A DNA stretch of 64,000 nt from Fidelibacterota bacterium (GTDB lineage Bacteria > Fidelibacterota > Marinisomatia > SCGC-AAA003-L08 > TS1B11). A program made the translations under genes and the position numbers. Below, piece after piece: positions 1 to 64,000 of the stretch. Each line of letters opens with the position of its first letter. The first letter of the stretch is position 1. Under the pieces are notes generated by a model, which saw only the letters and a program-made list of their open reading frames with translations, was not told the DNA's origin and did not search any database. The stretch lies in contig CP070638.1 in assembly GCA_020354025.1 (NCBI GenBank), positions 814,006-878,005 on the forward strand. Reading direction: 5' to 3'.

Positions 1-2
1 AA

Positions 3-926
3 TCCGCGGCCTCGCTTACCGGAAAGGAAATCACTAGGGCCGCTTCGGGTCCGGTTCGTACGGCGGCGGTGCGGGAGTATTATCCCGGCGACTGCCGCGT
101 CCAGCTTACAGCGTTCCTGTCCGGATACCACCCCCCAGAGGACCTGCCGCGGCCCCTGCACGGTGCGGCACTGCCTCACGCCGGTTGGATGTATTCAGGC
201 CAGGTGGCTGCCCGCACTCTGGCTTGCTTCAAGAACTCGCCAGGACCGGAGACGGTGGTGATCTTCGGTACCCCGCACTATGCTAGTGGCTATGGCCGAA
301 TGCCTTTGATTGATACGGTCAGCCACGCCCTCTATCACGAGGGCCAGTGGGAAACTCCCCTGGGCAACTTGGCGGTGGACAGCGCCTGCGGGGCCGCCGT
401 CCTGGCGGCAGCGGGCGACCTGCTCCGGGCCGATCCCCAGGCCCACCAGTACGAGCACTCCATAGAGGTGCTGACGCCGATGGTGAAGTATTTCTTCCCG
501 GAATCTGCCATCGTGCCCATCCTGGTGCTGCCAGAGACCACGGCCGTTCAACTCGGGGAAGCTGCCGCCCAGGCGGTAAACCAGCTTGGCCGCACCACTA
601 TTTTCCTGGCCTCCAGCGACCTCACCCACTACGGCCCCAAGTTCAGTCAAACGACGGCTGGGACTGGACCAGAAGCCAAGGCCTGGATGGAAAAAAACGA
701 CGGGCTGCTCATAGATGCCCTCTGCCAGGGCAGCGGTGAGGAGATCCTGAATGAGGCCCGGACCAACCTGAACGCCTGCGGGGCGGGAGCCCTGGCGGCC
801 CTGAAAGGGGCTATGAGCGTCCTGGGCGCTCCCCAAGGCCGGCTCATCGAGTATGCCACCAGCTTCGACGCGGAGCCGGAGCCGGTGTTCCGACAGGCTG
901 TGGGGTATGCCGGGGTGGTTTTCTAG
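3..926 (+). CDS. MEMO1-family protein (AmmeMemoRadiSam system protein B), 5' end probably outside window
   Basis: Member of the MEMO family, the B partner of the AMMECR1/MEMO/radical-SAM trio. The fold is that of class III extradiol dioxygenases, but no reaction is established for the bacterial proteins. Family motifs appear in order: EYYPGD, LPHAGWMYSG, QYEHSIEVL, SSDLTHYG and NACGAGAL, which supply the conserved His and Cys set. The first usable start codon is GTG at 69 (285 aa). However, the residues encoded just before it (PVRTAAV) match the family's own N-terminal motif, and the frame is open back to base 3 with no ATG, GTG or TTG. The real start is therefore probably left of the window, possibly as part of a longer or fused protein. 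A PflA-like radical SAM gene lies 21 kb downstream. Confidence 0.85.
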   Translation, partial: SAASLTGKEITRAASGPVRTAAVREYYPGDCRVQLTAFLSGYHPPEDLPRPLHGAALPHAGWMYSGQVAARTLACFKNSPGPETVVIFGTPHYASGYGRMPLIDTVSHALYHEGQWETPLGNLAVDSACGAAVLAAAGDLLRADPQAHQYEHSIEVLTPMVKYFFPESAIVPILVLPETTAVQLGEAAAQAVNQLGRTTIFLASSDLTHYGPKFSQTTAGTGPEAKAWMEKNDGLLIDALCQGSGEEILNEARTNLNACGAGALAALKGAMSVLGAPQGRLIEYATSFDAEPEPVFRQAVGYAGVVF

Positions 927-997
927 CCGCCCGTATTTTGGAAAATCCGTAAAGTAATGACGCGCGGAAACGATTGATATATTAATGAGGTAATAAT

Positions 998-1450
998 ATG
1001 AACACGAAAGCAGCTGTTGATGATTTCCTGGCTCAGCGCAGCCTGGCCGTTGTGGGTGTATCCCGCAGTGGAAAGAAGTTCGGTAATATGGCTTACCGGG
1101 AGCTCAGGGACAAGGGCTACCAGCTTTTCCCCGTCCACCCTGAGGCGGAAGTCCTGGAGGGTGATAAGTGCTACACCGGCTTGAGTGAGCTGCCCGAGCA
1201 GACTGGTGGCGTACTTATTATTGTACCTCCCAATCAGACGGAGCAGGTAGTACGGGATGCCGCTGCCGCCAAGATCCCCCGAGTCTGGATACAGCAGGGG
1301 GCTGAGTCGGAAGAGGCTGTCCGCTTTTGCGAGGAACACGACATGGACGTAGTGGCCGGGGAATGCATCCTCATGTTCGCGGAGCCGCTCAGGTTTTATC
1401 ATAAACCCCACCGCTGGGTCTGGAAGCTGCTGGGAAAGCTGCCGAGATAA
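998..1450 (+). CDS. CoA-binding domain protein (YccU-like)
   Basis: A 150-aa single-domain protein with a Rossmann-like CoA-binding fold, as in the small stand-alone YccU-type proteins related to the succinyl-CoA synthetase alpha N-domain. The N-terminal SLAVVGVSRSGKKFGN matches the nucleotide-binding loop. The central GGVLIIVPPNQTEQVV and the later VWIQQGAESEEAVRFC and VAGECILM are the other family signatures. Length is normal and no signal peptide is seen, so it should be cytosolic. The ATG is preceded by GAGGT at a good distance. The ligand and physiological role of these small proteins are not well defined. The following acetyltransferase gene starts about 40 nt downstream and may be co-transcribed. 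Confidence 0.85.
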   Translation: MNTKAAVDDFLAQRSLAVVGVSRSGKKFGNMAYRELRDKGYQLFPVHPEAEVLEGDKCYTGLSELPEQTGGVLIIVPPNQTEQVVRDAAAAKIPRVWIQQGAESEEAVRFCEEHDMDVVAGECILMFAEPLRFYHKPHRWVWKLLGKLPR

Positions 1451-1452
1451 AA

Positions 1453-1490
1453 GAGTCTAGAGTTTCAAGTTTGGAGTTTGGGAGTCTGGA
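1453..1490 (+). repeat. short degenerate GAGT-rich repeat
   Basis: Between two genes the sequence repeats the word GAGTCTRGAGTTT imperfectly (GAGTCTAG, GAGTTTCAAG, GGAGTTTGGG, GAGTCTGGA). Low-complexity spacers of this sort are often dispersed in genomes. I saw no second copy elsewhere in the window. Confidence 0.35.
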
Positions 1491-1492
1491 AC

Positions 1493-2275
1493 ATGCAAAT
1501 CGTAGACCTGACTGATAATCATAAGCCGCTATATTTCGATTGTTTGGAGGACTGGTCTGAGGAAGTGAAGGAAGCGGGTGATCATAAAGCGACCTGGTAC
1601 GAGAAAATGAAGGATAAGGGGCTCAGGATCAAGTTAGCGGTTGATGACAATGGCGTGGTGGGAGGCATGATTCAGTATGCGCCTATCGAGCATACGTTCG
1701 TTGAGGGGGAGGACATATACTTTATTTATTGCATTTGGGTTCATGGCCATAAAGAGGGGAGGGGCAACTTCCAGAGAAAGGGGATGGGTAAAGCCCTGCT
1801 TCAGGCTGCGGAGACTGACATTAAAGATAGGGGAGGCAAGGGGATTGCCGCCTGGGGGGTTTCGCTGCCGTTCTGGATGAAAGCTTCATGGTACAGGAAA
1901 CAGGGCTACACCAAGGTGGACAAGCAGGGGATTCAGGTCCTATTATGGAAGCCGCTCAGCGATGATGCAAAGCCCCCTCGTTGGGTAGTGGGGAAGAAGA
2001 AGCCGGAAAGCATTCCAGGCAAGGTCGCGGTGGCCGCTTTTCTAAATGGCTGGTGTACGGCCCAGAATATGATTTGCGAGCGAGCCAGGCGAGCGGCGAC
2101 CGAGTTGGGAGATCAGGTTGAGTTTCGAATGATCAATACCTTCGACCGGCAGGTTCATTCCGAGTGGGGGATCACTGATGCCCTGTTCATTGACAGCAAG
2201 CCGGTAAGAACCGGCCCTCCGCCATCATATAAGAAAATAAAGAGGCTCATCGCGAATCGGGTGAAAAGACTCTAG
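1493..2275 (+). CDS. GNAT acetyltransferase with C-terminal YoaP-like domain
   Basis: A two-part protein of about 260 aa. Residues about 1-155 form a GNAT N-acetyltransferase: the acetyl-CoA loop is RKGMGKALLQAAE, followed by GVSLPFWMKASWYRKQGY. Residues about 165-260 match the YoaP-like domain found fused to GNATs in YoaP-type proteins (VAVAAFLNGWCTAQNM, then GPPPSYKKIKR near the C terminus). The substrate is unknown. I place the start at ATG 1493. A TTG at 1478 would add five residues but lies in a repetitive spacer. There is no signal peptide. It is probably transcribed with the CoA-binding gene upstream. Confidence 0.75.
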   Translation: MQIVDLTDNHKPLYFDCLEDWSEEVKEAGDHKATWYEKMKDKGLRIKLAVDDNGVVGGMIQYAPIEHTFVEGEDIYFIYCIWVHGHKEGRGNFQRKGMGKALLQAAETDIKDRGGKGIAAWGVSLPFWMKASWYRKQGYTKVDKQGIQVLLWKPLSDDAKPPRWVVGKKKPESIPGKVAVAAFLNGWCTAQNMICERARRAATELGDQVEFRMINTFDRQVHSEWGITDALFIDSKPVRTGPPPSYKKIKRLIANRVKRL

Positions 2276-2406
2276 CAGCGCTTTCAATATCCCCAGGTGC
2301 AGTGGTTGCCGGGGAAACTACCACACTATAGCCGGTGACTCACACGCAGGAATATGATCGAAAACATAACTCACTTCACCGGGAAAGTGAGATTATATTC
2401 CAGTCC

Positions 2407-2428
2407 GTTTAAACGGTACCGTTTAAAC
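2407..2428. promoter_or_regulatory. perfect 22-bp palindrome upstream of FKBP gene (candidate operator)
   Basis: The two half-sites GTTTAAACGGT and ACCGTTTAAAC form an uninterrupted perfect palindrome, ending 28 bp before the ATG of the FKBP lipoprotein gene. With no loop it is a poor terminator but a good dimeric-regulator site. Each half is itself built around the palindrome GTTTAAAC. The binding factor is unknown. Confidence 0.55.
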
Positions 2429-2456
2429 AGTTCAACTGATGATTAAGAGGAATACT

Positions 2457-2900
2457 ATGCACAATCTTTTCTATATCGTTGCGTCAGGCCTGGGTCTGCT
2501 GCTGATCGCTCACTGCGGTGGCCAACCGGAAGCTGACAAGGCCGGGAGTACCATCGGCCAGGAGATAACGACCAGGTCAGGCTTGAAGTATACAGACCAG
2601 GTCTTAGGCACTGGCCCCTATCCCCAGGCCCGTCAGACCGTTGTCGTACACTACACCGGTCATCTGGAGGACGGCACCAAGTTCGACAGCTCCCTCGATC
2701 GCGGCCAGCCCTTCGTATTCCAGGTTGGCGTTGGCAAGGTGATCAAGGGATGGGACGAAGGCCTGCTGACCATGCGGGTCGGCGGAAAACGCACCCTTAC
2801 GATTCCCCCACACCTAGGCTATGGCCAACGTGGAGCCGGGAATGTGATCCCACCTAATGCTACCCTAATCTTCGATATCGAGCTGCTGGAAATTCGCTAG
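2457..2900 (+). CDS. FKBP-type peptidyl-prolyl isomerase, lipoprotein
   Basis: Prolyl cis-trans isomerase of the FKBP family, predicted to be lipid-anchored in the envelope and to help fold exported proteins. The N terminus is a hydrophobic signal ending in LLLIAHC, an imperfect lipobox. The single FKBP domain (about residues 45-147) shows [38 protein letters not shown], and [11 protein letters not shown] followed by [14 protein letters not shown]. Active-site aromatics (Y, F, D, W, Y, F) appear conserved. I chose ATG 2457 because AAGAGG ends 6 nt before it; the in-frame ATG at 2439 has no ribosome site and would lengthen the signal peptide. A perfect palindrome lies just upstream. Confidence 0.88.
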
Positions 2901-3010
2901 TAAGCCACTGCTGCTGCCCGTTTCGGCACCGATCCTGATTATCCCCTGGCTGAGTAGCATACCGGGAATGGCTTCAGGTTGATTCTATTAATGAAACTAG
3001 AGGTTACAAC

Positions 3011-3658
3011 GTGAGAAGCAGAGTTCCGATTGCATTGATAAGGGCTGCGTTCATTGCTATTACAATACCTGTGGGAGTACACGCGGCATGGACCTTTGAA
3101 GCATTTCTCGGCTCGGCCTGGAGCGTACCATCGCCACTAAGCATCCATCAATATGGGGAGGAGCGACTGCATTTCACGGCCAGGTATGCGACCAAGCCTC
3201 TGGTCGAATCACCTTATTATGCATGGCGGATCGCCAAATGGAGCGGCGAGCAGGCCTGGGAGTTCGAACTTGTCCATCACAAACTTTACCTGGAAAATCC
3301 GCCGGATGAAGTGCAGCACTTTGAGGTCTCGCACGGCTATAATCTTATCACCATAAACCGGGTCTGGGTGCGGCGGGGCTTCATCTGGCGGGGGGGCGTC
3401 GGTGTCGTGGCGACGCACCCGGAAACGAAGATCCGTGGGAAAAAGCTCCCCTGGGGGGACGGGCTGAACGGTTTCTATGTTTCGGGGCCTACCATTCAGC
3501 TGGCAATAGGCCGGAAGTTCCCGCTCCGGGGCGGGCTGTTTGCCGTGGTGGAAGGGAAATGGACCGCGTCGTATGCAACTATTCCCGTTCGGGACGGTAA
3601 CGCCTACGTGCCCAACATGGCACTCCACTGGCTCATCGGGCTGGGGTACGATTTCTGA
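3011..3658 (+). CDS. predicted outer-membrane beta-barrel protein, unknown function
   Basis: A 215-aa protein of no family I can name. It begins with a cleavable signal (hydrophobic IALIRAAFIAITIPVGVHA, cleavage likely after VHA). The rest shows alternating hydrophobic and polar strands rich in aromatic residues, and the protein ends in LGYDF. A C-terminal Phe after a beta strand is the usual signature of BamA-dependent outer-membrane barrels. Length would fit an 8-stranded barrel, for example of the lipid A deacylase or acyloxyacyl hydrolase size class, but no catalytic motif is evident and I do not assign one. The start is GTG, preceded by AGAGG at a normal distance. It is flanked by independent genes. 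Confidence 0.6.
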   Translation: MRSRVPIALIRAAFIAITIPVGVHAAWTFEAFLGSAWSVPSPLSIHQYGEERLHFTARYATKPLVESPYYAWRIAKWSGEQAWEFELVHHKLYLENPPDEVQHFEVSHGYNLITINRVWVRRGFIWRGGVGVVATHPETKIRGKKLPWGDGLNGFYVSGPTIQLAIGRKFPLRGGLFAVVEGKWTASYATIPVRDGNAYVPNMALHWLIGLGYDF

Positions 3659-3776
3659 TACAACCGTCGTATAACCTTTCAACATCAGAGGTATTTGAGT
3701 CGCTCGAGTTATTAGAGAGGCAGTGCCGCCAAGTACAGGGGCAGCAATTTCCATCAGTATAAAGGGGAGGCCAACC

Positions 3777-4523
3777 ATGCGAAAGCTGTCATTGTCAATC
3801 AGAATCTATTTCGGCCTGATACTTGCGCTGGCGATCCTAGCGGCTGTCAGCATCTTCCTACCGACCTTCCAGGGGCTGATGCCCCATCAGGAGCTGCCGG
3901 CATCGAAGCCGGTACTGGCCCTGGCCAATGCCGGTATCATGATTTTTCTGTACGGCGGATTAGGCTACCTGGGATACAGCCTGTCGCGGAAGCTGGACTT
4001 CGCAGACATCTGGGATGAAGGCGTCACCAACCAGCAACGGTTCGTCATTCCTGCCCTGATCGGGCTTGGGCTGGGTATCTTCCTGATAGTAGCGGACGCG
4101 GTCTTCAGCCAGTTCCACGACCTGGGACCGCTGCCACACCCATCATTCCCCGCCTCCATCGTAGCCTCAGCCACGGCCGGCATCAGTGAAGAGGTCATAT
4201 TCCGCCTGTTCTTCATCTCGTTTTGGATGTGGCTCGTCTCCCGAGTAATCCTGAAGGGCAGGGGACAGGAACCGGTCTTCTGGATCGTCGCCGTTCTTTC
4301 CGCCCTGGCATTTGCGTTCGGGCATCTACCTGCGACCATGGCATTCTTTGAATTCAGCACAATCGGCGAAGTCCCCCCAGCCCTGCTGGGTGAAATGGTT
4401 CTGCTCAATGGCGTCCTTTCGCTCTTTACCGCATACTATTTCCGGAAGTACGGCTTCCTGGCGCCGGTGGGTATCCACTTCTGGACAGACGTGGTGTGGC
4501 ACGTGGTGTGGGGGGTGATATAG
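3777..4523 (+). CDS. CPBP family intramembrane metalloprotease
   Basis: An integral membrane protein of about 248 aa with roughly 6-8 hydrophobic segments. It belongs to the CPBP (CAAX protease and bacteriocin-processing, Rce1-like) family. The catalytic motifs are clear: SEEVIFRLFF (glutamate pair plus Arg), FAFGHLPA (first His) and HFWTDVVWHV (second His region). Members cleave peptides within membranes, but the substrate here is unknown. ATG 3777 follows AAAGGGGAGG at 6 nt and opens directly into RKLSLSIRIYFGLIL, so it is preferred over upstream in-frame codons at 3723. It looks monocistronic. Confidence 0.85.
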   Translation: MRKLSLSIRIYFGLILALAILAAVSIFLPTFQGLMPHQELPASKPVLALANAGIMIFLYGGLGYLGYSLSRKLDFADIWDEGVTNQQRFVIPALIGLGLGIFLIVADAVFSQFHDLGPLPHPSFPASIVASATAGISEEVIFRLFFISFWMWLVSRVILKGRGQEPVFWIVAVLSALAFAFGHLPATMAFFEFSTIGEVPPALLGEMVLLNGVLSLFTAYYFRKYGFLAPVGIHFWTDVVWHVVWGVI

Positions 4524-4625
4524 CGGGCCGGTATGGCCCGAGACTACAACCGCCGCCGTTGATTGACCTACCGTCCCCCGTCTTCTAAATTCCCCGGGCA
4601 ACTCAATCAGGGGAAGTATGTATGA

Positions 4626-4721
4626 GTGATTTTTACCCAAAAAGCACAGAACTTCTTCTCCGAGCTCAAGCGCCACCGGCTATTCTGGGAGGCGATGGCA
4701 TATGCTGGAGTGGCGTTATAA
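4626..4721 (+). pseudogene. relic of a multidomain-protein N terminus (FFSELKR motif)
   Basis: A 31-codon frame ends in TAA at 4719 and encodes FFSELKRHRLFWEAMAYAG. This matches the conserved N-terminal anchor found in front of one transmembrane helix in many TolB/TPR, adenylate-cyclase or kinase fusion proteins (FFxELKRRxVxRVAxAY). Nothing of the downstream protein remains. An ATG at 4622 is in another frame, so the relic appears both truncated and frameshifted. Confidence 0.4.
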
Positions 4722-4810
4722 CAGCAGCCTACCCTCACTTTCTCCTGCATTGTAATTTCCCGTTAGTTTCCGTCAACAGTTACCGATTCTTCAAGTAAGG
4801 AAAAAGATCC

Positions 4811-6292
4811 ATGTCTTACATCACGCGAGTCGACCACATTCCCGATCCCGACTTCACCCAACCCATTGACTTTCTAGCCTTAGGTCTCTTCCAGGATAAA
4901 GGCCAGCAGGAGAACCATCAGCCGGTGGATGCGGCTCTGGGTGGTCTGATATCCCGGGTACTGGAACGCAAGGATTTCAAGGGCAAGAAGGGCGACCGGT
5001 TGCTGCTGCACCACGACGGCCCGCTGGCGCGGGTAGCGCTGGTGGGTCTGGGCGAGGAGGAAAAGTTTTCGACCGACATAGCCCGTCAGGCGGCGGGCTG
5101 GGCGGTAGGCCTGGCCCGGAAGCACAACCTAGCTGGCTGCGGCCTGCTGACTTTCGAATGTGGTTTGCCGGAAGTGGAGCTCACCCAGGCCATGGCCGAG
5201 GGGCTGATTCTGGGTTCGTACAAGTTCACGGATTTAAAGAAGCCCGAAGAAGAAGCCCGCGAGCTGGAGAACCTGGCACTCTACGGCCCGGTCTCAAAGG
5301 CGGGGCTGGAGCGGGGTATTACTATCGGGACCGGTGTCTGTCTGGCGCGTGACCTGCAGAATAACCCCGCCAACATTATCACTCCCACTCGCCTAGCTGA
5401 AGAAGCCCAGCGCATTGCTAAAGCGGCTGACGTGAAATGCACCGTTTTCGACCGGGAACAGTTCACGAAAATGGGTATGGGAGCCCTAGCGGGTGTGGCC
5501 GCCGGCACCGACCAGCCGCCCAAGTTCATCCTCATCGAGTATACTGGGGGCAAAAGCGGTGAGGCTCCGCTAGCCCTGGTAGGCAAGGGTCTAACTTTCG
5601 ATGCCGGGGGCATCTGCATCAAGCCCTCCGCGAAGATGGACGAGATGAAGTTCGATATGAGCGGGGCCGCAACCGTGCTGGGTATCATGCAGGCAGTGGC
5701 CGAACTTCGCCCGAAGATCAATATCATAGCTGCTATTCCCAGCACCGAGAATTTATTGGGCGGTAGTGCCCAGAAACCGGGTGACATTGTCAAGGCCTAC
5801 AATGGCAAGACCATAGAGGTAATCAATACCGACGCTGAAGGCCGCTTGATCCTAGCCGACGCGCTGTCTTACGTGGTGGACAAATACAAGCCTGCTGCCA
5901 TACTGGACTTCGCCACGCTGACCGGGGCGGTCCTGATCGCCCTGGGGCATCGAGCCAGCGGTCTGATGGGCAACAACGAGCAGCTCATCGAGGAAGTCAA
6001 GCGAGTCTCAGAGCAGACCGGCGAGCGGGTCTGGGAGCTGCCTATGTGGGAGGAGTACTCCGAGGATATCAAATCAAAGGTGGCGGACGTAAAGAACGTT
6101 GGCCAGGACCGGCTGGCGGGAACCGTAGCGGGCGGCGTTTTCCTGCAGGAGTTCGTTAGTGACACCCCGTGGGTGCACCTGGACATTGCCGGTACCGCCT
6201 GGCAGGACAAGGACCAGCCCTACATACCCGGCGGCGGCTCGGGTGTGGCTGTCCGGTTGGTGATCCAGTTAATCCTGGATCGGGCAGAGTGA
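4811..6292 (+). CDS. pepA: leucyl aminopeptidase (M17, PepA type)
   Basis: Cytosolic M17 aminopeptidase that releases N-terminal residues from peptides using two metal ions; members form hexamers. At 493 aa it has the normal length. The N-terminal macro-like domain (about 1-165) precedes the catalytic domain, where the signatures GKGLTFDAGGICIKPS, MKFDMSGAATVLG and NTDAEGRLILADAL supply the metal-binding Lys, Asp and Glu residues and the catalytic Arg. The ATG at 4811 is preceded by AAGGAAAAAG. No signal peptide. The pentapeptide-repeat gene follows after about 80 nt and may be co-transcribed, though nothing connects their functions. Confidence 0.95.
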   Translation: MSYITRVDHIPDPDFTQPIDFLALGLFQDKGQQENHQPVDAALGGLISRVLERKDFKGKKGDRLLLHHDGPLARVALVGLGEEEKFSTDIARQAAGWAVGLARKHNLAGCGLLTFECGLPEVELTQAMAEGLILGSYKFTDLKKPEEEARELENLALYGPVSKAGLERGITIGTGVCLARDLQNNPANIITPTRLAEEAQRIAKAADVKCTVFDREQFTKMGMGALAGVAAGTDQPPKFILIEYTGGKSGEAPLALVGKGLTFDAGGICIKPSAKMDEMKFDMSGAATVLGIMQAVAELRPKINIIAAIPSTENLLGGSAQKPGDIVKAYNGKTIEVINTDAEGRLILADALSYVVDKYKPAAILDFATLTGAVLIALGHRASGLMGNNEQLIEEVKRVSEQTGERVWELPMWEEYSEDIKSKVADVKNVGQDRLAGTVAGGVFLQEFVSDTPWVHLDIAGTAWQDKDQPYIPGGGSGVAVRLVIQLILDRAE

Positions 6293-6373
6293 TAAGCCTT
6301 CTGCCCAAGAATAAATCCAGGATGAATGACATTTCTGAACCCTGATATACTCAGAAAGTTAAAAGGAGATAGA

Positions 6374-6739
6374 ATGAGAAGAGGGATCGTTCAAACGAAA
6401 GAGGCTCCCAGGATGAGTGACAATAAGATGTATTTGCTGCTGCGCGATGAGAAGATCGAGGAATTCAATGCGTTGCATAAGGAAGGTGAAAAATGTGATC
6501 TCGCCGGCCTGGATTTTCGTGGTCTTGACCTGCGAGGCATAGAGACAGACGTAATAGATTTCTCCAACGCCTATTTCCGCCAGGCCAACCTGGCCGGGCT
6601 GAACCTGACGAGCTGCAATCTCGAAGGGGCCAGTATCGGCGGCGCAAATATTTCCGGTACTTACTTCCCCAAGGAGCTCAGTTCCGATGAGATAATGATG
6701 TCGCTCAATACCGGTACCCGAATGCGTTACGGTACCTGA
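6374..6739 (+). CDS. pentapeptide-repeat protein
   Basis: A small protein of about 121 aa with a central pentapeptide-repeat stretch (about residues 45-95): LAGLDFRGLDLRG, then FSNAYFRQANLAGLNLTSCNLEGASIGGANISG, with the A(D/N)LXX periodicity that builds a right-handed quadrilateral beta helix. The C-terminal tail YFPKELSSDEIMMSL and RMRYGT is shared by a family of short pentapeptide proteins of unknown function. Start ATG 6374 has AAGGAG 5 nt upstream; the in-frame ATG at 6326 has none. It lies between pepA and a tRNA gene. Confidence 0.75.
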   Translation: MRRGIVQTKEAPRMSDNKMYLLLRDEKIEEFNALHKEGEKCDLAGLDFRGLDLRGIETDVIDFSNAYFRQANLAGLNLTSCNLEGASIGGANISGTYFPKELSSDEIMMSLNTGTRMRYGT

Positions 6740-6788
6740 AACGATAGCGCCGTTGCCCCGCCCCCTGCCGGAGAGGTAAATTTCTGAT

Positions 6789-6862
6789 GGCGGTGTAGCT
6801 CAGTTGGTTAGAGCAGCGGAATCATAATCCGCGTGTCGGGGGTTCGAGTCCCTCCACCGCTA
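6789..6862 (+). tRNA. tRNA with CAU anticodon (probably elongator Met)
   Basis: Full cloverleaf: acceptor GGCGGTG pairs with CACCGCT (G1-U72 wobble); D-arm GCTC/GAGC; anticodon stem GCGGA/TCCGC with loop ATCATAA (anticodon CAT); T-arm with TTCGAGT; discriminator A. CCA is not encoded. A CAU anticodon leaves Met or Ile2 (lysidine) open. The GGCGGTGTAGCTCAGTTGG start resembles elongator tRNA-Met. Confidence 0.9.
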
Positions 6863-7227
6863 CATTTCCCTGTGCAGAGCAAGCTACTACTACCGACAAA
6901 CCTGTCCCTGCTGCCCGAGAATCAGAATAGATCCCGACAAGCGGGGCGGGGATTTCTGTTTCTGAGGTTTGGGGACGTTATAAGAGGGATTTAGGACGCC
7001 CGCATAATTACTTTGGCTCATGGTTCTCAGGATTTCTTATGGGAGTATTTTAAAATCAGGTAATACTCTCGCGTATGTTTCGCCGTATTTGTCTGGTATG
7101 AATCCAGTATGGATCCCGATTTTCGGAGCCCCGAATCCAAACCGGGACAATTAGTCTCGGTTACCAAGATCGAACACCTTCTCGGATTACGAACCATTTT
7201 AACAGATAAGGAGGCAGTACAGTATCC
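6863..7227. other. intergenic region, 365 bp
   Basis: Apart from the hairpin at 6923-6958 and the AAGGAGG ribosome site near 7208, no gene, repeat or convincing promoter was seen. Confidence 0.5.
6923..6958 (+). terminator. possible terminator hairpin after tRNA
   Basis: An imperfect stem, CAGAATAGATCCCG against CGGGGATTTCTG, sits about 60 nt past the tRNA and is followed by TTTCTGAGG. Mismatches and a weak T-tract make it only a candidate. Confidence 0.35.
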
Positions 7228-8169
7228 ATGCGCATCCTAGTTACCGGTGGAGCAGGATTTATCGGGTCTCACATAGCAGAAAGACTACTGGAGCTTGGGC
7301 ACCATGTAGTTGTTCTGGACGATCTTTCAACCGGTAGAGAGGAAAATATCCCCGGTGGTGTTGAGTTCGTCAAAGGAGACATTACCGACAGGCAGCTCGT
7401 ATCCGAATTAATGGATGACGGCCGGTTCGATGTTGTCAACCATCACGCTGCACAGATGGATGTCCGCAGATCAGTAGAGGATCCTACCTTCGATGCCCGG
7501 GTTAATATCCTAGGGATCCTCAATCTGCTTCAGTGTTCGATTAAAGGGGGGGTGAAAAAGTTCATGTTCGCTTCGACGGGCGGTGCCGTTTACGGCGAGC
7601 AGGCGAGATACCCTGCTGATGAAGACCACCCAACACGGCCTGTTTCACCCTATGGTATCAGTAAACTGGCCGGTGAAGGGTATCTGTTCTATTATCGGAT
7701 TCAATGCGGCCTGCAGACCGTGATCATGCGCTACGCCAATATTTACGGTCCCAGGCAGAATCCTTTTGGTGAAGCCGGGGTGGTGGCCATCTTCTCCCAT
7801 AAGCTAGCGCAGGATGAGCAGGTAACCATCCATGGGGATGGCTTGCAGACCAGAGATTACGTCTACATAGAGGATGTAGTTACAGCTAATCTTCTGGCGT
7901 TAGATAATGCCGATTCTATTACGTTCAACGTAGGGAGCGGTATCGAGACTGATGTGGTGACCCTTTACAAGCACCTGGCGAAGGCGGCGGGTACCGACCT
8001 TCCCCCTCGCCACGGTCCGCCCAAGCCGGGTGAGCAGCGTCGGAGCTCGATTTCTCCGCAATTTGCCTATGAATCGCTTGGGTGGAGGCCAAAGGTGCCC
8101 CTCGCCGAAGGTTTGGCCAGGACCTTTCACTCATTTATCACGGCCGATGGCCGGCAGACAAGTGGGTGA
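7228..8169 (+). CDS. NAD-dependent nucleotide-sugar epimerase/dehydratase
   Basis: Extended short-chain dehydrogenase of the UDP-glucose 4-epimerase type, 313 aa. The Rossmann motif TGGAGFIGS (residues 6-14), the Asp-Asp-Leu-Ser at 31-34 and the catalytic YxxxK (Y142, K146, SPYGISK) are all present, with FASTGGAVYGE carrying the active-site Ser/Thr. The C-terminal half binds the nucleotide sugar, which the sequence does not specify; related proteins act on UDP-glucose/galactose or GDP/dTDP sugars. AAGGAGG lies somewhat far (about 13 nt) upstream of the ATG. It runs convergently to a Wza-like exporter gene, so a role in surface polysaccharide precursors is plausible. Confidence 0.85.
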   Translation: MRILVTGGAGFIGSHIAERLLELGHHVVVLDDLSTGREENIPGGVEFVKGDITDRQLVSELMDDGRFDVVNHHAAQMDVRRSVEDPTFDARVNILGILNLLQCSIKGGVKKFMFASTGGAVYGEQARYPADEDHPTRPVSPYGISKLAGEGYLFYYRIQCGLQTVIMRYANIYGPRQNPFGEAGVVAIFSHKLAQDEQVTIHGDGLQTRDYVYIEDVVTANLLALDNADSITFNVGSGIETDVVTLYKHLAKAAGTDLPPRHGPPKPGEQRRSSISPQFAYESLGWRPKVPLAEGLARTFHSFITADGRQTSG

Positions 8170-8206
8170 CCTGCGGCTTCTACATGGCTCTGCTATAATC
8201 TCGTAA

Positions 8207-10105
8207 CTAGCCGCGGGTAATGATATAGAAAATCGTTGCCAGTGAAGCGGAGATGGAGGCTAGTTCCGTCAGGAATCTAGTCGTGTCAAAAGGTTCTCTT
8301 TCTTCCTTTCTATGCACGATAACGGTTGCACCCTCATCAACACGAGGAGTTAAAATATACCCTTTCAGTTTGACATCTCCATTTGCGTAAATCACTGAAA
8401 CGTCCCGCTTATTGGCGTCCCTGGTGAAGCCGCCAGCACTTTCGATGTATTCCCGGAGAGACCTTCCCTTTTTATAATGTATCAATCCCGGATTGTAGAC
8501 CTCGCCGGTAACGAGCACCACACCCGGATGGGAAGGCACGTAGATGCTATCGCCATGCATCACCGGGAGCAAGTAGTCCCTCAGAACTACGCGCTGTCTC
8601 TGACGATACATTTCGATTCCATCTTCGAAGGCTATACTGGTGAATCCGCCAGCCTTGGCAATGATATTTTCCAGAACTTCATTATTGTCTGTAAGCGTAT
8701 AAACACCTGGCACATTGACCTCGCCTAGAATTGTCACATTCCTGGGAGGATCGAAGTGCGGATTCTGGCGGATGACAACCTGATCCAGGTTCTGCAGCAG
8801 AATATTCTGGGATTCATCTCCCTGACGCAGCTGATCCAGATAAATGGGGATCACCGTGGCGTATTCCTGGTCTTCCTGTCGTCTGACGACATCCGCTCGG
8901 GGGGAAAAAACCGACTTCCAGTAGCTCTCATCGTTAAGCCCACCTGCCAAGTCCAACAGGTCCATTAAGCGCATAGAGTCCTGGTAGGCATAGCTACCTG
9001 GCATTTTCACCTGCCCGTGTACCGAGACCTCTCGTTGAACTGGGTGGATTGCATGAATGCGTATCTTATCCCCATCCTGCGTAGTGATATTCTTAATATC
9101 CTTATGACTCACGTAAAACACATTTATCGCGTTATCCTCGTGCTCCCTTTTATCAATCGCAGCCGTCCGCACAACTTCTAGTTGAGCCTGGGCATTGGGT
9201 TTCAATCCTCCCGAGTAGGCCAATACATCTGCGAAGGATTCTCTCGGGAGGGATTCATAAATGCCCGGTCGTTGAATCACACCATCTATGCTGATTGTGG
9301 ATTTCCTGATTGGTACAAAGACCGCGTCCTGATCCCGAAGCCTGATATCCCCATCGGTTTTGCCCTGGAGCAGGAAGGCATATAAGTCCACAGTGGAGTG
9401 AATTTTTCCAGCGCGGATGACGTGTATTTCCCTCAGACTACCGGACTTGTTCACACCGCCGGCTTGGATCAATCCCGTTGTTACCGTAGAGAATGGATGG
9501 ATGGCGAGGATGCCGGGAAGATTCACTTCGCCTAAGAATTTTACATTGATTGATTTAAGCGCTCCCAGGGAAATATCCAGATAGGTAGTCGGATTGGGAT
9601 TTCTCAGCGTAGCATAAACCTGTTCAAATCGGCTGGCCAGATAAGCCTTTGCTTCTCTCAGGGTCTTTCCGGTCACGGATAATTGACCGACCTTATCGAT
9701 GTACACCTTGCCATCCCGGGTAACGATGTGTTTGGATTGCAGTTGGGTTTCACCCCAGAGAGAAATAATGATTTCATCTCCAGGTCCAAGCAGATAATCG
9801 GCGTGAACCGGCAGGTTTTCCCAAATTGCCACGCTTTTACTGGCTGAAAAAAAATCGTAACCAAAATATGGCAACCCTAGTGCTGTATCTGAGACGACTC
9901 CCTGAACAGCTAGAGTCCTAGCGGTAAGTACATCCACAGAGGGTCTTTCGGTTTCGATGATTTCCTCAGCCGGCTGAGCACTTCTCATGGCCTTCATCGC
10001 CTCTTCATACTCTTGCTTGATGCGGTCTATATCTTGCAGCGATTGGGCAGATATCTGAGAACCCAAAAAGAGAACGATAAAGGTAAAGAATGATTTAGTT
10101 CTCAT
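8207..10105 (-). CDS. polysaccharide export protein with SLBB repeats (Wza-like)
   Basis: A 632-aa periplasmic/outer-membrane protein with signal peptide (KSFFTFIVLFLGSQISAQ). About residues 85-180 form the polysaccharide export domain, with DYLLGPGDEIIISLWGE as its hallmark. Several SLBB (soluble-ligand-binding beta-grasp) repeats follow, each marked by a phrase such as VNLPGILAIHP, VQRPGIYESLP, VKMPGSYAYQ, VNVPGVYTL and VYNPGLIHY. The final residues form one hydrophobic helix (SASLATIFYII). Wza-type proteins conduct capsular or exopolysaccharide across the outer membrane. I start at ATG 10105, a TTG two codons upstream being the alternative. It is the last gene on this strand after the signalling block, separated from the kinase gene by about 290 bp. 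Confidence 0.85.
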   Translation of the reverse strand: MRTKSFFTFIVLFLGSQISAQSLQDIDRIKQEYEEAMKAMRSAQPAEEIIETERPSVDVLTARTLAVQGVVSDTALGLPYFGYDFFSASKSVAIWENLPVHADYLLGPGDEIIISLWGETQLQSKHIVTRDGKVYIDKVGQLSVTGKTLREAKAYLASRFEQVYATLRNPNPTTYLDISLGALKSINVKFLGEVNLPGILAIHPFSTVTTGLIQAGGVNKSGSLREIHVIRAGKIHSTVDLYAFLLQGKTDGDIRLRDQDAVFVPIRKSTISIDGVIQRPGIYESLPRESFADVLAYSGGLKPNAQAQLEVVRTAAIDKREHEDNAINVFYVSHKDIKNITTQDGDKIRIHAIHPVQREVSVHGQVKMPGSYAYQDSMRLMDLLDLAGGLNDESYWKSVFSPRADVVRRQEDQEYATVIPIYLDQLRQGDESQNILLQNLDQVVIRQNPHFDPPRNVTILGEVNVPGVYTLTDNNEVLENIIAKAGGFTSIAFEDGIEMYRQRQRVVLRDYLLPVMHGDSIYVPSHPGVVLVTGEVYNPGLIHYKKGRSLREYIESAGGFTRDANKRDVSVIYANGDVKLKGYILTPRVDEGATVIVHRKEEREPFDTTRFLTELASISASLATIFYIITRG

Positions 10106-10148
10106 TGACAATCCATTTTATCCCGTATTCCAGTCACTTTCATGCGCA

Positions 10149-10160
10149 ATGCACGTGCAT
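10149..10160. promoter_or_regulatory. 12-bp palindrome upstream of exporter gene
   Basis: ATGCACGTGCAT is a perfect palindrome 44 bp upstream of the exporter start, in the promoter zone. Short enough to arise by chance; a candidate operator only. The rest of the 10106-10395 gap shows nothing recognisable. Confidence 0.3.
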
Positions 10161-10395
10161 CCCGTAATATTATTAATTTTATGGGCACTGTCCAGTATTA
10201 TCTTTAATACCAACTGATCAGTGAGGGGACAATCTCCACGATACGAAAGATAGACCAGACGCCTGTACTGATCCATTTTTACTTCTTGACTGGTAGAGCT
10301 CCAAGCCCATATGCAAAATAGCGACTAATCTGCTGGTGGTAGGAATAAATATGAACCGTGGTTACGATTCATTGGATCATCTGGCTGCCAGGCGA

Positions 10396-12663
10396 TTAAC
10401 CGGCCTTACCTTGAATTACGCGGTGAATAGTCCTCAGGAGGGTGCCTGCTGAGAAAGGTTTGGCTATAGACGCCTGGACGTTCTCTCCCATGTCACCTAA
10501 GAGATTCTGTTCGTCGGTGGCAAGCCCGCTCATGGCAATAATCGGTACTTTTTTATTAATCCCTCTTACTGCCTGGATAGTTGCAGGTCCATCCATTTCG
10601 GGCATCATCAAGTCAGTCATGATGACTTTGATTTCAGACTGGAGCTCTCTGTATATAGCCAATGCCTCACGGCCATCCTTAGCAGTTATTGTCCGGTAAT
10701 GATAATTTTCCAGTATTTCCTTGGAGAGAATACGCATTGACTCTTCATCGTCGATAATCAACACGAGCTCGTTGTTGCCTCCAGGCATTTCTTCCGTCTC
10801 ATCCGATTCTTGATGTGCGATTACGGTTGTACCCACGGGTAGATAAACCATAAAGTTAGAGCCTTTGCCTACTTTGCTCTGCACGTCGATAAATCCATTA
10901 TGGCCTTTAATAATACTATGGATAACCGAAAGACCCAGACCCGTACCCTTTCCCGTATCCTTGGTAGTGAAGAAAGGCTCAAATATTCTCTCAAGGATAT
11001 GAGGAGGCATGCCGATTCCGTGATCGATTACACTGATTTTAACATACTGCCCTGGCTTTGCATCATGAAACTTGGAAGCAAACTCTTCACTGACGGTGAA
11101 ATTTTCGGCCTCGATGGATAATCGGCCCCCCTCCTTCATGGCATCTCTTGCGTTAACACACAGGTTCAGCAGCACCTGATGCAGTTGGGTAGCGTTACCT
11201 TTTATGGTTTGCAGATCATCAGCAATTTCTGCGACAATTTCAATGGTCTTGGGAAATGTATGTTGAGCAATGCTTGTTATTTCCTCGATCAGCTCTTTTA
11301 TGTGCAATATACTCAGCTCCGTTTCCACGCCTCGAGCGAAAGTGAGTACCTGCCCGACGATATCTGCTCCCCGGTCGACATTAGACCTCAGAGCTTCTAT
11401 TAGTTTATTACTCTCGTCATCAGGAAATCTTTCCTGCAGGAGTTGAATAGCCATTGTAATGGGAGCCAGAACATTATTTAAATCATGAGCAATTCCACCG
11501 GCAAGCAATCCGATGGATTCCATCTTTTGCGATTGGAACAACTGCCTTTCAAGTTCCATCTTTTCGGTGATGTCTCGAATGATACCCTGGTAGGCAATTA
11601 TTTTTCCCTCTTTGTTGCGAACCGCAGTAGCTGTTTCCAATACGGTGATCCGTTTTCCGTCCTTCCTCTCGCAATGTAGTTCAAGATCCTTTACGTGACC
11701 TTGTTTCTGGATCAATTCTTCAAATCTTCTTCTGTCCTCTGGATTAATATAAATATCACGAGCAATATCGATTTCAAGTATCTCTTCTCTTGACGAATAT
11801 CCTAATAATTCTACGCCGGCAGGATTCAGGTCTAGAAACCTGCCTTCAGGTGTGGTTATAAAAACCGCGTCTTTCGATTCCTCAAACAGGGTCAGGTATT
11901 TTTCTTCGGCTTCCCTGCGTTCCATCATTTCCTGTATTAATTCTTCATTTGCATGCATCAATTGCTCTGTGCGTTTTTCCACACTGTTTTCAAGGTCACG
12001 ATTTAATGTGTCGACCTTTTTCTTTTCGTTCTCTAACAGATACGCCTTAATGAAGTCCTGGCGTGAATACGATTCTATCGAATAGCTGGCAAACATTCCT
12101 ATAATATTACCGCCGAGGAAAAAGAAATTGTTGCTGAGGAGGATTGTCAGGGGTGTTTCGCCCAACCAGATCGCTGCGATTTCGTAAGCGAGCACGATTA
12201 ACCATCCGGTGGTACTAGCCCAAATAAATCTGATTTTTAATAATGTGTAGCCGTAAATGAAAATTAATATTAGCCCGGCATAATATAGGGAGTTTGTTGG
12301 AGAGGGAGCAATCAGGATCATTGCTATGATTCCGAGACCTGCCAGCAAGATGGCAGAAGCAGTCAATATGTTATAATATTTAGCGAACTTTATAGAAAAA
12401 GAGATCAGGTAAATAAAGACAGCATATGGTACAATTATGGCATACCTAATGATCCATAGAGTATGTTTAACTTCAGGAAATATCCAGTAGTCGAGGATAC
12501 CAAACACACTGTAAAACGCAATTCCGATAAGTAAAGCCTTTCGGATGAGCGGCAAAGATTGCTTATAATTAGCCTGCTGATATGTCTTTTCAACATCTTT
12601 GGGGAATGATAAAGTGAGCCTGTTTATTACGAATTGATTCAGCATATGGGACGGATGACTCAA
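10396..12663 (-). CDS. membrane PAS-domain hybrid histidine kinase
   Basis: A 755-aa sensor. About residues 40-195 contain six hydrophobic helices, followed by a coiled coil (205-255), a PAS domain with PAC (about 260-370: GRFLDLNPAGVELLGYS, then GIIRDITEK), and HisKA with phospho-acceptor H393 (LLAGGIAHDLNN). HATPase_c follows (N box LCVNARDAM, G boxes DHGIGMPP and GKGTGLGL), then a C-terminal receiver with acidic pair IIDDEE and phospho-acceptor D684 (MTDLMMPEMDG). It resembles bacterial kinases of the PhcS/Luq style with membrane-buried sensor regions. The start is TTG with GAGAGG about 10 nt upstream; ATG 12645 is the alternative. It lies directly behind the SpoIIE phosphatase gene on the same strand, so phosphorelay and partner switching may be joined here. 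Confidence 0.85.
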   Translation of the reverse strand: MSHPSHMLNQFVINRLTLSFPKDVEKTYQQANYKQSLPLIRKALLIGIAFYSVFGILDYWIFPEVKHTLWIIRYAIIVPYAVFIYLISFSIKFAKYYNILTASAILLAGLGIIAMILIAPSPTNSLYYAGLILIFIYGYTLLKIRFIWASTTGWLIVLAYEIAAIWLGETPLTILLSNNFFFLGGNIIGMFASYSIESYSRQDFIKAYLLENEKKKVDTLNRDLENSVEKRTEQLMHANEELIQEMMERREAEEKYLTLFEESKDAVFITTPEGRFLDLNPAGVELLGYSSREEILEIDIARDIYINPEDRRRFEELIQKQGHVKDLELHCERKDGKRITVLETATAVRNKEGKIIAYQGIIRDITEKMELERQLFQSQKMESIGLLAGGIAHDLNNVLAPITMAIQLLQERFPDDESNKLIEALRSNVDRGADIVGQVLTFARGVETELSILHIKELIEEITSIAQHTFPKTIEIVAEIADDLQTIKGNATQLHQVLLNLCVNARDAMKEGGRLSIEAENFTVSEEFASKFHDAKPGQYVKISVIDHGIGMPPHILERIFEPFFTTKDTGKGTGLGLSVIHSIIKGHNGFIDVQSKVGKGSNFMVYLPVGTTVIAHQESDETEEMPGGNNELVLIIDDEESMRILSKEILENYHYRTITAKDGREALAIYRELQSEIKVIMTDLMMPEMDGPATIQAVRGINKKVPIIAMSGLATDEQNLLGDMGENVQASIAKPFSAGTLLRTIHRVIQGKAG

Positions 12664-12716
12664 CTAGAGATACCTCTCAGAATGCTTCACGGGGAGCATT
12701 ATTTATTGGTCAACTG

Positions 12717-14120
12717 CTAATCTGGCAATTTTTTCATGACAATCAAGGTCATATCGTCCAGCTGTTCAGCTTGAAAACTATCCACTTCCCTTATGATTTT
12801 ATTCATCAGCTTGCCTATAGGCAGGTCGGCATACTGGTTAAAAGCTTGCTCAAGGCGAACCTGGCCATACATCTCACCTTCCTGGTTTGTTGCCTCGGTA
12901 ATGCCGTCGGTGAACAACAGGATGATATCACCTGCTGAAAAATTAACGGCTTTATCCTCAAGATACTTGCCGATATTATCTGAAATGCCAAGCCAGGTTC
13001 CATTGGTTGGAATCACTTCGGTTCGATTCTGCTTTGCACGATAGACGATTATGTCCTGGTGTTTCCCCGCCATCGTCATCTTCGAACCGTTAACCCGAAT
13101 AGCCATCAGGGTCATATAGTGATCGGAACCCAATCGGGAAATGTTTTCCCTGATGACGCCATTCACCGATTCGATGACGGCCGATGGACTGGCATCGTTA
13201 AGACTGTTCACCATGGAAATAATGCTGGTTTCGGCCATCATCATGATCAAGCCGGCATCAACGCCGTGACCCGATACGTCCCCAATAGTAACCCATCTAT
13301 CACCCGATTCAGTCTCGATTATATCGTAATAGTCCCCGCCTACTTCTATGGCAGGGAACATGGTGGCAGCGATTTCAAAACCCTTTATTCTTTTGTTCTC
13401 GGGCAGAAGGGCAGTCTGTATACGCTTGGCGAGCTCCATCTCGCTCCAGAGTGCATCCCGCGCTTTCTGGAGCTTGATCATCAAATAAAATTCCTTTTCG
13501 ATTAACTTGTACCTCAGATGGTTGATAGCAACCGCGAAGACTGCGGTTGAACATAAGAAGAATAAGTTGTTAGTCAAGACAGAAGGTGAAAAGGTCTGCC
13601 CCGAAATAATATTAAGCAAGATATACAGAGAGATAATGATTATGCTATTTATCGTAGAATAAATTGCCTTCCACGGCATTGGAATATTTACGGCAATTAT
13701 CACTAAGTTCAGACCAGCATAATACCTGCAATCAAATCCGCCCAGGTCAACGGTCATGAGTGCGATCGTTCCGCCAACGATGATGGATGCAAAATATGCA
13801 TGAAGATAAGATACCAGACCAGGCCTGGAATGCCGAATAGAGAAGTATTGAAGTAATAGAACCACGGTGGCAACGAGCCGATAAACTCCGAAACGAGGAA
13901 GTAATTCCCTGGGCATCGTGAAAAAATCAAGGATGAAGAAGAGTGGTACCAGGGTAAAGGCCACCGTCATCATGGTCTTTAGCCATTCATGAATCAGACT
14001 ATCCATGTACTTCCCAAACTCACCAGCTCCGAAAGAGAATGACTCTTCACGATATGGCGTTTTATCGCTAGCCATCTTCAGGCTCATAGCTTCCTGAATA
14101 TTATTTCGCTGCATTTTCAT
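12717..14120 (-). CDS. membrane-anchored PP2C/SpoIIE-type serine phosphatase
   Basis: About 467 aa. The N-terminal part has five to six hydrophobic helices, a membrane sensor module similar in layout to that of the neighbouring kinase, and the C-terminal 240 residues form a SpoIIE/PPM phosphatase. Motifs: AKRIQTALLP, ATMFPAIEVGGDYYDI, GDVSGHGVDAGLIMMMAE, and a late DDMTLIVMK with the metal-binding Asp pair. Such phosphatases dephosphorylate STAS-domain anti-anti-sigma factors, and one is encoded two genes upstream (15641-16009). GGGGAG sits 4 nt before ATG 14120 and 10 nt before ATG 14114, so the longer frame from 14171 is unlikely. Confidence 0.85.
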   Translation of the reverse strand: MKMQRNNIQEAMSLKMASDKTPYREESFSFGAGEFGKYMDSLIHEWLKTMMTVAFTLVPLFFILDFFTMPRELLPRFGVYRLVATVVLLLQYFSIRHSRPGLVSYLHAYFASIIVGGTIALMTVDLGGFDCRYYAGLNLVIIAVNIPMPWKAIYSTINSIIIISLYILLNIISGQTFSPSVLTNNLFFLCSTAVFAVAINHLRYKLIEKEFYLMIKLQKARDALWSEMELAKRIQTALLPENKRIKGFEIAATMFPAIEVGGDYYDIIETESGDRWVTIGDVSGHGVDAGLIMMMAETSIISMVNSLNDASPSAVIESVNGVIRENISRLGSDHYMTLMAIRVNGSKMTMAGKHQDIIVYRAKQNRTEVIPTNGTWLGISDNIGKYLEDKAVNFSAGDIILLFTDGITEATNQEGEMYGQVRLEQAFNQYADLPIGKLMNKIIREVDSFQAEQLDDMTLIVMKKLPD

Positions 14121-14237
14121 CCTACTCCCCACGGTTGAGCCGATTAAATAGTAGATTGGCATTAATATCAATTTGATGGCAGCCTAGTATTTCAATATGA
14201 GGTATTGATCCAGCCCCAGTGAACTTGATAACAAAAT

Positions 14238-15632
14238 TCATCGTAACCTCTTTATTTGTAGGAACATTTGAATGCCGGTTTCGTCAAACGTCGTAGACCT
14301 TGCTGCCTCTGCCCCGCTTTTCAACAAATTGAAAAACTCCTCCTCAGTGCGATAGTATAGGACCCAGTCACCCCAATACTCCATGTAGATCCTGTTGGGA
14401 TTCGATACGTGGAAATTGCCGACGATCATCTCCCCCTCAGGCTGAAGGAGTTGATATAGGTTCCAGAGAACGGCTCTGGCGACGGGGGGTGTTAGATAGT
14501 CGAAGAGTCCCATCGAATAGATGAAATGGAACTGGCCCAGTTTTGACGCGAGGCGAAGTGTGGACAACATTGTGCGAACCGATTCCTGCAAGTATCCAAC
14601 TTTGATCCTGGCTCCCAGATTTAGTTCGATCTGCCCTACCAGGGAGGCGGCTTCCGCCAGAGCGGCTTTGTCCTGATCGAGAAGGGTAAAATCGTATATC
14701 TCACAATCCTTAGGATTAGAAAGTAGATCCTGAATTTCAAAGGCGGGCCCACAGGCAACGGAGAGTACTTTGAATCGCTCCCCAGGTGATAGGACAGAGT
14801 TACTCAATTTATTTATAAGGGTGTTCGCAATCAATGTCCGACGATTGCGGACGGCCTCGGCTGCCGGACGCTCGATGCAATGTTTATGCAAGAGTTTAGA
14901 AAAAGTGGAATCACCTAATTCCTCCTTTATGTAAATCATTCTCATCATCGCGGAATCACCCGAGTAGCCTCTGGGCTTGAGGTTAGTACGGCGCATAAAT
15001 GGTGTGAGTGTGATATAATTCCAAACCTGCTTTCTGAAATAAAATCCATGTCGTTCATGCTCTTCCTTAGAGAAATCTGCTACTATTCGTTGCAGCTCCC
15101 GAAGTTGACTATCGAAGTACTCAAAGAATGTCTTGCCTTCGTTTGCTATAATAGTCTGCTGCACGACCTTACGCACCATTTCAGGTTCGAAAGCATATTC
15201 CGCATCAAGCGAATCGAATAAGTTTTTATATACACTTAAATCATAGGTGAGGCTGGCGGTGTAATCTTTGAACTGTTGTCTGATCTTATGCTTGTGTTCC
15301 AGGATAATGGGTAAATTGCCAAATGGCCCCTGCAGGATGACCTTCTTCTTATGAAACAGCAGGCTATCAAGATCATAGATATCTCCAACAAAGAACAGAT
15401 AGCCAGCGTGGCCATCTCCTTCGGATTGAGTAAGAAATCTGCACGGCCCGAGGTCAACCTGCTCATCATCAATAATAAAAACCAGGTTCCGGAATTCATA
15501 ACCATCCTCACGTATTTGGTCATCCAGGAACTTAATTTGAACCGCAAATTTTGCAGAGTATTTCGCCTCAATAGGGATTTTTCCCTTATCATCTACCAGG
15601 AGTGCTTGAAAAGTATATTCTTCCCGGTCCAT
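14238..15632 (-). CDS. class I SAM methyltransferase of the RGYxGD (PhcB-like) family
   Basis: A 464-aa protein. Residues 1-120 look like a beta-rich PilZ-like or regulatory domain, 150-260 carry the family block LKPRGYSGDSAMMRMIY (RGYSGD at 221-226), and about 285-460 form a class I SAM methyltransferase (VLSVACGPAFEIQDLL for motif I, FTLLDQDKAALAEA, SMGLFDYLTPP). The RGYxGD block plus methyltransferase is typical of proteins annotated as 3-hydroxypalmitate methyl ester synthases after Ralstonia PhcB, which make a fatty-acid-methyl-ester quorum signal. Substrate here is not shown by the sequence. It sits between the STAS gene (8 nt away) and the phosphatase, so methylation of a signal or protein may be tied to that switch. 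Confidence 0.7.
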   Translation of the reverse strand: MDREEYTFQALLVDDKGKIPIEAKYSAKFAVQIKFLDDQIREDGYEFRNLVFIIDDEQVDLGPCRFLTQSEGDGHAGYLFFVGDIYDLDSLLFHKKKVILQGPFGNLPIILEHKHKIRQQFKDYTASLTYDLSVYKNLFDSLDAEYAFEPEMVRKVVQQTIIANEGKTFFEYFDSQLRELQRIVADFSKEEHERHGFYFRKQVWNYITLTPFMRRTNLKPRGYSGDSAMMRMIYIKEELGDSTFSKLLHKHCIERPAAEAVRNRRTLIANTLINKLSNSVLSPGERFKVLSVACGPAFEIQDLLSNPKDCEIYDFTLLDQDKAALAEAASLVGQIELNLGARIKVGYLQESVRTMLSTLRLASKLGQFHFIYSMGLFDYLTPPVARAVLWNLYQLLQPEGEMIVGNFHVSNPNRIYMEYWGDWVLYYRTEEEFFNLLKSGAEAARSTTFDETGIQMFLQIKRLR

Positions 15633-15640
15633 AGCGCAGG

Positions 15641-16009
15641 CTATCCCTTGATCTCAACCCGATTATCTTTAGTTTTAAATATCGTCAGTGCTGAAAATAT
15701 CAGATCCTGCCACTTCAGTGATTTGTCATATAAGACAGTTATGCTGGTTGATCCCCTTTTAGCCCTTTCCAGGATTTTTATGATAGGCGTAATGGTTGAA
15801 GAGTTCATGTAGGCCAATTCACGGAAATCCAAGATCACCCTTTTTTGGGTACCGCTACTCAATTTGACCATCCTCGTCAGTATCGGTGTAATGAATTTAG
15901 CTGGTTCACGGTCAATACTCTTTCCTCGCCAGATTGCATCAATTGTTTCATCGTTTTCCGTAACCTTGATTGTCAGCATTTGCTGGGTGTAAGTCTCGGA
16001 CTTAGCCAT
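15641..16009 (-). CDS. STAS-domain anti-anti-sigma factor-like protein
   Basis: A 122-aa single STAS domain. The core VILDFRELAYMNSSTITPIIK contains the usual phosphorylatable serine position (Ser70 or Ser71), which partner kinases phosphorylate and SpoIIE phosphatases restore. The wording around SIDREPAKFITPIL and KSLKWQDLIFSALTIF recalls the cyanobacterial slr1659-type regulators, which pair with a slr1658-type ATPase; here the ATPase gene lies immediately upstream. AGGAG precedes the ATG by 6 nt. The next gene begins 8 nt after its stop, consistent with one operon. Confidence 0.8.
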   Translation of the reverse strand: MAKSETYTQQMLTIKVTENDETIDAIWRGKSIDREPAKFITPILTRMVKLSSGTQKRVILDFRELAYMNSSTITPIIKILERAKRGSTSITVLYDKSLKWQDLIFSALTIFKTKDNRVEIKG

Positions 16010-16030
16010 TTATTTCTCCTGGGGTCATAT

Positions 16031-16525
16031 TTATCTGGTTAGAACCGCTGATACAGTTAGGAGGTTATCTTCACTTACAAAGAAATCGAGGATGACATCC
16101 CCTTCGTACGCGACACGCACAATACCGAGGCCACTCTCCTTATCATGAAGTGGCTTTTTCGCGACCTCCTTAAGCCGCTCAATATAGGCTTCAAAGGGGT
16201 CCTGGTATCCACGAACCCACTGGATCATCTGGTCCAGGCGCTTGAGATCATCCAGATTACTATCATCAATGGGATTTGTTACTTCAATTGTGATGATCTT
16301 TTTAGTTATATTAATGGAAATGTTAATCTGACCGTTTAATACTTTATAACTGCCATATTTAACGCTATTTTCCAGTAGCTCGCCTAGCACCATCACGAGT
16401 GATTGTATGGTGTTGCCCGACAGTCCATGGCTTCCGAAAAAATCGTGGGCTTGAAGTCGCAAAGGCTCGATCTCATCCCAATCAGGATGAAGTGTAACTT
16501 TCATCGTATCCTTAGTATTTTTCAT
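16031..16525 (-). CDS. HATPase anti-sigma/regulator kinase (RsbW/slr1658-like)
   Basis: A 164-aa GHKL ATPase of the partner-switching type. The N box is MVLGELLENSVKYGSYK and the G box is SGLGIVRVAYEG; no dimerisation His is present, so it is a serine-kinase-like or ATP-binding switch protein rather than a histidine kinase. By family it would bind and phosphorylate the STAS protein encoded 21 bp downstream, and in its free state act on another target. No sigma factor gene is nearby, as is also true for slr1658-type systems. It is the first gene of the minus-strand signalling block; GGGGAG lies about 10 nt before the ATG. Confidence 0.75.
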   Translation of the reverse strand: MKNTKDTMKVTLHPDWDEIEPLRLQAHDFFGSHGLSGNTIQSLVMVLGELLENSVKYGSYKVLNGQINISINITKKIITIEVTNPIDDSNLDDLKRLDQMIQWVRGYQDPFEAYIERLKEVAKKPLHDKESGLGIVRVAYEGDVILDFFVSEDNLLTVSAVLTR

Positions 16526-16850
16526 TGAGATCTACTCCCCAGCTCAGTGAGTAGCGATAAGATAATACTGCATTCCCCATATTTATTGCCTGAGTAACAG
16601 GCAAATTCCACAAGGAGTGCCGATGGAGAAGATACAAAATATTTCCCGATTTTCTCAAGGATATATCAAGGTGCATCGGGATTATTCCAAGCTTCATTCA
16701 GGTATTGCTCCAATTTCGATAAGCCTATTAAGATCACACTATGGACATTGTATCACACTGTAACACTCCCATGTATTACATACCCTGGAGCTACCATTCC
16801 GGCCTTTTGGTTTATCTCCCGAAGGGTATTAAATTTCAGCGTTTCCGCCT
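16526..16850. other. intergenic region between divergent signalling operon and tRNA
   Basis: 325 bp that must contain the promoter of the minus-strand signalling operon and of the plus-strand tRNA. No clear sigma-70 boxes, repeats or convincing small gene were found. Confidence 0.4.
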
Positions 16851-16922
16851 GGGCCCTTAGCTCAATGGTAGAGCAGCGGACTCATAATCCGTTGGTTGGG
16901 GGTTCGAGTCCCTCAGGGCCCA
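16851..16922 (+). tRNA. tRNA with CAU anticodon (candidate tRNA-Ile2)
   Basis: Acceptor GGGCCCT/AGGGCCC, D-arm GCTC/GAGC, anticodon stem GCGGA/TCCGT with loop CTCATAA (anticodon CAT), T-loop TTCGAGT, discriminator A; CCA not encoded. The GGGCCCTTAGCTCAATGG start resembles bacterial tRNA-Ile2, whose C34 becomes lysidine by TilS. The anticodon stem-loop differs from the tRNA at 6789 at only two positions, so Met versus Ile2 is not certain. Confidence 0.88.
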
Positions 16923-16973
16923 CAATACCTCGCGAATAGAGGCTTCCCGCGACATTACTGGCTCTACCTGACA

Positions 16974-17007
16974 TGAGAAAATCCCAGTGAGTACTGGGAT
17001 TTTCTCA
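16974..17007 (+). terminator. terminator-like hairpin after tRNA
   Basis: Perfect 15-bp stem TGAGAAAATCCCAGT / ACTGGGATTTTCTCA around loop GAGT, 52 nt downstream of the tRNA. The A-tract and T-tract inside the arms make it usable in both directions; it also faces the end of the minus-strand gene at 17173. Confidence 0.65.
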
Positions 17008-17172
17008 TGCTGTACCTTTTGCCTCTCCCACAGTTCGAAGGGATCATCCGTGTGATTTGGTGGATCACTGATTCAGACTTCTTCAATGCCATTTCAAGAT
17101 CCCTGTGCCAAGTATTCGACTCAGCAAGAGTGCCTCCCAATCCTCAGCCTGGACAGAAGAGGTTTTTAAATT

Positions 17173-18321
17173 CTATGGAACAGGCACAACGTACACTTGT
17201 GAGGTGCCTGTCCGGTCGGATGTAAAACCAACAAATCGCCCGCTTCGGCTAAGGAAGGGATGGACATGCTGATGAGTGGTACTGGCGTCGGTCCAGCATA
17301 ATATCTTGTCTTCTCCCGTTCGGAGATTTAGCAGAATTAAGGGATTCGTATCCGGATCCTGACTGTCGGATATAAACCAGTTTTGATCGCGGGACGCAAT
17401 TCCATGACCGAGTCGGATGGTCTCGTGCGTGTAATGTTCCTGCCAGTCATTCCCCTCCTGGTTAATGGAGCAGATAGTGACCGGGAGCCATCCGGGAACG
17501 GTTTTCTTATAAAAGAAGAACCGCTTTCCATCGGCTGTCCAGGATTCATGTGTGGCACGGAAGCCATACGGGCAAGTTAAAAATTGGCGTGCCTGACCGG
17601 TTCTGGCATCCACAATCCACGTCCGTGCTCTTTTTTCCATTGGTAATGTCATATCATTTTGCGTGTCCGGCGATGGTACGAAGGTAACGAGATCGGGTTC
17701 GGTTGGACACACCTGGGGGTGTGATATCCGGCCCGCCCAGGTCAAGATGTTTTTAATCGCTTCTGTGGCAAGATTAACCTGGAAAAACCGGGTGCTGTCT
17801 TCCGAGCGACACACTACCACCGTGATATTGCCATCTGCGCTATAGGAACCAGCCCACCTGGGGCTGGAAGGAAAGCGACCTTCTCCCAGCATCACTGTAT
17901 CTATCCGACCGGTAGGCACATCCACACTGAGTAATGATTGACCGGCCTGGAATAAACAACGTCGGCCATCCGGATGCATATCGGGTGAGCCGATACGTTC
18001 AAAATTCGTTAGCTGGATGAGCTCTCCGTTAGTGAGGTCAGCTCTGTGAAGTTGGCGGCTCCCCGAGCGATCCGAATAAAAAACCAGGTAGCGATCATCC
18101 TCCGTGAAAGCCTGTCTTTCGAAGTAAAAGGCCTCGCTTGCAGAATCATGAGTGGTGATCTGCCAAACCGGGTGACCGGTCTTGGGGTCCGGTTGTTTTT
18201 CCCATTCGACCACTTTCTCTGACTGCCAGGGATATATGGCTGTTTGGAGATTCTTTTGAACAGAGCACGAGATAAATAGAACGGCAATAAGGTAAGGCGC
18301 AGTTTTTATATGTTTTCTCAC
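17173..18321 (-). CDS. oligogalacturonide-lyase-like beta-propeller lipoprotein
   Basis: A 382-aa lipoprotein (signal LIAVLFISC, lipobox Cys) whose body is a WD40/TolB-like propeller with repeated DRYLVFYSDRSG, DGRRCLFQ and GRFVGFTSDRTG blades. The blocks FYFERQAFTEDDRYLVFYSD, ATHESWTADGKRFFFY and HQHVHPFLS match oligogalacturonate lyase (PL22-type), in which His residues in the equivalent positions hold the metal. The Gln that precedes HxH in characterised enzymes is not at the expected spacing, so activity is uncertain. If active it would split unsaturated pectin oligomers in the periplasm. Two sugar-oxidoreductase-like genes follow divergently at 18.7 kb. Confidence 0.65.
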   Translation of the reverse strand: MRKHIKTAPYLIAVLFISCSVQKNLQTAIYPWQSEKVVEWEKQPDPKTGHPVWQITTHDSASEAFYFERQAFTEDDRYLVFYSDRSGSRQLHRADLTNGELIQLTNFERIGSPDMHPDGRRCLFQAGQSLLSVDVPTGRIDTVMLGEGRFPSSPRWAGSYSADGNITVVVCRSEDSTRFFQVNLATEAIKNILTWAGRISHPQVCPTEPDLVTFVPSPDTQNDMTLPMEKRARTWIVDARTGQARQFLTCPYGFRATHESWTADGKRFFFYKKTVPGWLPVTICSINQEGNDWQEHYTHETIRLGHGIASRDQNWFISDSQDPDTNPLILLNLRTGEDKILCWTDASTTHQHVHPFLSRSGRFVGFTSDRTGTSQVYVVPVP

Positions 18322-18741
18322 GATAAGCTCCCTTCTTTGGCATTCATCAGGAATTTATATTAAAATATCTTTGATTCTCATGTCAATGGAAATAAATCAT
18401 AATAGGAATGGCTAGTGGTACTTGGCTGAGCAGAGTGATCCACATCAGCCCTGCCGTCCCGGTTGTCCTTGACCTCCAGGTAGTATAAATTCCCTTAAAC
18501 TGTATCGTTACTACCCGTAATGGACGGAAATAAAAGAACTCCGTGCCGGTGGAGTCATATCCATCCGATCAGTTGATCAGGATGGCTGGCGTTCGGTTGA
18601 AAACTGCTTTGGGCGTGGCCGAGAATATAACCGGGGATAACGTTTTCTGGCAACATCAGCCGCAAAGGATCAGGTAAAAACCGGGAAATCATAGCTGCTT
18701 ATAGCATTAAAAGGGGGCACTGAGAAAAAGGAGACCGCAAA
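18322..18741. other. intergenic region, divergent promoters
   Basis: 420 bp separating divergent genes. A loose inverted repeat GGTAGT/ACTACC occurs near 18479-18518. The AAGGAG ribosome site of the next gene is at its right end. No other structure was recognised. Confidence 0.4.
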
Positions 18742-19983
18742 ATGGAAGAAAAACCGAAAACTGCCACTACGGGCAACAGCCAGAAGCATATCACCCGCAG
18801 TCGGTTTATCACCAAGGCCGGCACCGCCGCGCTCTCATTCATGATCATCAAACCCGGGCTCGTCCGCGGGACCAAGGCTAACTCAAAAATCACTCTGGGA
18901 GTGATCGGCTGCGGTGGAAGGGGGACCTGGATTGCCAACCTTTTTAACGAGCATGGCGGGTACCAGATTACAGCCGCGGCGGACTACTTCCAGGACCGGG
19001 TGGATGTCTTCGGCGAGAAATACCAGGTAGCCCAGTCCCGTCGGTTCATCAATCTGTCGTGCTATCAAAAGTTGCTGGAGCAGAAGCCAGACGCGGTGGC
19101 GATTATCAGTCCGCCTTATTTTCATCCCGAGCAGGCGGCAGCGGCGGTGGATGCCGGTTGTCACGTGTATATTGCCAAGCCGGTGGCCGTGGACGTACCT
19201 GGATGTCACAGTATCGCTCAAAGCGGCAGGGAAGCCTCGGCGAAAAAACGCTGCTTCCTAGTCGATTTCCAGACCCGGACCAACGCCTTATTCCGAGAAG
19301 CGATCAGGCGGGTCCATGACGGCGCAATCGGTGAGATAGCATTCGGCCAGTCGTCCTACCACGCCGACCGGCTTGCCGTTAAGGCCTCTCCCGATGGCAC
19401 TCGTGAGACGAACCTGCGGAACTGGGTATTCGATAAAACCCTATCCGGCGATATCATCACCGAACAGAATATCCATAGCCTGGATGTGGCCAGCTGGATT
19501 ATGAACCAGCCTCCGGTCTATGCCGTAGGAACAGGGGGGAGAAAAGTACGCACTGATGTAGGCGACTGTTGGGACCACTTTGCCTTGCTGTTCCAGTATC
19601 CAGGCCACGTGGGCATCACGTTCAGTTCCCGGCAGTTTAACGGTCACGACACTGTTGGTGGCATAAAGAACAGGGTATTCGGCTCGCTCGGCGTACTTGA
19701 GACCGAGTACGGTGGGGAGGTCCTAATCCGCGGTAAGAATTTCTATCGCGGCGGCAGGACCAATGAAATATACCGCAACGGCGCTGTCAGCAACATTGCC
19801 ACGTTCTATGATAGTATCACCAAGAAACGTTTCGATAACGCCACTGTTGCTCCCAGCGTGCGCAGCAACCTGGTGACCATCCTCGGGCGCACCGCCGCCT
19901 ACGAAGGCCGCATAGTCTACTGGGACGAGCTAATTGAGAGCGAAGCAAGGCTGGAGGTCGATCTGAAGGGTTTGAAAGCGTAG
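18742..19983 (+). CDS. Tat-exported Gfo/Idh/MocA oxidoreductase (1)
   Basis: A 413-aa NAD(P)-binding oxidoreductase of the Gfo/Idh/MocA family. A Tat-like N terminus (ITRSRFITKAGTAALSF) suggests export folded with its cofactor, as in glucose-fructose oxidoreductase. The Rossmann motif is LGVIGCGGRGTW at about residue 50, and the family motif VYIAKPVAVD follows at about 140 (usual EKP; here AKP). The C-terminal beta-sheet domain includes NIHSLDVASWIM with the catalytic His region. Substrate unknown. AAGGAG precedes the ATG by 9 nt. A second, related gene follows after about 60 bp, so the two are likely an operon. Confidence 0.85.
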   Translation: MEEKPKTATTGNSQKHITRSRFITKAGTAALSFMIIKPGLVRGTKANSKITLGVIGCGGRGTWIANLFNEHGGYQITAAADYFQDRVDVFGEKYQVAQSRRFINLSCYQKLLEQKPDAVAIISPPYFHPEQAAAAVDAGCHVYIAKPVAVDVPGCHSIAQSGREASAKKRCFLVDFQTRTNALFREAIRRVHDGAIGEIAFGQSSYHADRLAVKASPDGTRETNLRNWVFDKTLSGDIITEQNIHSLDVASWIMNQPPVYAVGTGGRKVRTDVGDCWDHFALLFQYPGHVGITFSSRQFNGHDTVGGIKNRVFGSLGVLETEYGGEVLIRGKNFYRGGRTNEIYRNGAVSNIATFYDSITKKRFDNATVAPSVRSNLVTILGRTAAYEGRIVYWDELIESEARLEVDLKGLKA

Positions 19984-20042
19984 GGCGGGAAGTTGAGAGT
20001 AAATTGCGTCACGCATAAATCATTTCAATGGGAGACGGTGTC

Positions 20043-21401
20043 ATGAAGTCAATTACCAGGAAGAGTTTTCTGTCAAAGTCGGGTAAGGGCCTTGCGGGTA
20101 CTGCTCTAGGTGGTCTGGCATGGTCCTCCCTAGGTCGGGACCGGGTGTTGGGTGCGAATGAGCGGATTGGCGTTGCCCTCATCGGCTGCGGTGGCCGGGG
20201 CAAGCTAGTTATACGGCATTTCATCGATCAGGGCGCCGCGATTCCTTATGTCTGCGATCTGCACGAGGAGCGTCTCGAGGAAGCCGCCGGACTCGTGGCC
20301 GAGCTACAGGGCCGAAAACCGAAAAAAACGAAGGATATGCGAAATACATTCGACTCTAAAGACGTGGACGCAGTGCTCATCTGTACACCCGATCACTGGC
20401 ACGGACCGATGAGCATCCTGGCCTGTCAGACTGGTAAAGATGTATACGTTGAAAAACCTCACGCCCACAACATCTGGGAAAGTCGCAAGATGGTCGAAGC
20501 CGCCCGTAAGCATAACCGTATCCTCCAAGTAGGCACCCAGAACCGGAGCGCGCCGTACAACCACGCGGCCCGAGAGTATGTAAAGAGTGACGAGCTCGGC
20601 GAAGTCCACCTGGTAAAAGTTTACAACCTCAAGAACAGTAAGACGCTGCAGCTGGGCAAGACCGATCCACCTCCCAGGGGCTTCAACTGGGATAAATGGC
20701 TTGGCCCCGCACCGAAGCGCCCCTACCATTACAACATCTTCCGCAGTGGCTGGCACCATTTCTGGGACTTCAGTGGCGGTGATCTGGCCGATGATGGCAT
20801 CCACCAGCTGGACCTAGCCATGATGCTCCTGGGCAATCCCGACCTTCCCGCGGCCGTGTGCTGTTCCGGCGGCCGGATGCACCACCGGGACGATGACTCT
20901 GAGGTGCCCGACGTGCAGATCGCCACCTTCAACTTCGATGGCCTTGTTATGACCCTTGAGGCCACAACCTACCCGCGCTACATGCGCAAGACCACTGGTA
21001 CAATACGTCGGAAAGATGAGTTCCCCTACTGGACCCAGAACGCCACCCGCGTGGAGCTATACGGATCGGAGCTAATGATGACCATCGGGCGGCACGGCGG
21101 AGGTTGGCAGGTGGTAACCTCCGGAGGCAAGGTGGTGGAGCAGATGTACGGGCGACCAGCCGACGCCCCCCACGTACAGGACTTCCTCAATTGCGTAAAG
21201 AGCCGCAAGTCACCCAACGCCGATATCGAAATCGCCCACCCTAGTATGACCATGATCCACATGGCCAACATCGCTCATCGCGTAGGCAACGTGAAGCTAA
21301 GGATCGAACCCGGAGCTGAGCGCTTTATTGATAGCAATGAGGCGAACCAGCTGCTTAAACGCACCTATCGCAAGGGGTACGATCTGCCCGAACGGGTGTA
21401 G
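20043..21401 (+). CDS. Tat-exported Gfo/Idh/MocA oxidoreductase (2)
   Basis: A paralogue of the preceding gene, 452 aa from ATG 20043. The N terminus (SITRKSFLSKSGKGLAGTA) is Tat-like. IGVALIGCGGRGKL is the dinucleotide loop, and CTPDHWHGPMSILA with VYVEKPHAHNIWES give the canonical EKP motif. DDGIHQLDLAMMLLGNP carries the catalytic-region His. Members of this Tat subfamily are abundant in polysaccharide-degrading bacteria and oxidise or isomerise sugars or glycosides in the periplasm. I prefer ATG 20043 over 20028 because GGGAG lies inside the extra codons at the correct spacing. Confidence 0.87.
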   Translation: MKSITRKSFLSKSGKGLAGTALGGLAWSSLGRDRVLGANERIGVALIGCGGRGKLVIRHFIDQGAAIPYVCDLHEERLEEAAGLVAELQGRKPKKTKDMRNTFDSKDVDAVLICTPDHWHGPMSILACQTGKDVYVEKPHAHNIWESRKMVEAARKHNRILQVGTQNRSAPYNHAAREYVKSDELGEVHLVKVYNLKNSKTLQLGKTDPPPRGFNWDKWLGPAPKRPYHYNIFRSGWHHFWDFSGGDLADDGIHQLDLAMMLLGNPDLPAAVCCSGGRMHHRDDDSEVPDVQIATFNFDGLVMTLEATTYPRYMRKTTGTIRRKDEFPYWTQNATRVELYGSELMMTIGRHGGGWQVVTSGGKVVEQMYGRPADAPHVQDFLNCVKSRKSPNADIEIAHPSMTMIHMANIAHRVGNVKLRIEPGAERFIDSNEANQLLKRTYRKGYDLPERV

Positions 21402-21622
21402 CAATCGGAGGAGTTGATTAGGACCTTAGATTACAGTGCCCTGTGAACTGGCTTGGGGAATGGCAATGTGGTGATGGATTAACCCAACCCTGCTGATAAA
21501 TGACAACCAATTGTCGGGTAATATGAACGTTTTGCTATACAAGGTATTTTGCTGACGCCCAGTCGATATAATCAGGGCAGGCCAGATGGATCTTGTTTAA
21601 ATATATTAGACCTGTTGACAGA

Positions 21623-22696
21623 ATGAGCAGATCAAGAACTGGAAATTGCCGGTTGTGCAATCGTGCATTGCCGCACTATTCCGCGACAATTGGCATCTGC
21701 GTCAGTTGCCTCCGCACGAAATTCCCCATCGCACGCTCTCTAGTAGAGGCGATTCATGCCGATTCGCGGGCGGAGTTTGATCTGCCGGCAAAGCCCCTGA
21801 GCAATACCGACGGTATCAGGTGCACATTATGCAGCAATGAGTGTGTCATTGGCGAAGCGGAGCGTGGCTTTTGTGGATTGCGTACGGTTCGCAAGGGCAA
21901 ATTGATACACTGTGCTGGAACATCTCCGCGCGGGCTTCTGCACTGGTACCGGGATCCGTTGCCAACCAACTGCGTCGCTGACTGGATCTGCGAAGGGAGC
22001 CAACATCCAGGCAGCCACAATCTGGCGGTATTTTATAAAAGCTGCACGGCAAATTGTCTTTTCTGCCAGAACTGGCATTTTCGCAGAGCTTCACCGACGA
22101 ATTCTGAGACCATCAGCGCACTGGAACTCGCATCGGCTGCTAATTCGGATACATTTTGCGTGTGTTTCTTTGGCGGTGATCCTTCGTCGCAGATGCCGCA
22201 CGCGCTTGCTGCGGCCAAGCATCTTGCCCAGCAAGGAGTACGTGTGTGCTGGGAGACGAATGGTATGATGCATCCGAAACTGCTCAATGCTGCCGTTGAG
22301 TATTCGGTCCGCACTGGTGGTTGCATCAAATTCGATCTGAAAGCCTTCGATGAAGAGGTACATCTGGCATTAACCGGCGTTTCTAACCGACGAACCAAGG
22401 AGAACTTTATCCGTGCTGCCAGGCGGATTGCCGAACGTCCGAAGATACCACTTGTCATTGCCAGTACCCTCCTTGTACCAGGCTATATTGACGCTGATCA
22501 GGTAAGTAGGATTGCGGATTTCGTTGCTAAGATCAATCCGGAGATTCCCTACGCGCTGCTGGCTTTCGCACCTAACTTCCATATGTGCGATTCGCAATAC
22601 ACCTCAATACGACATGCCCGGGAAGCTGAGGCAGCCGCGCGCGGAGCCGGGCTAGACACTGTACGCATAGGGAATCAGCATTTACTGGGATTGTAG
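21623..22696 (+). CDS. PflA-like radical SAM protein with N-terminal zinc ribbon
   Basis: About 357 aa. The N terminus has two CxxC pairs (CRLCNRAL, then CVSC), a likely zinc ribbon. A further cysteine block CTLCSNECVIGEAERGFCG precedes the radical SAM motif CTANCLFCQNW (CX3CX2C), with FFGGDPSS as the following GGE-like motif. The arrangement matches COG1180 proteins related to pyruvate-formate-lyase activase and to the radical SAM member of the AMMECR1/MEMO trio, here in the subgroup carrying YRDPLPTNCVADWIC. The product is unknown. TTG 21593 would add ten residues; neither start has a good ribosome site. Confidence 0.75.
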   Translation: MSRSRTGNCRLCNRALPHYSATIGICVSCLRTKFPIARSLVEAIHADSRAEFDLPAKPLSNTDGIRCTLCSNECVIGEAERGFCGLRTVRKGKLIHCAGTSPRGLLHWYRDPLPTNCVADWICEGSQHPGSHNLAVFYKSCTANCLFCQNWHFRRASPTNSETISALELASAANSDTFCVCFFGGDPSSQMPHALAAAKHLAQQGVRVCWETNGMMHPKLLNAAVEYSVRTGGCIKFDLKAFDEEVHLALTGVSNRRTKENFIRAARRIAERPKIPLVIASTLLVPGYIDADQVSRIADFVAKINPEIPYALLAFAPNFHMCDSQYTSIRHAREAEAAARGAGLDTVRIGNQHLLGL

Positions 22697-22898
22697 TGGG
22701 GACAGTGCTGATTTCAACATATCAATTTGCTGGTGGATCTGCCTTGCTAGGAGTGAGAACAAGCCTTATTTCCGCCGCAATGTCAGAGGACTAATCGTAC
22801 ATTCCGATGTCCCTCGGAGCGAGTAGGGAACAAGCAATCCAGGATGAACCAGTTGAAGGCAACGACCGCCCGGGATATTATTTAATAAGCACAAAAGT

Positions 22899-24152
22899 AT
22901 GAGCATACTGATTAGAAAAGTCCAGTTAAACGGCGAAGTAAGAGATATTCTTGTTGAAGGTAGCCTCATCAAGGAGATCAATGCTGATCTTCAGATGGCT
23001 GCAGAGATCATTATCGATGGAAGTGGTAAAGCCGCCCTGCCGTCGTTTTTCAACGGCCATACGCACGCGGCAATGGTCCTGCTGCGCGGTTATGCCGATG
23101 ATCTTTCGCTCAGTGAATGGCTCAACAATAAAATCTGGCCCACCGAAGCGCGACTGACCGAAGAGGACGTCTATTGGGGGACCAGGCTCGCCTGCCTGGA
23201 AATGATCAAGTCGGGGACAACGTTTTTCAATGACATGTACTGGCATTTTCATGGCGTTGCCCGGGCGGTTGAGGACTCGGGTATCCGGGCGGCGCCGTCG
23301 GCGGTTTTCATTGACCTATACGATAAATCGAAGGCAGCCGAACAGATAGCATTGAACCGGAGACTATTCGAAGAATCAAAACGCTACAGCAACCGGGTGC
23401 TCTTCGCTCTTGGCCCTCATGCCATCTACACAGTCTCCAAAGAAAGCCTGCAGTGGGCCAGAGACTTTGCTGCTGAGAATGATGTCTTCATCCATCTGCA
23501 TTTATCCGAAACTGAGAAGGAGGTTGAGGATTGCATCCGGCAACATGGCAAACGCCCGGTGGAATACCTGCACGACATCGGCTTTCTGGGACCCCAGGTT
23601 ATTGCCGCCCATGCCATCTGGCTGGAAGACCGGGAGATTGAGTTGCTTGAGGAACACGATGTGAAGCTGGTCTATAATCCAACGTCCAACATGAAGCTGG
23701 CATCCGGAGTTTTTCCCTATACAAAAATAACGGATCGCGAAATCGCCGCAGTCCTGGGAACGGATGGGTGTGCCTCAAATAACAATCTTGATATGCTGGA
23801 GGAGATGAAGTTTGCCGCCCTGCTGCAGAAGATGAATAGTAATAATCCCACTGTCTTATCCGCCCATGACGTGTTTCAGCTGGCAACAGCGGCACCGGCC
23901 AGGGTTTTCAATATTAACAGCGGGAGCATCGAGGAGGGCAAAGTCGCTGACCTTATACTGGTGGATCTGAGCGATATCAACCTGGTGCCGAACCACCAGC
24001 TTATTCCGAATATCGTCTATTCCGGTAATGGAGGTTGTGTGGATACCACCATCTGCGACGGTAAGATATTAATGCAAAACAAAAGGGTGGAAGGTGAAGA
24101 AGAAGTCCTGGAGAGGGCAAGGGAGGTGGCATTTGCTCTAACGGCATCCTAG
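22899..24152 (+). CDS. mtaD: amidohydrolase, 5-methylthioadenosine/S-adenosylhomocysteine deaminase type
   Basis: A 417-aa metal-dependent hydrolase. NGHTHAAMVLLRGYADD carries the HxH metal ligands and the MtaD/SsnA family wording. ALGPHAIYTVS and HLHLSETEKEVEDC give the substrate-binding and third-His regions, and LGTDGCASNNNLDM gives the catalytic Asp. Family enzymes deaminate methylthioadenosine to methylthioinosine and SAH to S-inosylhomocysteine. Function is supported by context: the two genes facing it encode MtnA and a class II aldolase of the same salvage route. Its TAG stop (24150-24152) overlaps the complementary stop of the aldolase gene. Confidence 0.85.
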   Translation: MSILIRKVQLNGEVRDILVEGSLIKEINADLQMAAEIIIDGSGKAALPSFFNGHTHAAMVLLRGYADDLSLSEWLNNKIWPTEARLTEEDVYWGTRLACLEMIKSGTTFFNDMYWHFHGVARAVEDSGIRAAPSAVFIDLYDKSKAAEQIALNRRLFEESKRYSNRVLFALGPHAIYTVSKESLQWARDFAAENDVFIHLHLSETEKEVEDCIRQHGKRPVEYLHDIGFLGPQVIAAHAIWLEDREIELLEEHDVKLVYNPTSNMKLASGVFPYTKITDREIAAVLGTDGCASNNNLDMLEEMKFAALLQKMNSNNPTVLSAHDVFQLATAAPARVFNINSGSIEEGKVADLILVDLSDINLVPNHQLIPNIVYSGNGGCVDTTICDGKILMQNKRVEGEEEVLERAREVAFALTAS

Positions 24153-24739
24153 CCGCTTGCCTGCCGGGCCATGTTATGATACCGTATGGCCTGATTACCC
24201 GCCTCTTCCATATCTCCGCCAAGGGATACGAATCCGTGGTTCCTGATTATGACGTAGGTGCTATCTTCGATTGCCTCCAACACCTCATTTGCCAGCTGAA
24301 TAGTGCCGTACGGTTGCTCTGTTCTGGTAATGGGAAGTCCCAACTTCCCGGCTTTCTTTAACACCAGGTCATCATGCCCGTGAAATTGAGCCTTGATGTG
24401 GGGTTTTGCATGGTACAATACGATATGCATCAAGGATTCAGATGAAGGATCTTTCAAGCCGGAGGCGGTAATCTGGTTGTTATCGATATCGGCATCAATG
24501 ATGAGCGTAAAGTCGCCAACCCTCAAATCTCCTAGATTGGCGCGGGCGGCGGTGATAATGATCCCTCCAGGGGACCGGATACTCATGTTGCCGGCGAAGA
24601 ATCCATCTTGATAGGGGGCTAAGCCTAGCTCAGCAAATTTCCGGCACCACTGACACAATTCATCCAGATGCTCATCGGTTGGTATCTGCCTCGAGACAAA
24701 TACTGTTCGAAACTTTGCCCCGCGATAGACTTTAGACAT
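24149..24739 (-). CDS. class II aldolase/adducin family protein (methylthioribulose-1-P aldolase or dehydratase)
   Basis: A 196-aa class II aldolase. The zinc ligands FHGHDD and IIRNHGF and the family block GFFAGNMSIRSPGG are present. It begins inside the 3' end of mtnA (8-nt overlap), so the two are translationally coupled. That context says its substrate is 5-methylthioribulose-1-phosphate. MtnB would dehydrate it in the classical methionine salvage pathway. Ald2-type aldolases cleave it to DHAP and methylthioacetaldehyde in the DHAP shunt. The absence of mtnC, mtnD and mtnE nearby tilts towards Ald2, but the sequence alone cannot decide. A longer frame exists upstream but overlaps mtnA and encodes no aldolase residues. 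Confidence 0.8.
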   Translation of the reverse strand: MSKVYRGAKFRTVFVSRQIPTDEHLDELCQWCRKFAELGLAPYQDGFFAGNMSIRSPGGIIITAARANLGDLRVGDFTLIIDADIDNNQITASGLKDPSSESLMHIVLYHAKPHIKAQFHGHDDLVLKKAGKLGLPITRTEQPYGTIQLANEVLEAIEDSTYVIIRNHGFVSLGGDMEEAGNQAIRYHNMARQASG

Positions 24740-25766
24740 TTCCTGACGCCAATAACTTGATCTCGGCAGGTTTGAATATGCCCTTTTCGGTGATGATACC
24801 CTCAATATACTCAGCGGGCGTGATATCGAAAGCGGGATTTCGGGCGCGGCTGTCCATGGGCGCGATTCTCTTCCCATCGATGATGAGGACTTCACTTTCA
24901 TCCCGCTCTTCAATCGGGATATGCTCACCCGAATCACACCGAAAATCGATGGTTGAGATTGGGGCCGCGATATAAAAAGGAACATCGTTCGCTCTCGCAA
25001 GCACAGCCTTCTCATAAGTCCCTATTTTATTGGCCGCATCGCCATTGGCGGCGATACGGTCAGCGCCGGTGATAACAATATCGATCTCCCCCTTTTGCAT
25101 GTAATAGCCCGCAGCATTATCCGCGATGATCAGATGCTTGATACTCTCCTGCGAGAGTTCCCAGGCCGTAAGTTTGGCCCCCTGCAATCGGGGACGGGTC
25201 TCATCCACATATACCGTAATGTTTTTCCCCTCATAGTGCGCCACGCGGACGACCGCCAGAGCGGTGCCGTAGTCCACAGTCGCCAGAGCACCGGCGTTGC
25301 AGTGGGTCAAGATGACGGCTCCATCACGAATCAGTTGGTTCCCGAGTTCCCCGATCTTTCGACAGGCCTCCACGCTTTGGTCCGCGTAGGCTTCCGCGGC
25401 CTTGATGGCGGCCTGTTGCATCGCTGGAAGATCTGCTTCACGGGCGATTTTATCGAAAACGGTATTGAGGGCGTGGGTGAGATCGTAGGCCGTAGGCCGC
25501 GTGGCGTGGAAAAACTGTTTCAAGCTTTCAATCTCGTCGAGATCACCCCGGTCCAGCTGACTGACGGCCTGGGCCAAGCCGTACGCTCCCATTGCTCCAA
25601 TGGCTGGCGCCCCACGAATAATCATGGACTCGATTGATCTGGCCACTTCGTGGTGATCATGTAATGACACAATTTCAAATCTGCCGGGCAGCAACGTCTG
25701 ATCGATTGTTTTGATAGCCTCATCGTCCATCCATACGGTGCGATAGGGTTGGCCGTTAATGATCAC
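24732..25766 (-). CDS. mtnA: S-methyl-5-thioribose-1-phosphate isomerase
   Basis: MtnA converts methylthioribose-1-phosphate to methylthioribulose-1-phosphate, the step common to methionine salvage and the DHAP shunt. At 344 aa it is normal for the family. Visible signatures: RSIESMIIRGAPAIGAMGAY near the N terminus, ILTHCNAGALATVDYGTAL with the catalytic Cys, and DIVITGADRIAANGDAANKIGTYE with the catalytic Asp. YIAAPISTID follows. The start is GTG with an excellent AAAGGAGG 6 nt upstream. It forms a two-gene operon with the aldolase and is convergent with mtaD. Confidence 0.93.
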   Translation of the reverse strand: MIINGQPYRTVWMDDEAIKTIDQTLLPGRFEIVSLHDHHEVARSIESMIIRGAPAIGAMGAYGLAQAVSQLDRGDLDEIESLKQFFHATRPTAYDLTHALNTVFDKIAREADLPAMQQAAIKAAEAYADQSVEACRKIGELGNQLIRDGAVILTHCNAGALATVDYGTALAVVRVAHYEGKNITVYVDETRPRLQGAKLTAWELSQESIKHLIIADNAAGYYMQKGEIDIVITGADRIAANGDAANKIGTYEKAVLARANDVPFYIAAPISTIDFRCDSGEHIPIEERDESEVLIIDGKRIAPMDSRARNPAFDITPAEYIEGIITEKGIFKPAEIKLLASGNV

Positions 25767-26211
25767 GTCGCCTCCTTTACAGACCTGCGTTGATCGCTTC
25801 GACAGGTGTGCCTATTATAGATCTAAAGCTCATGTTCGAATCAGCGAGAGTTTAAACTAAGTGATTAACTTTGGAATTACAAGGTTCTCCCAGTGCTCTG
25901 GCCGTAGTAGAAGGGAAGGAAAAACAGATAAGTCTGCAAGTTTCGTCGGAGACAGGGATGAATTGATCGGAATAAGGTCAACATGGGCTGTGCTATGGTC
26001 CCCTCCCCTGGAACACAACTTGAACCTCACCGATAGACCTATCAATGACAGCATGAAGATGTGCTCTTCATGACAGTACCTTTTGGAACATCGAACGGAA
26101 TTGTTTACCTTAGAACGTGAATCATAGTATGTGATTCCAAGCGGCTGGGCTGAGAAAAAAATAGTATCGCCCCGGCCCATGCAAAACTACCCACTTAAAA
26201 AGGTATTAGGC
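25767..26211. other. intergenic region between mtnA and aldose epimerase
   Basis: About 445 bp between divergent genes. I see no riboswitch fold, repeat or credible small gene. A short inverted repeat (GAAGATGTGCTCTTC) occurs near 26053-26067. Confidence 0.4.
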
Positions 26212-27360
26212 ATGCAATATATGTTCAAGTTTCGGCTTATCTTTCTGTGGGTCATTGTCGTGATAGCATCAGCCAGCTGTAACCGGCAAGGAGGATCAGG
26301 AATGACAATCGCAAAGGAAGTCTTCGGGCATATCGACGGTGAGATACCCGTCTACTTATATACCCTGAAAAATGCCAATGGATGTGAAGTCAGGATCGCT
26401 GACTATGGCGGTATTGTTGTGTCTTTAACCGTACCCGACCGAACGGGAAAGCCGAGTGACGTTGTTCTGGGATTCAGCACGCTGGATGAGTACCTGAAAG
26501 GGCATCCCTACTTTGGCGCCATCATTGGGCGTTATGGCAACCGCATCGCAAAAGGGAGATTCGCCCTGGATGGTGTGGCCTATACCCTGGCAGCCAATAA
26601 CGACGAAAACCACCTGCACGGGGGGCTGAAAGGATTTGACAAAGCGGTCTGGCAGGCTGAGATTATCGAGGGTAAGGAAGGTCAATCTCTGGCACTCTCC
26701 TACCTGAGTAAAGACGGGGAAGAGGGCTATCCCGGGAATCTGTCGGTGAAAGTCGTGTACACGCTAACCGAAGACAACGAGCTCAAGATTGACTACGAGG
26801 CCAAGACCGATCAACCCACGGTGGTGAATCTGACAAACCATTCCTATTTCAATCTGGCCGGGGAGGGTACAGGTGATATCCTGGGGCACGAGATGTTGCT
26901 TAACGCCGACCATTTTCTCCCGGTTGATGCCGGGCTCATTCCCACCGGCGAACTACGTTCCGTAAGAGGGACTCCCTTCAATTTTACCGAATCGACGGCC
27001 ATCGGCGCCCGCATTGACAGCGACGATGAGCAGCTCCGCCTGGGAGGAGGCTATGACCACTGCTTCGTGCTAAACCAGGGGGGTGATCAACTTACCCTCG
27101 CCGCCCGCGTACACGAGCCAACAAGCGGACGGATTATGGAAGTATATACCGACCAGCCCGGCGTACAGCTCTATACCGGCAACTTCCTGGACGGCAGTAA
27201 TGTGGGCAAGGGGAGCGCAGCGTACGGGCACCGCAGCGGCTTCTGTCTGGAAACGCAGCATTTCCCCGACTCGCCAAATAGGGCCGATTTCCCGTCCACG
27301 GTCCTCAGGCCGGGCGAGACCTACTCATCATGTACCATCTACAGGTTTTCGGTGCGCTGA
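26212..27360 (+). CDS. galM: aldose 1-epimerase (galactose mutarotase), lipoprotein
   Basis: Mutarotase that interconverts alpha and beta anomers of aldoses, here predicted to be lipid-anchored outside the cytoplasm (hydrophobic LIFLWVIVVIASASC, lipobox Cys). About 382 aa. Signatures in order: GAIIGRYGNRIAKGRF, ENHLHGGLKGFDK (His), NLTNHSYFNLAG (catalytic His), YDHCFVLN, and GFCLETQHFPDSPN with the catalytic Glu. An extracytoplasmic mutarotase fits with the lipoprotein glycosidase downstream. I place the start at ATG 26212; ATG 26221 is equally possible and a longer frame from 26131 would bury the signal peptide. It ends 48 bp before the GH2 gene. Confidence 0.9.
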   Translation: MQYMFKFRLIFLWVIVVIASASCNRQGGSGMTIAKEVFGHIDGEIPVYLYTLKNANGCEVRIADYGGIVVSLTVPDRTGKPSDVVLGFSTLDEYLKGHPYFGAIIGRYGNRIAKGRFALDGVAYTLAANNDENHLHGGLKGFDKAVWQAEIIEGKEGQSLALSYLSKDGEEGYPGNLSVKVVYTLTEDNELKIDYEAKTDQPTVVNLTNHSYFNLAGEGTGDILGHEMLLNADHFLPVDAGLIPTGELRSVRGTPFNFTESTAIGARIDSDDEQLRLGGGYDHCFVLNQGGDQLTLAARVHEPTSGRIMEVYTDQPGVQLYTGNFLDGSNVGKGSAAYGHRSGFCLETQHFPDSPNRADFPSTVLRPGETYSSCTIYRFSVR

Positions 27361-27407
27361 ATGAGTTACTAAACACAAACCTCCGTATATCGAAGAAGGG
27401 GACTATT

Positions 27408-29237
27408 ATGGGTAGTGTGATTTTTCATACAGGGATCAAGTCTGTATTCGTAGGATTGCCCTTTATTGTCATCATAGCACTTGTTGCCTGCACCACCAAA
27501 GAAACCCGGACCGACTGGCGTCCTGTGGAGGGCCGTATCATGTCCCGGTGGGCGCAGGAGGTATCCCCTGATAATGCCCTGCCGGAGTATCCGCGGCCGC
27601 AACTGGTCCGCAAGGAATGGCTCAACCTGAACGGGCTGTGGGAGTATGCCATTCAGCCCGAAGACGCGCCCCAACCTGAAACCTTCCAGGGGCACATCCT
27701 GGTACCTTTCCCCATCGAGTCGGCCCTTTCTGGAGTGGGCAAGGCGGTGGGGCCGGATAACCGTCTGTGGTATCAACGAACTTTTAAAGTTCCCCCCAAC
27801 TGGGCGGACCGACGTATACTGCTCCATTTCGGCGCTGTGGACTGGGAGACGACGGTATGGGTAAACGGCAGGGAAGTGGGAACCCACCGCGGCGGTTATG
27901 ATCCTTTCACTTTTGATATAAGCGAGGCGCTGCGGGATGACGGACCGCAGGTAATCAGCCTGTCTGTCTGGGACCCAACAGACGCCGGTACCCAGCCGCG
28001 CGGCAAGCAGGTCAGCGAGCCCGAGGGCATCTGGTATACCGCCGTTACGGGCATCTGGCAGACGGTGTGGCTGGAGCCTGTACCTCCGGTCTCTATCGAC
28101 GGGCTGACCATTGTTCCCGATATCGACCGGGGTGAGGTGAGCGTTACCGTCACCGGGCGAAACACCGGCAGCGGGCACCAGGTCTCGGCAGTAGTGAGAG
28201 ACGGGAGCAAAACCGTATCCAGGGCGGAGGGCGCTGTTGGTGAGACGTTGAGCCTGCCCATTGAAAACGCCAAGCTGTGGTCGCCCGACTCTCCCTTCCT
28301 CTACGATCTGGAAGTCACACTCCAGCAAGGAGGCGAAACCGCAGATGTGGTGGATAGTTATTTCGGTATGCGCAAAATCTCGCTGGGCCAGGCGGAGGGC
28401 TTAACCAGACTATTCCTTAACAACCGGCCCCTGTTCCAGTACGGCCTGCTGGACCAGGGCTGGTGGCCCGATGGGCTATACACGGCGCCAACGGACGAGG
28501 CCCTGCGCTACGACCTGGAGGTGACTAAAGAGTTGGGCTTTAATATGCTGCGCAAGCACGTGAAGGTGGAGCGCCAGCGGTTTTATTACTGGTGCGATAA
28601 GCTCGGCCTGCTGGTCTGGCAGGATATGCCAAACGGCGACCGGCACGTCGAGCGCGACCAGCCCGACATCCAGCGCTCGCCCGAATCGGCCCAACAGTAC
28701 GAGCTGGAGTTGAAGCGAATGATCGAGGCGCACCGCAACCATCCGTGCATCGTGATATGGGTACCCTTCAACGAGGGCTGGGGACAATTCGACACACCCC
28801 GTATCGTGGACCTGATCAAGGATCATGACCCGACCCGGCTGGTAATCAACGCCAGCGGCTGGGCCGACCGTGGTGTGGGTGATATCCACGATGTTCACCG
28901 CTATCCCGGCCCGGCGGCACCACCCAACGAACAAAATCGGGCCGCGGTCCTGGGTGAGTTCGGGGGTCTGGGGCTACCGCTGAAAGGCCATACCTGGCAG
29001 GACGAGGAAAACTGGGGATATCGCAGCTATCAAACCGCGGAGGAACTGACGGCGGCCTACCTGGACCTGCTGCAGAAGCTGCGGCCAATGATTGATCAGG
29101 GATTGTCGGCCGCGGTATATACGCAGACCACCGATGTCGAGATTGAGGTCAACGGGCAGCTGACCTACGACCGGGCGGTGATAAAAATGGACGTTGAGAA
29201 GGTTGCCGCGGCCAACAAGGGGCTGTATCAGCATTAG
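27408..29237 (+). CDS. glycoside hydrolase family 2 protein, lipoprotein
   Basis: A 609-aa secreted glycosidase with lipoprotein signal (PFIVIIALVACTT). Domain order is that of GH2: N-terminal jelly-roll sugar-binding domain (WLNLNGLWEYAI, WYQRTFKVP, NGREVGTHRGGYDPF), an immunoglobulin-like domain, then a TIM barrel. Predicted acid/base is the Glu in VPFNEGWGQFD, and the nucleophile is likely the Glu of LGEFGGLG. Family members are beta-galactosidases, glucuronidases or mannosidases; the exact sugar is not evident. AAGGGGACTATT supports ATG 27408. It is probably co-transcribed with galM and followed by a good terminator. Confidence 0.88.
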   Translation: MGSVIFHTGIKSVFVGLPFIVIIALVACTTKETRTDWRPVEGRIMSRWAQEVSPDNALPEYPRPQLVRKEWLNLNGLWEYAIQPEDAPQPETFQGHILVPFPIESALSGVGKAVGPDNRLWYQRTFKVPPNWADRRILLHFGAVDWETTVWVNGREVGTHRGGYDPFTFDISEALRDDGPQVISLSVWDPTDAGTQPRGKQVSEPEGIWYTAVTGIWQTVWLEPVPPVSIDGLTIVPDIDRGEVSVTVTGRNTGSGHQVSAVVRDGSKTVSRAEGAVGETLSLPIENAKLWSPDSPFLYDLEVTLQQGGETADVVDSYFGMRKISLGQAEGLTRLFLNNRPLFQYGLLDQGWWPDGLYTAPTDEALRYDLEVTKELGFNMLRKHVKVERQRFYYWCDKLGLLVWQDMPNGDRHVERDQPDIQRSPESAQQYELELKRMIEAHRNHPCIVIWVPFNEGWGQFDTPRIVDLIKDHDPTRLVINASGWADRGVGDIHDVHRYPGPAAPPNEQNRAAVLGEFGGLGLPLKGHTWQDEENWGYRSYQTAEELTAAYLDLLQKLRPMIDQGLSAAVYTQTTDVEIEVNGQLTYDRAVIKMDVEKVAAANKGLYQH

Positions 29238-29258
29238 GCAACAGCCTTTGCTGTAAAT

Positions 29259-29292
29259 AAAAGCCCTTCCGGCGGCTGCCGGAGGAGCTTTC
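29259..29292 (+). terminator. rho-independent terminator after GH2 gene
   Basis: AAGCCCTTCCGGC pairs with GCCGGAGGAGCTT around GGCT (one bulge, one G-T pair), followed by TTCGT; 22 bp after the GH2 stop. Confidence 0.65.
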
Positions 29293-29301
29293 GTATCTGC
29301 T

Positions 29302-29351
29302 GTCACTCTGAGCTTGTCGAAGGGGTCACCCTGAGGCTCTAGAAGGGTGAT
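29302..29351. repeat. two tandem copies of a CCCTGAG..AAGGGT palindromic repeat
   Basis: GTCACTCTGAGCTTGTCGAA and GTCACCCTGAGGCTCTAGAA occur head to tail, each continuing into GGG(G/T). The word CTGAGCTTGTCGAAGGG is widely dispersed in environmental bacterial genomes; function unknown. It lies between convergent genes. Confidence 0.5.
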
Positions 29352-29354
29352 GCC

Positions 29355-31820
29355 TTATTTCATCATCACCAGTTTGGTTGCTTTTGTGCCGTCTGGTGTC
29401 ACCAGCCGGGCGATATATATGCCCGTAGGCACTTCACTGCCATCGGCGGTCTTACCGTTCCACACTATCTGCCCCGGGCCTGCTTCAATATATCCTTCCA
29501 CCAGCGTAGCCGCTTCCCGGCCTAATACGTCATAGACTTTCAGTGTCACATACCCCTCCTCAGGCAGACCAAAGCGGATCGTTGCGGAGGGATTGAAGGG
29601 ATTGGGATAGCTCTCCAATGCCAGTTCACTTATGCCTGCTTCTTCTTCAACTAGACCCGGTTTCTGGAGCATGGCTGGTGCCTGGCCGGTAGCCTCTTTG
29701 TAGATTTCTGCCAGAAAGCCATTTATTGCATCTTCTTCACCCAATTCATATAAAAGCTGCAGTAGAGATAAAGCCCGTTTGGGATTGTCCAGGTCATTAA
29801 GATAGGTGTGAAACAGCTGCAGGGCAACGTAGCGGCTGTCATCATCGCTTAAGCCACCCTCGCTGAGCAATTGCTCCCCTAATGCAACTCCTTCTGCAAC
29901 CTGACCATCCATAATAAGGGTCTGTACGTACAGTAGCTTGGCCAGATGCGCGACCTGGGGATCAATCTCTGATTTTTGCGTAGCCCGGAGCGCCCCAAGC
30001 GCCTGCCCGCGATCTTCTAATTCCAATTCACGGATATAATTGACAAACTGAGCCGTGGCAGGGATCTCGTCCACCCCCGGCATATAGACCTGTGGATTAT
30101 CTGAGGACTCAGCCACCACCTTCCCCAAACCCGGTGGTGCAGAGGTCAGCCAGGGAGTGAAGTCGAAGTAGCCGGTTCCATCGTTTTCAAAGTGCGAAGA
30201 GTTCGGAGGACTCTCACCCCACCAGGTTCTATCAGCGATGAGGGCGCAGCTCCCGGACAGGTTGACATCATTAGGAGGATCGTTGATGTAGTTGTTCCCG
30301 CCAAACACGGGATAGCCACCAGAGACAATGCCCATGTATACATAGGAATAGTTACTCACTTTGATGCCGTTCGTACCGTTATAACGAATCGTCACATCGG
30401 CGTTTTCATAATCGTCGCCAAATTCCACGCTGCTCCCACCTGTGATTTCGACCCCGTCTCCATCATTGCTCTTAAACGTATTACCAAGCAGAAACTTTAC
30501 AGTACCGCTGGCAGAATTGATCTTTGCCCCATCAATATTGGCACTGTTAAACGTGCTGCGTTTTATAGTTGGCGCACATGAATAGACATAAAGATTGTAA
30601 TAGTAACTGTTTTTAACGGTGACATTATCGATGACGACACCACTGGCATTTGTGATGTAAATGCCATATAAAGCGCCATCGATCACGGCGTTTTTAATGA
30701 ATGAATTATTCGCGCCACTATTAAGAAGATATATGTATTTCCACGTGGCACTGCCTGATTTCTGCCAGGTACCGCCATTAGCCTGGATTTTGCCCAAGAT
30801 ATAGAACTTATCATCCGAGGCCATGTTAAAGGTTGCGCCGGAGTTCACGGTTAAGGTGCCGCCGTTATTAACTTTAATATATGCGTTATTTACATCAGCA
30901 TTATTAATGGTCAAACTGCCATTATTATTAACCACAATCTGTACATTCGTAGCCAGGGTAACGGTAGTCCCAGAGGGAATCGTGTATGTCCCGTTTATGT
31001 ATTGCGTGCCTGCGTGGGAGCTTACAATTATATCGTTGCCGCTCTGCGCGAAATCAAGCGCCTTCTCCAGGGTAGCGAAGACTTCGGGAACTCTTAGAGT
31101 CCCGTATAGATAGTTAATAGCGTCGATATCATCCTGGGCCAAACTCTGGGGCTGCAATGCATTATACGCCGACTTTTGAAACAATGCCCAGGCACTTCCG
31201 GAGGCCATTGTAGGGAAGGATGATGCAGAATGCCCCGCTAACGTATCTGAATGCCCAATCCCAAGCAAATGGCCGAATTCATGAGTCAAAATGCTTTGTA
31301 AATCATGTATATCCTCATCATAGTCTGCCTCATCCTTGCGCCATTCTATATCCTCTTCATTCATCATGATATCGACATCGCTTATCTCTTCTGTATCCCT
31401 GTTATATGTTATCCAGGTTCTAGCTACTCCAAAGGGATGATAATCCCAGTAAACAACATTTTCGTTGTCATTGTTATGAAGAGTATGGTTTGTAGTCCCA
31501 CCATAAGTAAGATCTATTGTTGCTAGCGTTACCTCATTCCAGGTCTCAGCCGCTTCCTCCGCCTCATCAATTACTATCCCGAGGCCAATGTCTTCGGTTC
31601 CGTTCTCATTTATTTTAAAGTATACTGTCGAAGTGGGCTGGTGGATATATGGTCCATCTGGATCTGAGTGCTTTAATGGATTTTGTAGTGATTTGTTATT
31701 ATACTCAAATCCGCCAAACGGTTCTGTACCTGACGCTTCGATATAGAGCGTATAGGCAGCCAATATTGAAATGTGAACGGCGGTTAATGTAAATAAGATA
31801 AATACATTTCTCTTCATCAT
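29355..31820 (-). CDS. matrixin-type metalloprotease with beta-helix region and T9SS sorting domain
   Basis: A secreted protein of about 821 aa. Signal peptide (VFILFTLTAVHISILAAY); metzincin (M10A matrixin-like) domain to about residue 245, with HEFGHLLGIGHSD as zinc site; then a repetitive Asn/Gly-rich right-handed beta-helix region (about 250-560); a helical linker; and a C-terminal Por/T9SS type A sorting domain (SYPNPFNPSATIRFG, then PTGIYIARLVTPDGTKATK). It should be exported by Sec and then moved to the surface by type IX secretion. ATG 31820 follows GAGAGGAG by 8 nt. A GTG at 31829 overlaps the stop of the preceding gene, so coupling is possible. Substrate unknown. Confidence 0.85.
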   Translation of the reverse strand: MMKRNVFILFTLTAVHISILAAYTLYIEASGTEPFGGFEYNNKSLQNPLKHSDPDGPYIHQPTSTVYFKINENGTEDIGLGIVIDEAEEAAETWNEVTLATIDLTYGGTTNHTLHNNDNENVVYWDYHPFGVARTWITYNRDTEEISDVDIMMNEEDIEWRKDEADYDEDIHDLQSILTHEFGHLLGIGHSDTLAGHSASSFPTMASGSAWALFQKSAYNALQPQSLAQDDIDAINYLYGTLRVPEVFATLEKALDFAQSGNDIIVSSHAGTQYINGTYTIPSGTTVTLATNVQIVVNNNGSLTINNADVNNAYIKVNNGGTLTVNSGATFNMASDDKFYILGKIQANGGTWQKSGSATWKYIYLLNSGANNSFIKNAVIDGALYGIYITNASGVVIDNVTVKNSYYYNLYVYSCAPTIKRSTFNSANIDGAKINSASGTVKFLLGNTFKSNDGDGVEITGGSSVEFGDDYENADVTIRYNGTNGIKVSNYSYVYMGIVSGGYPVFGGNNYINDPPNDVNLSGSCALIADRTWWGESPPNSSHFENDGTGYFDFTPWLTSAPPGLGKVVAESSDNPQVYMPGVDEIPATAQFVNYIRELELEDRGQALGALRATQKSEIDPQVAHLAKLLYVQTLIMDGQVAEGVALGEQLLSEGGLSDDDSRYVALQLFHTYLNDLDNPKRALSLLQLLYELGEEDAINGFLAEIYKEATGQAPAMLQKPGLVEEEAGISELALESYPNPFNPSATIRFGLPEEGYVTLKVYDVLGREAATLVEGYIEAGPGQIVWNGKTADGSEVPTGIYIARLVTPDGTKATKLVMMK

Positions 31821-31825
31821 GGCAA

Positions 31826-32392
31826 TCACTCCTCTCCTTCCAGTTCAGCGCGAATAAATTGAATGAGCTCCTGCAATTCTATTCTATCTTCTGGCGCTGC
31901 GCCATTGTTTTCACCTATAAAATGGATATCTGAAGTATGCCGCACGGCCATTTTTGAATTTGTACCAGGATCAGTTACAATGTTGAACTTCCCTTGCGAT
32001 AATCCAATGACGGAAAGCGAGTTGTAAGCAGGAATGATATCCATGTTCCCTAGAAAGAGCAGAGTATTTTCACCCACATTAAATCGGGGTGATCCGATTA
32101 AAACAGTCTCAATATTTCCTACTATACCTCCAGATAGAGTAAACGTGATGTTATCCCGCTGATCCGATCCTTTCAGGGCCGAGTCTATTGAGACTTCCAC
32201 ATTGGTAAATATCATGGTGTGCTCGGTATTCCAGGCGCTTTCAACGGTTACGACTTTACCTATGGCAATTATACCAGAGGATCGGGTGAGCTCACCTATG
32301 GACATCCTTTTCATTATCGTCGCGTGATTGACCTCGACAAGCATAAATAAAGACAAAAATAAGACTGGGAACTTTACTAAGCATATTTTCAC
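31826..32392 (-). CDS. secreted protein encoded directly upstream of the matrixin
   Basis: A 188-aa protein with a signal peptide (KFPVLFLSLFMLVEVNHA). The mature part is beta-rich: GELTRSSGIIAIGKVVTVES, TMIFTNVEVSIDSALKGS, ITFTLSGGIVGN, VGENTLLFLG. I have no name for this family. The wording suggests an OB-like or Ig-like domain that senses or binds rather than catalyses. Its stop overlaps the possible GTG of the matrixin gene, and the two share strand and export route. It could be an inhibitor, chaperone or propeptide-like partner of the protease; this is inference from context only. Confidence 0.6.
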   Translation of the reverse strand: MKICLVKFPVLFLSLFMLVEVNHATIMKRMSIGELTRSSGIIAIGKVVTVESAWNTEHTMIFTNVEVSIDSALKGSDQRDNITFTLSGGIVGNIETVLIGSPRFNVGENTLLFLGNMDIIPAYNSLSVIGLSQGKFNIVTDPGTNSKMAVRHTSDIHFIGENNGAAPEDRIELQELIQFIRAELEGEE

Positions 32393-32415
32393 GTTAATTC
32401 CTCCTTCTTCATGAT

Positions 32416-33522
32416 TTAATGTTGATTCTTCAGCACAGCCATCGATACAGGCTTATGACCGATGGCAATTTCTCTTTCCAGCGTGCCGGTATCCAGATTG
32501 AAAAAGGCAACCGCGTCAGACCCGGGTTGGGATGCAATAAGCAGGCCTTCGCGCTCCAGCAGGATAATTTTGTCGGCAGGGGCATTGAAGATGGCTGTAT
32601 CTATCACCGTGAACTCGCAAAGGTCAAAAGCTAACACCTGATTAGATTCCTCAAAGGCAAGATATAATATCCTGCCAGTGCACGACGGTGTAAAGGTATA
32701 TATATAGGTTAGGTCATGTTCTGAGGGGATGAATATTAGATCAATCTCATCTATAGTATTAACATCATAGATCTTGAAATAACTGCCCCATTCACCCAGA
32801 GTGTAAAGATATTCCTCATTGCCTGAGAGGGCCATATTTATCATTCTTATTGAACAATAATGAATCACTTCACCCGTTAGTATATTGGCGACGAACGGGA
32901 TATGCGGCGGTCCTTCTTCACAAGTTTCCCAGATCTCAGATAAGCCGAACAAGATACCTGCAGAATGGTAAATCAGATATCTAAGTGAAGTACATATAGG
33001 TGATTCAAAATACAACGAATCGACAAAATCGCCTTCGTGATGCGTGATCCCACACACATACTCGTCGCCAAATAAAAGACTATCATGATCTACGATCACA
33101 TAGGCCATCTCATTGGAACCGGCGGTGATATGTATGGCATGCCCCGGGAGATTGATAATACGTTTTACCGTATCAACATCCGTATCAATCACCCAGACGC
33201 TTTTATCATCCCGGCAGGCTACATAGACCAGCCCCAGCTCGGACTGTACACTCACAGCCACTGGCCTTTCTCCCACCGCAAGGGTCGTGATCACCTGCTG
33301 CGTGGCAATATCCACCACGGATACCGTGTTATCCCCCGTGTTCGCCACGTACAGCTTGGCAGCGATTGGCAGGTCGGTGCAGGCGCCGGTGGTATCTACA
33401 AAGAGGCAGGTGGTGTCGATGGGAGTGTCAGTGGTGTCGTTATCCGAATTGTTGTTATCATCAAGGGGCGTTTCGCAATTGGCCAATAGGAAGCAGGAAA
33501 GAGCAATCAGAAGCACGCGCAT
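32416..33522 (-). CDS. YVTN-type beta-propeller lipoprotein
   Basis: About 368 aa. The N terminus VLLIALSCFLLANC is a lipoprotein signal with Cys in the lipobox, followed by an Asp/Asn/Thr-rich linker (DDNNNSDNDTTDTPIDT). The remainder is a seven-bladed-type propeller with YVTN repeats: KLYVANTGDNTVSVVDIAT, VYVACRDDKSVWVIDT and VAFFNLDTGTLERE. Such proteins bind partners or ligands at the surface; no enzymatic residues are evident. I start at ATG 33522, where the signal peptide begins; the frame is open to 33690 but those residues look non-coding. It lies 24 bp upstream of the companion/matrixin genes and may belong to the same operon. Confidence 0.75.
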   Translation of the reverse strand: MRVLLIALSCFLLANCETPLDDNNNSDNDTTDTPIDTTCLFVDTTGACTDLPIAAKLYVANTGDNTVSVVDIATQQVITTLAVGERPVAVSVQSELGLVYVACRDDKSVWVIDTDVDTVKRIINLPGHAIHITAGSNEMAYVIVDHDSLLFGDEYVCGITHHEGDFVDSLYFESPICTSLRYLIYHSAGILFGLSEIWETCEEGPPHIPFVANILTGEVIHYCSIRMINMALSGNEEYLYTLGEWGSYFKIYDVNTIDEIDLIFIPSEHDLTYIYTFTPSCTGRILYLAFEESNQVLAFDLCEFTVIDTAIFNAPADKIILLEREGLLIASQPGSDAVAFFNLDTGTLEREIAIGHKPVSMAVLKNQH

Positions 33523-33930
33523 TTTTATTGTGAGGGGATACCTATGCCGTTTCCCTATTATACTCGGTCGGCCTTGGGCTTTATGTGAGATATGATGGCG
33601 GAAAAAGCGGAAGGAGTATTCAATTCCCCCTTGAACTCGCTGGTGCGAGAGGGCAGGAATAGATGCTGAAGAAAGGCCCATAGGTACCATCCCTCGTTAT
33701 AACCTATGGCGAGGTCCAATACTTTTATATAATTACGTTGTTACCTCGTCAAATACAATTACAATAGTAAAAACATGTTAAACTATATTTTCGAAATAGT
33801 CAAGTATTAGCTGTAAACGTCGCATTATACTTTGAGCGTTTTTTCCATCACATTTTAGAATATATAGCTTATGGTTTCGAGGGTCCTGAGTGGTATTAGG
33901 CCCTGGCTCGACGGTGGCATATATGATAAA

Positions 33931-33955
33931 AGCCCCGAGGATATCTCCCGGGGCT
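33931..33955 (-). terminator. terminator hairpin upstream of the propeller operon region, downstream of TldE gene
   Basis: Read on the minus strand: AGCCCCG, loop, CGGGGCT, then TTTATC, about 30 nt after the stop of the TldE-like gene. The 33691-33930 stretch beside it shows no gene. Confidence 0.7.
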
Positions 33956-33986
33956 CTGCTATCTGTCAGCATTCCTTAAAGCAGAA

Positions 33987-35309
33987 TCACAGGCCGCTGA
34001 AGTCCACGTCTTCGAACAACATGCTGGGCACCCTCAGGGAGGAATAGGGGTAGGGATCGTTGCCCACGGCCGCCAGACGGTTCCAGAACTCTTTGGCGTT
34101 GCCCGAGATATTCATCTCGTTTACGGACTGGACGACTTCCCCTTTCTCAATCAGCTGCCCCACGATACCGAAGGAGAAATCCCCGGTAGTCGAGTTGGAG
34201 TTGCCACCGATGAATCCGGTCACCAGGATGCCCTTGTCAAGGTGTTTAATTAGCTCCTTGAGTGATTCCGATCCTTGTTGAAAAACCAGGTTCCCCCAAG
34301 AACCGGAAGTAGGTTCCAGGCCCAGCTTGCGGCCGTAGTAGTTATCCACGAAGTACTGCCGCAGAACACCCTTTTCGATCAGGGTCCTTTTTTTCGCAAC
34401 CAGGCCTTCGCCGTCGAAGTACCGGGAACCGAGGCCCTTCTCGAGAAACGGATCGTCAATCACGGTGAATTTTTCAGAGGCGATTTTCTTGTCCAGCATC
34501 CCCTCGAGGAAGGACTGTTTCTGCTGGAGGGCATAGGCTGTCATGGGCTGTTGAAGCATTCCGAGAAGCCGACTACCGGCGCGGTTCTCAACAATCATAG
34601 CATACCGGCCGGACTCGATTTTATTCTGCCCGATTTTGCGCAGTGCCCGTTCCACAGCCCATTCACCCAGGGTACTGGCCGGCGGCAAATCTGAACGGTG
34701 GCGGGTAGAGGCGTAGTACCAGTCCTCGGGGCGACCCTTTTCCCCATCACGAACGGTCACCTCGGCCCCGGCAGAAAAGCGGGTGCCCTGGATTTCACCG
34801 GAGAAGCCGTTACTGTGCACCTGGACCACGGAGGTATAGACATCATAATATCCGGAGGTTGTAGATATGATCTGGTCGCTCCGGGCCATAGCTGCCGCCT
34901 CAATTTCCGCGGCCATTGCCACACGATCTGACGACTTGACCTTGTTATAGTTGGGATCGTTGATCCTGAGGTCTTTAAGCGGCTCATCCGGATAGTATTT
35001 CGGATCGGGGAGAGACCGATGCTCATCCCTGGTGAGGTACCTGGTGCTACTGATAGCCTCTTCGATAAACCTGCTCAACGATGCCTTTTTCAGGTCGCTA
35101 GTTGAATGGCTGGAATATTTCTGTTGTACATATAGATCCAGGGAGAGATTCATCCGGGTTGATTCTTTAACCTTCTCGAGTTTTGAATCGCGAAACTCGA
35201 TTTCGACCTGCCGACTGTTTGAAATGGAAGCAGCCGCCTGGTCAGCGCCGCTTCTTCTGGCGTGCTTGATCACCCACTCGGCCAGCTTCAGTTGTTCACT
35301 TTTCCTCAT
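33987..35309 (-). CDS. TldE/PmbA-family metalloprotease subunit
   Basis: A 440-aa protein of the TldD/PmbA family. TldD and TldE (PmbA) form a heterodimeric protease that degrades unfolded peptides and matures microcin-like peptides; TldE lacks the zinc site, as here (no HExxxH). Recognisable stretches: KYSSHSTSDLKKASLSRFI, GARFSAGAEVT-type wording (QGTRFSAGAEVTVRDG), VENRAGSRLLGML in place of the zinc motif, and STTGDFSFGIVGQLIEKG near the end. No signal peptide or Tat motif is seen, in contrast to its partner. The TldD gene is 77 bp upstream on the same strand. Confidence 0.88.
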   Translation of the reverse strand: MRKSEQLKLAEWVIKHARRSGADQAAASISNSRQVEIEFRDSKLEKVKESTRMNLSLDLYVQQKYSSHSTSDLKKASLSRFIEEAISSTRYLTRDEHRSLPDPKYYPDEPLKDLRINDPNYNKVKSSDRVAMAAEIEAAAMARSDQIISTTSGYYDVYTSVVQVHSNGFSGEIQGTRFSAGAEVTVRDGEKGRPEDWYYASTRHRSDLPPASTLGEWAVERALRKIGQNKIESGRYAMIVENRAGSRLLGMLQQPMTAYALQQKQSFLEGMLDKKIASEKFTVIDDPFLEKGLGSRYFDGEGLVAKKRTLIEKGVLRQYFVDNYYGRKLGLEPTSGSWGNLVFQQGSESLKELIKHLDKGILVTGFIGGNSNSTTGDFSFGIVGQLIEKGEVVQSVNEMNISGNAKEFWNRLAAVGNDPYPYSSLRVPSMLFEDVDFSGL

Positions 35310-35386
35310 AGTTCAGACCTCACAGCTATATTATTATCAGGCTACTTTTTTCCCGGCATTCAGTTGCCAAAATTACGGGGTACGGT

Positions 35387-36937
35387 TTATATATTTACGC
35401 CGCCGACGGTTATTTTCGATACCTTCACCGTGGGCAGTCCCATGGAAGCGGGCACACGCTGGCTATTCTTCCCACAGGTCCAGCCGCCTTCTGCCATCTT
35501 GAAATCATCAGCGACCATAACGACGTTCCTCAGCACCTCCGGGCCGTTGCCGATGATATTCACGTCTTTTATCGGTTTGGTCAGTTTGCCGTTTTCAATG
35601 ATGTATCCGGACTTGACGTAGAAAGTGAAGTCGCCGGCGCCAATGAATACCTGGCCGTTGGTAAACTGTTCAGCATACAAGCCTTTCTTGACGCTGCGGA
35701 TGATCTCTTCCCGATTATGAGGTCCTGGTAGCATATAGGTGTTCCGCATGCGGGGTTGAGGAGCATAGCGGAAAGACTGACGTCGCCCGTTGCCGGTCGG
35801 ATCCATGCCGTAGTGGTGGGCGCTGATCCGGTCGTGCATGTAGCTTCGGAGGATACCGTCTTCCACCAGGAATGTTTTCTCCGTTTTATTCGCTTCGTCG
35901 TCTATATTGATCGATCCGCGAATATTCGGATTCGTACCGTCATCCACGATGGTGACAAATTTCTCAGCGATGGGCTTATTGAGCTTGTCAGAGTAGATGG
36001 AGATTTTCTTACGGTTGAAGTCTGCTTCCATGCCGTGGCCAATGGCTTCGTGGAGCAGAATACCGGAGCTGCCCGCGGCCATGACCATTTCCATCTCCCC
36101 GGCCTCGGGCTTCACCGCCGTGAACAGGTTCACGGTGCGGCGTACGGCTTCTTTGGCCAGACGGTCGGTTGTTTCCGGCGTGAAGAACTCGATGCCCCTG
36201 CGCCCGGACAGGTTGAATGAATTCTGTTCACGCTGACCGTTTTTCTCCGCGATACAGGAAACGTATATCGTACCCATGGGTTGGTAGTCATAGGATATTT
36301 TTCCTTCGGAAGTGGCTATCAGGATATACGAGGTCTGATCAACAAAAAAGATTCTGGACTTAATCACCCGTTTATCAAGGGTGAATACTTTATCGTTGAT
36401 TTTCTGCAGATAGGGAATCTTCCGGTCGATGGGGACTTTTTCCCAAGGAGTTTCAATGAGGTAATAATTCGGTGCTTCTTGCAGTTTCAGCTTGACCGGG
36501 GCTGTCATTTTCCTCGAATCGGCGATATTGGAGGCTGTCTCCGCGGCCAGCTTCATTGCTTTTGGCGAGATATCTTCGGTGAAGGAATAGCCCGTCTGTT
36601 CGCCCTTGAGTACCCGGATCCCGACACCGAGACTAACATCGCTGTAGGCACGGTTGACGGCATTGTCCTCCAGTCCGATATTATTACTGATCCTGTGCTG
36701 GAAGAAAACATCACAATAGTCACCGCCACGCGATAAGGCCGCGTCGATCACGTCACGTATGATCCGATCGCTTGCTTCGAAATGGGCATAGTAATCGCGC
36801 AGGCCCATATCACCGGCAGCAGTTGCGGCAAATGCCCTGGGCAAGTTGGATTTCAGGAAATAGGGAACCATGGCCACGCCAATAAGGCCTTTGGACCCCT
36901 TCTCAATAAAGTCTCGGCGTGAAATCCTGGCTTTCAT
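35387..36937 (-). CDS. tldD: TldD-family metalloprotease with Tat-type signal
   Basis: A 516-aa zinc protease subunit. The TldD zinc motif is HEAIGHGMEAD, preceded by GSSGIL; SVKKGLYAEQF and GDFTFYVKSGYIIENGKL are further family blocks. The N terminus is unusual: ARISRRDFIEKGSKGLIGVA with SRRDFI fits a twin-arginine signal, and the body starts only after residue about 40. AAGGAGG precedes the ATG. It should pair with the TldE-like protein encoded just downstream, which has no export signal. If the Tat signal works, the two would be in different compartments. Either the signal is a vestigial anchor, or the partner is carried along as a folded complex. Confidence 0.9.
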   Translation of the reverse strand: MKARISRRDFIEKGSKGLIGVAMVPYFLKSNLPRAFAATAAGDMGLRDYYAHFEASDRIIRDVIDAALSRGGDYCDVFFQHRISNNIGLEDNAVNRAYSDVSLGVGIRVLKGEQTGYSFTEDISPKAMKLAAETASNIADSRKMTAPVKLKLQEAPNYYLIETPWEKVPIDRKIPYLQKINDKVFTLDKRVIKSRIFFVDQTSYILIATSEGKISYDYQPMGTIYVSCIAEKNGQREQNSFNLSGRRGIEFFTPETTDRLAKEAVRRTVNLFTAVKPEAGEMEMVMAAGSSGILLHEAIGHGMEADFNRKKISIYSDKLNKPIAEKFVTIVDDGTNPNIRGSINIDDEANKTEKTFLVEDGILRSYMHDRISAHHYGMDPTGNGRRQSFRYAPQPRMRNTYMLPGPHNREEIIRSVKKGLYAEQFTNGQVFIGAGDFTFYVKSGYIIENGKLTKPIKDVNIIGNGPEVLRNVVMVADDFKMAEGGWTCGKNSQRVPASMGLPTVKVSKITVGGVNI

Positions 36938-37028
36938 ACACCCTCCTTATTCTCTTGATGTATATTGCCTGATATTTAAATCAAGATAATTAATTAAAAA
37001 CATTTTTCCAAGGTATTCGTGTAGTATA

Positions 37029-38345
37029 TCAGCCCCTTACAGCCCAGCGGAGAATGTTGCTGAATTTAGGGGGCTGGCCCTGCATCAGAATACCCACCCG
37101 GAAGATGCGCCCTCCCACCCAAACGGAAATCACTGCTAACAGAAACACTTCCGCCAGGCCAACCCAAGGCTGCCACCCGGGAATTCCAACCGGGGAACTC
37201 AGCCTGAGGATCATCAGCATGGGGGTAAAGGGCGGGAATAGCGAGAGCCCGGTCGCGAATGTACTATTAGGTGCTTGTAGAATAGGCACCAGCAGGAACA
37301 TGGGTATAATGAGCGGAACCATGGCCGGGAAGGTCAGGTTCTGGGCATCTTTCGCATCGTTGCATGCCGAACCCAATGCGGCAAATCCGGATCCCGTCAT
37401 GAAGATCGTCAATACCATATAAGCGAATATCCAAGGCAACACCTCGAGAGGTATTTTATCCACCACGTCCATACGATAGACTGCGATGATCCCCAAGATC
37501 GAATACACCGACAGCGCTGTCAGCGATACTGCCACTCCACCTATTATCTTGCCCATCATGAATTGGAAGGGCCGCATGGAACCGAGAATAACTTCGGCGA
37601 TACGGAGGGTTTTCTCTTCCATCACGGCGTTAAGCAGTGGTATGGCGCCCATCATGATCATCATAAACATGAGCATGAGCATAAAGATCGGCGTCATAAT
37701 CGTCTCCAGCTCGTTAGTGCTCTGAGCTTCGCTGATCTCGCCGGTATCCTTATCCAGGGAGACCGGGGCGACCGGCTCCACGTTGATCCAGGCAAGCACA
37801 TTTTCCGTTTCCTCCTCGTCCACACCGGTGTTCGCCAACCTTAGACGACGGAGGTAGTCGTTGATGGTCCCGGTCAGCCAGCCGCGGATTTCGTCAATGG
37901 CAGCGTTTTCCCCGTAGTAACGGATACGGGCGGCTTCCCAGTCCTTGCCGGGATTAAGCACCTCCGAGCCGATCTCAATGAAAGCGTGAAGCTCTCGAGC
38001 CCGCACCCGGTCTGACAATGCCAATCGCTGGGCGGCGGGATCAGATGCGGAAGAGGGGATAACCTCGATCAGGTAGGCTGGCTTGACTTTCTTCCCACTT
38101 TCCTGGTCGTATACTACGGCACTATTGCGGGCCTCCGTCGCCGACACCAACATCTCCGCTACTACTTCTGAACGATCCACTACCGCGATGCGCTTATCGG
38201 CCGTATCCACCTTACCCTGGAAGAGGACCATGGCGATAATGCTCCCACTCATCATAACGGGTGCCAGTGCCAGACCGATGATGAAACCCTTGGTGCGTAC
38301 CGAGGCCCTGTATTCGCGACGGGCTAGTCTAAGTATCTTGCGCAT
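37029..38345 (-). CDS. ABC-2 type exporter permease (NatB-like)
   Basis: A 438-aa membrane protein. The first helix follows RKILRLARREYRASVRTKGF, a large extracytoplasmic loop spans about residues 45-190, and five further helices come in the C-terminal half (including MFMMIMMGAIPLLNAVMEEK, the conserved EKxxR-type turn at EEKTLRIAEVILGSM). This is the layout of NatB/ABC-2 sodium- or drug-exporting permeases. The start ATG 38345 lies inside the end of the ATPase gene (17-nt overlap), typical of coupled transporter subunits. The exported substrate is unknown. Confidence 0.88.
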   Translation of the reverse strand: MRKILRLARREYRASVRTKGFIIGLALAPVMMSGSIIAMVLFQGKVDTADKRIAVVDRSEVVAEMLVSATEARNSAVVYDQESGKKVKPAYLIEVIPSSASDPAAQRLALSDRVRARELHAFIEIGSEVLNPGKDWEAARIRYYGENAAIDEIRGWLTGTINDYLRRLRLANTGVDEEETENVLAWINVEPVAPVSLDKDTGEISEAQSTNELETIMTPIFMLMLMFMMIMMGAIPLLNAVMEEKTLRIAEVILGSMRPFQFMMGKIIGGVAVSLTALSVYSILGIIAVYRMDVVDKIPLEVLPWIFAYMVLTIFMTGSGFAALGSACNDAKDAQNLTFPAMVPLIIPMFLLVPILQAPNSTFATGLSLFPPFTPMLMILRLSSPVGIPGWQPWVGLAEVFLLAVISVWVGGRIFRVGILMQGQPPKFSNILRWAVRG

Positions 38346-39249
38346 GACTTTCCTCCTCGGCCTCGGGGGCGGCGATACGGACAAAAATATCGTGGAGAGA
38401 GGGTCGGGCGACCTCGAAGCTCGTGATCCGGGTGCGGGATATAACGGCCGCCAGGACCTGCTGTGGGTCGTATCCCCTGGTCATCCGCAGTTCCTGGAGC
38501 TGTCCGAAGTCGTTGATCTTCTCGATCCCATCCAGGTTTTGGAGTGCCTTGGCGTCATCCTCGGTGCGGATGCGGATCGTGTCGCTGCCGTACTCATCCT
38601 GGATGGCCGTCAGAGTGCCGTCAAGGACCTTGCGACCCTTGTGGATCATAAAGATATAGTCGCACATGCGCTCCGCCACGTTCATATCGTGAGTGCTGAA
38701 GATCACGGTTGTACCCTGGGCACGTATCTCCAGAATTGCTTCTCTAATTACGTCGGTATTAACCGGGTCCAGACCGGTGAAGGGCTCATCCAGTATGATC
38801 AAATCGGGCAGGGAAACCACGGCAGCGATGAATTGGACCTTCTGGCTCATGCCTTTGCTGAGGGTCTCCACCCTCTTGTTGGCCCAATTGGATAGATCAA
38901 GTCGCTCCAGCCAGCGGTCGACATCCCGTCGGAGGCCCTTGCCATTCTTCAGCTCCCCGTAGAACTGCAACAGCTCCCGCACCTTCATTTTCTTGTATAG
39001 GCCGCGCTCTTCCGGCAGGTAGCCGATACGATCGGTGCCAGCTCCCTGGAGCTCCTCGCCAAAGACCAGTATAGTTCCGGAGTCGGGCCAGAATATGTTC
39101 ATGATCATACGCAGGGTGGTGGTTTTACCGGCGCCGTTGGGGCCGATAAAGCCGTAGATGCTGCCCTGGGGAACAGAGAGCGAGAGGTTATCCACGGCGG
39201 TAACCTGGCCAAAGGTTTTAGTCACCTGCTCGATATCGACAGTGTTCAT
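38329..39249 (-). CDS. ABC transporter ATP-binding protein (NatA-like)
   Basis: A 306-aa ATPase for the permease encoded downstream. Walker A is GPNGAGKTTTLRM, the signature is ETLSKGMSQKVQF, Walker B is LIILDEPFTGLD, and the switch His is FSTHD. The C-terminal 80 residues form the extension typical of NatA/CcmA-type exporters of the ABC-2 class. It overlaps the permease start by 17 nt. Both together would form a two-component exporter (two of each chain). Confidence 0.93.
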   Translation of the reverse strand: MNTVDIEQVTKTFGQVTAVDNLSLSVPQGSIYGFIGPNGAGKTTTLRMIMNIFWPDSGTILVFGEELQGAGTDRIGYLPEERGLYKKMKVRELLQFYGELKNGKGLRRDVDRWLERLDLSNWANKRVETLSKGMSQKVQFIAAVVSLPDLIILDEPFTGLDPVNTDVIREAILEIRAQGTTVIFSTHDMNVAERMCDYIFMIHKGRKVLDGTLTAIQDEYGSDTIRIRTEDDAKALQNLDGIEKINDFGQLQELRMTRGYDPQQVLAAVISRTRITSFEVARPSLHDIFVRIAAPEAEEESHAQDT

Positions 39250-39475
39250 AGATTGTTACCCTGAATATCAGTTAAATAATGAATCAGTTATTCGGAGAGA
39301 ATGACGCAAAGAATACAACGGTATAAGGTTGGCTCTCAATACATATTCTCCGCATATGTCAGCTGCGATAGCACCATCGGTTATCCTCCCGGATAGGCGT
39401 GAAAAAATTCCGTGCCCTTTAGACAAAGGGTTAATGAATCTGGTTGTCAAGATTCGGTTGCGCTGCCTATGGCCC

Positions 39476-40894
39476 CTAATATTCCAGCACTACCACTGAG
39501 GCCAGCGGGTCGGGGGCCTCGGGTGGCAGCGACACGGCGATACCCGCATCGGACTGCTCGACCTTCAGTGGCTGGCGTCCCGTGGTGGTAAACAGGTAGA
39601 CCTTTGTGACCAGATCCTCTATCGGGGGAACATGCAGCGTCCCATCCTGCGGCCACTCGAACACGTGGGCATACAGCCGGCCTGGTTTCTGGGTGAAGCG
39701 CCCCCACGCAGGTTGTTCGAACGGGCTGGCCTGGGTCTCGTAGATTGCTTCGCCGTTGACATTCATCCACCGGCCCATTTCCTTTAGGCGCTCCACGCTG
39801 GGCTGTGGAATCAGACCTTCGGCGGTGGGGCCTACGTTCAGCAGGTAGTTGCCGCCCTTGGAGGTGATGTCGATCAAGTTGCGCACCAGGGTCTCGGTTA
39901 ACTTCCAGTTGTGGTCAAAGGACTTGAAGCCCCAGGTATCGTTCATGGTCATGCAGCTCTCCCAGTCCACTCCGGGCAGCCCAGTGGCGGGGATCTCCTG
40001 CTCTGGCGTACCGAAGTCGCCAGCGGCTTCCGGGCCTTTGCTCATCCCAGCCATGCCTTCCCGACCCTTGCCAACGCGGTTGTTGATAATGATGCCGGGC
40101 TTTAGTCCACGGACATAATTGTACAGGTCCTTGCCGTCCTCCGGCAACCACCAATCCACCCACTCGCCATCGAACCACAATACCGACGGATTATAATTGG
40201 TGATCAGCTCCTTCAGCTGCCCTTTCATGTAGGTGACGTATTCGGCCTTACGGTCTTCGTGAATTCTGTTGCGGGCATGTCCGCTGCGCGGGTTTTCCGC
40301 TTCCGGATCTACGTACTGGGCAGGGTGATGCCAGTCCAGGATAGAGTGATAGAAGCAGAGCTTCACTCCCTGCCGCTGACACTCCCGTGCTAATTGCCCA
40401 AGGATGCACTTCCCATATGGTGTACGGTCCACGATGTCGTAGTCGGAGACCTGCGAGTTCCACAGGCTGAAGCCGTCGTGGTGTTTCGACGTGATTACTA
40501 TGTACTTCATGCCGGCGTCTTTGGCAATGCTGACCCACTCAGCCGGGTCGAACTTCACAGGATTGAACTGCTGTGTCAGTGGTTCGTACTCGGGAATGGG
40601 GATGTTGGCTGTGGCCATGATCCATTCGCCGATGCCCTGAATCTGCTCACCTTTCCAGGTGCCGGCGGGCACAGCGTAAAGTCCCCAGTGGATAAACATG
40701 CCGAAGCGCGCCTCGCGCCACCACGCCATGCGGACGTCACGTTCCTGCTGGGATTCCTGGAGGTAGTCCTTGGGGATAGACTTACCTGTGCAAGCGATCT
40801 GGACCAAGAGACCGGTCAATAGCAGTCCGACGAGGATCATGGAGCGAAGGTTGTTTATACTGCGGACTCTCAGGTAAAAGACAGGCTTGATCAT
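39476..40894 (-). CDS. alpha-L-fucosidase (GH29), lipoprotein
   Basis: A 472-aa retaining fucosidase that removes terminal alpha-L-fucose from glycans. The N terminus holds a signal with lipobox ([17 protein letters not shown]). The TIM barrel shows GH29 phrases: [35 protein letters not shown], and [13 protein letters not shown], whose Asp is the expected nucleophile. [16 protein letters not shown] comes before the C-terminal beta domain. A GGAGG site lies 9 nt before the ATG. It is a single gene, probably part of the organism's extracellular glycan utilisation set along with the GH2 and GalM genes 10 kb away. Confidence 0.92.
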
Positions 40895-41140
40895 TTTGAA
40901 TTCCTCCGTGCTTTTTGTACTAAAGAGACCGGCTAACTGAAAGTCGCAGGTCGGTCGGTTGTGTGATGCTTAGAGCAGGCATATTCCGGGCAGGCTCTCC
41001 TAAATCTCAGCGGGGAAATCCCTGGCCTGGTACGAAGTTTAGGCTTTTTTGCATTATCAAAGCATGACTTTTTTCTCTGCTGATCTGCTGTCGATCGAAA
41101 ATAAATCGAATCGTCTCCCGTCGACAAAAGGAAAAATTGT

Positions 41141-41167
41141 TAAAGAATCTAGCCCGGACGCCGATAG
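41141..41167 (+). promoter_or_regulatory. sigma-28 (FliA) promoter of flagellin gene
   Basis: TAAAGAAT, 11 nt, GCCGATAG: close match to the sigma-28 consensus TAAAGTTT-N11-GCCGATAA, with the exact spacing. Transcription would begin near 41175, giving a leader of about 150 nt before the flagellin ATG. Confidence 0.85.
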
Positions 41168-41227
41168 GGTATGCAGAAAGCACAAGGAGATCAGCGCTGC
41201 CGCAACCGCGCTGATGTGCAAAAGCGA

Positions 41228-41263
41228 GAGCATCGGAGTGATAAAGCGATAGAACCGATGCTC
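41228..41263 (+). promoter_or_regulatory. hairpin in flagellin 5' leader
   Basis: GAGCATCGG pairs perfectly with CCGATGCTC (9 bp, 18-nt loop), about 60 nt ahead of the flagellin start codon and well clear of AAGGAGG. May affect mRNA stability or regulator binding. Confidence 0.45.
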
Positions 41264-41323
41264 GGATGACAAAAACAAGCCGCTGGGCAAGGATGCCCAC
41301 GCTCATGAAACAAGGAGGAAATC

Positions 41324-42145
41324 ATGAGCTTCACTCGAATCAACGCCAACCTATCAGCGCTAGCATCCTACAACGAACTCCTAAAAACGAATCGTACGGT
41401 CAGTAAAGGATTGCTGCGACTGTCTTCGGGCAAGCGGATCAACTCGGTGGGCGATGACCCGGCGGGTTTTTCATTAGCTCGATCAATTGAATCACGTCGG
41501 CGTTCACTTTCACAAGCGCTCAGAAACGTGGAAACAGCCAAGAACGTCCTCAGCATCGCCGAGGGTGGCTACCTGGCTATTGCCGGCATTCTCCAGGTAA
41601 TCAAAGAGAAGGCAGTACAGGCCGCGGATGACAGCTACAACCCCGATCAGAAAGCCGCGATCCAGGGGCAGATTGACGCCCTTATCAGCGAGATCGACGA
41701 CATCGTGGAAGAAACCGAGTTCCAGGGAACGATGCTGATCGACGGCTCCTTAGCCAATGCCGTATTCCAGACTGGCGCCGCAGCCGGTGACGTTTTCAGC
41801 GTCTCCTTAAGCGATGCGGATTCGGCCGCGCTATCGGTCAACGCTCTGTATGTTTCAGATGCTGGGTCCGCTTCCCAAGCCATCTATGATGTGGATGATG
41901 CCATCAACACCCTCAATGTCGCCGCCCAGAGGGTGGGTGAATACATGCTCCGGTTAGATAACAAGGAGCAAACACTGGCGATAGCTGTGGCTAACATCGA
42001 GGCCACTCGGAGTCGGATCGAGGACGCTGATTTCGCGAAAGAGCAGATGGACCTCATACGAAGTCAGATTATCCAGCAAACGGGATTTGCAGCATTCGGA
42101 CAGGCTAATGCGGCACCCCAGCTGGTCCTATCGCTCTTCGCATAG
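41324..42145 (+). CDS. flagellin
   Basis: A 273-aa flagellin, the filament subunit. The N-terminal D0/D1 helices (SFTRINANLSALASYNELLK, LRLSSGKRINSVGDDPAGFS) and the C-terminal helix (QTGFAAFGQANAAPQLVLSLF) are well conserved, and the variable central domain is very short, giving one of the shorter flagellin sizes. It is exported unfolded by the flagellar type III apparatus, so no signal peptide is expected. No other flagellar gene is in the window. AAGGAGG precedes ATG, the sigma-28 promoter lies 157 bp upstream and a strong terminator follows, so the gene is a stand-alone unit. An N-terminal DDPAGFSLAR and LSALASYNEL fit FliC rather than FlgL. Confidence 0.93.
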   Translation: MSFTRINANLSALASYNELLKTNRTVSKGLLRLSSGKRINSVGDDPAGFSLARSIESRRRSLSQALRNVETAKNVLSIAEGGYLAIAGILQVIKEKAVQAADDSYNPDQKAAIQGQIDALISEIDDIVEETEFQGTMLIDGSLANAVFQTGAAAGDVFSVSLSDADSAALSVNALYVSDAGSASQAIYDVDDAINTLNVAAQRVGEYMLRLDNKEQTLAIAVANIEATRSRIEDADFAKEQMDLIRSQIIQQTGFAAFGQANAAPQLVLSLFA

Positions 42146-42179
42146 ACGCACCAGCACAACCAGTTGGGGCTCCTCCAGA

Positions 42180-42207
42180 GGAAACCCGGCCGTATGGCCG
42201 GGTTTCC
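42180..42207 (+). terminator. rho-independent terminator after flagellin
   Basis: Perfect 12-bp stem GGAAACCCGGCC / GGCCGGGTTTCC around GTAT, 34 nt after the flagellin stop. The T-tract is short (TTGCTATT). Confidence 0.8.
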
Positions 42208-42267
42208 TTGCTATTAGGAGGTGACCGTTATACCAGAAAAGCTGGTGAAGGTAGAGGTATCTTCCCG

Positions 42268-42906
42268 TCAGACGCCGCGCTTGCCTGGCCCCCAGATAGC
42301 CGTGTGCAGCTGCAGCTGGAGGCGGGCCTGAAGCCTATCTTTCAGGAGCCACCCCGCCAGGGTCCGGGGCTCCAGTATCCCGAATACAGGTGAGATCAGG
42401 ATTGTGTGGCGCCCGGCAAGGCCGTACTCTTCGATACGTGCCCGGGTCCAGTCATAATCAGCCCGATCGCCGATGACGAACTTGACCTCGTCGTGGGGGG
42501 CCAGGTCGTCCAGGATGGACCACAGGTTGTTCATTACCATGCCGGAGAGGGGAGCCTTAAAGTCCACGATCTTGATGACTGGCTGGGGTACCTGCTTGAT
42601 GGGCAGAGAACCGCCGGTCTCCAGCATTACCTCGTACCCTTCGGCCAGCAGCCGCTCCATCAGGTCGATAGCTTCGGGCTGCATGAGGGGCTCCCCGCCG
42701 GTGACCTCCACCAGACCGCAGCCGTATATCGCTACCTGCTCCATTACCTGATCTACTGTCAGCTCCTTGCCCTCGTAGAAAGCGAACTCGGTATCGCACC
42801 AGGCGCAGCGCAGGTTGCAGCCAGTGAGACGCACGAACACGCACGGCCGCCCGGCGTGGGTGGACTCCCCTTGAATACTGTGGAAGATTTCGTTTACCTT
42901 CAGCAT
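42268..42906 (-). CDS. queE: 7-carboxy-7-deazaguanine synthase
   Basis: QueE is the radical SAM enzyme that converts 6-carboxytetrahydropterin to 7-carboxy-7-deazaguanine in queuosine and other deazapurine synthesis. At 212 aa it has the normal compact size. The N terminus NEIFHSIQGESTHAGRPCVF is the family hallmark, and CNLRCAWC (CX3CX2C) binds the iron-sulfur cluster. VEVTGGEPLMQ is the GGE-type SAM motif. Other queuosine genes (queC, queD, queF) are not nearby; folE at 44983 provides the shared GTP-cyclohydrolase step. No clear ribosome site precedes the ATG. Confidence 0.93.
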   Translation of the reverse strand: MLKVNEIFHSIQGESTHAGRPCVFVRLTGCNLRCAWCDTEFAFYEGKELTVDQVMEQVAIYGCGLVEVTGGEPLMQPEAIDLMERLLAEGYEVMLETGGSLPIKQVPQPVIKIVDFKAPLSGMVMNNLWSILDDLAPHDEVKFVIGDRADYDWTRARIEEYGLAGRHTILISPVFGILEPRTLAGWLLKDRLQARLQLQLHTAIWGPGKRGV

Positions 42907-42956
42907 GCTGTGGGTGTGGAATTTAGGTTAATATTTCCTGTTGGGGCTGGGAAGAA

Positions 42957-43030
42957 AACCACAAGGAAGCCAAGGACGCGAAGGTATTCTAGCCATGAAT
43001 TGACACGAATCAGTGCCGAGCCGAGCGAGA
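42957..43030. repeat. possible dispersed AT/GA-rich repeat remnant
   Basis: The spacer before the MBL gene contains ACCACAAGGAAGCCAAGGA and GCCATGAATTGACACGAAT. These words recall dispersed ACGAAGG / GAATTCACACGAAT repeats known from environmental genomes. Only one copy is present here. The rest of 42907-43233 shows nothing else. Confidence 0.25.
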
Positions 43031-43233
43031 GGGCACTGAATGCAAAGACAAGTGGCAGTGACAGCAACAATGGCAGGTGCTAAATTCGGGCAAAACCTGG
43101 CAGAATAATGAGCTCACAATTATGTTGGTCCAATACCGAGCGGCGACCATACGACAAGCGAAATATGAAATCCTGACAGCTGATAGCTGAAGATTAATTG
43201 CGGAATGCTAACTGCCTACTATCACTGACTATT

Positions 43234-44091
43234 ATGATTAGCCCTCTTGACCTAGGCTCCTGGACCATCCGTCCCCTGCACTCCGGCACGTTCGGGCTGG
43301 ACGGCGGGGCCATGTTCGGGTCGGTGCCAAGGGTGCTGTGGGAGCGCACCAACCCCGCCGACGAGGCCAACCGCATCAAGCTGGCCTGCCGCCACCTACT
43401 CATCGACAACGGTCATAGACGCGTCCTGGTGGATGCCGGTATGGGCAACAAATTAAGCGAGAAAGAGGTGCGCATCTTCCGCATCGAGCAGCCGGAGGAT
43501 GCCCTGGATGCCGCCCTGAAAGAAGTAGGTTTAAGTAGCGAAAAGGTGACCGACGTGATTCTTACGCACCTGCATTTCGACCACGCGGGCGGGGCGACCA
43601 TAATTGAGGGGGGCGAGATCGTGCCTGCCTTCCCCAACGCCACCTACTACACCCAGCGGGCCCAGTGGGAACTGGCCAAAAGCCCCAGCCTCAAAGACCG
43701 GGCCAGCTTCATCCAGGACGACTTCATCCCCCTGGAGCACCACGGCCGACTGCAGATCCTCGACGGCCCGGGCGAAATCGCCCCCGGCATTAATATCCTG
43801 GTAAGCGACGGTCATACCGATGGCCACCAGATGGTAAAGGTCACGGGGGGAGGGGAGACAGCGGTCTTCATGGGGGATACAATACCCACCACCACCCACC
43901 TGCGCCTGCCCTTCATCATGGGCTACGACCTGCGTCCCCTCCAGACGCTAGAAGAGAAGCAGAAGCTTCTGGCTCAAGCCGCTAAGGAGGGCTGGTGGCT
44001 GTTCTTCGATCACGATCCCGCTGTGCCTGGTATTAAGGTCAAACCGGGTGAGAAGGATTATGAGATCGTCGAGCGATATGGGGGCCTCTGA
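43234..44091 (+). CDS. MBL-fold metallo-hydrolase
   Basis: A 285-aa metallo-beta-lactamase-fold hydrolase. The metal-binding motif HLHFDHAGG is complete; VLVDAGMGNKL precedes it, VSDGHTDGHQMVKV gives the next His, and FFDHD is near the C terminus. The architecture (N-terminal strand, long insert between the motif and the second His) resembles the broad group that includes AHL lactonases and glyoxalase-like enzymes; the true substrate is unknown. I start at ATG 43234 because the extra codons from TTG 43198 carry no recognisable protein. Nth follows after 37 bp and may be in the same transcript. Confidence 0.85.
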   Translation: MISPLDLGSWTIRPLHSGTFGLDGGAMFGSVPRVLWERTNPADEANRIKLACRHLLIDNGHRRVLVDAGMGNKLSEKEVRIFRIEQPEDALDAALKEVGLSSEKVTDVILTHLHFDHAGGATIIEGGEIVPAFPNATYYTQRAQWELAKSPSLKDRASFIQDDFIPLEHHGRLQILDGPGEIAPGINILVSDGHTDGHQMVKVTGGGETAVFMGDTIPTTTHLRLPFIMGYDLRPLQTLEEKQKLLAQAAKEGWWLFFDHDPAVPGIKVKPGEKDYEIVERYGGL

Positions 44092-44128
44092 CGGATTCGT
44101 CAGAGCTGGAATGATCGCTTCATAAGTC

Positions 44129-44794
44129 ATGACGACGGAAAGCAAGGCTCAGAAGAGTAAGCGGGCGGTCGAGATCAACCGACGGCTGACGCGGGAGTAT
44201 CCCGGTGTTGCCACTGCCCTGATGCACGAGAATGCTTACCAGCTGATGGTGGCCACCATCCTATCGGCCCAGTGCACTGACAAACGGGTGAATATGGTAA
44301 CGCCCGCTTTTTTCGCCGCTTACCCCGATACCAGGATCCTGGCTGAAGCGTCGCTTGAGGACATCGGCGAGGCCATCCGCTCCACCGGCTTCTTCAATGC
44401 CAAGGCTAGGAATCTGAAGGGCATGGCCGAGGCAGTGGTGCGGGAACACGGAGGGGAAATCCCCGGGAACATGGACGAGTTGACCCGGCTGCCCGGTGTA
44501 GGCCGCAAGACGGCCAACGTCATCCTGGGGAACGCTTTCGGTATTCCCGGTGTCGTGGTGGATACCCATATGCTGCGGCTGAGTAATCTGCTGGGTATTG
44601 CTGAGGGGCGGGACGCTGAGAAGGTGGAACGGACTCTAATGGAGCTCCTGCCGCCGGAGGAGTGGACCATGTTCAGCCACCGGATCATCGAGCACGGGCG
44701 CAGGGTGTGCGTTGCCCGGCGGCCGCGGTGCGGAGAGTGTGTCCTTTTTGAGCTGTGTCCCTCGGCAAGAGGGCCCGAAAGCGGAAACGGCTGA
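44129..44794 (+). CDS. nth: endonuclease III (DNA glycosylase/AP lyase)
   Basis: Removes oxidised pyrimidines and cleaves abasic sites in base-excision repair. The helix-hairpin-helix is LPGVGRKTANVILGN, containing the catalytic Lys; the catalytic Asp is in VVVDTHMLRLSN. The C-terminal [4Fe-4S] site is CVARRPRCGECVLFELC (CX6CX2CX5C). At 221 aa the length is normal. It precedes folE by about 190 bp, and endonuclease IV, also a repair enzyme, lies two genes on. Confidence 0.95.
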   Translation: MTTESKAQKSKRAVEINRRLTREYPGVATALMHENAYQLMVATILSAQCTDKRVNMVTPAFFAAYPDTRILAEASLEDIGEAIRSTGFFNAKARNLKGMAEAVVREHGGEIPGNMDELTRLPGVGRKTANVILGNAFGIPGVVVDTHMLRLSNLLGIAEGRDAEKVERTLMELLPPEEWTMFSHRIIEHGRRVCVARRPRCGECVLFELCPSARGPESGNG

Positions 44795-44982
44795 CACCCT
44801 GCGAATATCCCAGAATAAAGACCATGGCCGGGAAATGGTTCCGGCGGTAAATTTTAAATCTCAAAATAATGCAAGTATTACGGCTGCGTTGATGAAGCAA
44901 TCCATATCGAGCACCACCGGTCGCTACAATAATCAGTGCAAGCGAATCTCGCCAGCGTCCCTATATAAGGACTCAAAGAATT

Positions 44983-45561
44983 ATGAACGATAAGACCAGA
45001 AATAGCATCCAGGATTTGATCTACCGGCTTCTACGCGAGATTGGCGAGGACCCTGACCGGCAGGGGCTGGCACGCACCCCTGAGCGGGTTGCCCTGGCAT
45101 GGGAATACTTTGCCAGAGGCTACGATCTGCGTCTTGAGGACGTTGTAGGCCAGGCATGTTTTGATGAGAAGTACGATGAGGTGGTTTCGGTCAAGGACAT
45201 CGATTTTTTCTCTATGTGTGAGCATCATCTGCTGCCTTTTTTCGGTAAGGTTCACGTGGGTTATTTACCGGACGGCAGGGTGATCGGTCTCTCGAAAATT
45301 CCCCGGATAGTGGAGATGTACGCCCGGCGGCTGCAGGTCCAAGAGCGCATGACCGTGCAGATCGCTGACGCCCTGATGGGTGTTCTGGAACCCAGGGGCG
45401 TGGCCGTGGTTGTTGAGGGAGTACACCTGTGTATGCAGATGCGCGGTGTCGAAAAGCAGAACAGCTTTGTCACTACTTCCCACCTGCTGGGGGCATTCAG
45501 ATCCAATCAGAAGACGAGGGCGGAGTTCTTCAGGATCATTGCGATGAGGGGCCCATTATAG
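44983..45561 (+). CDS. folE: GTP cyclohydrolase I
   Basis: FolE converts GTP to 7,8-dihydroneopterin triphosphate, the entry to folate and to queuosine-type deazapurines. At 192 aa it has the standard size. Signatures: [40 protein letters not shown] (zinc Cys and His) and [20 protein letters not shown] (second zinc Cys). AAGGA precedes ATG. Its stop TAG shares one base with the GTG start of the endonuclease IV gene, so the two are translationally coupled. Confidence 0.96.
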
Positions 45562-46439
45562 TGGCTTTGCTCGGCGCCCACGTATCAACGGCCAGCGGCA
45601 CGGAGAACGCTCCCGAAAGGGGCAGGGCTATTGGCGCAGATGCCATCCAGATCTTCACGGCGAATCAGGACCAGTGGAAGTCTCCTCCTTTAACCGAGAC
45701 CAACATTGATGGATTCCGCCGTGGGATGTCCCAGGGGCGCCCGCGGGTGAGCATCAGCCATGACAGTTACCTTATTAACCTGTGCGCAGCCAAGACGTGG
45801 CAGCTCAGACGAGCGGTTGATGCCTTTATCGCGGAAATGGACCGCAGCGAGGCCCTGGGTATTGACTACATCGTCTTCCATCCCGGTGCCCACATGGAGG
45901 CCGGTGTTGAGGTTGGATGCGCTACGGTGGCCGAGAGCTTGAGCACCGCCCTTGACGCGCGTCCGGATCACAAGGTTAAGCTGCTGGTAGAGACTACCGC
46001 CGGCCAGGGTACCTACGTAGGATATACCTTTGAGCAAATTGCCGATATCCTGACGCGGATCAACTTCCCGGAGCGCATGGCGGTCTGCTTTGATACCCAG
46101 CACACCTTCGCCGCCGGTTATGATATCCGCACTCCCGAGGACTGGGACAAGACCATGCAGGAATTCGATCGCGTCATAGGATTGGATCAGCTGCTGGTTC
46201 TGCACCTAAACGACAGCAAGCGAGAACTGGGCAGCCGAGTGGACCGGCACGAAAGGATCGGCGATGGACTGCTGGGGCTGGTACCTTTCTGGTGCCTGAT
46301 GAACGATGCGCGCTTTGCCGACACTCCCGCCGTCCTGGAGACTCCCGTGCAGGATGAATCTGAATACGGCGAGGAGCTGGAGCTGCTGCGATCTTTGATC
46401 GACGCACCGGAGCCGGAGTCGGTGGCTAGGATCGTATAG
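45561..46439 (+). CDS. nfo: endonuclease IV (deoxyribonuclease IV)
   Basis: AP endonuclease with a TIM barrel and three zinc ions, acting in base-excision repair with Nth-type glycosylases. 292 aa from GTG 45561, whose encoded ALLGAHVSTASGTENAPERG is the exact family N terminus. Later motifs: FHPGAHMEAGVE, LVETTAGQGTYVGYTF, CFDTQHTFAAGYD and HLNDSKRELGSRVDRHERIG. The frame extends back to 45429 through folE, but those codons are folE read in another frame. The 1-nt overlap with the folE stop (TAGTG) sets the start. Confidence 0.95.
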   Translation: MALLGAHVSTASGTENAPERGRAIGADAIQIFTANQDQWKSPPLTETNIDGFRRGMSQGRPRVSISHDSYLINLCAAKTWQLRRAVDAFIAEMDRSEALGIDYIVFHPGAHMEAGVEVGCATVAESLSTALDARPDHKVKLLVETTAGQGTYVGYTFEQIADILTRINFPERMAVCFDTQHTFAAGYDIRTPEDWDKTMQEFDRVIGLDQLLVLHLNDSKRELGSRVDRHERIGDGLLGLVPFWCLMNDARFADTPAVLETPVQDESEYGEELELLRSLIDAPEPESVARIV

Positions 46440-46447
46440 GGACTGAA

Positions 46448-47845
46448 GTGAGCACCATTGAGAAATACGATGTGGTCATCATCGGCAGCGGGCCTGGCGG
46501 CTATGTGGCCGGAATTCGGGCCGCCCAGTTGGGTAGGAATACCGCCGTAGTGGAGTCCGATCAGCTGGGCGGAATCTGCCTGAACTGGGGCTGCATCCCC
46601 ACCAAGGCCTTGCTGCACACCGCCGGATTGTATGAGGACATCCACCGCGCCGGGGAGTTCGGTCTGAATGTAGCGGGAGTATCCCCAGATTGGATGACAG
46701 TTATAAGGCGCAGCCGTGAGGTGGCAGGCAGGCTGTCCAAGGGGATCGAGTATCTGTTCAAGAAGTATGGCGTTAGGCACCACCCTGGTCGGGGTCGGCT
46801 GGTGGACGCTGCCACCGTTGAGGTCTCCCCGAAAGATGGTGAAGTCTACCAGCTCCAGGCGGAGAACGTCATCATCGCTACCGGAGCCAGGTCCAGGGCG
46901 CTAACCGGGATGGAGCCGGATGGCAGGCGAGTGATTACTTCCAGGGAGGCTATGGTCCTGCCCGAAGTACCTGAACGGATGGTGATCATCGGGGCCGGGG
47001 CCATCGGTGTGGAGTTCGCCTATTTCTACAGCGTCTTCGGCACCGAGGTGGTCCTCATCGAGATGCTGCCCCATATTCTGCCCCAGGAGGATGAGGAGGT
47101 ATCGCGGGAGCTGGCCCGTACTTTTAAAAAGCGCAAGATTTCGATGTTGACGGGGACTGGAGTAGATCACATCGACCGGCAGGAGACAGGGGTCGAGGTC
47201 CATACCTCAGGCCAGCGCCAGGAGGTCATCCCCGCAGAAGTAGTGCTAGTAGCTGTAGGGGTGCAGGGGAACGTGGAAGACCTGGGACTGGAAGAACTCG
47301 GAGTGAAGGTAGAAGATGGAACTATCATCGTGGATGAGTTCTATCATACCGGCAAGGCTGGCATATATGCTGTTGGAGATGTGGTAGGGCCACCACTGCT
47401 AGCCCACGCCGCTTCGGCTGAGGGCATCACCGCCGTGGAGCACCTGGCAGGTCTTAAGCCCCAGCCGCTGGATTATGGCAATGTTCCGGCCTGCACGTAC
47501 TGCCGACCCCAGGTGGCTTCGGTAGGTCTTACTGAGAAAGGAGCCCGTGAAGCGGGCTTCGGGGTGAAGATCGGCAAATTCCACTTCCGGGCTCTGGGCA
47601 GGTCCCAGGCTACGGGGGAAATTGATGGTTTTGTGAAAGTGATCTATAATACCAGCGACGGCAGGTTGCTGGGAACTCATATTATAGGCGAAAGTGCCAC
47701 CGACCTGATCTCGGAGGCAGCGCTGGCCTTGAAGCGAGAGACTACCTGTTACGAAGTCCTGAAAACGGTCCACCCCCATCCCACTCTATCGGAAGCCATC
47801 GTAGAGGCTACCGCAGTAGCCTACGGGGAGTCGATCAACTATTGA
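46448..47845 (+). CDS. lpdA: dihydrolipoamide dehydrogenase
   Basis: E3 flavoprotein that reoxidises lipoyl groups of 2-oxoacid dehydrogenases or the glycine cleavage system. 465 aa. FAD loop VVIIGSGPGGYVAGIRAAQ; redox disulfide GGICLNWGCIPTKALL (CX4C); NAD loop MVIIGAGAIGVEFAYF; second FAD motif GIYAVGDVVGPPLLAH; C-terminal active-site HPHPTLSEAI with the base His. The start is GTG, 8 nt after the nfo stop. The lipoate genes lipB and lipA lie 5-9 kb downstream; no E1 or E2 gene is in the window. Its end overlaps the convergent membrane-protein gene by 7 nt. Confidence 0.96.
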   Translation: MSTIEKYDVVIIGSGPGGYVAGIRAAQLGRNTAVVESDQLGGICLNWGCIPTKALLHTAGLYEDIHRAGEFGLNVAGVSPDWMTVIRRSREVAGRLSKGIEYLFKKYGVRHHPGRGRLVDAATVEVSPKDGEVYQLQAENVIIATGARSRALTGMEPDGRRVITSREAMVLPEVPERMVIIGAGAIGVEFAYFYSVFGTEVVLIEMLPHILPQEDEEVSRELARTFKKRKISMLTGTGVDHIDRQETGVEVHTSGQRQEVIPAEVVLVAVGVQGNVEDLGLEELGVKVEDGTIIVDEFYHTGKAGIYAVGDVVGPPLLAHAASAEGITAVEHLAGLKPQPLDYGNVPACTYCRPQVASVGLTEKGAREAGFGVKIGKFHFRALGRSQATGEIDGFVKVIYNTSDGRLLGTHIIGESATDLISEAALALKRETTCYEVLKTVHPHPTLSEAIVEATAVAYGESINY

Positions 47846-48093
47846 TCGACCTCGATGTGGGTTGTATCGCCGGACCGACTCAGCTGCCAGAAGCGGTAAG
47901 CTGTCAGGAGTACTACGGCAGCTGCCAGGAACAGGGTCAGAGCTACAAGGAAGGCAACCAGTCGAGGGAACGTGAGGACCAGAATGCCAGCCAGGACCAG
48001 TCCCAGCCCCACAGCCAGGATTCTAGGCCAGGATTGACCGAACCAGGCTTCCAGCTGTGGTGAGACCTCGGAGTAAATAATACGTGTGACCAT
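47839..48093 (-). CDS. small membrane protein, unknown function
   Basis: About 84 aa. Two hydrophobic helices, ILAVGLGLVLAGILVLTFP and LVAFLVALTLFLAAAVVLLT, separated by a short turn, followed by a basic then acidic tail. No family recognised. ATG 48093 has a GGGTG upstream; a longer frame to 48135 adds residues without support. Its last codons overlap the end of lpdA on the opposite strand. Confidence 0.6.
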   Translation of the reverse strand: MVTRIIYSEVSPQLEAWFGQSWPRILAVGLGLVLAGILVLTFPRLVAFLVALTLFLAAAVVLLTAYRFWQLSRSGDTTHIEVDQ

Positions 48094-48312
48094 GAGAACA
48101 CCCTTTTCAGTTATTGTCAATGGATTACGTTTCAAGGATCGTGCCGTCGGCGGGAAACCTGCCGGATTGTAGGCGCATGCGACATTTTGGCAGGATTTAT
48201 TACTTCTTTTACTGTATAAATAAAGATTATTAAGGAATTATTAGAGAGCATATTCCCGAAATAGGTGTAACCACGAGAGATGTCGCATAAGTAATAGAGG
48301 TAAATCGGAATT

Positions 48313-49998
48313 ATGAAAAGAACTGCTTATAGTGTTGGGTTTGTCTTGCTGCTGCTCCTGGCGGGCTGTGCCGCCCACCGTGCCATCATAACCATGGCGC
48401 AAGACAGGCTGTCAATGGATCAGCTGGCTGCGGATATAGCCACCCTGGCATCCGACGAGTTTGAGGGCCGGCTGCCGGGCACCCCCGGAGGGAAAAAGAC
48501 CATCGCATATCTTGAGCAACGGTATGAAGAGCTGGGCCTGGAGCCGGGTAACGGCGACAGCTACCTTCAGGATGTACCGCTACTAAAAGCGCATATCGAT
48601 GCCGGTTCGTCCATTACCATTAAAGGTGACGGGGCTGAACAGAAGCTACATTTCAGACATGACTTTGCGGTTTGGTATTCCGCCATGAAGGATAAACTCA
48701 GTCTGGAGGACGTGGAGTTGGTCTTTGTGGGTTACGGAGCTGTAGATCCTGACTATGATTGGGACGATTATGAGGGGATCGACGTGGGAGGGAAAGTGGT
48801 AGTAATCCTCAGGGAGGATCCCGGTTACATCAGCGACGATATCACTTTCTTCCTGGGGAAGCTGGAAACGCCCAGCTCCCTCTTTCGGACGAAATACAGG
48901 CTAGCAACCGAACAGGGTGCGGCCGGAGCGCTGGTAATCATCGATACCGCCATGTCCACCTCCAAGGCTACCTGGGAAGAGGTGAGTCGGTATATGATCC
49001 GCCCCCGCACCTCCCTTTTATCGGAGGAGGCGGATACCTCGCGTGCTGTCATGAATGGTTTTCTGGAAGTGAACGCCGGGCGTGCCCTGCTGGCCCAGGC
49101 GGGCCATAGTTATGATTCTCTGCTGGTTGCGGCTTCGAAGCGGGGATTTAAATCCTTCTCTCTGGGTCTCAATTTATCAGCCAGTCTGCAGAAGCACACC
49201 GACCCTTTCACTTCCTACAACGTGCTGGGTCGTTTGTCTGGTAGAGAACGCCCTGATGAGCTGGTGATCTATAACGCCCACTGGGATCATATAGGCCGTG
49301 ACACGACTCTCAGTGGTGACCAGATTTATAACGGCGCAGTGGACAACGCCAGCGGCACAGCCGCCCTGCTATCCCTGGCGGAGCTCTTCACTGGTCTGGA
49401 GAAGAGGCCCGAACGGTCTATTCTCTTCATGGCCGTAACCGCTGAGGAAAGCGGTCTGCTAGGCTCCCGTTATTATACCGAGCATCCCCTTTATCCTCCG
49501 ACTAAAACTGCCGCCGTCATCAACGTCGACATTTTACTTCCCTTCGGCAAGTCCAGGGATGTCATTGTCATTGGCTCTGGCAAGTCGCAGTTGGACGAAT
49601 ATATCGAGGCCGCAGCCAAGCGTCTGGACTTAGCTGTCCAAGCTGATATGTGGCCTCAGGAGAGATTCTACTATCGGTCTGACCACATAAATTTCGCGCG
49701 CAAGGGGATTCCCTCCAGCTTGATGGTGACAGGTGTGAACAACGTGCCCCACGGTGAGGATTGGGGTCTGGCACAATTTAACAACTACCTGAAAGAGATC
49801 TACCATACACCTTCCGATGAATACGATGACTCCTGGGATCTTGCCGGAGCCGTGGATGTATTAATGATCCTTTTCGATATGGGCTACACTATCAGCAATC
49901 AACGCCGGTTCCCTAATTGGTACCAGGAGGACGAGTTCAGACCCGTTCGGGATGCAGCCATGGAGGCAGCTGGCAACCGACCAACAGATTCACAATAA
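48313..49998 (+). CDS. M28 family metallopeptidase, lipoprotein (copy 1)
   Basis: A 561-aa secreted aminopeptidase-like zinc protease. Lipoprotein signal LLLLLAGCAAH. About residues 100-270 form a PA (protease-associated) insert, and the M28 catalytic core follows: YNAHWDHIGRD (His and Asp ligands), AVDNASGTAALLSLAEL (bridging Asp), MAVTAEESGLLGSRYY (catalytic Glu pair) and VINVDILLP (Asp), ending with NNVPHGEDWG (last His). AGAGG precedes ATG. A second, clearly paralogous gene starts 13 nt after its stop, so the two are a tandem duplication in one operon. Confidence 0.9.
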   Translation: MKRTAYSVGFVLLLLLAGCAAHRAIITMAQDRLSMDQLAADIATLASDEFEGRLPGTPGGKKTIAYLEQRYEELGLEPGNGDSYLQDVPLLKAHIDAGSSITIKGDGAEQKLHFRHDFAVWYSAMKDKLSLEDVELVFVGYGAVDPDYDWDDYEGIDVGGKVVVILREDPGYISDDITFFLGKLETPSSLFRTKYRLATEQGAAGALVIIDTAMSTSKATWEEVSRYMIRPRTSLLSEEADTSRAVMNGFLEVNAGRALLAQAGHSYDSLLVAASKRGFKSFSLGLNLSASLQKHTDPFTSYNVLGRLSGRERPDELVIYNAHWDHIGRDTTLSGDQIYNGAVDNASGTAALLSLAELFTGLEKRPERSILFMAVTAEESGLLGSRYYTEHPLYPPTKTAAVINVDILLPFGKSRDVIVIGSGKSQLDEYIEAAAKRLDLAVQADMWPQERFYYRSDHINFARKGIPSSLMVTGVNNVPHGEDWGLAQFNNYLKEIYHTPSDEYDDSWDLAGAVDVLMILFDMGYTISNQRRFPNWYQEDEFRPVRDAAMEAAGNRPTDSQ

Positions 49999-50011
49999 GG
50001 ATATCCGACTT

Positions 50012-51670
50012 ATGAAAAGATGCAAAGATATTATTCATATAATGTTCCTCGCGGTCCTGCTTATCTTGACGGGTGGTTGCGGTGGTGGTGGGGACGCCGC
50101 CGCCAAGCGCAGTATCACCTCCGGGGATCTGGCGGCGGATATCGCTGTCCTGGCCTCCGATGAATTCGAAGGGCGGGAGCCGTCAACCAAAGGGGAGGAG
50201 CTCACCCTCCAGTTTCTTAAGGAGGAATTTGAAAAGCTGGGCCTGGAGCCCGGCAATGGAGACAGTTATCTCCAGGAGGTACCCCTGGTGGAGATGACAG
50301 TAGGTATCGGTACGGGTCTGTTGATCTGGGGTGATAAGACCACCACGCGCCTGATTTATGGTGAAGAGTATATAGCGCGGACGAAACGGATGGTCAAGCA
50401 GATTTCCCTAGACCGTTCCGATATGGTTTTCGCAGGCTACGGCATCGTAGCACCCGAATATGGCTGGAATGATTACGAGGAACTGGATGTTGAGGGTAAA
50501 ACAGTGGTGCTATTGGTGAACGATCCAGGCTATGCCACCGGAGACAGTACGCTTTTCAATGGCCATGCCATGACTTATTACGGCCGCTGGCCCTACAAGC
50601 TGGAAGAGGCGGCCCGCCAGGGTGCGGAAGGGGCTTTTGTCATTCACGAAACCGGTCCCGCCGGTTATCCCTGGGAGGTAATTGGGCGCTGGAACCGGCA
50701 CGGTTTTGAACTGGTCCCTGAAGAAGGCGAGGTCTCTCATTGTGCTATAGAAGGATGGCTTAATGTGGAGGTCGTCCGGGAGCTGTTCCAGCAAGCGGGA
50801 GAAGACTTTGACGCGTTGAAAGAGCTGGCCGCTACCAGGGACTTTCGACCGGTCCCGGTCAATCTGCGGATTTCCCTTACCCTTGACAACACTATCCGCA
50901 GCTCCACATCCAATAATGTCCTGGCGCTGCTGCCGGGCAGAAACCGACCGGATGAGGTAGTGATCTATATGGCTCACTGGGATCACCTGGGGAAAGATCC
51001 ATCGCTCAGGGGGGATCAGATCTACAACGGCGCTTTTGATAATGCCACCGGTGTGGCGGGCCTGCTGGAACTGGCTGAAGCCTTTTCCCAGTTGGGCCGG
51101 CGCCCCGCTCGCTCGGTTCTGTTCCTGGCCGTAGCTGCCGAGGAGCAAGGCCGACTGGGTTCACGGTATTACGCCACCCATCCGGTCTTTCCGCTGGCGA
51201 AGACGGTGGCCGCAATGAATATGGACTGCCTGAACGTCTTTGGTCCCATGAAAGACGTAACAGTCATCGGGTATGGGAACTCGGAGTTGGACAATTACGT
51301 AGCAGCTGCTGCCCACAAGCAGCGCCGGAAAGTGCGCCCGGATCCAGAGTTGGAGAAGGGCTATTTCTATCGCTCGGATCACTTCAGCTTCGTCCAGGAG
51401 GGAGTACCGGCCCTCTATCTTGAAAGCGGCATTGATCACGTGGAGCACGGTGAGGCCTGGACCCGGGAACAGATCGACCGATACACGGCCGAACGCTACC
51501 ACAAAGTCACCGACGAGTTCGATCCCACCTGGGATCTTACCGGCATGGTGGACGACCTGCGGCTGCTCTTCAGCATCGGTCACCGTCTCAGCCGGGAAAG
51601 AACCTTCCCCAACTGGCAGGAGGACAGCGAGTTCCGCGCGCTGCGGGACAGTATGATGCAAGGGAGCTAA
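50012..51670 (+). CDS. M28 family metallopeptidase, lipoprotein (copy 2)
   Basis: Paralogue of the preceding gene, 552 aa. Shared openings DLAADIAVLASDEFEGREP and EFEKLGLEPGNGDSYLQEV show recent common origin. Lipoprotein signal FLAVLLILTGGCGGG. Catalytic set: YMAHWDHLGKD, GAFDNATGVAGLLELAEAF, AVAAEEQGRLGSRYY, AAMNMDCLN and IDHVEHGEAWT. Both copies keep all metal ligands, so both should be active; they may differ in residue preference. I start at ATG 50012, since upstream in-frame codons belong to the end of copy 1. Confidence 0.9.
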   Translation: MKRCKDIIHIMFLAVLLILTGGCGGGGDAAAKRSITSGDLAADIAVLASDEFEGREPSTKGEELTLQFLKEEFEKLGLEPGNGDSYLQEVPLVEMTVGIGTGLLIWGDKTTTRLIYGEEYIARTKRMVKQISLDRSDMVFAGYGIVAPEYGWNDYEELDVEGKTVVLLVNDPGYATGDSTLFNGHAMTYYGRWPYKLEEAARQGAEGAFVIHETGPAGYPWEVIGRWNRHGFELVPEEGEVSHCAIEGWLNVEVVRELFQQAGEDFDALKELAATRDFRPVPVNLRISLTLDNTIRSSTSNNVLALLPGRNRPDEVVIYMAHWDHLGKDPSLRGDQIYNGAFDNATGVAGLLELAEAFSQLGRRPARSVLFLAVAAEEQGRLGSRYYATHPVFPLAKTVAAMNMDCLNVFGPMKDVTVIGYGNSELDNYVAAAAHKQRRKVRPDPELEKGYFYRSDHFSFVQEGVPALYLESGIDHVEHGEAWTREQIDRYTAERYHKVTDEFDPTWDLTGMVDDLRLLFSIGHRLSRERTFPNWQEDSEFRALRDSMMQGS

Positions 51671-51679
51671 TAAGGGACC

Positions 51680-52477
51680 GTGCCGACGCCGACCGAATCC
51701 CAATTGCATCGAGAGCTACCGGCCCTGATGGATAGTATCAGCTTAATGGCAGCAACACCCTCTTCCGGGGATGTCACCCAGATGGCTGGTTGGATCCGGC
51801 ATCAGGTGCGAGGACTGGACCTGGCCGTCTTATACCTTGGACGCCAGCCTTACCGGCTCGTATGGGAGCTTCAGAAGCAACTCCACACCTGGCGGGTGGT
51901 GGGGGAGATTCCCGACGTTGCCCTCCTCTTGGAGCACGAGCCGGTCTACACCTTAGGAAAGAACGCTGATGAGCGCAACCTGCTTGCCAGCCGCCCGGCA
52001 AATGCCGAGGTTGTGGTCTGTGACCGGGGAGGCGAAGTGACCTATCATGGTCCTGGCCAGTTGGTGGGCTATCCCATCATCAACCTGCGTGAGTGCCGCC
52101 CCAGTGTTACCTGGTACATAAGAAGGCTGGAGGACCTGATCATCCGCACCCTGGCTACCTTCGGCATCACTGCCGTTAGGATCTCCGGGCTGCCGGGAGT
52201 CTGGATCGGGCAGCAGAAGGTAGCTGCCCTGGGAGTGCGACTAGCCCGCTGGACCACCATGCACGGCTTTGCTATCAACGTCTCCGTACCACGGCGATAC
52301 CTAGAGGGCATGATTCCCTGTGGTATATCGGAGTACGGGATAACCAACCTCAACGATTGCCTGCAGGAACCTGTCGGTGTTCAGGAAGTATCCCGGCGGC
52401 TGATCCCCTTGTTGCAAGGTCTCCTGGGGAGGGGAAACGGTCAGATTTCCAGATTGAACCTTGACCCGACAGCTTAA
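51680..52477 (+). CDS. lipB: octanoyltransferase (LipB)
   Basis: LipB moves octanoate from acyl carrier protein to lipoate-dependent enzymes, the step before LipA. Core motifs: HEPVYTLGKNADERNLL, CDRGGEVTYHGPGQLVGYPI, QQKVAALGVR (active-site Lys) and GMIPCGISEYG (active-site Cys). The family is usually 210-230 aa; from GTG 51680 this frame gives 265 aa, with about 35 extra N-terminal residues and poor ribosome-site spacing. A later start such as ATG 51782, just before GLDLAVLYLGRQPYRLVWEL, is plausible. lipA is three genes on. Confidence 0.92.
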   Translation: MPTPTESQLHRELPALMDSISLMAATPSSGDVTQMAGWIRHQVRGLDLAVLYLGRQPYRLVWELQKQLHTWRVVGEIPDVALLLEHEPVYTLGKNADERNLLASRPANAEVVVCDRGGEVTYHGPGQLVGYPIINLRECRPSVTWYIRRLEDLIIRTLATFGITAVRISGLPGVWIGQQKVAALGVRLARWTTMHGFAINVSVPRRYLEGMIPCGISEYGITNLNDCLQEPVGVQEVSRRLIPLLQGLLGRGNGQISRLNLDPTA

Positions 52478-52565
52478 TTTCGACCGTAGATATAGTAGAT
52501 CAACGAGCTTCTGAATAATATGAGTCTTCCCCGTCACAGGAAGACTTAAAAGAGGAGGATCCATA

Positions 52566-54263
52566 ATGAAACAGCGAACGTTGATCATGTGGACCGGGTT
52601 CGTTATGCTTGCAATGAGCACCGGCTGTCAGCAAGGGTCGCGAGATTGGGGCCGCTTCGTCGATAACTTCATCGAAGGGTATTTCGAGGCCAATCCCACA
52701 GCAGCGGTCTACGCCGGTCGTCATGAGTATGACGGCCAGCTGCCCGATTTTAGTGCCGAGGGTTTGGCGCAGAGCAGCGACTGGCTTAAGGCGCAGCGGG
52801 AGCGGGCTTTGGGCTTTGAGACCGAATCCCTCAGCGAAGCCCAAAGGTTCGAGCGGGACTATATGCTGGCAGCTATCGACGGGCAGCTATTCTGGCTGGA
52901 GGATGCGGGCTGGCCGTACAAGAATCCTGCCTTTTATGCTAATCCCCTAGATCCCAGCGTCTACGTAACGCGGGAATATGCACCGTTAGAGCAGCGGATG
53001 CGTGGATTTATCACGTTCGCCAGGGGGATACCGGCCGTCACCGATCATGCCAGGAACAACCTTAGGCCACCCCTGCCGCGGACCTATGTCCAGCTGGGGC
53101 ACATTCTGTTCGGGGGGCTAGCGATGTTCTTTGAGGACGATCTCCCGAGAGTATTCGCCCCGGTAAAGGATGACCAGATTCAGGCCGAGTTCCAGCAAGC
53201 CAACGCCGGGGCAGTTCAGGCCTTGAAGGGACTGGACGAGTGGTTTACGTCACTGGAGGCCACCGCCACCGACGAGTTCGCCCTGGGACCCGAATTGTTT
53301 AAAAAAATGTTGTGGGCTACTCAAGGACTAGAGATCACACTGGAGGACCTAGAGGCCAGCGGCCAGCGGGACCTCGAGCGCAACCTGTCAGCCTTGCGGG
53401 AAGCCTGCGCCGAACTGGCGCCGGATAAAACCATCCCCGAGTGTGTTGCGATGGTGATGGGCGATAAACCGAAAGACGGACCGATAGAGGAAGCCCGTGA
53501 ACAGCTCAACACCCTTAAGCAGTTTGTTGTTGATCAGGATTTGGTTGCCATCCCCGGGGAGGAAGAAGCGCTGGTGGACACCTCACCACCGTTCATGCGC
53601 TGGAACTTAGCCTACATCGATATTCCAGGGCCCTACGAAAAAGGATTGCCGTCCACCTATTATATCGCACCACCTGATCCAAGCTGGTCTGAGGAGGAGC
53701 AGCGGGCCTATATTCCCGGGATAGACGACCTGTTATTCACCTCAGTGCACGAGGTCTGGCCGGGGCATTTCCTTAATTATTTGCATTCCAACCGGACCGA
53801 CTCAGAGATCGGACGGGTGTTCGGTAACTATGCTTTTTCTGAGGGATGGGCTCACTACACCGAAGAAATGATGTGGGAAGCAGGTTTGAATGAGGGGGAT
53901 CCGGCCACTCATATCGGGCAGCTGCTTAATGCTCTGTTAAGGAACGTTCGCTATCTCTCGGCGATAGGATTGCACACGCAGGGAATGACAGTGGCAGAGT
54001 CCGAGAGGATGTTCCAGGAACTGTCCTACCAAGATCCCGGTAATGCCCGGCAGCAGGCCGCCCGGGGAACCTTCGATCCGGGATATTTGAATTACACCCT
54101 GGGCAAGCTCATGATCCTCAAGCTGCGGGAAGACTGGACGGCTGGCCGGGAGGGGCGTGAGGCCTGGAAGGTTTTCCACGATCAGCTGCTATCTCACGGA
54201 AAACCGCCCCTGCCTCTAGTGCGCAAGGCCATGCTGGGTGAGGATGCCGGAGCGGCTCTCTAG
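52566..54263 (+). CDS. DUF885 family predicted metallopeptidase, lipoprotein
   Basis: A 565-aa protein with lipoprotein signal (MLAMSTGCQQ). Nearly all-helical, as in the M3/M32-like DUF885 family. The zinc motif is VHEVWPGHFLNYLHS (HExxPGH), and EGWAHYTEEMMWEAG supplies the third ligand, Glu, downstream. ARGTFDPGYLNYTLGKLMIL is a further family block. Members are thought to be peptidases or carboxypeptidases; substrate not known. A strong GAGGAGGATCCATA ribosome site precedes ATG. It lies between lipB and the amine-dehydrogenase-like gene, with no obvious functional tie. Confidence 0.85.
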   Translation: MKQRTLIMWTGFVMLAMSTGCQQGSRDWGRFVDNFIEGYFEANPTAAVYAGRHEYDGQLPDFSAEGLAQSSDWLKAQRERALGFETESLSEAQRFERDYMLAAIDGQLFWLEDAGWPYKNPAFYANPLDPSVYVTREYAPLEQRMRGFITFARGIPAVTDHARNNLRPPLPRTYVQLGHILFGGLAMFFEDDLPRVFAPVKDDQIQAEFQQANAGAVQALKGLDEWFTSLEATATDEFALGPELFKKMLWATQGLEITLEDLEASGQRDLERNLSALREACAELAPDKTIPECVAMVMGDKPKDGPIEEAREQLNTLKQFVVDQDLVAIPGEEEALVDTSPPFMRWNLAYIDIPGPYEKGLPSTYYIAPPDPSWSEEEQRAYIPGIDDLLFTSVHEVWPGHFLNYLHSNRTDSEIGRVFGNYAFSEGWAHYTEEMMWEAGLNEGDPATHIGQLLNALLRNVRYLSAIGLHTQGMTVAESERMFQELSYQDPGNARQQAARGTFDPGYLNYTLGKLMILKLREDWTAGREGREAWKVFHDQLLSHGKPPLPLVRKAMLGEDAGAAL

Positions 54264-54308
54264 CATAGTAATGGAGATCGAAACAATGAGAATGAAAGTC
54301 AAAGTCAG

Positions 54309-55316
54309 ATGATAAATCCTATCCGTGTGCTCCAGATCGGTCTGGGTGATATCGGCCTAGCTATAACACAAATACTCGCTGAGCGGGAGAGCTATGAGCT
54401 CGTTAATGCGGCAGACATTGATCCCGCCCTGGCTGGCAGTGACCTGGGCCAGCTGGTGGGCTTGCCCGGTGACCGGGAGATACCGGTACACGGCTCTATA
54501 TCCGAAGCTCTGTCCAACACCCAGGCAGACGTCGCTGTACTGACAACCTCTTCGGGTATGGAGGACATCACGCCCCAGGTGCTGGAGCTGGTGGAAAGCG
54601 GGCTGCCGGTTGTGTCTACCTGCGAGGAGCTGGTCTATCCCTGGCGCGCCAATCCTGACCTTTCGCAGCGGATTGACAACACCGCCCGTGAGCGCAGTGT
54701 CGCCGTTTTATCCACAGGCGTGAATCCGGGCTTTCTCATGGACTTCCTGCCGGTAGTATTGACGCGCGTCGCCCGCCGGGTGGACGCGGTAGTAGTGGAG
54801 CGGGTACAGGACGCCGGGACCCGCCGGGAGGCCTTCCAGCGGAAAGTAGGTGCTGGACTTACCGTGAGGCAGTTTGAAGAACGAGTCGCAAGCGGTGGGT
54901 TCGGTCACGTGGGGCTGACCGCCTCAATAGAGCTACTGGCGGCGGGGTTGGGATGGCAGCTGGACGAGGCGACTGAGACCATCGAGCCAGTCATCGCCGA
55001 GCAGCCCCAGCGGACAGAATTTATAACGGTTGAATCCGGACAGGTCACCGGTGTGTACCAAGTGGGTAAAGGCATAAAAGGTGGTAAAGAAGTGATCACC
55101 CTAATCTTCCGCGCAGTAGCAGGGGAACCCGAGCCCTACGACCGTGTCCGTATCGAAGGATCACCGGTCCTGGAGTCCACCTTCCCCGGCGGCGTTCACG
55201 GGGACGTGGCCACGGGGGCGATTACGGCAAATGCCATTCCGTTAGTAATGCAGTCCCCGCCGGGTCTGCGCACCATGGCTGACCTGTGGCCGGGGTGCCT
55301 TGGCTCAGGAGGATAG
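54309..55316 (+). CDS. NAD(P)-binding dehydrogenase similar to 2,4-diaminopentanoate dehydrogenase
   Basis: A 335-aa oxidoreductase with a DapB-like Rossmann domain: IRVLQIGLGDIGLAITQIL at the N terminus, TTSSGMEDITPQV in the middle, and VLSTGVNPGFLMDFLPV in the catalytic half. The overall design matches the Ord family (2,4-diaminopentanoate dehydrogenase of anaerobic ornithine degradation) and related amine dehydrogenases. Ord normally sits with ornithine aminomutase and thiolase genes, none of which is here, so the substrate is open. The gene starts 45 bp after the peptidase gene. Confidence 0.7.
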   Translation: MINPIRVLQIGLGDIGLAITQILAERESYELVNAADIDPALAGSDLGQLVGLPGDREIPVHGSISEALSNTQADVAVLTTSSGMEDITPQVLELVESGLPVVSTCEELVYPWRANPDLSQRIDNTARERSVAVLSTGVNPGFLMDFLPVVLTRVARRVDAVVVERVQDAGTRREAFQRKVGAGLTVRQFEERVASGGFGHVGLTASIELLAAGLGWQLDEATETIEPVIAEQPQRTEFITVESGQVTGVYQVGKGIKGGKEVITLIFRAVAGEPEPYDRVRIEGSPVLESTFPGGVHGDVATGAITANAIPLVMQSPPGLRTMADLWPGCLGSGG

Positions 55317-55431
55317 TGGCTGGTCTCGGCCCAGCCTGGGTCGAGGCTGCCGGTGAACCTGACGGGAGCAGTATGATAAGTTGTTCTTCGTCCTTCGCCC
55401 AATGACGATGGCAAATCACTAGAGGTAATTC

Positions 55432-56331
55432 ATCATTCAGCATCCCGCACACAGTATCAGTCATCAATTATCCAATCATAACGGCCGCCGTCCGGACTGG
55501 ACGAAGGTCAGCATCCACACCGGAGAGACCTTCCGCCAGCTCCGGGACCTAGTGCGGGACCGGCGGCTGCATACGGTGTGCCAGGAAGCCCGCTGCCCCA
55601 ACATCTATGAGTGCTGGGAGCGCCGCAGTGCTACCCTTATGATCCTGGGGGACATATGCACCCGATCGTGCGGTTTCTGCTCCGTGAAGACCGGCCGGCC
55701 ACCCTATCCGGATGAGTTGGAGCCTTATCGGGTTGCAGCAGCGGTTAATGCTATGGGGCTGCACCACTGTGTGATCACTTCGGTGACCCGGGACGAACTA
55801 CCCGACGGTGGTGCGAGCGTGTGGGCCGAGACTGTTCGCCAGATCCACAAGCAGGTGCCGAGCTGCGGGGTGGAGGTGCTCATCCCCGATTTCCAGGGAG
55901 CACATACAGCCCTGCAGCGGGTCATTGATGCCGGTCCGGAGATCCTAGGGCACAACCTGGAGACGGTGCCGCGACTCTATCCCCGGGTGCGCCCACAGGC
56001 TGACTATAATCGAAGCCTGGATGTCATCCGGTATGCCCGGGAGCAAGGCATGACGGTGAAATCGGGCATTATGTTGGGTATTGGCGAGCGGGCGAGCGAG
56101 GTTTTACAGCTAATGACTGAGGCGATAGCCGCCGGCTGTCAGATATTCACTATCGGCCAGTATCTCCAGCCTACCAGGAATCACCTGCCGGTGGAGCGAT
56201 ATGTTACGCCCGGTGAATTCAGCCAGTACCGAGCGGAAGGCCTGCGTCTGGGATTTAAGGCAGTGGAAGCCGGTCCCCTGGTGCGGTCATCCTACCACGC
56301 TGATGAGCAGGCGGCACTACTCGGCTCGTAG
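55432..56331 (+). CDS. lipA: lipoyl synthase, start codon uncertain
   Basis: LipA inserts two sulfurs into protein-bound octanoate. Both iron-sulfur motifs are present: auxiliary CQEARCPNIYEC (CX4CX5C) and radical SAM CTRSCGFC (CX3CX2C), then TSVTRDELPDGGA and HNLETVPRLYPRVRP. From the first canonical start, GTG 55552, the protein is 259 aa. The codons directly before it encode RRPDWTKV and TGETFRQLRDLV, the normal LipA N terminus, in the same frame. No ATG, GTG or TTG exists between the upstream stop (55426) and 55552. AGAGG at 55421 lies 6 nt before ATC 55432 and ATT 55435, so a rare start there is possible. Confidence 0.88.
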   Translation: MIQHPAHSISHQLSNHNGRRPDWTKVSIHTGETFRQLRDLVRDRRLHTVCQEARCPNIYECWERRSATLMILGDICTRSCGFCSVKTGRPPYPDELEPYRVAAAVNAMGLHHCVITSVTRDELPDGGASVWAETVRQIHKQVPSCGVEVLIPDFQGAHTALQRVIDAGPEILGHNLETVPRLYPRVRPQADYNRSLDVIRYAREQGMTVKSGIMLGIGERASEVLQLMTEAIAAGCQIFTIGQYLQPTRNHLPVERYVTPGEFSQYRAEGLRLGFKAVEAGPLVRSSYHADEQAALLGS

Positions 56332-56425
56332 CCGCATTTCCGGCCTTGAATGGCCTTCGGCTATGGGCCCAGCCCGGAACATTGAGCCGTGAAAAGCTTC
56401 AGCTAATTAAGGGATTCGTCCAGCT

Positions 56426-57514
56426 TTGTCGCATACGAAGCAAAGATCTACCAGCCGTCGGCCCGGCAGTACGAAGGATCGACCGCGAACCGGGCGAAAG
56501 CAGTATCAGCTTCCACCAGCAACCTATCACAGGCTAATCCGGCTTCTGAAGCGGATGGAACTGGAGCCCGCGTGGGTCAAGGTGCTGCCAGTCAATCCTA
56601 TTCCCATTATCTTCCGCCAGGGCTCGATCGGAGTCCAGCTGCACCTGTTGAATCTGCTGGCAGCCGACGGCGATGGCGAGGCGGAGGCTGTCATAAAACA
56701 GCTACGCAGGGCAGCTTTGGCCTCTCCGGAAGCAACCCGGATTCTCAAGCGTCAGCGCAAGGACGGTACTTGGCCGGTGGAGGCCTCGGGTCAGCCGGAG
56801 GGGGCAGTGAAGCAGCTGGTATTGCTCGGGCTACTGGAGAATCTTCATGCCCTGGTGGATCTGGGTGGGCGCCGGAGCTGGCCGGGAGTGGGCAGGGGCC
56901 TGCGTGCCCTGTTGAGCTTCCAGCACGAGGATGGTCGGTTCCCGCTCTCATATCACCAGCACGCCTGTATCGGCCGGTTACTCTTGGCCTTGGGCCTTGG
57001 CCGGAATCCCGCCGTTCACCGTGCCGCCCACTGGATCCTGGAGCGCCAGCGGGAAGACGGCGGGTGGCTGCATCCCCAGGCGGCGGGCAGCAAGGCCAAA
57101 CCACCATCGTGCATCTGGACCACCGCGGAGGTGCTCGCCTTCATCGCCCGCTATCCAACCCTGCGAGTCAAAGAGCGGCTGCAGCAAGCCGGGGAGTTTC
57201 TTCTGGAGCATGCCCTTCAACCTAACACCACCACGCTGCTGCCCGATGCCGCCACCTGGGACGTGCTAGAGGAGGGATCCCGGGGAGTGCAGCTATTTCA
57301 CGGAGGTACATTAAAAGTGCTGGACGGCCTTACGCTAGCTGGCTTCAATCCCTCCCACACGGTTTTCAAGAAACTCTACACCTGGCTGCTGGAGCAACAA
57401 CTGAAGGGGGGTTACTACCCGCGGATATCCGGGCGTGACACAAGGGGGGATCCGCTAGTCACAGTTCGCGCCTTGGAGGTTATCCATAGGGTGGAGACCA
57501 CGCGTCCCGGGTGA
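56426..57514 (+). CDS. alpha/alpha-toroid (prenyltransferase/squalene-cyclase-like) protein, unknown role
   Basis: A frame of 362 aa with no named family. From about residue 95 it shows repeats of the terpenoid-cyclase toroid type: LKRQRKDGTWPVE, LLSFQHEDGRFPLSYHQHAC, WILERQREDGGWLHPQ and LLEQQLKGGYYPRI, the QxxDGxW pattern. DxDD or DDxxD catalytic motifs of true cyclases or prenyltransferases are not evident, and no signal or membrane segment is seen. A binding or scaffold role is as likely as catalysis. The start is doubtful: TTG 56426 lacks a good ribosome site, and ATG 56555 would drop a basic N-terminal tail. It sits between lipA and lon. Confidence 0.65.
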   Translation: MSHTKQRSTSRRPGSTKDRPRTGRKQYQLPPATYHRLIRLLKRMELEPAWVKVLPVNPIPIIFRQGSIGVQLHLLNLLAADGDGEAEAVIKQLRRAALASPEATRILKRQRKDGTWPVEASGQPEGAVKQLVLLGLLENLHALVDLGGRRSWPGVGRGLRALLSFQHEDGRFPLSYHQHACIGRLLLALGLGRNPAVHRAAHWILERQREDGGWLHPQAAGSKAKPPSCIWTTAEVLAFIARYPTLRVKERLQQAGEFLLEHALQPNTTTLLPDAATWDVLEEGSRGVQLFHGGTLKVLDGLTLAGFNPSHTVFKKLYTWLLEQQLKGGYYPRISGRDTRGDPLVTVRALEVIHRVETTRPG

Positions 57515-57670
57515 AATTCTGCCAAAGCGACCACTTTTAAAGCTGAATCGGACAACACGGCAGAATATGGGTCTCATCCAGCGGCAACACTGGAGCTGGC
57601 ATGATAGTTGTTGCTATTTTACACGACAGTGTTGAAACTTACGTACAGATAGACGTTTACTGGAGAGGGT

Positions 57671-60178
57671 ATGACCAAGCTTGATGATGCAGATAAACAG
57701 GAACAGCCGAAGCAGGAACAACCTGAGCAGGTGGAATCCGGTGGTGACGAAGACTTCCCGGTTATGCCGCTTCGCAATACCGTTTTATTTCCGCAGCAGA
57801 TTATCCCCATCTACATAGGACGCGAGCAGTCTCTCAAGCTGATCGATGATCTGCCATCCGGCCGCAAAATGCTGGTGGTAGTTGCCCAGCGAGACGGCAC
57901 TATTGAAGTTCCTACCGAAGAGGACCTCTATCAGTGGGGCACTCTGGCGGTGGTTATGAAAATATTCGATATGCCCGATAACTCCAAGTCGGCCATTGTC
58001 CAGGGTATTGCCCGGGTCAATATCAAGGAATATATGACGAGTGGTCCCTACTTCCGGGCCATCGTCAATCGGGTGGAGGAAAATCAGGACGACAGCCTGG
58101 AGGCGGGTGCCCTGGTCGCCAATTTAAGGCAGATATACCACCGTCTTATCGAGGTGGTTCCCTATCTCACCGATGAACAGGCCGGTGTGTTATCCAATAT
58201 CCAGGACTCTGGTCGGGTTGCTGACCGGGCTATCTCCATGATGAATATCCCCAACCAGGAAAAACAGGAGATCCTGGAGGAGATGGATATCAAGCAGCGG
58301 CTGGAAAAAGCAACCGTTATCATCAACCGTGAAATTCAGCGTGCCGAGTTGGGTGAGAAGATTCAATCGGAGGTCCAGGACGAAATTTCCAAGACCCAGC
58401 GGGAGTACTATCTGCGCGAACAGATGAAAGCCATTCGCCGCGAGTTGGGTGAGGATGAACAGACGCTTGATCAGAAGGAATTGGAGGATAAGATCAAGGC
58501 CGCCGAAATGTCTGAGGAAGCGGAGAAAGTGGCCCTGAAGGAGGTAGAGCGCCTGAGCCGGATACCTCCCCAATCACCCGAATACACTGTTGCCCGCACC
58601 TATATCGACTGGCTCACGGACCTGCCCTGGAGTAAGTCAACCGAGGATAACAACGACGTGGTGAACGCCCGGCATATCCTGGACGAGGATCATTACGGAT
58701 TGGACAAGCCCAAAGAGCGGATCGTCGAGTACCTGGCGGTGCGGAACCTGAAAGCTCAGCAGACGGAAGACGGAAAGTTGAAGGGCCCCATTCTGTGCTT
58801 TGCCGGTCCTCCGGGAACGGGCAAGACCTCCATCGGCCGCTCCATTGCCAGGGCCATGGGACGGAAGTTTGTGCGCATTTCCCTGGGAGGTGTGCGCGAC
58901 GAGGCGGAAATCCGCGGCCACCGGCGAACCTATATCGGGGCACTGCCGGGCCGTATCATACAGGGGCTGAAGAAAGCCGGGACCAACAATCCCATCTTCA
59001 TGCTGGATGAGATCGACAAGCTGGGTATGGACTTCCGCGGGGATCCCAGTTCCGCCCTCCTGGAAGTACTGGACCCGGAACAGAACCACACTTTCAACGA
59101 CCACTACCTGGAGGTTGACTACGACCTGTCCAACGTGATGTTCATCACCACCGCGAACCGGAAGGACCAGATTCCCGGCCCCCTGCGGGACCGTATGGAG
59201 ATACTCGACTTTACCGGCTACATTGATGACGAAAAAATTAATATCGCCAAGAATTTCCTGGTTCCCAAACAGGTCAAGGAAAATGCCCTCAATGAATCAC
59301 AGATCGCTTTCCTGGAGAGCGGATTAAGAGAGCTCATCCACAGCTATACCCGTGAGGCGGGAGTCCGTAACCTAGAGCGGGAAATTGCGAACATCTGTCG
59401 TAAGCGGGCGCGGGAGGTAGTTGAAGGCAAGAGGACGGAGATAATTAAGATAACCCGCCGGAACGTGGGTCACTACCTGGGGCCAGAGACTTATCATTCC
59501 GAAGTGGCTGAGCGGGTCAAGGAACCTGGTATCGTGGTAGGCCTGGCGTGGACGGCGGCTGGTGGCGATATCCTGTTCATCGAAGCCTCGCGGATGCCGG
59601 GACGCGGCCAATTGAGTCTCACCGGGCAGCTGGGAGACGTGATGAAGGAATCAGCCCGAGCTGCGTGGAGCTATGTCCGGGCTCACGCGGAAGAACTGGG
59701 CATCGATCCCAGCTTCTATAAGGGATGGGACGTGCATGTTCACGTACCGGCTGGCTCAATCCCCAAGGATGGCCCCTCCGCCGGAGTGGGGATGCTTACC
59801 GCCATCGTTTCGCTCCTGAGCGGCCGGCGGGTGAAGGAAGACGTTGCTTTGACCGGCGAGATTACCCTCAGGGGGAATGTACTCCCCATCGGTGGGATCA
59901 AGGAGAAAATTACCGCAGGGCATCGGGCCGGACTAAAACACGTGATCCTGCCGTTTGAGAATAAGAAGGATCTGGAGGATGTGCCCCCCAAGGTCAAGAA
60001 AGACCTGAGGATATCCTTTGTAAAGCAGATGTCACAAGTATTAAGCCTGGCCCTTGAGCGGAAAGCTGTCGTCCCACCGGTAACCGGCCCGCCGGAGGAT
60101 GGTGTCCCGGAAAAAGAGGAGGAACTGGAGCGGGGCACGATCGAGGATGTCTTTTCGGAAGGAGTGGTCGTCGAGTAG
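57671..60178 (+). CDS. lon: ATP-dependent protease Lon
   Basis: An 835-aa LonA. N-terminal substrate-binding domain (about 25-230: FPVMPLRNTVLFPQQIIPIY), coiled region, AAA+ module with Walker A GPPGTGKTS and Walker B PIFMLDEIDKLG, then the protease domain with Ser in PKDGPSAGVGMLTAI and Lys in GGIKEKITAGHRAG (Ser-Lys dyad). It degrades misfolded and regulatory proteins, including antitoxins in many bacteria, which is worth noting given the TAC-like operon 1 kb downstream. GGAGAGGGT precedes ATG. No heat-shock promoter was recognised in the 156-bp gap. Confidence 0.97.
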   Translation: MTKLDDADKQEQPKQEQPEQVESGGDEDFPVMPLRNTVLFPQQIIPIYIGREQSLKLIDDLPSGRKMLVVVAQRDGTIEVPTEEDLYQWGTLAVVMKIFDMPDNSKSAIVQGIARVNIKEYMTSGPYFRAIVNRVEENQDDSLEAGALVANLRQIYHRLIEVVPYLTDEQAGVLSNIQDSGRVADRAISMMNIPNQEKQEILEEMDIKQRLEKATVIINREIQRAELGEKIQSEVQDEISKTQREYYLREQMKAIRRELGEDEQTLDQKELEDKIKAAEMSEEAEKVALKEVERLSRIPPQSPEYTVARTYIDWLTDLPWSKSTEDNNDVVNARHILDEDHYGLDKPKERIVEYLAVRNLKAQQTEDGKLKGPILCFAGPPGTGKTSIGRSIARAMGRKFVRISLGGVRDEAEIRGHRRTYIGALPGRIIQGLKKAGTNNPIFMLDEIDKLGMDFRGDPSSALLEVLDPEQNHTFNDHYLEVDYDLSNVMFITTANRKDQIPGPLRDRMEILDFTGYIDDEKINIAKNFLVPKQVKENALNESQIAFLESGLRELIHSYTREAGVRNLEREIANICRKRAREVVEGKRTEIIKITRRNVGHYLGPETYHSEVAERVKEPGIVVGLAWTAAGGDILFIEASRMPGRGQLSLTGQLGDVMKESARAAWSYVRAHAEELGIDPSFYKGWDVHVHVPAGSIPKDGPSAGVGMLTAIVSLLSGRRVKEDVALTGEITLRGNVLPIGGIKEKITAGHRAGLKHVILPFENKKDLEDVPPKVKKDLRISFVKQMSQVLSLALERKAVVPPVTGPPEDGVPEKEEELERGTIEDVFSEGVVVE

Positions 60179-60193
60179 GGCTTTTATCTATAG

Positions 60194-60268
60194 GGACGCT
60201 TAGCTCAGTTGGTTCAGAGCGCTGCCCTTACAAGGCAGAGGTCGCAGGTTCGAGTCCTGCAGCGTCCA
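60194..60268 (+). tRNA. tRNA-Val (UAC anticodon)
   Basis: Acceptor GGACGCT/AGCGTCC, D-arm with TTGGTTC loop, anticodon stem CTGCC/GGCAG with loop CTTACAA (anticodon TAC), T-arm GCAGG/CCTGC with TTCGAGT, discriminator A followed by CC. Lies 15 nt after lon and precedes the accessory 3' region. Confidence 0.95.
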
Positions 60269-60281
60269 CCGACGAGAAAAA

Positions 60282-60311
60282 CGGGGATTCTTTAGCAATG
60301 AGGAATCCCCG
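60282..60311 (+). terminator. hairpin terminator after tRNA-Val
   Basis: CGGGGATTC / GAATCCCCG, 9-bp stem with 12-nt loop, 13 nt after the tRNA; only a weak T-tract follows. Confidence 0.6.
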
Positions 60312-60487
60312 ACTTGCAATCGACCTGCAATTTTGCTCGAAAACGAGTCTTCCTGAGATATCTCAACCTGGTAAAAATCTCAACGAAAATCGGCTGATAC
60401 GAAAGGGATGGAGGGGGGGCGGGAGTTGATTTATTAGGGGCACTCACATTGCGGGATCAAATTTCAAATATTACACCATATGGGCAT

Positions 60488-60955
60488 CTACTCACGCACC
60501 TGATATCTCGGCTTACCGTCGGAATTAAATAGTATTTCCTTCACATTCATTATTGGAAGGATGAACCTGCTAAAAGGTGTACCGCTGGTTTTTTCTATTA
60601 AAACTCCTCGGGTTGTGGAGTAGTGGATTGAAAAGAGTGTAACAAGCAGATCATCTGGCAATTGATATGTCTTCCCTTCCTTCTGTAGATTTTCCCAGCC
60701 CCTAACATTATACGCGGATTCGGTATCCAACTCCACGCATTTCTGCACTTCATCCCCCTCGCCGATCTGGATTACCGTTGAGAGTCTACAAATGAGAATT
60801 TGCTTCTCATCATCAAGAGAGAACTCTAATTCTAAGTGGAATCCAACAGGGATTTGTTCGTCTTTGGGGAGACTAATCTGGGTTAGGGTAAACCCCCTAA
60901 CGTTAAAGGAAGAATATTTAAATTCAATCGCGACACTCTCCCCAACGCTCATCAT
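60488..60955 (-). CDS. SecB-like protein, candidate TAC chaperone
   Basis: About 155 aa, cytosolic. A beta-rich first half (FHLELEFSLDDEKQILICRL) leads to ELDTESAYNVRGWENL and YQLPDDLLVTLFSIHYSTTRG, then the ending TPFSRFILPIMNVKEILF. The order beta-sheet, helix, then a (S/T)xRGxL turn and an LPxxN strand follows SecB, where the C terminus reads VSRGTFPQLNLAPVNFDAL. Solitary SecB-like genes third in an operon after a toxin and a XRE antitoxin are the chaperones of TAC modules such as HigB1-HigA1-Rv1957. ATG 60955 overlaps the antitoxin stop as ATGA and has GGGGG upstream; GTG 60967 is the alternative. Assignment is by pattern, not a search. Confidence 0.55.
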   Translation of the reverse strand: MMSVGESVAIEFKYSSFNVRGFTLTQISLPKDEQIPVGFHLELEFSLDDEKQILICRLSTVIQIGEGDEVQKCVELDTESAYNVRGWENLQKEGKTYQLPDDLLVTLFSIHYSTTRGVLIEKTSGTPFSRFILPIMNVKEILFNSDGKPRYQVRE

Positions 60956-61497
60956 GCAATCCCCCACTGAGACGAGGTGTCTTGATCTTTTCCTAAAGCG
61001 TCTCCACTAGTTCTCACTACACCCACGTCTTCAATCTCTTGGTCAGACAAAGGAGGAAATATTCTTCGCGCCTGATAGAACTCACTAGGATCATCTTCAA
61101 TATTGAAGGCCTCTTCGCTTCTAATGACATGAGCGAATTGCCAGATAACTTCCTCAGTAGGGGATGGTAGTGTAGCCTCCTCTATGTCTCTCCATCCTTC
61201 GACATAGACTGACCATTTTTCATCCTGGGAAGTCTCACTCGTAATTTCCAATAGGGGCTCATCGAGAGCTTGCTCAATCCTACTTATTGTCTTCAAAGTT
61301 GGATTGTGAGATGGTGAAATTAAACGGCTCATGAATGAAGCCCGTAAGCCAGCACGTTTTGCCACCTCATCTTGAGTCAATCCCTTCTTCTTTATTATCT
61401 GGGATATTCTAGCAGCTAGGTGGAATTTTGTTCTCAAGAAACGCTTTCGCTCCACGGGGATTTCGTTTACGATTGCTTCTAATTTCTCTATACCCAT
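60952..61497 (-). CDS. XRE-family regulator, candidate antitoxin with chaperone-addiction tail
   Basis: 181 aa. Residues about 26-85 form a helix-turn-helix of the XRE type (AARISQIIKKKGLTQDEVAK, RASFMSRLISPSHNPTLKTI). The last 95 residues are a separate acidic tail (EDDPSEFYQARRIFPPLSDQ) that typical HigA antitoxins (about 100 aa) lack. In TAC systems just such a C-terminal extension makes the antitoxin unstable unless the SecB-like chaperone binds it. The ATG comes 1 nt after the stop of the upstream gene and its TGA overlaps the next gene's ATG, so the three are strictly coupled. Autoregulation through the twin repeats at 61992-62026 is likely. Confidence 0.7.
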   Translation of the reverse strand: MGIEKLEAIVNEIPVERKRFLRTKFHLAARISQIIKKKGLTQDEVAKRAGLRASFMSRLISPSHNPTLKTISRIEQALDEPLLEITSETSQDEKWSVYVEGWRDIEEATLPSPTEEVIWQFAHVIRSEEAFNIEDDPSEFYQARRIFPPLSDQEIEDVGVVRTSGDALGKDQDTSSQWGIA

Positions 61498-61498
61498 A

Positions 61499-61996
61499 TT
61501 AACACCTAAACCTCAGGTTACCGTCGTATTGTAGTGAACCATAAGTATTCGTGACTATTCTTATATCGCCACTTGAGATTCTTCGCTGAATTTCCGTGTG
61601 AGTGTGTACTAGAAGTTCAACCGCTGAATTGCATACGGGCACCTTCTGATAATTACGCACATGCCAGGGTTTTACTCCGCCTCCTCCTACTATACTCAAT
61701 TTCGGATCATCACATAAAAAGAATAGCCTCAGATTGCTTGCAACCTCAGTTTTAATCTTACAGACCGGGATATCTTTCCCATCGACCTCATAGTCGAGAT
61801 ACTCATCAATAAATCCTATCTCCTTGATCATTTCAAGGACCAAGGCTTCAACAGGATAGAATCCCTTATTGTTCCTAATCTCTGGAGTGTCGAGGAATAT
61901 TTCATATTCACAGAGTTCAGAGTCCGAGAATTTGACTGAATGAAGGGTGGCACCATGATATGAGCCGAAGATGACCAGGTTGTAGTCACGATTCAC
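61499..61996 (-). CDS. first gene of TAC-like operon, candidate toxin of unknown family
   Basis: 165 aa, no family recognised. The position directly upstream of an antitoxin-like XRE gene with 1-nt spacing is the toxin slot of HigBA-type operons. The C-terminal half, ASNLRLFFLCDDPKLSIVGG followed after about 18 residues by VELLVHTHTEIQRRI, loosely follows the RelE/HigB pattern (LRLFFF, then a short strand, then a helix). The N-terminal 75 residues (FGSYHGATLHSVKF, FYPVEALVLEMIKEIGF) have no such match. The start is GTG 61996, which lies inside an operator-like repeat; no ribosome site is visible, and the mRNA may be nearly leaderless. Confidence 0.55.
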   Translation of the reverse strand: MNRDYNLVIFGSYHGATLHSVKFSDSELCEYEIFLDTPEIRNNKGFYPVEALVLEMIKEIGFIDEYLDYEVDGKDIPVCKIKTEVASNLRLFFLCDDPKLSIVGGGGVKPWHVRNYQKVPVCNSAVELLVHTHTEIQRRISSGDIRIVTNTYGSLQYDGNLRFRC

Positions 61997-62026
61997 TTTT
62001 AAGTTAATATTGCTTCACTTTTAAGT
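61992..62026 (-). promoter_or_regulatory. twin 13-bp direct repeats and promoter of TAC-like operon
   Basis: TTCACTTTTAAGT occurs twice (61992-62004 and 62014-62026), 22 bp apart, or two helical turns. The core ACTTTTAAGT is nearly palindromic. On the minus strand TTGCTT-N18-TATTAA overlaps both repeats, and the proximal repeat covers the GTG start, as expected for an autorepressed toxin-antitoxin promoter. Confidence 0.6.
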
Positions 62027-62378
62027 AAAGCAAATCCTTTGCCAAATGTTCCTTATGAGACTCTTGTCGAGGAGAAATTTGATATTCGACCATGGGTAGT
62101 TACAAGAAATCAGTTAATTCTTTTCATCCATGCGGTCATTTTTTACCCACAAGGCTAGATTCAGCGTTTTAGAATGCTGCTCATAAGTGCTAAGGGGATG
62201 GTGCAATATCAGATATGCTGCTCTCGTTACACTGCGATTCTAGGATGAGGGACACCTAATTATCATGGTGATCTGGTAGAGCATAGCGTCTTCAATCATC
62301 TTTATCGCCTTGCTACACTCCGGCGTCACTAACCGGGCGATGTAGATACCGGAGGGGAGAACCGGTGACCTTGTCTTA
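61997..62378. other. intergenic region between TAC-like operon and DG-repeat gene
   Basis: About 380 bp. Contains the operator region and a sorting-domain relic listed separately. Nothing else was recognised. Confidence 0.4.
62290..62370 (-). pseudogene. relic of a T9SS C-terminal sorting domain
   Basis: On the minus strand the sequence encodes LPSGIYIARLVTPECSKAIK followed by MIEDAML, near-identical in its core to the C terminus of the matrixin at 29355 (PTGIYIARLVTPDGTKATK). It lies just downstream of the 62379-62945 gene but in another frame and with no upstream domain, so it is a remnant of a lost or truncated secreted-protein gene. Confidence 0.6.
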
Positions 62379-62945
62379 TTATTGACCTTTATAATCAAAC
62401 GTGACGTCGGGTAGATAATCCCCGTTTGTATCAACGCCAACTTTATCCCAGTAGGAGTCTCCATTTGTATCCAAAAGCCAATACTCAAATGTCCCGTTGC
62501 CATCGTTATCATAGAGGACACCATCGACTATACCATCATAGTTATTATCAACTACAAAATAGTCCATCAGCCCGTCTTGATTATCATCGGTGACGACCAT
62601 ATCATAATAACCATCATTATTCTGATCCACTGCGTATTTCTCGTAGACCCCATTCGCATCATCGTCGATATAATCGACACCCGGAAGGTGTTCCTGATTA
62701 GACGGCACCCTCCGCTTTTTTGCCATCTCTAGCTGTTCCCTTTGGAGTAGGAGCTTCTCACGTTCAATCGCCAGTCGTTCCCTTTGAATATCTAGAGATT
62801 CTGCCGCCCTCATTTCTTTATTCATTTCCACAAGCATCTCATTTAGACCATCTAAAATATTATGCAATGTTACTTGACCAAAAGCAGAGATAGGTATGAT
62901 ACTGACCGCTATTATGATCGGGATTAAAGAACAACGTTTTTTCAT
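62379..62945 (-). CDS. secreted coiled-coil protein with Asp-rich (DxNxDG) repeats
   Basis: 188 aa. Signal peptide (LIPIIIAVSIIPISAFGQ), then a charged coiled coil (RLAIEREKLLLQREQLEMAK), then about eight short acidic repeats such as VDQNNDGYYDMVVTDDNQDG, DNNYDGIVDG, DNDGNGTFEY and DTNGDSYWD. These match calcium-binding dockerin-like or thrombospondin type 3-like repeats (DxNxDGxxD). The name of the family is not known to me. It may have once extended into a sorting domain, given the relic directly downstream. AAAGGGGG lies 5 nt before the ATG, and a strong promoter-like site with an RNA-like leader is 105 nt upstream. Confidence 0.65.
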   Translation of the reverse strand: MKKRCSLIPIIIAVSIIPISAFGQVTLHNILDGLNEMLVEMNKEMRAAESLDIQRERLAIEREKLLLQREQLEMAKKRRVPSNQEHLPGVDYIDDDANGVYEKYAVDQNNDGYYDMVVTDDNQDGLMDYFVVDNNYDGIVDGVLYDNDGNGTFEYWLLDTNGDSYWDKVGVDTNGDYLPDVTFDYKGQ

Positions 62946-62960
62946 GATTCCCCCTTTGCA

Positions 62961-63050
62961 TCAAGAAACTTCCGTAACTCACTAATTTACCATTTATGCT
63001 TACAAAAGTATCATATCATTATTATCCTCCCTTAATCCGGGACCTTGGGC
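62961..63050 (-). other. unit C: degenerate RNA-like leader of the DG-repeat gene
   Basis: Begins with GCCCAAGGTCCCGG at the predicted start, then TTACGGAA and TTTCTTGA appear near 62978-62961, matching the 3' region of unit A. The complementary closing arm is missing, so the terminal stem cannot form. Transcription would run on into the gene at 62945. Confidence 0.45.
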
Positions 63051-63056
63051 TATGGG

Positions 63057-63085
63057 AGCATAGGATAAAGTCGGTGAGATGTCAA
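63057..63085 (-). promoter_or_regulatory. promoter of unit C
   Basis: TTGACA, 17 nt, TATGCT on the minus strand; 6 nt then lead to GCCCAAGG. Confidence 0.6.
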
Positions 63086-63170
63086 GGAAAAGCCCAAGGC
63101 CCCTGAAGGATTGTGTGTCAGTTATTACACTGAGGAATGCACCCTCGAGTCTCCTCCCGGAACCCTGGGC
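63086..63170 (-). ncRNA. unit B: candidate small structured RNA, about 80 nt
   Basis: Predicted transcript starts GCCCAGGGTTCC (63170-63159). It ends with GGGGCCTTGGGC (63103-63092), which pairs with the 5' arm over 12 positions allowing three G-U pairs, and is followed by TTTTCC. Inside, TCAGT/ACTGA (loop GTAATA) and GAGG/CCTC form small hairpins. No open frame or ribosome site is present. Unit C begins immediately downstream, giving a 120-nt repeat period. Confidence 0.55.
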
Positions 63171-63176
63171 AGCGAA

Positions 63177-63205
63177 AGAGTACAACAGTGGCGGAAGAAA
63201 GTCAA
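63177..63205 (-). promoter_or_regulatory. promoter of unit B
   Basis: TTGACT, 17 nt, TACTCT on the minus strand, then 6 nt to GCCCAGGG. Confidence 0.6.
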
Positions 63206-63255
63206 GAATAATATTCATCCACGCCCTGATCTCTTTTGTATATTCCTATATATAC

Positions 63256-63284
63256 TTGACAAATCAGCAACTTGAGTGTAATAT
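63256..63284 (+). promoter_or_regulatory. strong sigma-70-type promoter of unit A
   Basis: TTGACA, 17 nt, TAATAT, then 6 nt (ATCTCA) to the G of GCCCAGG at 63291. Exact -35 box and ideal spacing. No protein gene follows on this strand. Confidence 0.75.
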
Positions 63285-63290
63285 ATCTCA

Positions 63291-63372
63291 GCCCAGGACT
63301 CCTCCTACTCCCCTGCAAGAGTAGGCCTATACCAATCTCTGCTACTTACGGAATCCTGGGCCCTCTTTTCTT
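63291..63372 (+). ncRNA. unit A: candidate small structured RNA, about 70-80 nt
   Basis: The 5' arm GCCCAGGACTCC (63291-63302) pairs with GGAATCCTGGGC (63350-63361), 11 of 12 positions. Inside, CCTACTC (63304-63310) pairs perfectly with GAGTAGG (63319-63325) around CCCTGCAA. A U-rich tail CCCTCTTTTCTT follows the closing stem, as in an intrinsic terminator. Promoter and start position fit exactly. I do not recognise it as 6S, SRP, tmRNA or a known riboswitch. Confidence 0.6.
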
Positions 63373-63585
63373 GAACTCCCCTAGCACTACTCGCCAGAAT
63401 CCCGTTTTTAGTCTCCTGGCGCTAGCCTAGTACGTCAAAGAATTAAAACAAACCCTTGGGAGATAAACAAAGGATAAGTGAATTCGCGCCTTACCATTTA
63501 AAACCCAACTCACATTAAATCCCATCCGATCCAGCTCAACTATTACTCCTAATTGGATTTTGGCTATGTGCTGATGTGAGCCGCC

Positions 63586-63897
63586 TTAGACTCCTTTTCT
63601 TGAGCCGCCGGTATCCTCAATCCAATTTATGTCTTCATATTTGCCGTCATCGATCCACATACAAGCCTTACAAAATCCATATTCTATCCTTTTCTCAACA
63701 GTATCATATTCAGAGCTTTTCATTACCTTGTGCGAATAGCTTATCCTATAAGTGAATTCCTGGCCCTGTGGGCCTGAAATCCTATAGAAAATCCAGTGCG
63801 CTGTTACCCGATTGTTTGGCTGATCCTCATAATCGATTGCTATGTTCCATATTCCTTTTGTATTCTCGTGTATGCGCTTCTCTATCTCTCGTCTCAT
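63586..63897 (-). CDS. hypothetical protein
   Basis: 103 aa, no family recognised. Predicted mixed alpha/beta with several aromatic residues (NNRVTAHWIFYRISG, RIEYGFCKACMWIDDGKYED) and no signal or membrane segment. A GGGGGAG ribosome site lies 5 nt before the ATG, which supports a real gene. It is the last gene in the window; nothing was recognised in 63898-64000. Confidence 0.55.
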   Translation of the reverse strand: MRREIEKRIHENTKGIWNIAIDYEDQPNNRVTAHWIFYRISGPQGQEFTYRISYSHKVMKSSEYDTVEKRIEYGFCKACMWIDDGKYEDINWIEDTGGSRKGV

Positions 63898-64000
63898 TTA
63901 CTCTCCCCCTACTCTATTTGAGCAAGTTTTATCCAACAGCCGCTTCGCAATAGTATCCTTTTATTGCTGCATTGTGGCTATTGCCCTTGTGTCCGAATCT

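Follow-up and report, generated by a model that had tools for sequence, protein, structure and literature searches.

A candidate multicopy family of clamped small RNAs in uncultured bacteria and on a tRNA-Val integrative element

The window, the 64-kb stretch of Fidelibacterota DNA analyzed here, contains compact promoter-hairpin units that are probably small-RNA genes in their own right, belonging to a multicopy family not described before. The original prediction, made from three neighboring units named A, B and C, had proposed an undescribed family of RNAs of about 70-80 nt, and this proposal is now supported at the sequence level by homologues, covariation, a strand bias of G-U pairs, a shared promoter and U-rich tail, and the absence of an Rfam match. 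The layout of the unit, its dispersal, the covarying clamp and the strand-specific tolerance of G-U pairs can all be read from the aligned copies.

Layout of the units in the window

The cassette spans ~118-120 bp and consists of a sigma70-type promoter (TTGACA, a spacer of 16-17 nt, TAnnnT), a start 5-6 nt further 3', and a predicted ~70-80-nt RNA whose first and last dozen bases form a constant clamp, GCCCAGGnYYCC / GGRRnCCTGGGC. The apex inside the clamp is variable, often consists of two hairpins, and is not conserved across the family. By reading of the sequences, the TTGAC-type -35 and the TAnnnT -10 are aligned in nearly all of the 18 full-length units described below. A U-rich tail follows the clamp in nearly all copies, but often at a distance of 2-4 nt from the stem, and L2 and G3 are without a good U-tract; no terminator in the window stretch passed a strict scan.

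Direct reading of the window (Table 1) bore out the coordinates, the 17-nt promoter spacing and the placement of GCCCARG predicted for all three units, and likewise the 12-bp closing stems, with a single mismatch in A (one C.A) and three G-U pairs in B. Of the three copies, A and B are complete, but C comprises only a promoter and a 5' arm. Without a 3' arm, C is a partial unit that now resembles the promoter or leader of a gene for a 188-aa protein. The tandem arrangement of B and C with a 120-nt period is correct as a spacing but not as a 120-bp repeat, because the likeness among A, B and C is limited to about -36 to +14, beyond which it is at background.

Table 1. Units, predicted parts and flanking features (window positions; L005 positions where given)
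Feature	Position	Strand	Remarks
Unit A, complete	63251..63371	+	model R2 match, 66.2 bits; L005 7257-7377; promoter, clamped hairpin RNA, U-tail
Unit A promoter	63256..63284	+	-35 TTGACA 63256-63261, 17-nt spacer, -10 TAATAT 63279-63284
Unit A 5' arm GCCCAGGACTCC	63291..63302	+	predicted RNA start 63291
Unit A 3' arm GGAATCCTGGGC	63350..63361	+	11/12 pairs
Unit A U-rich tail CCTCTTTTCT	63362..63371	+	
Unit B, complete	63082..63210	-	model R2 match, 68.4 bits; L005 7088-7216
Unit B promoter	63177..63205	-	-35 TTGACT 63205-63200, 17-nt spacer, -10 TACTCT 63182-63177
Unit B 5' arm GCCCAGGGTTCC	63159..63170	-	predicted RNA start 63170
Unit B 3' arm GGGGCCTTGGGC	63092..63103	-	12/12 pairs, three G-U
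Unit B U-rich tail TTTTCC	63086..63091	-	
Unit C promoter	63057..63085	-	-35 TTGACA, -10 TATGCT
Unit C 5' arm GCCCAAGGTCCC	63039..63050	-	no 3' arm; no match by model R2
188-aa secreted-type protein gene	62379..62945	-	105 nt 3' of C predicted start
Left 47-bp att repeat	60224..60270	+	L005 4230-4276
Right att partner	~72444-72490, beyond window		L005 16450-16496

How specific is this arrangement to the locus? Across the 3.4 Mb of the host genome, the motif TTGAC-N18-TANNNT-N5..8-GCCCARG is present at exactly three places, which lie together inside 250 bp (A on the plus strand, B and C on the minus strand), and a reversed control of the TTGAC/TANNNT/GCCCARG pattern has none in the same 3.4 Mb; when up to three mismatches were allowed there were six further matches and nine for the control, which is background level. 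A scan of both strands of the 64 kb for a 12-nt clamp with a 66-83-nt span and a T-rich tail found three places (523 on the plus strand, A and B), and among these a promoter lies immediately 5' only at A and B. Both units fold better than 200 of 200 dinucleotide shuffles (A, z -4.2 to -4.8; B, z -4.5). Promoters of consensus type occur widely and by themselves are no proof, and in a scan for them promoter-like sites overall were about as frequent as in shuffles, as would be expected if the units were chance combinations of promoter-like and hairpin matches. Against this stand the uniqueness of the motif in the genome, homologues with the same layout, and covariation, and we regard the likelihood of chance as negligible.

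A coding interpretation was also considered and set aside: B and C fall within a single open frame, and a start codon and similar residues are common to B, L1 and L2, but only a slight third-position excess emerged when codon differences were counted by hand, and A has in-frame stops. An invertible promoter was rejected as well, the 39 bp between the inverted repeats that flank the C promoter being judged too short.

Homologues and selection on the fold

The first homologue search used the promoter and both arms as a pattern across 257 Gb of genomes and found two places. One, L019 in the Gammaproteobacteria, has no further likeness and was discarded as a chance match; the other lies in the MAG MohnsGC08_bin191 (G171; L020/L022) and matches unit B at 84% identity across 73 bp that take in the spacer. 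The same MAG has a second paralogue 84% identical to the first over 173 bp. Covariance models were built on four units (R1) and on nine (R2), with the variable apex given as N because whole-unit alignment with MAFFT misplaced the B 3' arm. Model R1 recovered units in close relatives, and G005 has three units in tandem at Lon/tRNA-Val, the same site as in the window. Model R2 recovered 18 full-length units, nine of them outside its building set: nine spread across six contigs of G005, two each in G000 and G171, and one each in G002, G003, G004, G007 and G009. At E<=0.001 over 245 genomes of the phylum, six matched, all in the window's own family, and none of the 234 genomes outside the family did, which serve as an empirical null. 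No family in Rfam 15 matches above its gathering score (only mir-665 at E 1.4, chance level), a blastn comparison of the region with 40 relatives, phages and plasmids gave no match, and pattern scans of viral contigs gave none.

MohnsGC08_bin191 is a distant host, not among the matches in the window's class or phylum, and within its own group, covered by 397 genomes of the class and 89 of the family, it is the sole genome with real units; the other model matches in the 397 genomes of its class are promoter-like stretches without the clamp and were rejected. Its units may reflect transfer or a mis-binned 29-kb contig. Its neighborhood has two other stretches in common with that of the window. 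One, of 64 bp (87.5% identity, L005 7999-8062 and L020 2899-2962), lies 3' of different genes in each host; the other, of 44 bp (window 63494-63537, minus strand; L020 3882-3925, plus strand), differs mostly at third positions, reads ELDRMG[F/Y]NVSWVLNG, resembles the end of a phage-type HTH, and is probably a gene remnant in both hosts. A small gene, SLEDLVY..., is common to G171 (L022 2016-2197, where an in-frame TAG interrupts it) and the G005 Lon/tRNA-Val region (L069, on the opposite strand directly after U2). A third hairpin adjoins the second unit in L020 (1917-1995), and a similar tandem occurs at L071 10012-10080 (+), where a second clamped hairpin with the tail TTTTATTTT adjoins the G002 unit. 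Two other dispersed repeats occur in the relatives, CGTTTCCAAGGATTAGCTGACGCCTCAT and GCCCCAGGATGC..CCTGAGCGCGTTTC (flanks of L092, L096 and L077; L094, L097, L069 and L096).

Pairing in the 12-bp clamp reaches 94.4% over the 18 units, against 68% or less in slid controls; the covariation score of the clamp exceeds 500 of 500 shuffles and the slid controls, and both-sided changes occupy 11 cells against 3.4 expected (1 of 500 shuffles). The nine seed units alone give modest covariation (15/500), and the compensatory stem changes that had been claimed from A and B amount to one true pair between those two units, so that the strong covariation comes solely from the homologues found here. Among clamp mismatches in the 18 units, G.U outnumbers A.C by 42 to 8 (p 1e-6), and by 23 to 5 in the units outside the model, although these counts and the covariation are inflated by an alignment fitted to the clamp and by the shared ancestry of the copies, and are thus strong support rather than proof. 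If only a DNA palindrome counted, G.U and A.C would be equal, because each becomes the other on the opposite strand; the excess of G.U points to selection on an RNA of the promoter-bearing strand. In a G005/G004 subset, compensatory changes extend to an additional inner stem and to a hairpin at the apex, which has two both-sided changes. The homologues and covariation on which the original prediction had staked itself were thus looked for, and both are present.

The same observations bear on whether GCCCARG could be an operator, a DNA-level site at the starts of co-regulated promoters arranged as inverted repeats. Five alternating GCCCARG heptamers inside 320 bp of the window would suit such sites, but the strand-specific tolerance of G-U pairs and the conservation in other genomes of the 66-80-nt clamp spacing together with the U-tail would not, and we consider operators very improbable.

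Dispersal, neighbors and the integrative element

The window units lie in a 12.2-kb integrative element, the ends of which are 47-bp direct repeats of the 3' part of tRNA-Val(TAC). It encodes a tyrosine integrase, an excisionase-type HTH, an Arc-like repressor and a DnaB/D5-type primase-helicase, plus cargo, a gene layout that is phage-satellite-like. The tRNA-Val site is a hotspot, and the element carries two family copies, with B and C oriented toward Lon/tRNA-Val and A away from it. Further partial att/tRNA-Val 3' copies past the right att (L005 16630-16658 and 16700-16726) hint at an older or nested insertion. At 60488-61996 (minus strand) a three-gene module with a central XRE HTH matches the B and C components of the PADLOC candidate defense system PDC-M64. 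For the 188-aa protein, no homologues were found beyond a weak repeat match within its own genome, and the gene therefore provides no anchor for synteny. Fourteen of the 15 bases of ATACCAATCTCTGCT in the A apex (63329-63343, plus strand) are the same, in the same sense, as signal-peptide codons of the 188-aa mRNA (62883-62897, minus strand).

The local duplication originally proposed is one aspect only, as the family is scattered over the genomes of relatives, G005 alone having nine copies, and those in the window belong to an integrative element. The likeness of the G005 paralogues extends over ~118 bp, beginning just 5' of the -35 and ending just 3' of the U-tail; beyond this they are unrelated, and they sit among differing neighbors. 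Likeness over this length, promoter included, indicates that whole cassettes were copied at the DNA level. Such sharp edges, with many copies per genome among differing neighbors and copies on an integrative element, would also fit a non-autonomous MITE-like mobile repeat lacking RNA function, in which the inverted repeat and promoter would either assist mobility or have no role, and any transcript would be a by-product, and MITE-derived sRNAs are known in Coxiella (PMC5896051). However, there is no target-site duplication signal (p 0.79), and there are no terminal inverted repeats: the ends, CCCCTTGAC... and ...CTTTGCCCGG, are not mutually inverted, and the inverted repeat starts ~40 bp inside the left element end. 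An ordinary MITE is therefore unsupported, and a plain MITE was rejected for want of a target-site duplication. In addition, the strand-specific G-U excess and the compensatory changes are unexpected for a DNA-level repeat. We judge the MITE-like explanation unlikely; a mobile repeat other than an ordinary MITE is possible. As regards the transposon-end match that had been named as evidence against an sRNA family, neither target-site duplication nor terminal inverted repeat was found, but the sharp-edged ~118-bp copies leave room for a MITE-like mobile origin. No obvious transposase was noticed among the neighbors of the units.

Could the units instead be 5'-leader attenuators, each a promoter and a leader hairpin or terminator followed by the gene it regulates? 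The C start lies 105 nt 5' of an ATG, L3 in L020 continues into an RBS with an ATG, a sense gene lies 60-500 nt 3' of several units, and the B 3' arm is able to pair with the C 5' arm instead of its own. Yet at least six units (L092, L094, L095, L096, L077 and L078), a syntenic pair included, are followed by a gene of opposite orientation, and in G007 and G009, which belong to different genera, the unit is kept beside the same convergent gene and so is not the leader of that gene. Genes 5' of the units sometimes end less than ~30 nt away, and those 3' face either way, which argues against a general leader role; we find attenuators improbable.

Relation to known systems and proposed mechanism

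Integron attC sites have RYYYAAC / GTTRRRY end boxes. The units resemble attC sites as imperfect hairpins with paired ends and a variable middle, situated between small genes, but their ends, read directly, are not these boxes (the arms are GCCCAGG / CCTGGGC) and a sigma70-type promoter abuts the hairpin, so attC was rejected. Y RNA/Yrl RNAs are likewise short and have paired ends, and in two genera a unit lies close to a gene for the RNA ligase RtcB, on differing sides and possibly by chance (L070 4924, minus strand; L076 1501, plus strand), but the units have no Rfam match and many copies per genome. REPs are intergenic palindromes of 20-40 bp (PMC3733652), unlike ~118-bp units with a promoter. 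Dispersed hairpin-forming repeats able to yield sRNAs include QMITE1/QMITE2 of Coxiella and the Correia elements of Neisseria (PMC5896051). The units share with such transcribed MITEs the multiple sharp-edged copies, but they lack target-site duplications and terminal inverted repeats, carry a promoter and U-tail inside the unit in nearly all copies, and number one to nine where transcribed MITEs number about 50. The units thus fail at least one tested feature of each of the MITE, REP and attC classes. In their working they may be most like multicopy sRNA families of the LhrC type (PMC5880928). As the cited accounts describe them, LhrC1-5 of Listeria and the sibling sRNAs of Neisseria are several related short RNA genes per genome with their own promoters (PMC5880928; PMC5362039), an arrangement that the units share. 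What sets them apart is layout: the RNA is clamped end to end through its first and last 12 nt, and the copies are scattered as cassettes of ~118 bp with sharp edges. No relation in sequence was noticed.

As stand-alone small-RNA genes, the units would work as follows. The sigma70-type promoter would start transcription at GCCC, pairing between the two terminal dozens of bases would close the RNA with a clamp, and the U-rich stretch would end transcription, so that an RNA is presumably made in which clamp and U-tail act as terminator and protect the ends. The constant clamp may provide a common scaffold, and the variable apex may give each copy its own specificity for a target RNA or protein. 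Promoter, RNA and terminator would be copied jointly as a DNA cassette, two of which ride the integrative element, and the family has possibly spread as a small mobile cassette. A more tentative idea, which we hold with low confidence, is that the ~118-bp unit could be viewed as a minimal self-contained mobile RNA gene, the fold of its RNA under selection, that lacks the hallmarks of a MITE and spreads inside a bacterial family as well as on integrative elements.

For the family described here, absent from Rfam 15 and found in uncultured bacteria, a covariance model is available and 18 members have been placed, which makes its expression and function directly testable. If it is true that the copies move as complete promoter-RNA-terminator cassettes, they would be a compact example of how sRNA genes are multiplied and carried on integrative elements.
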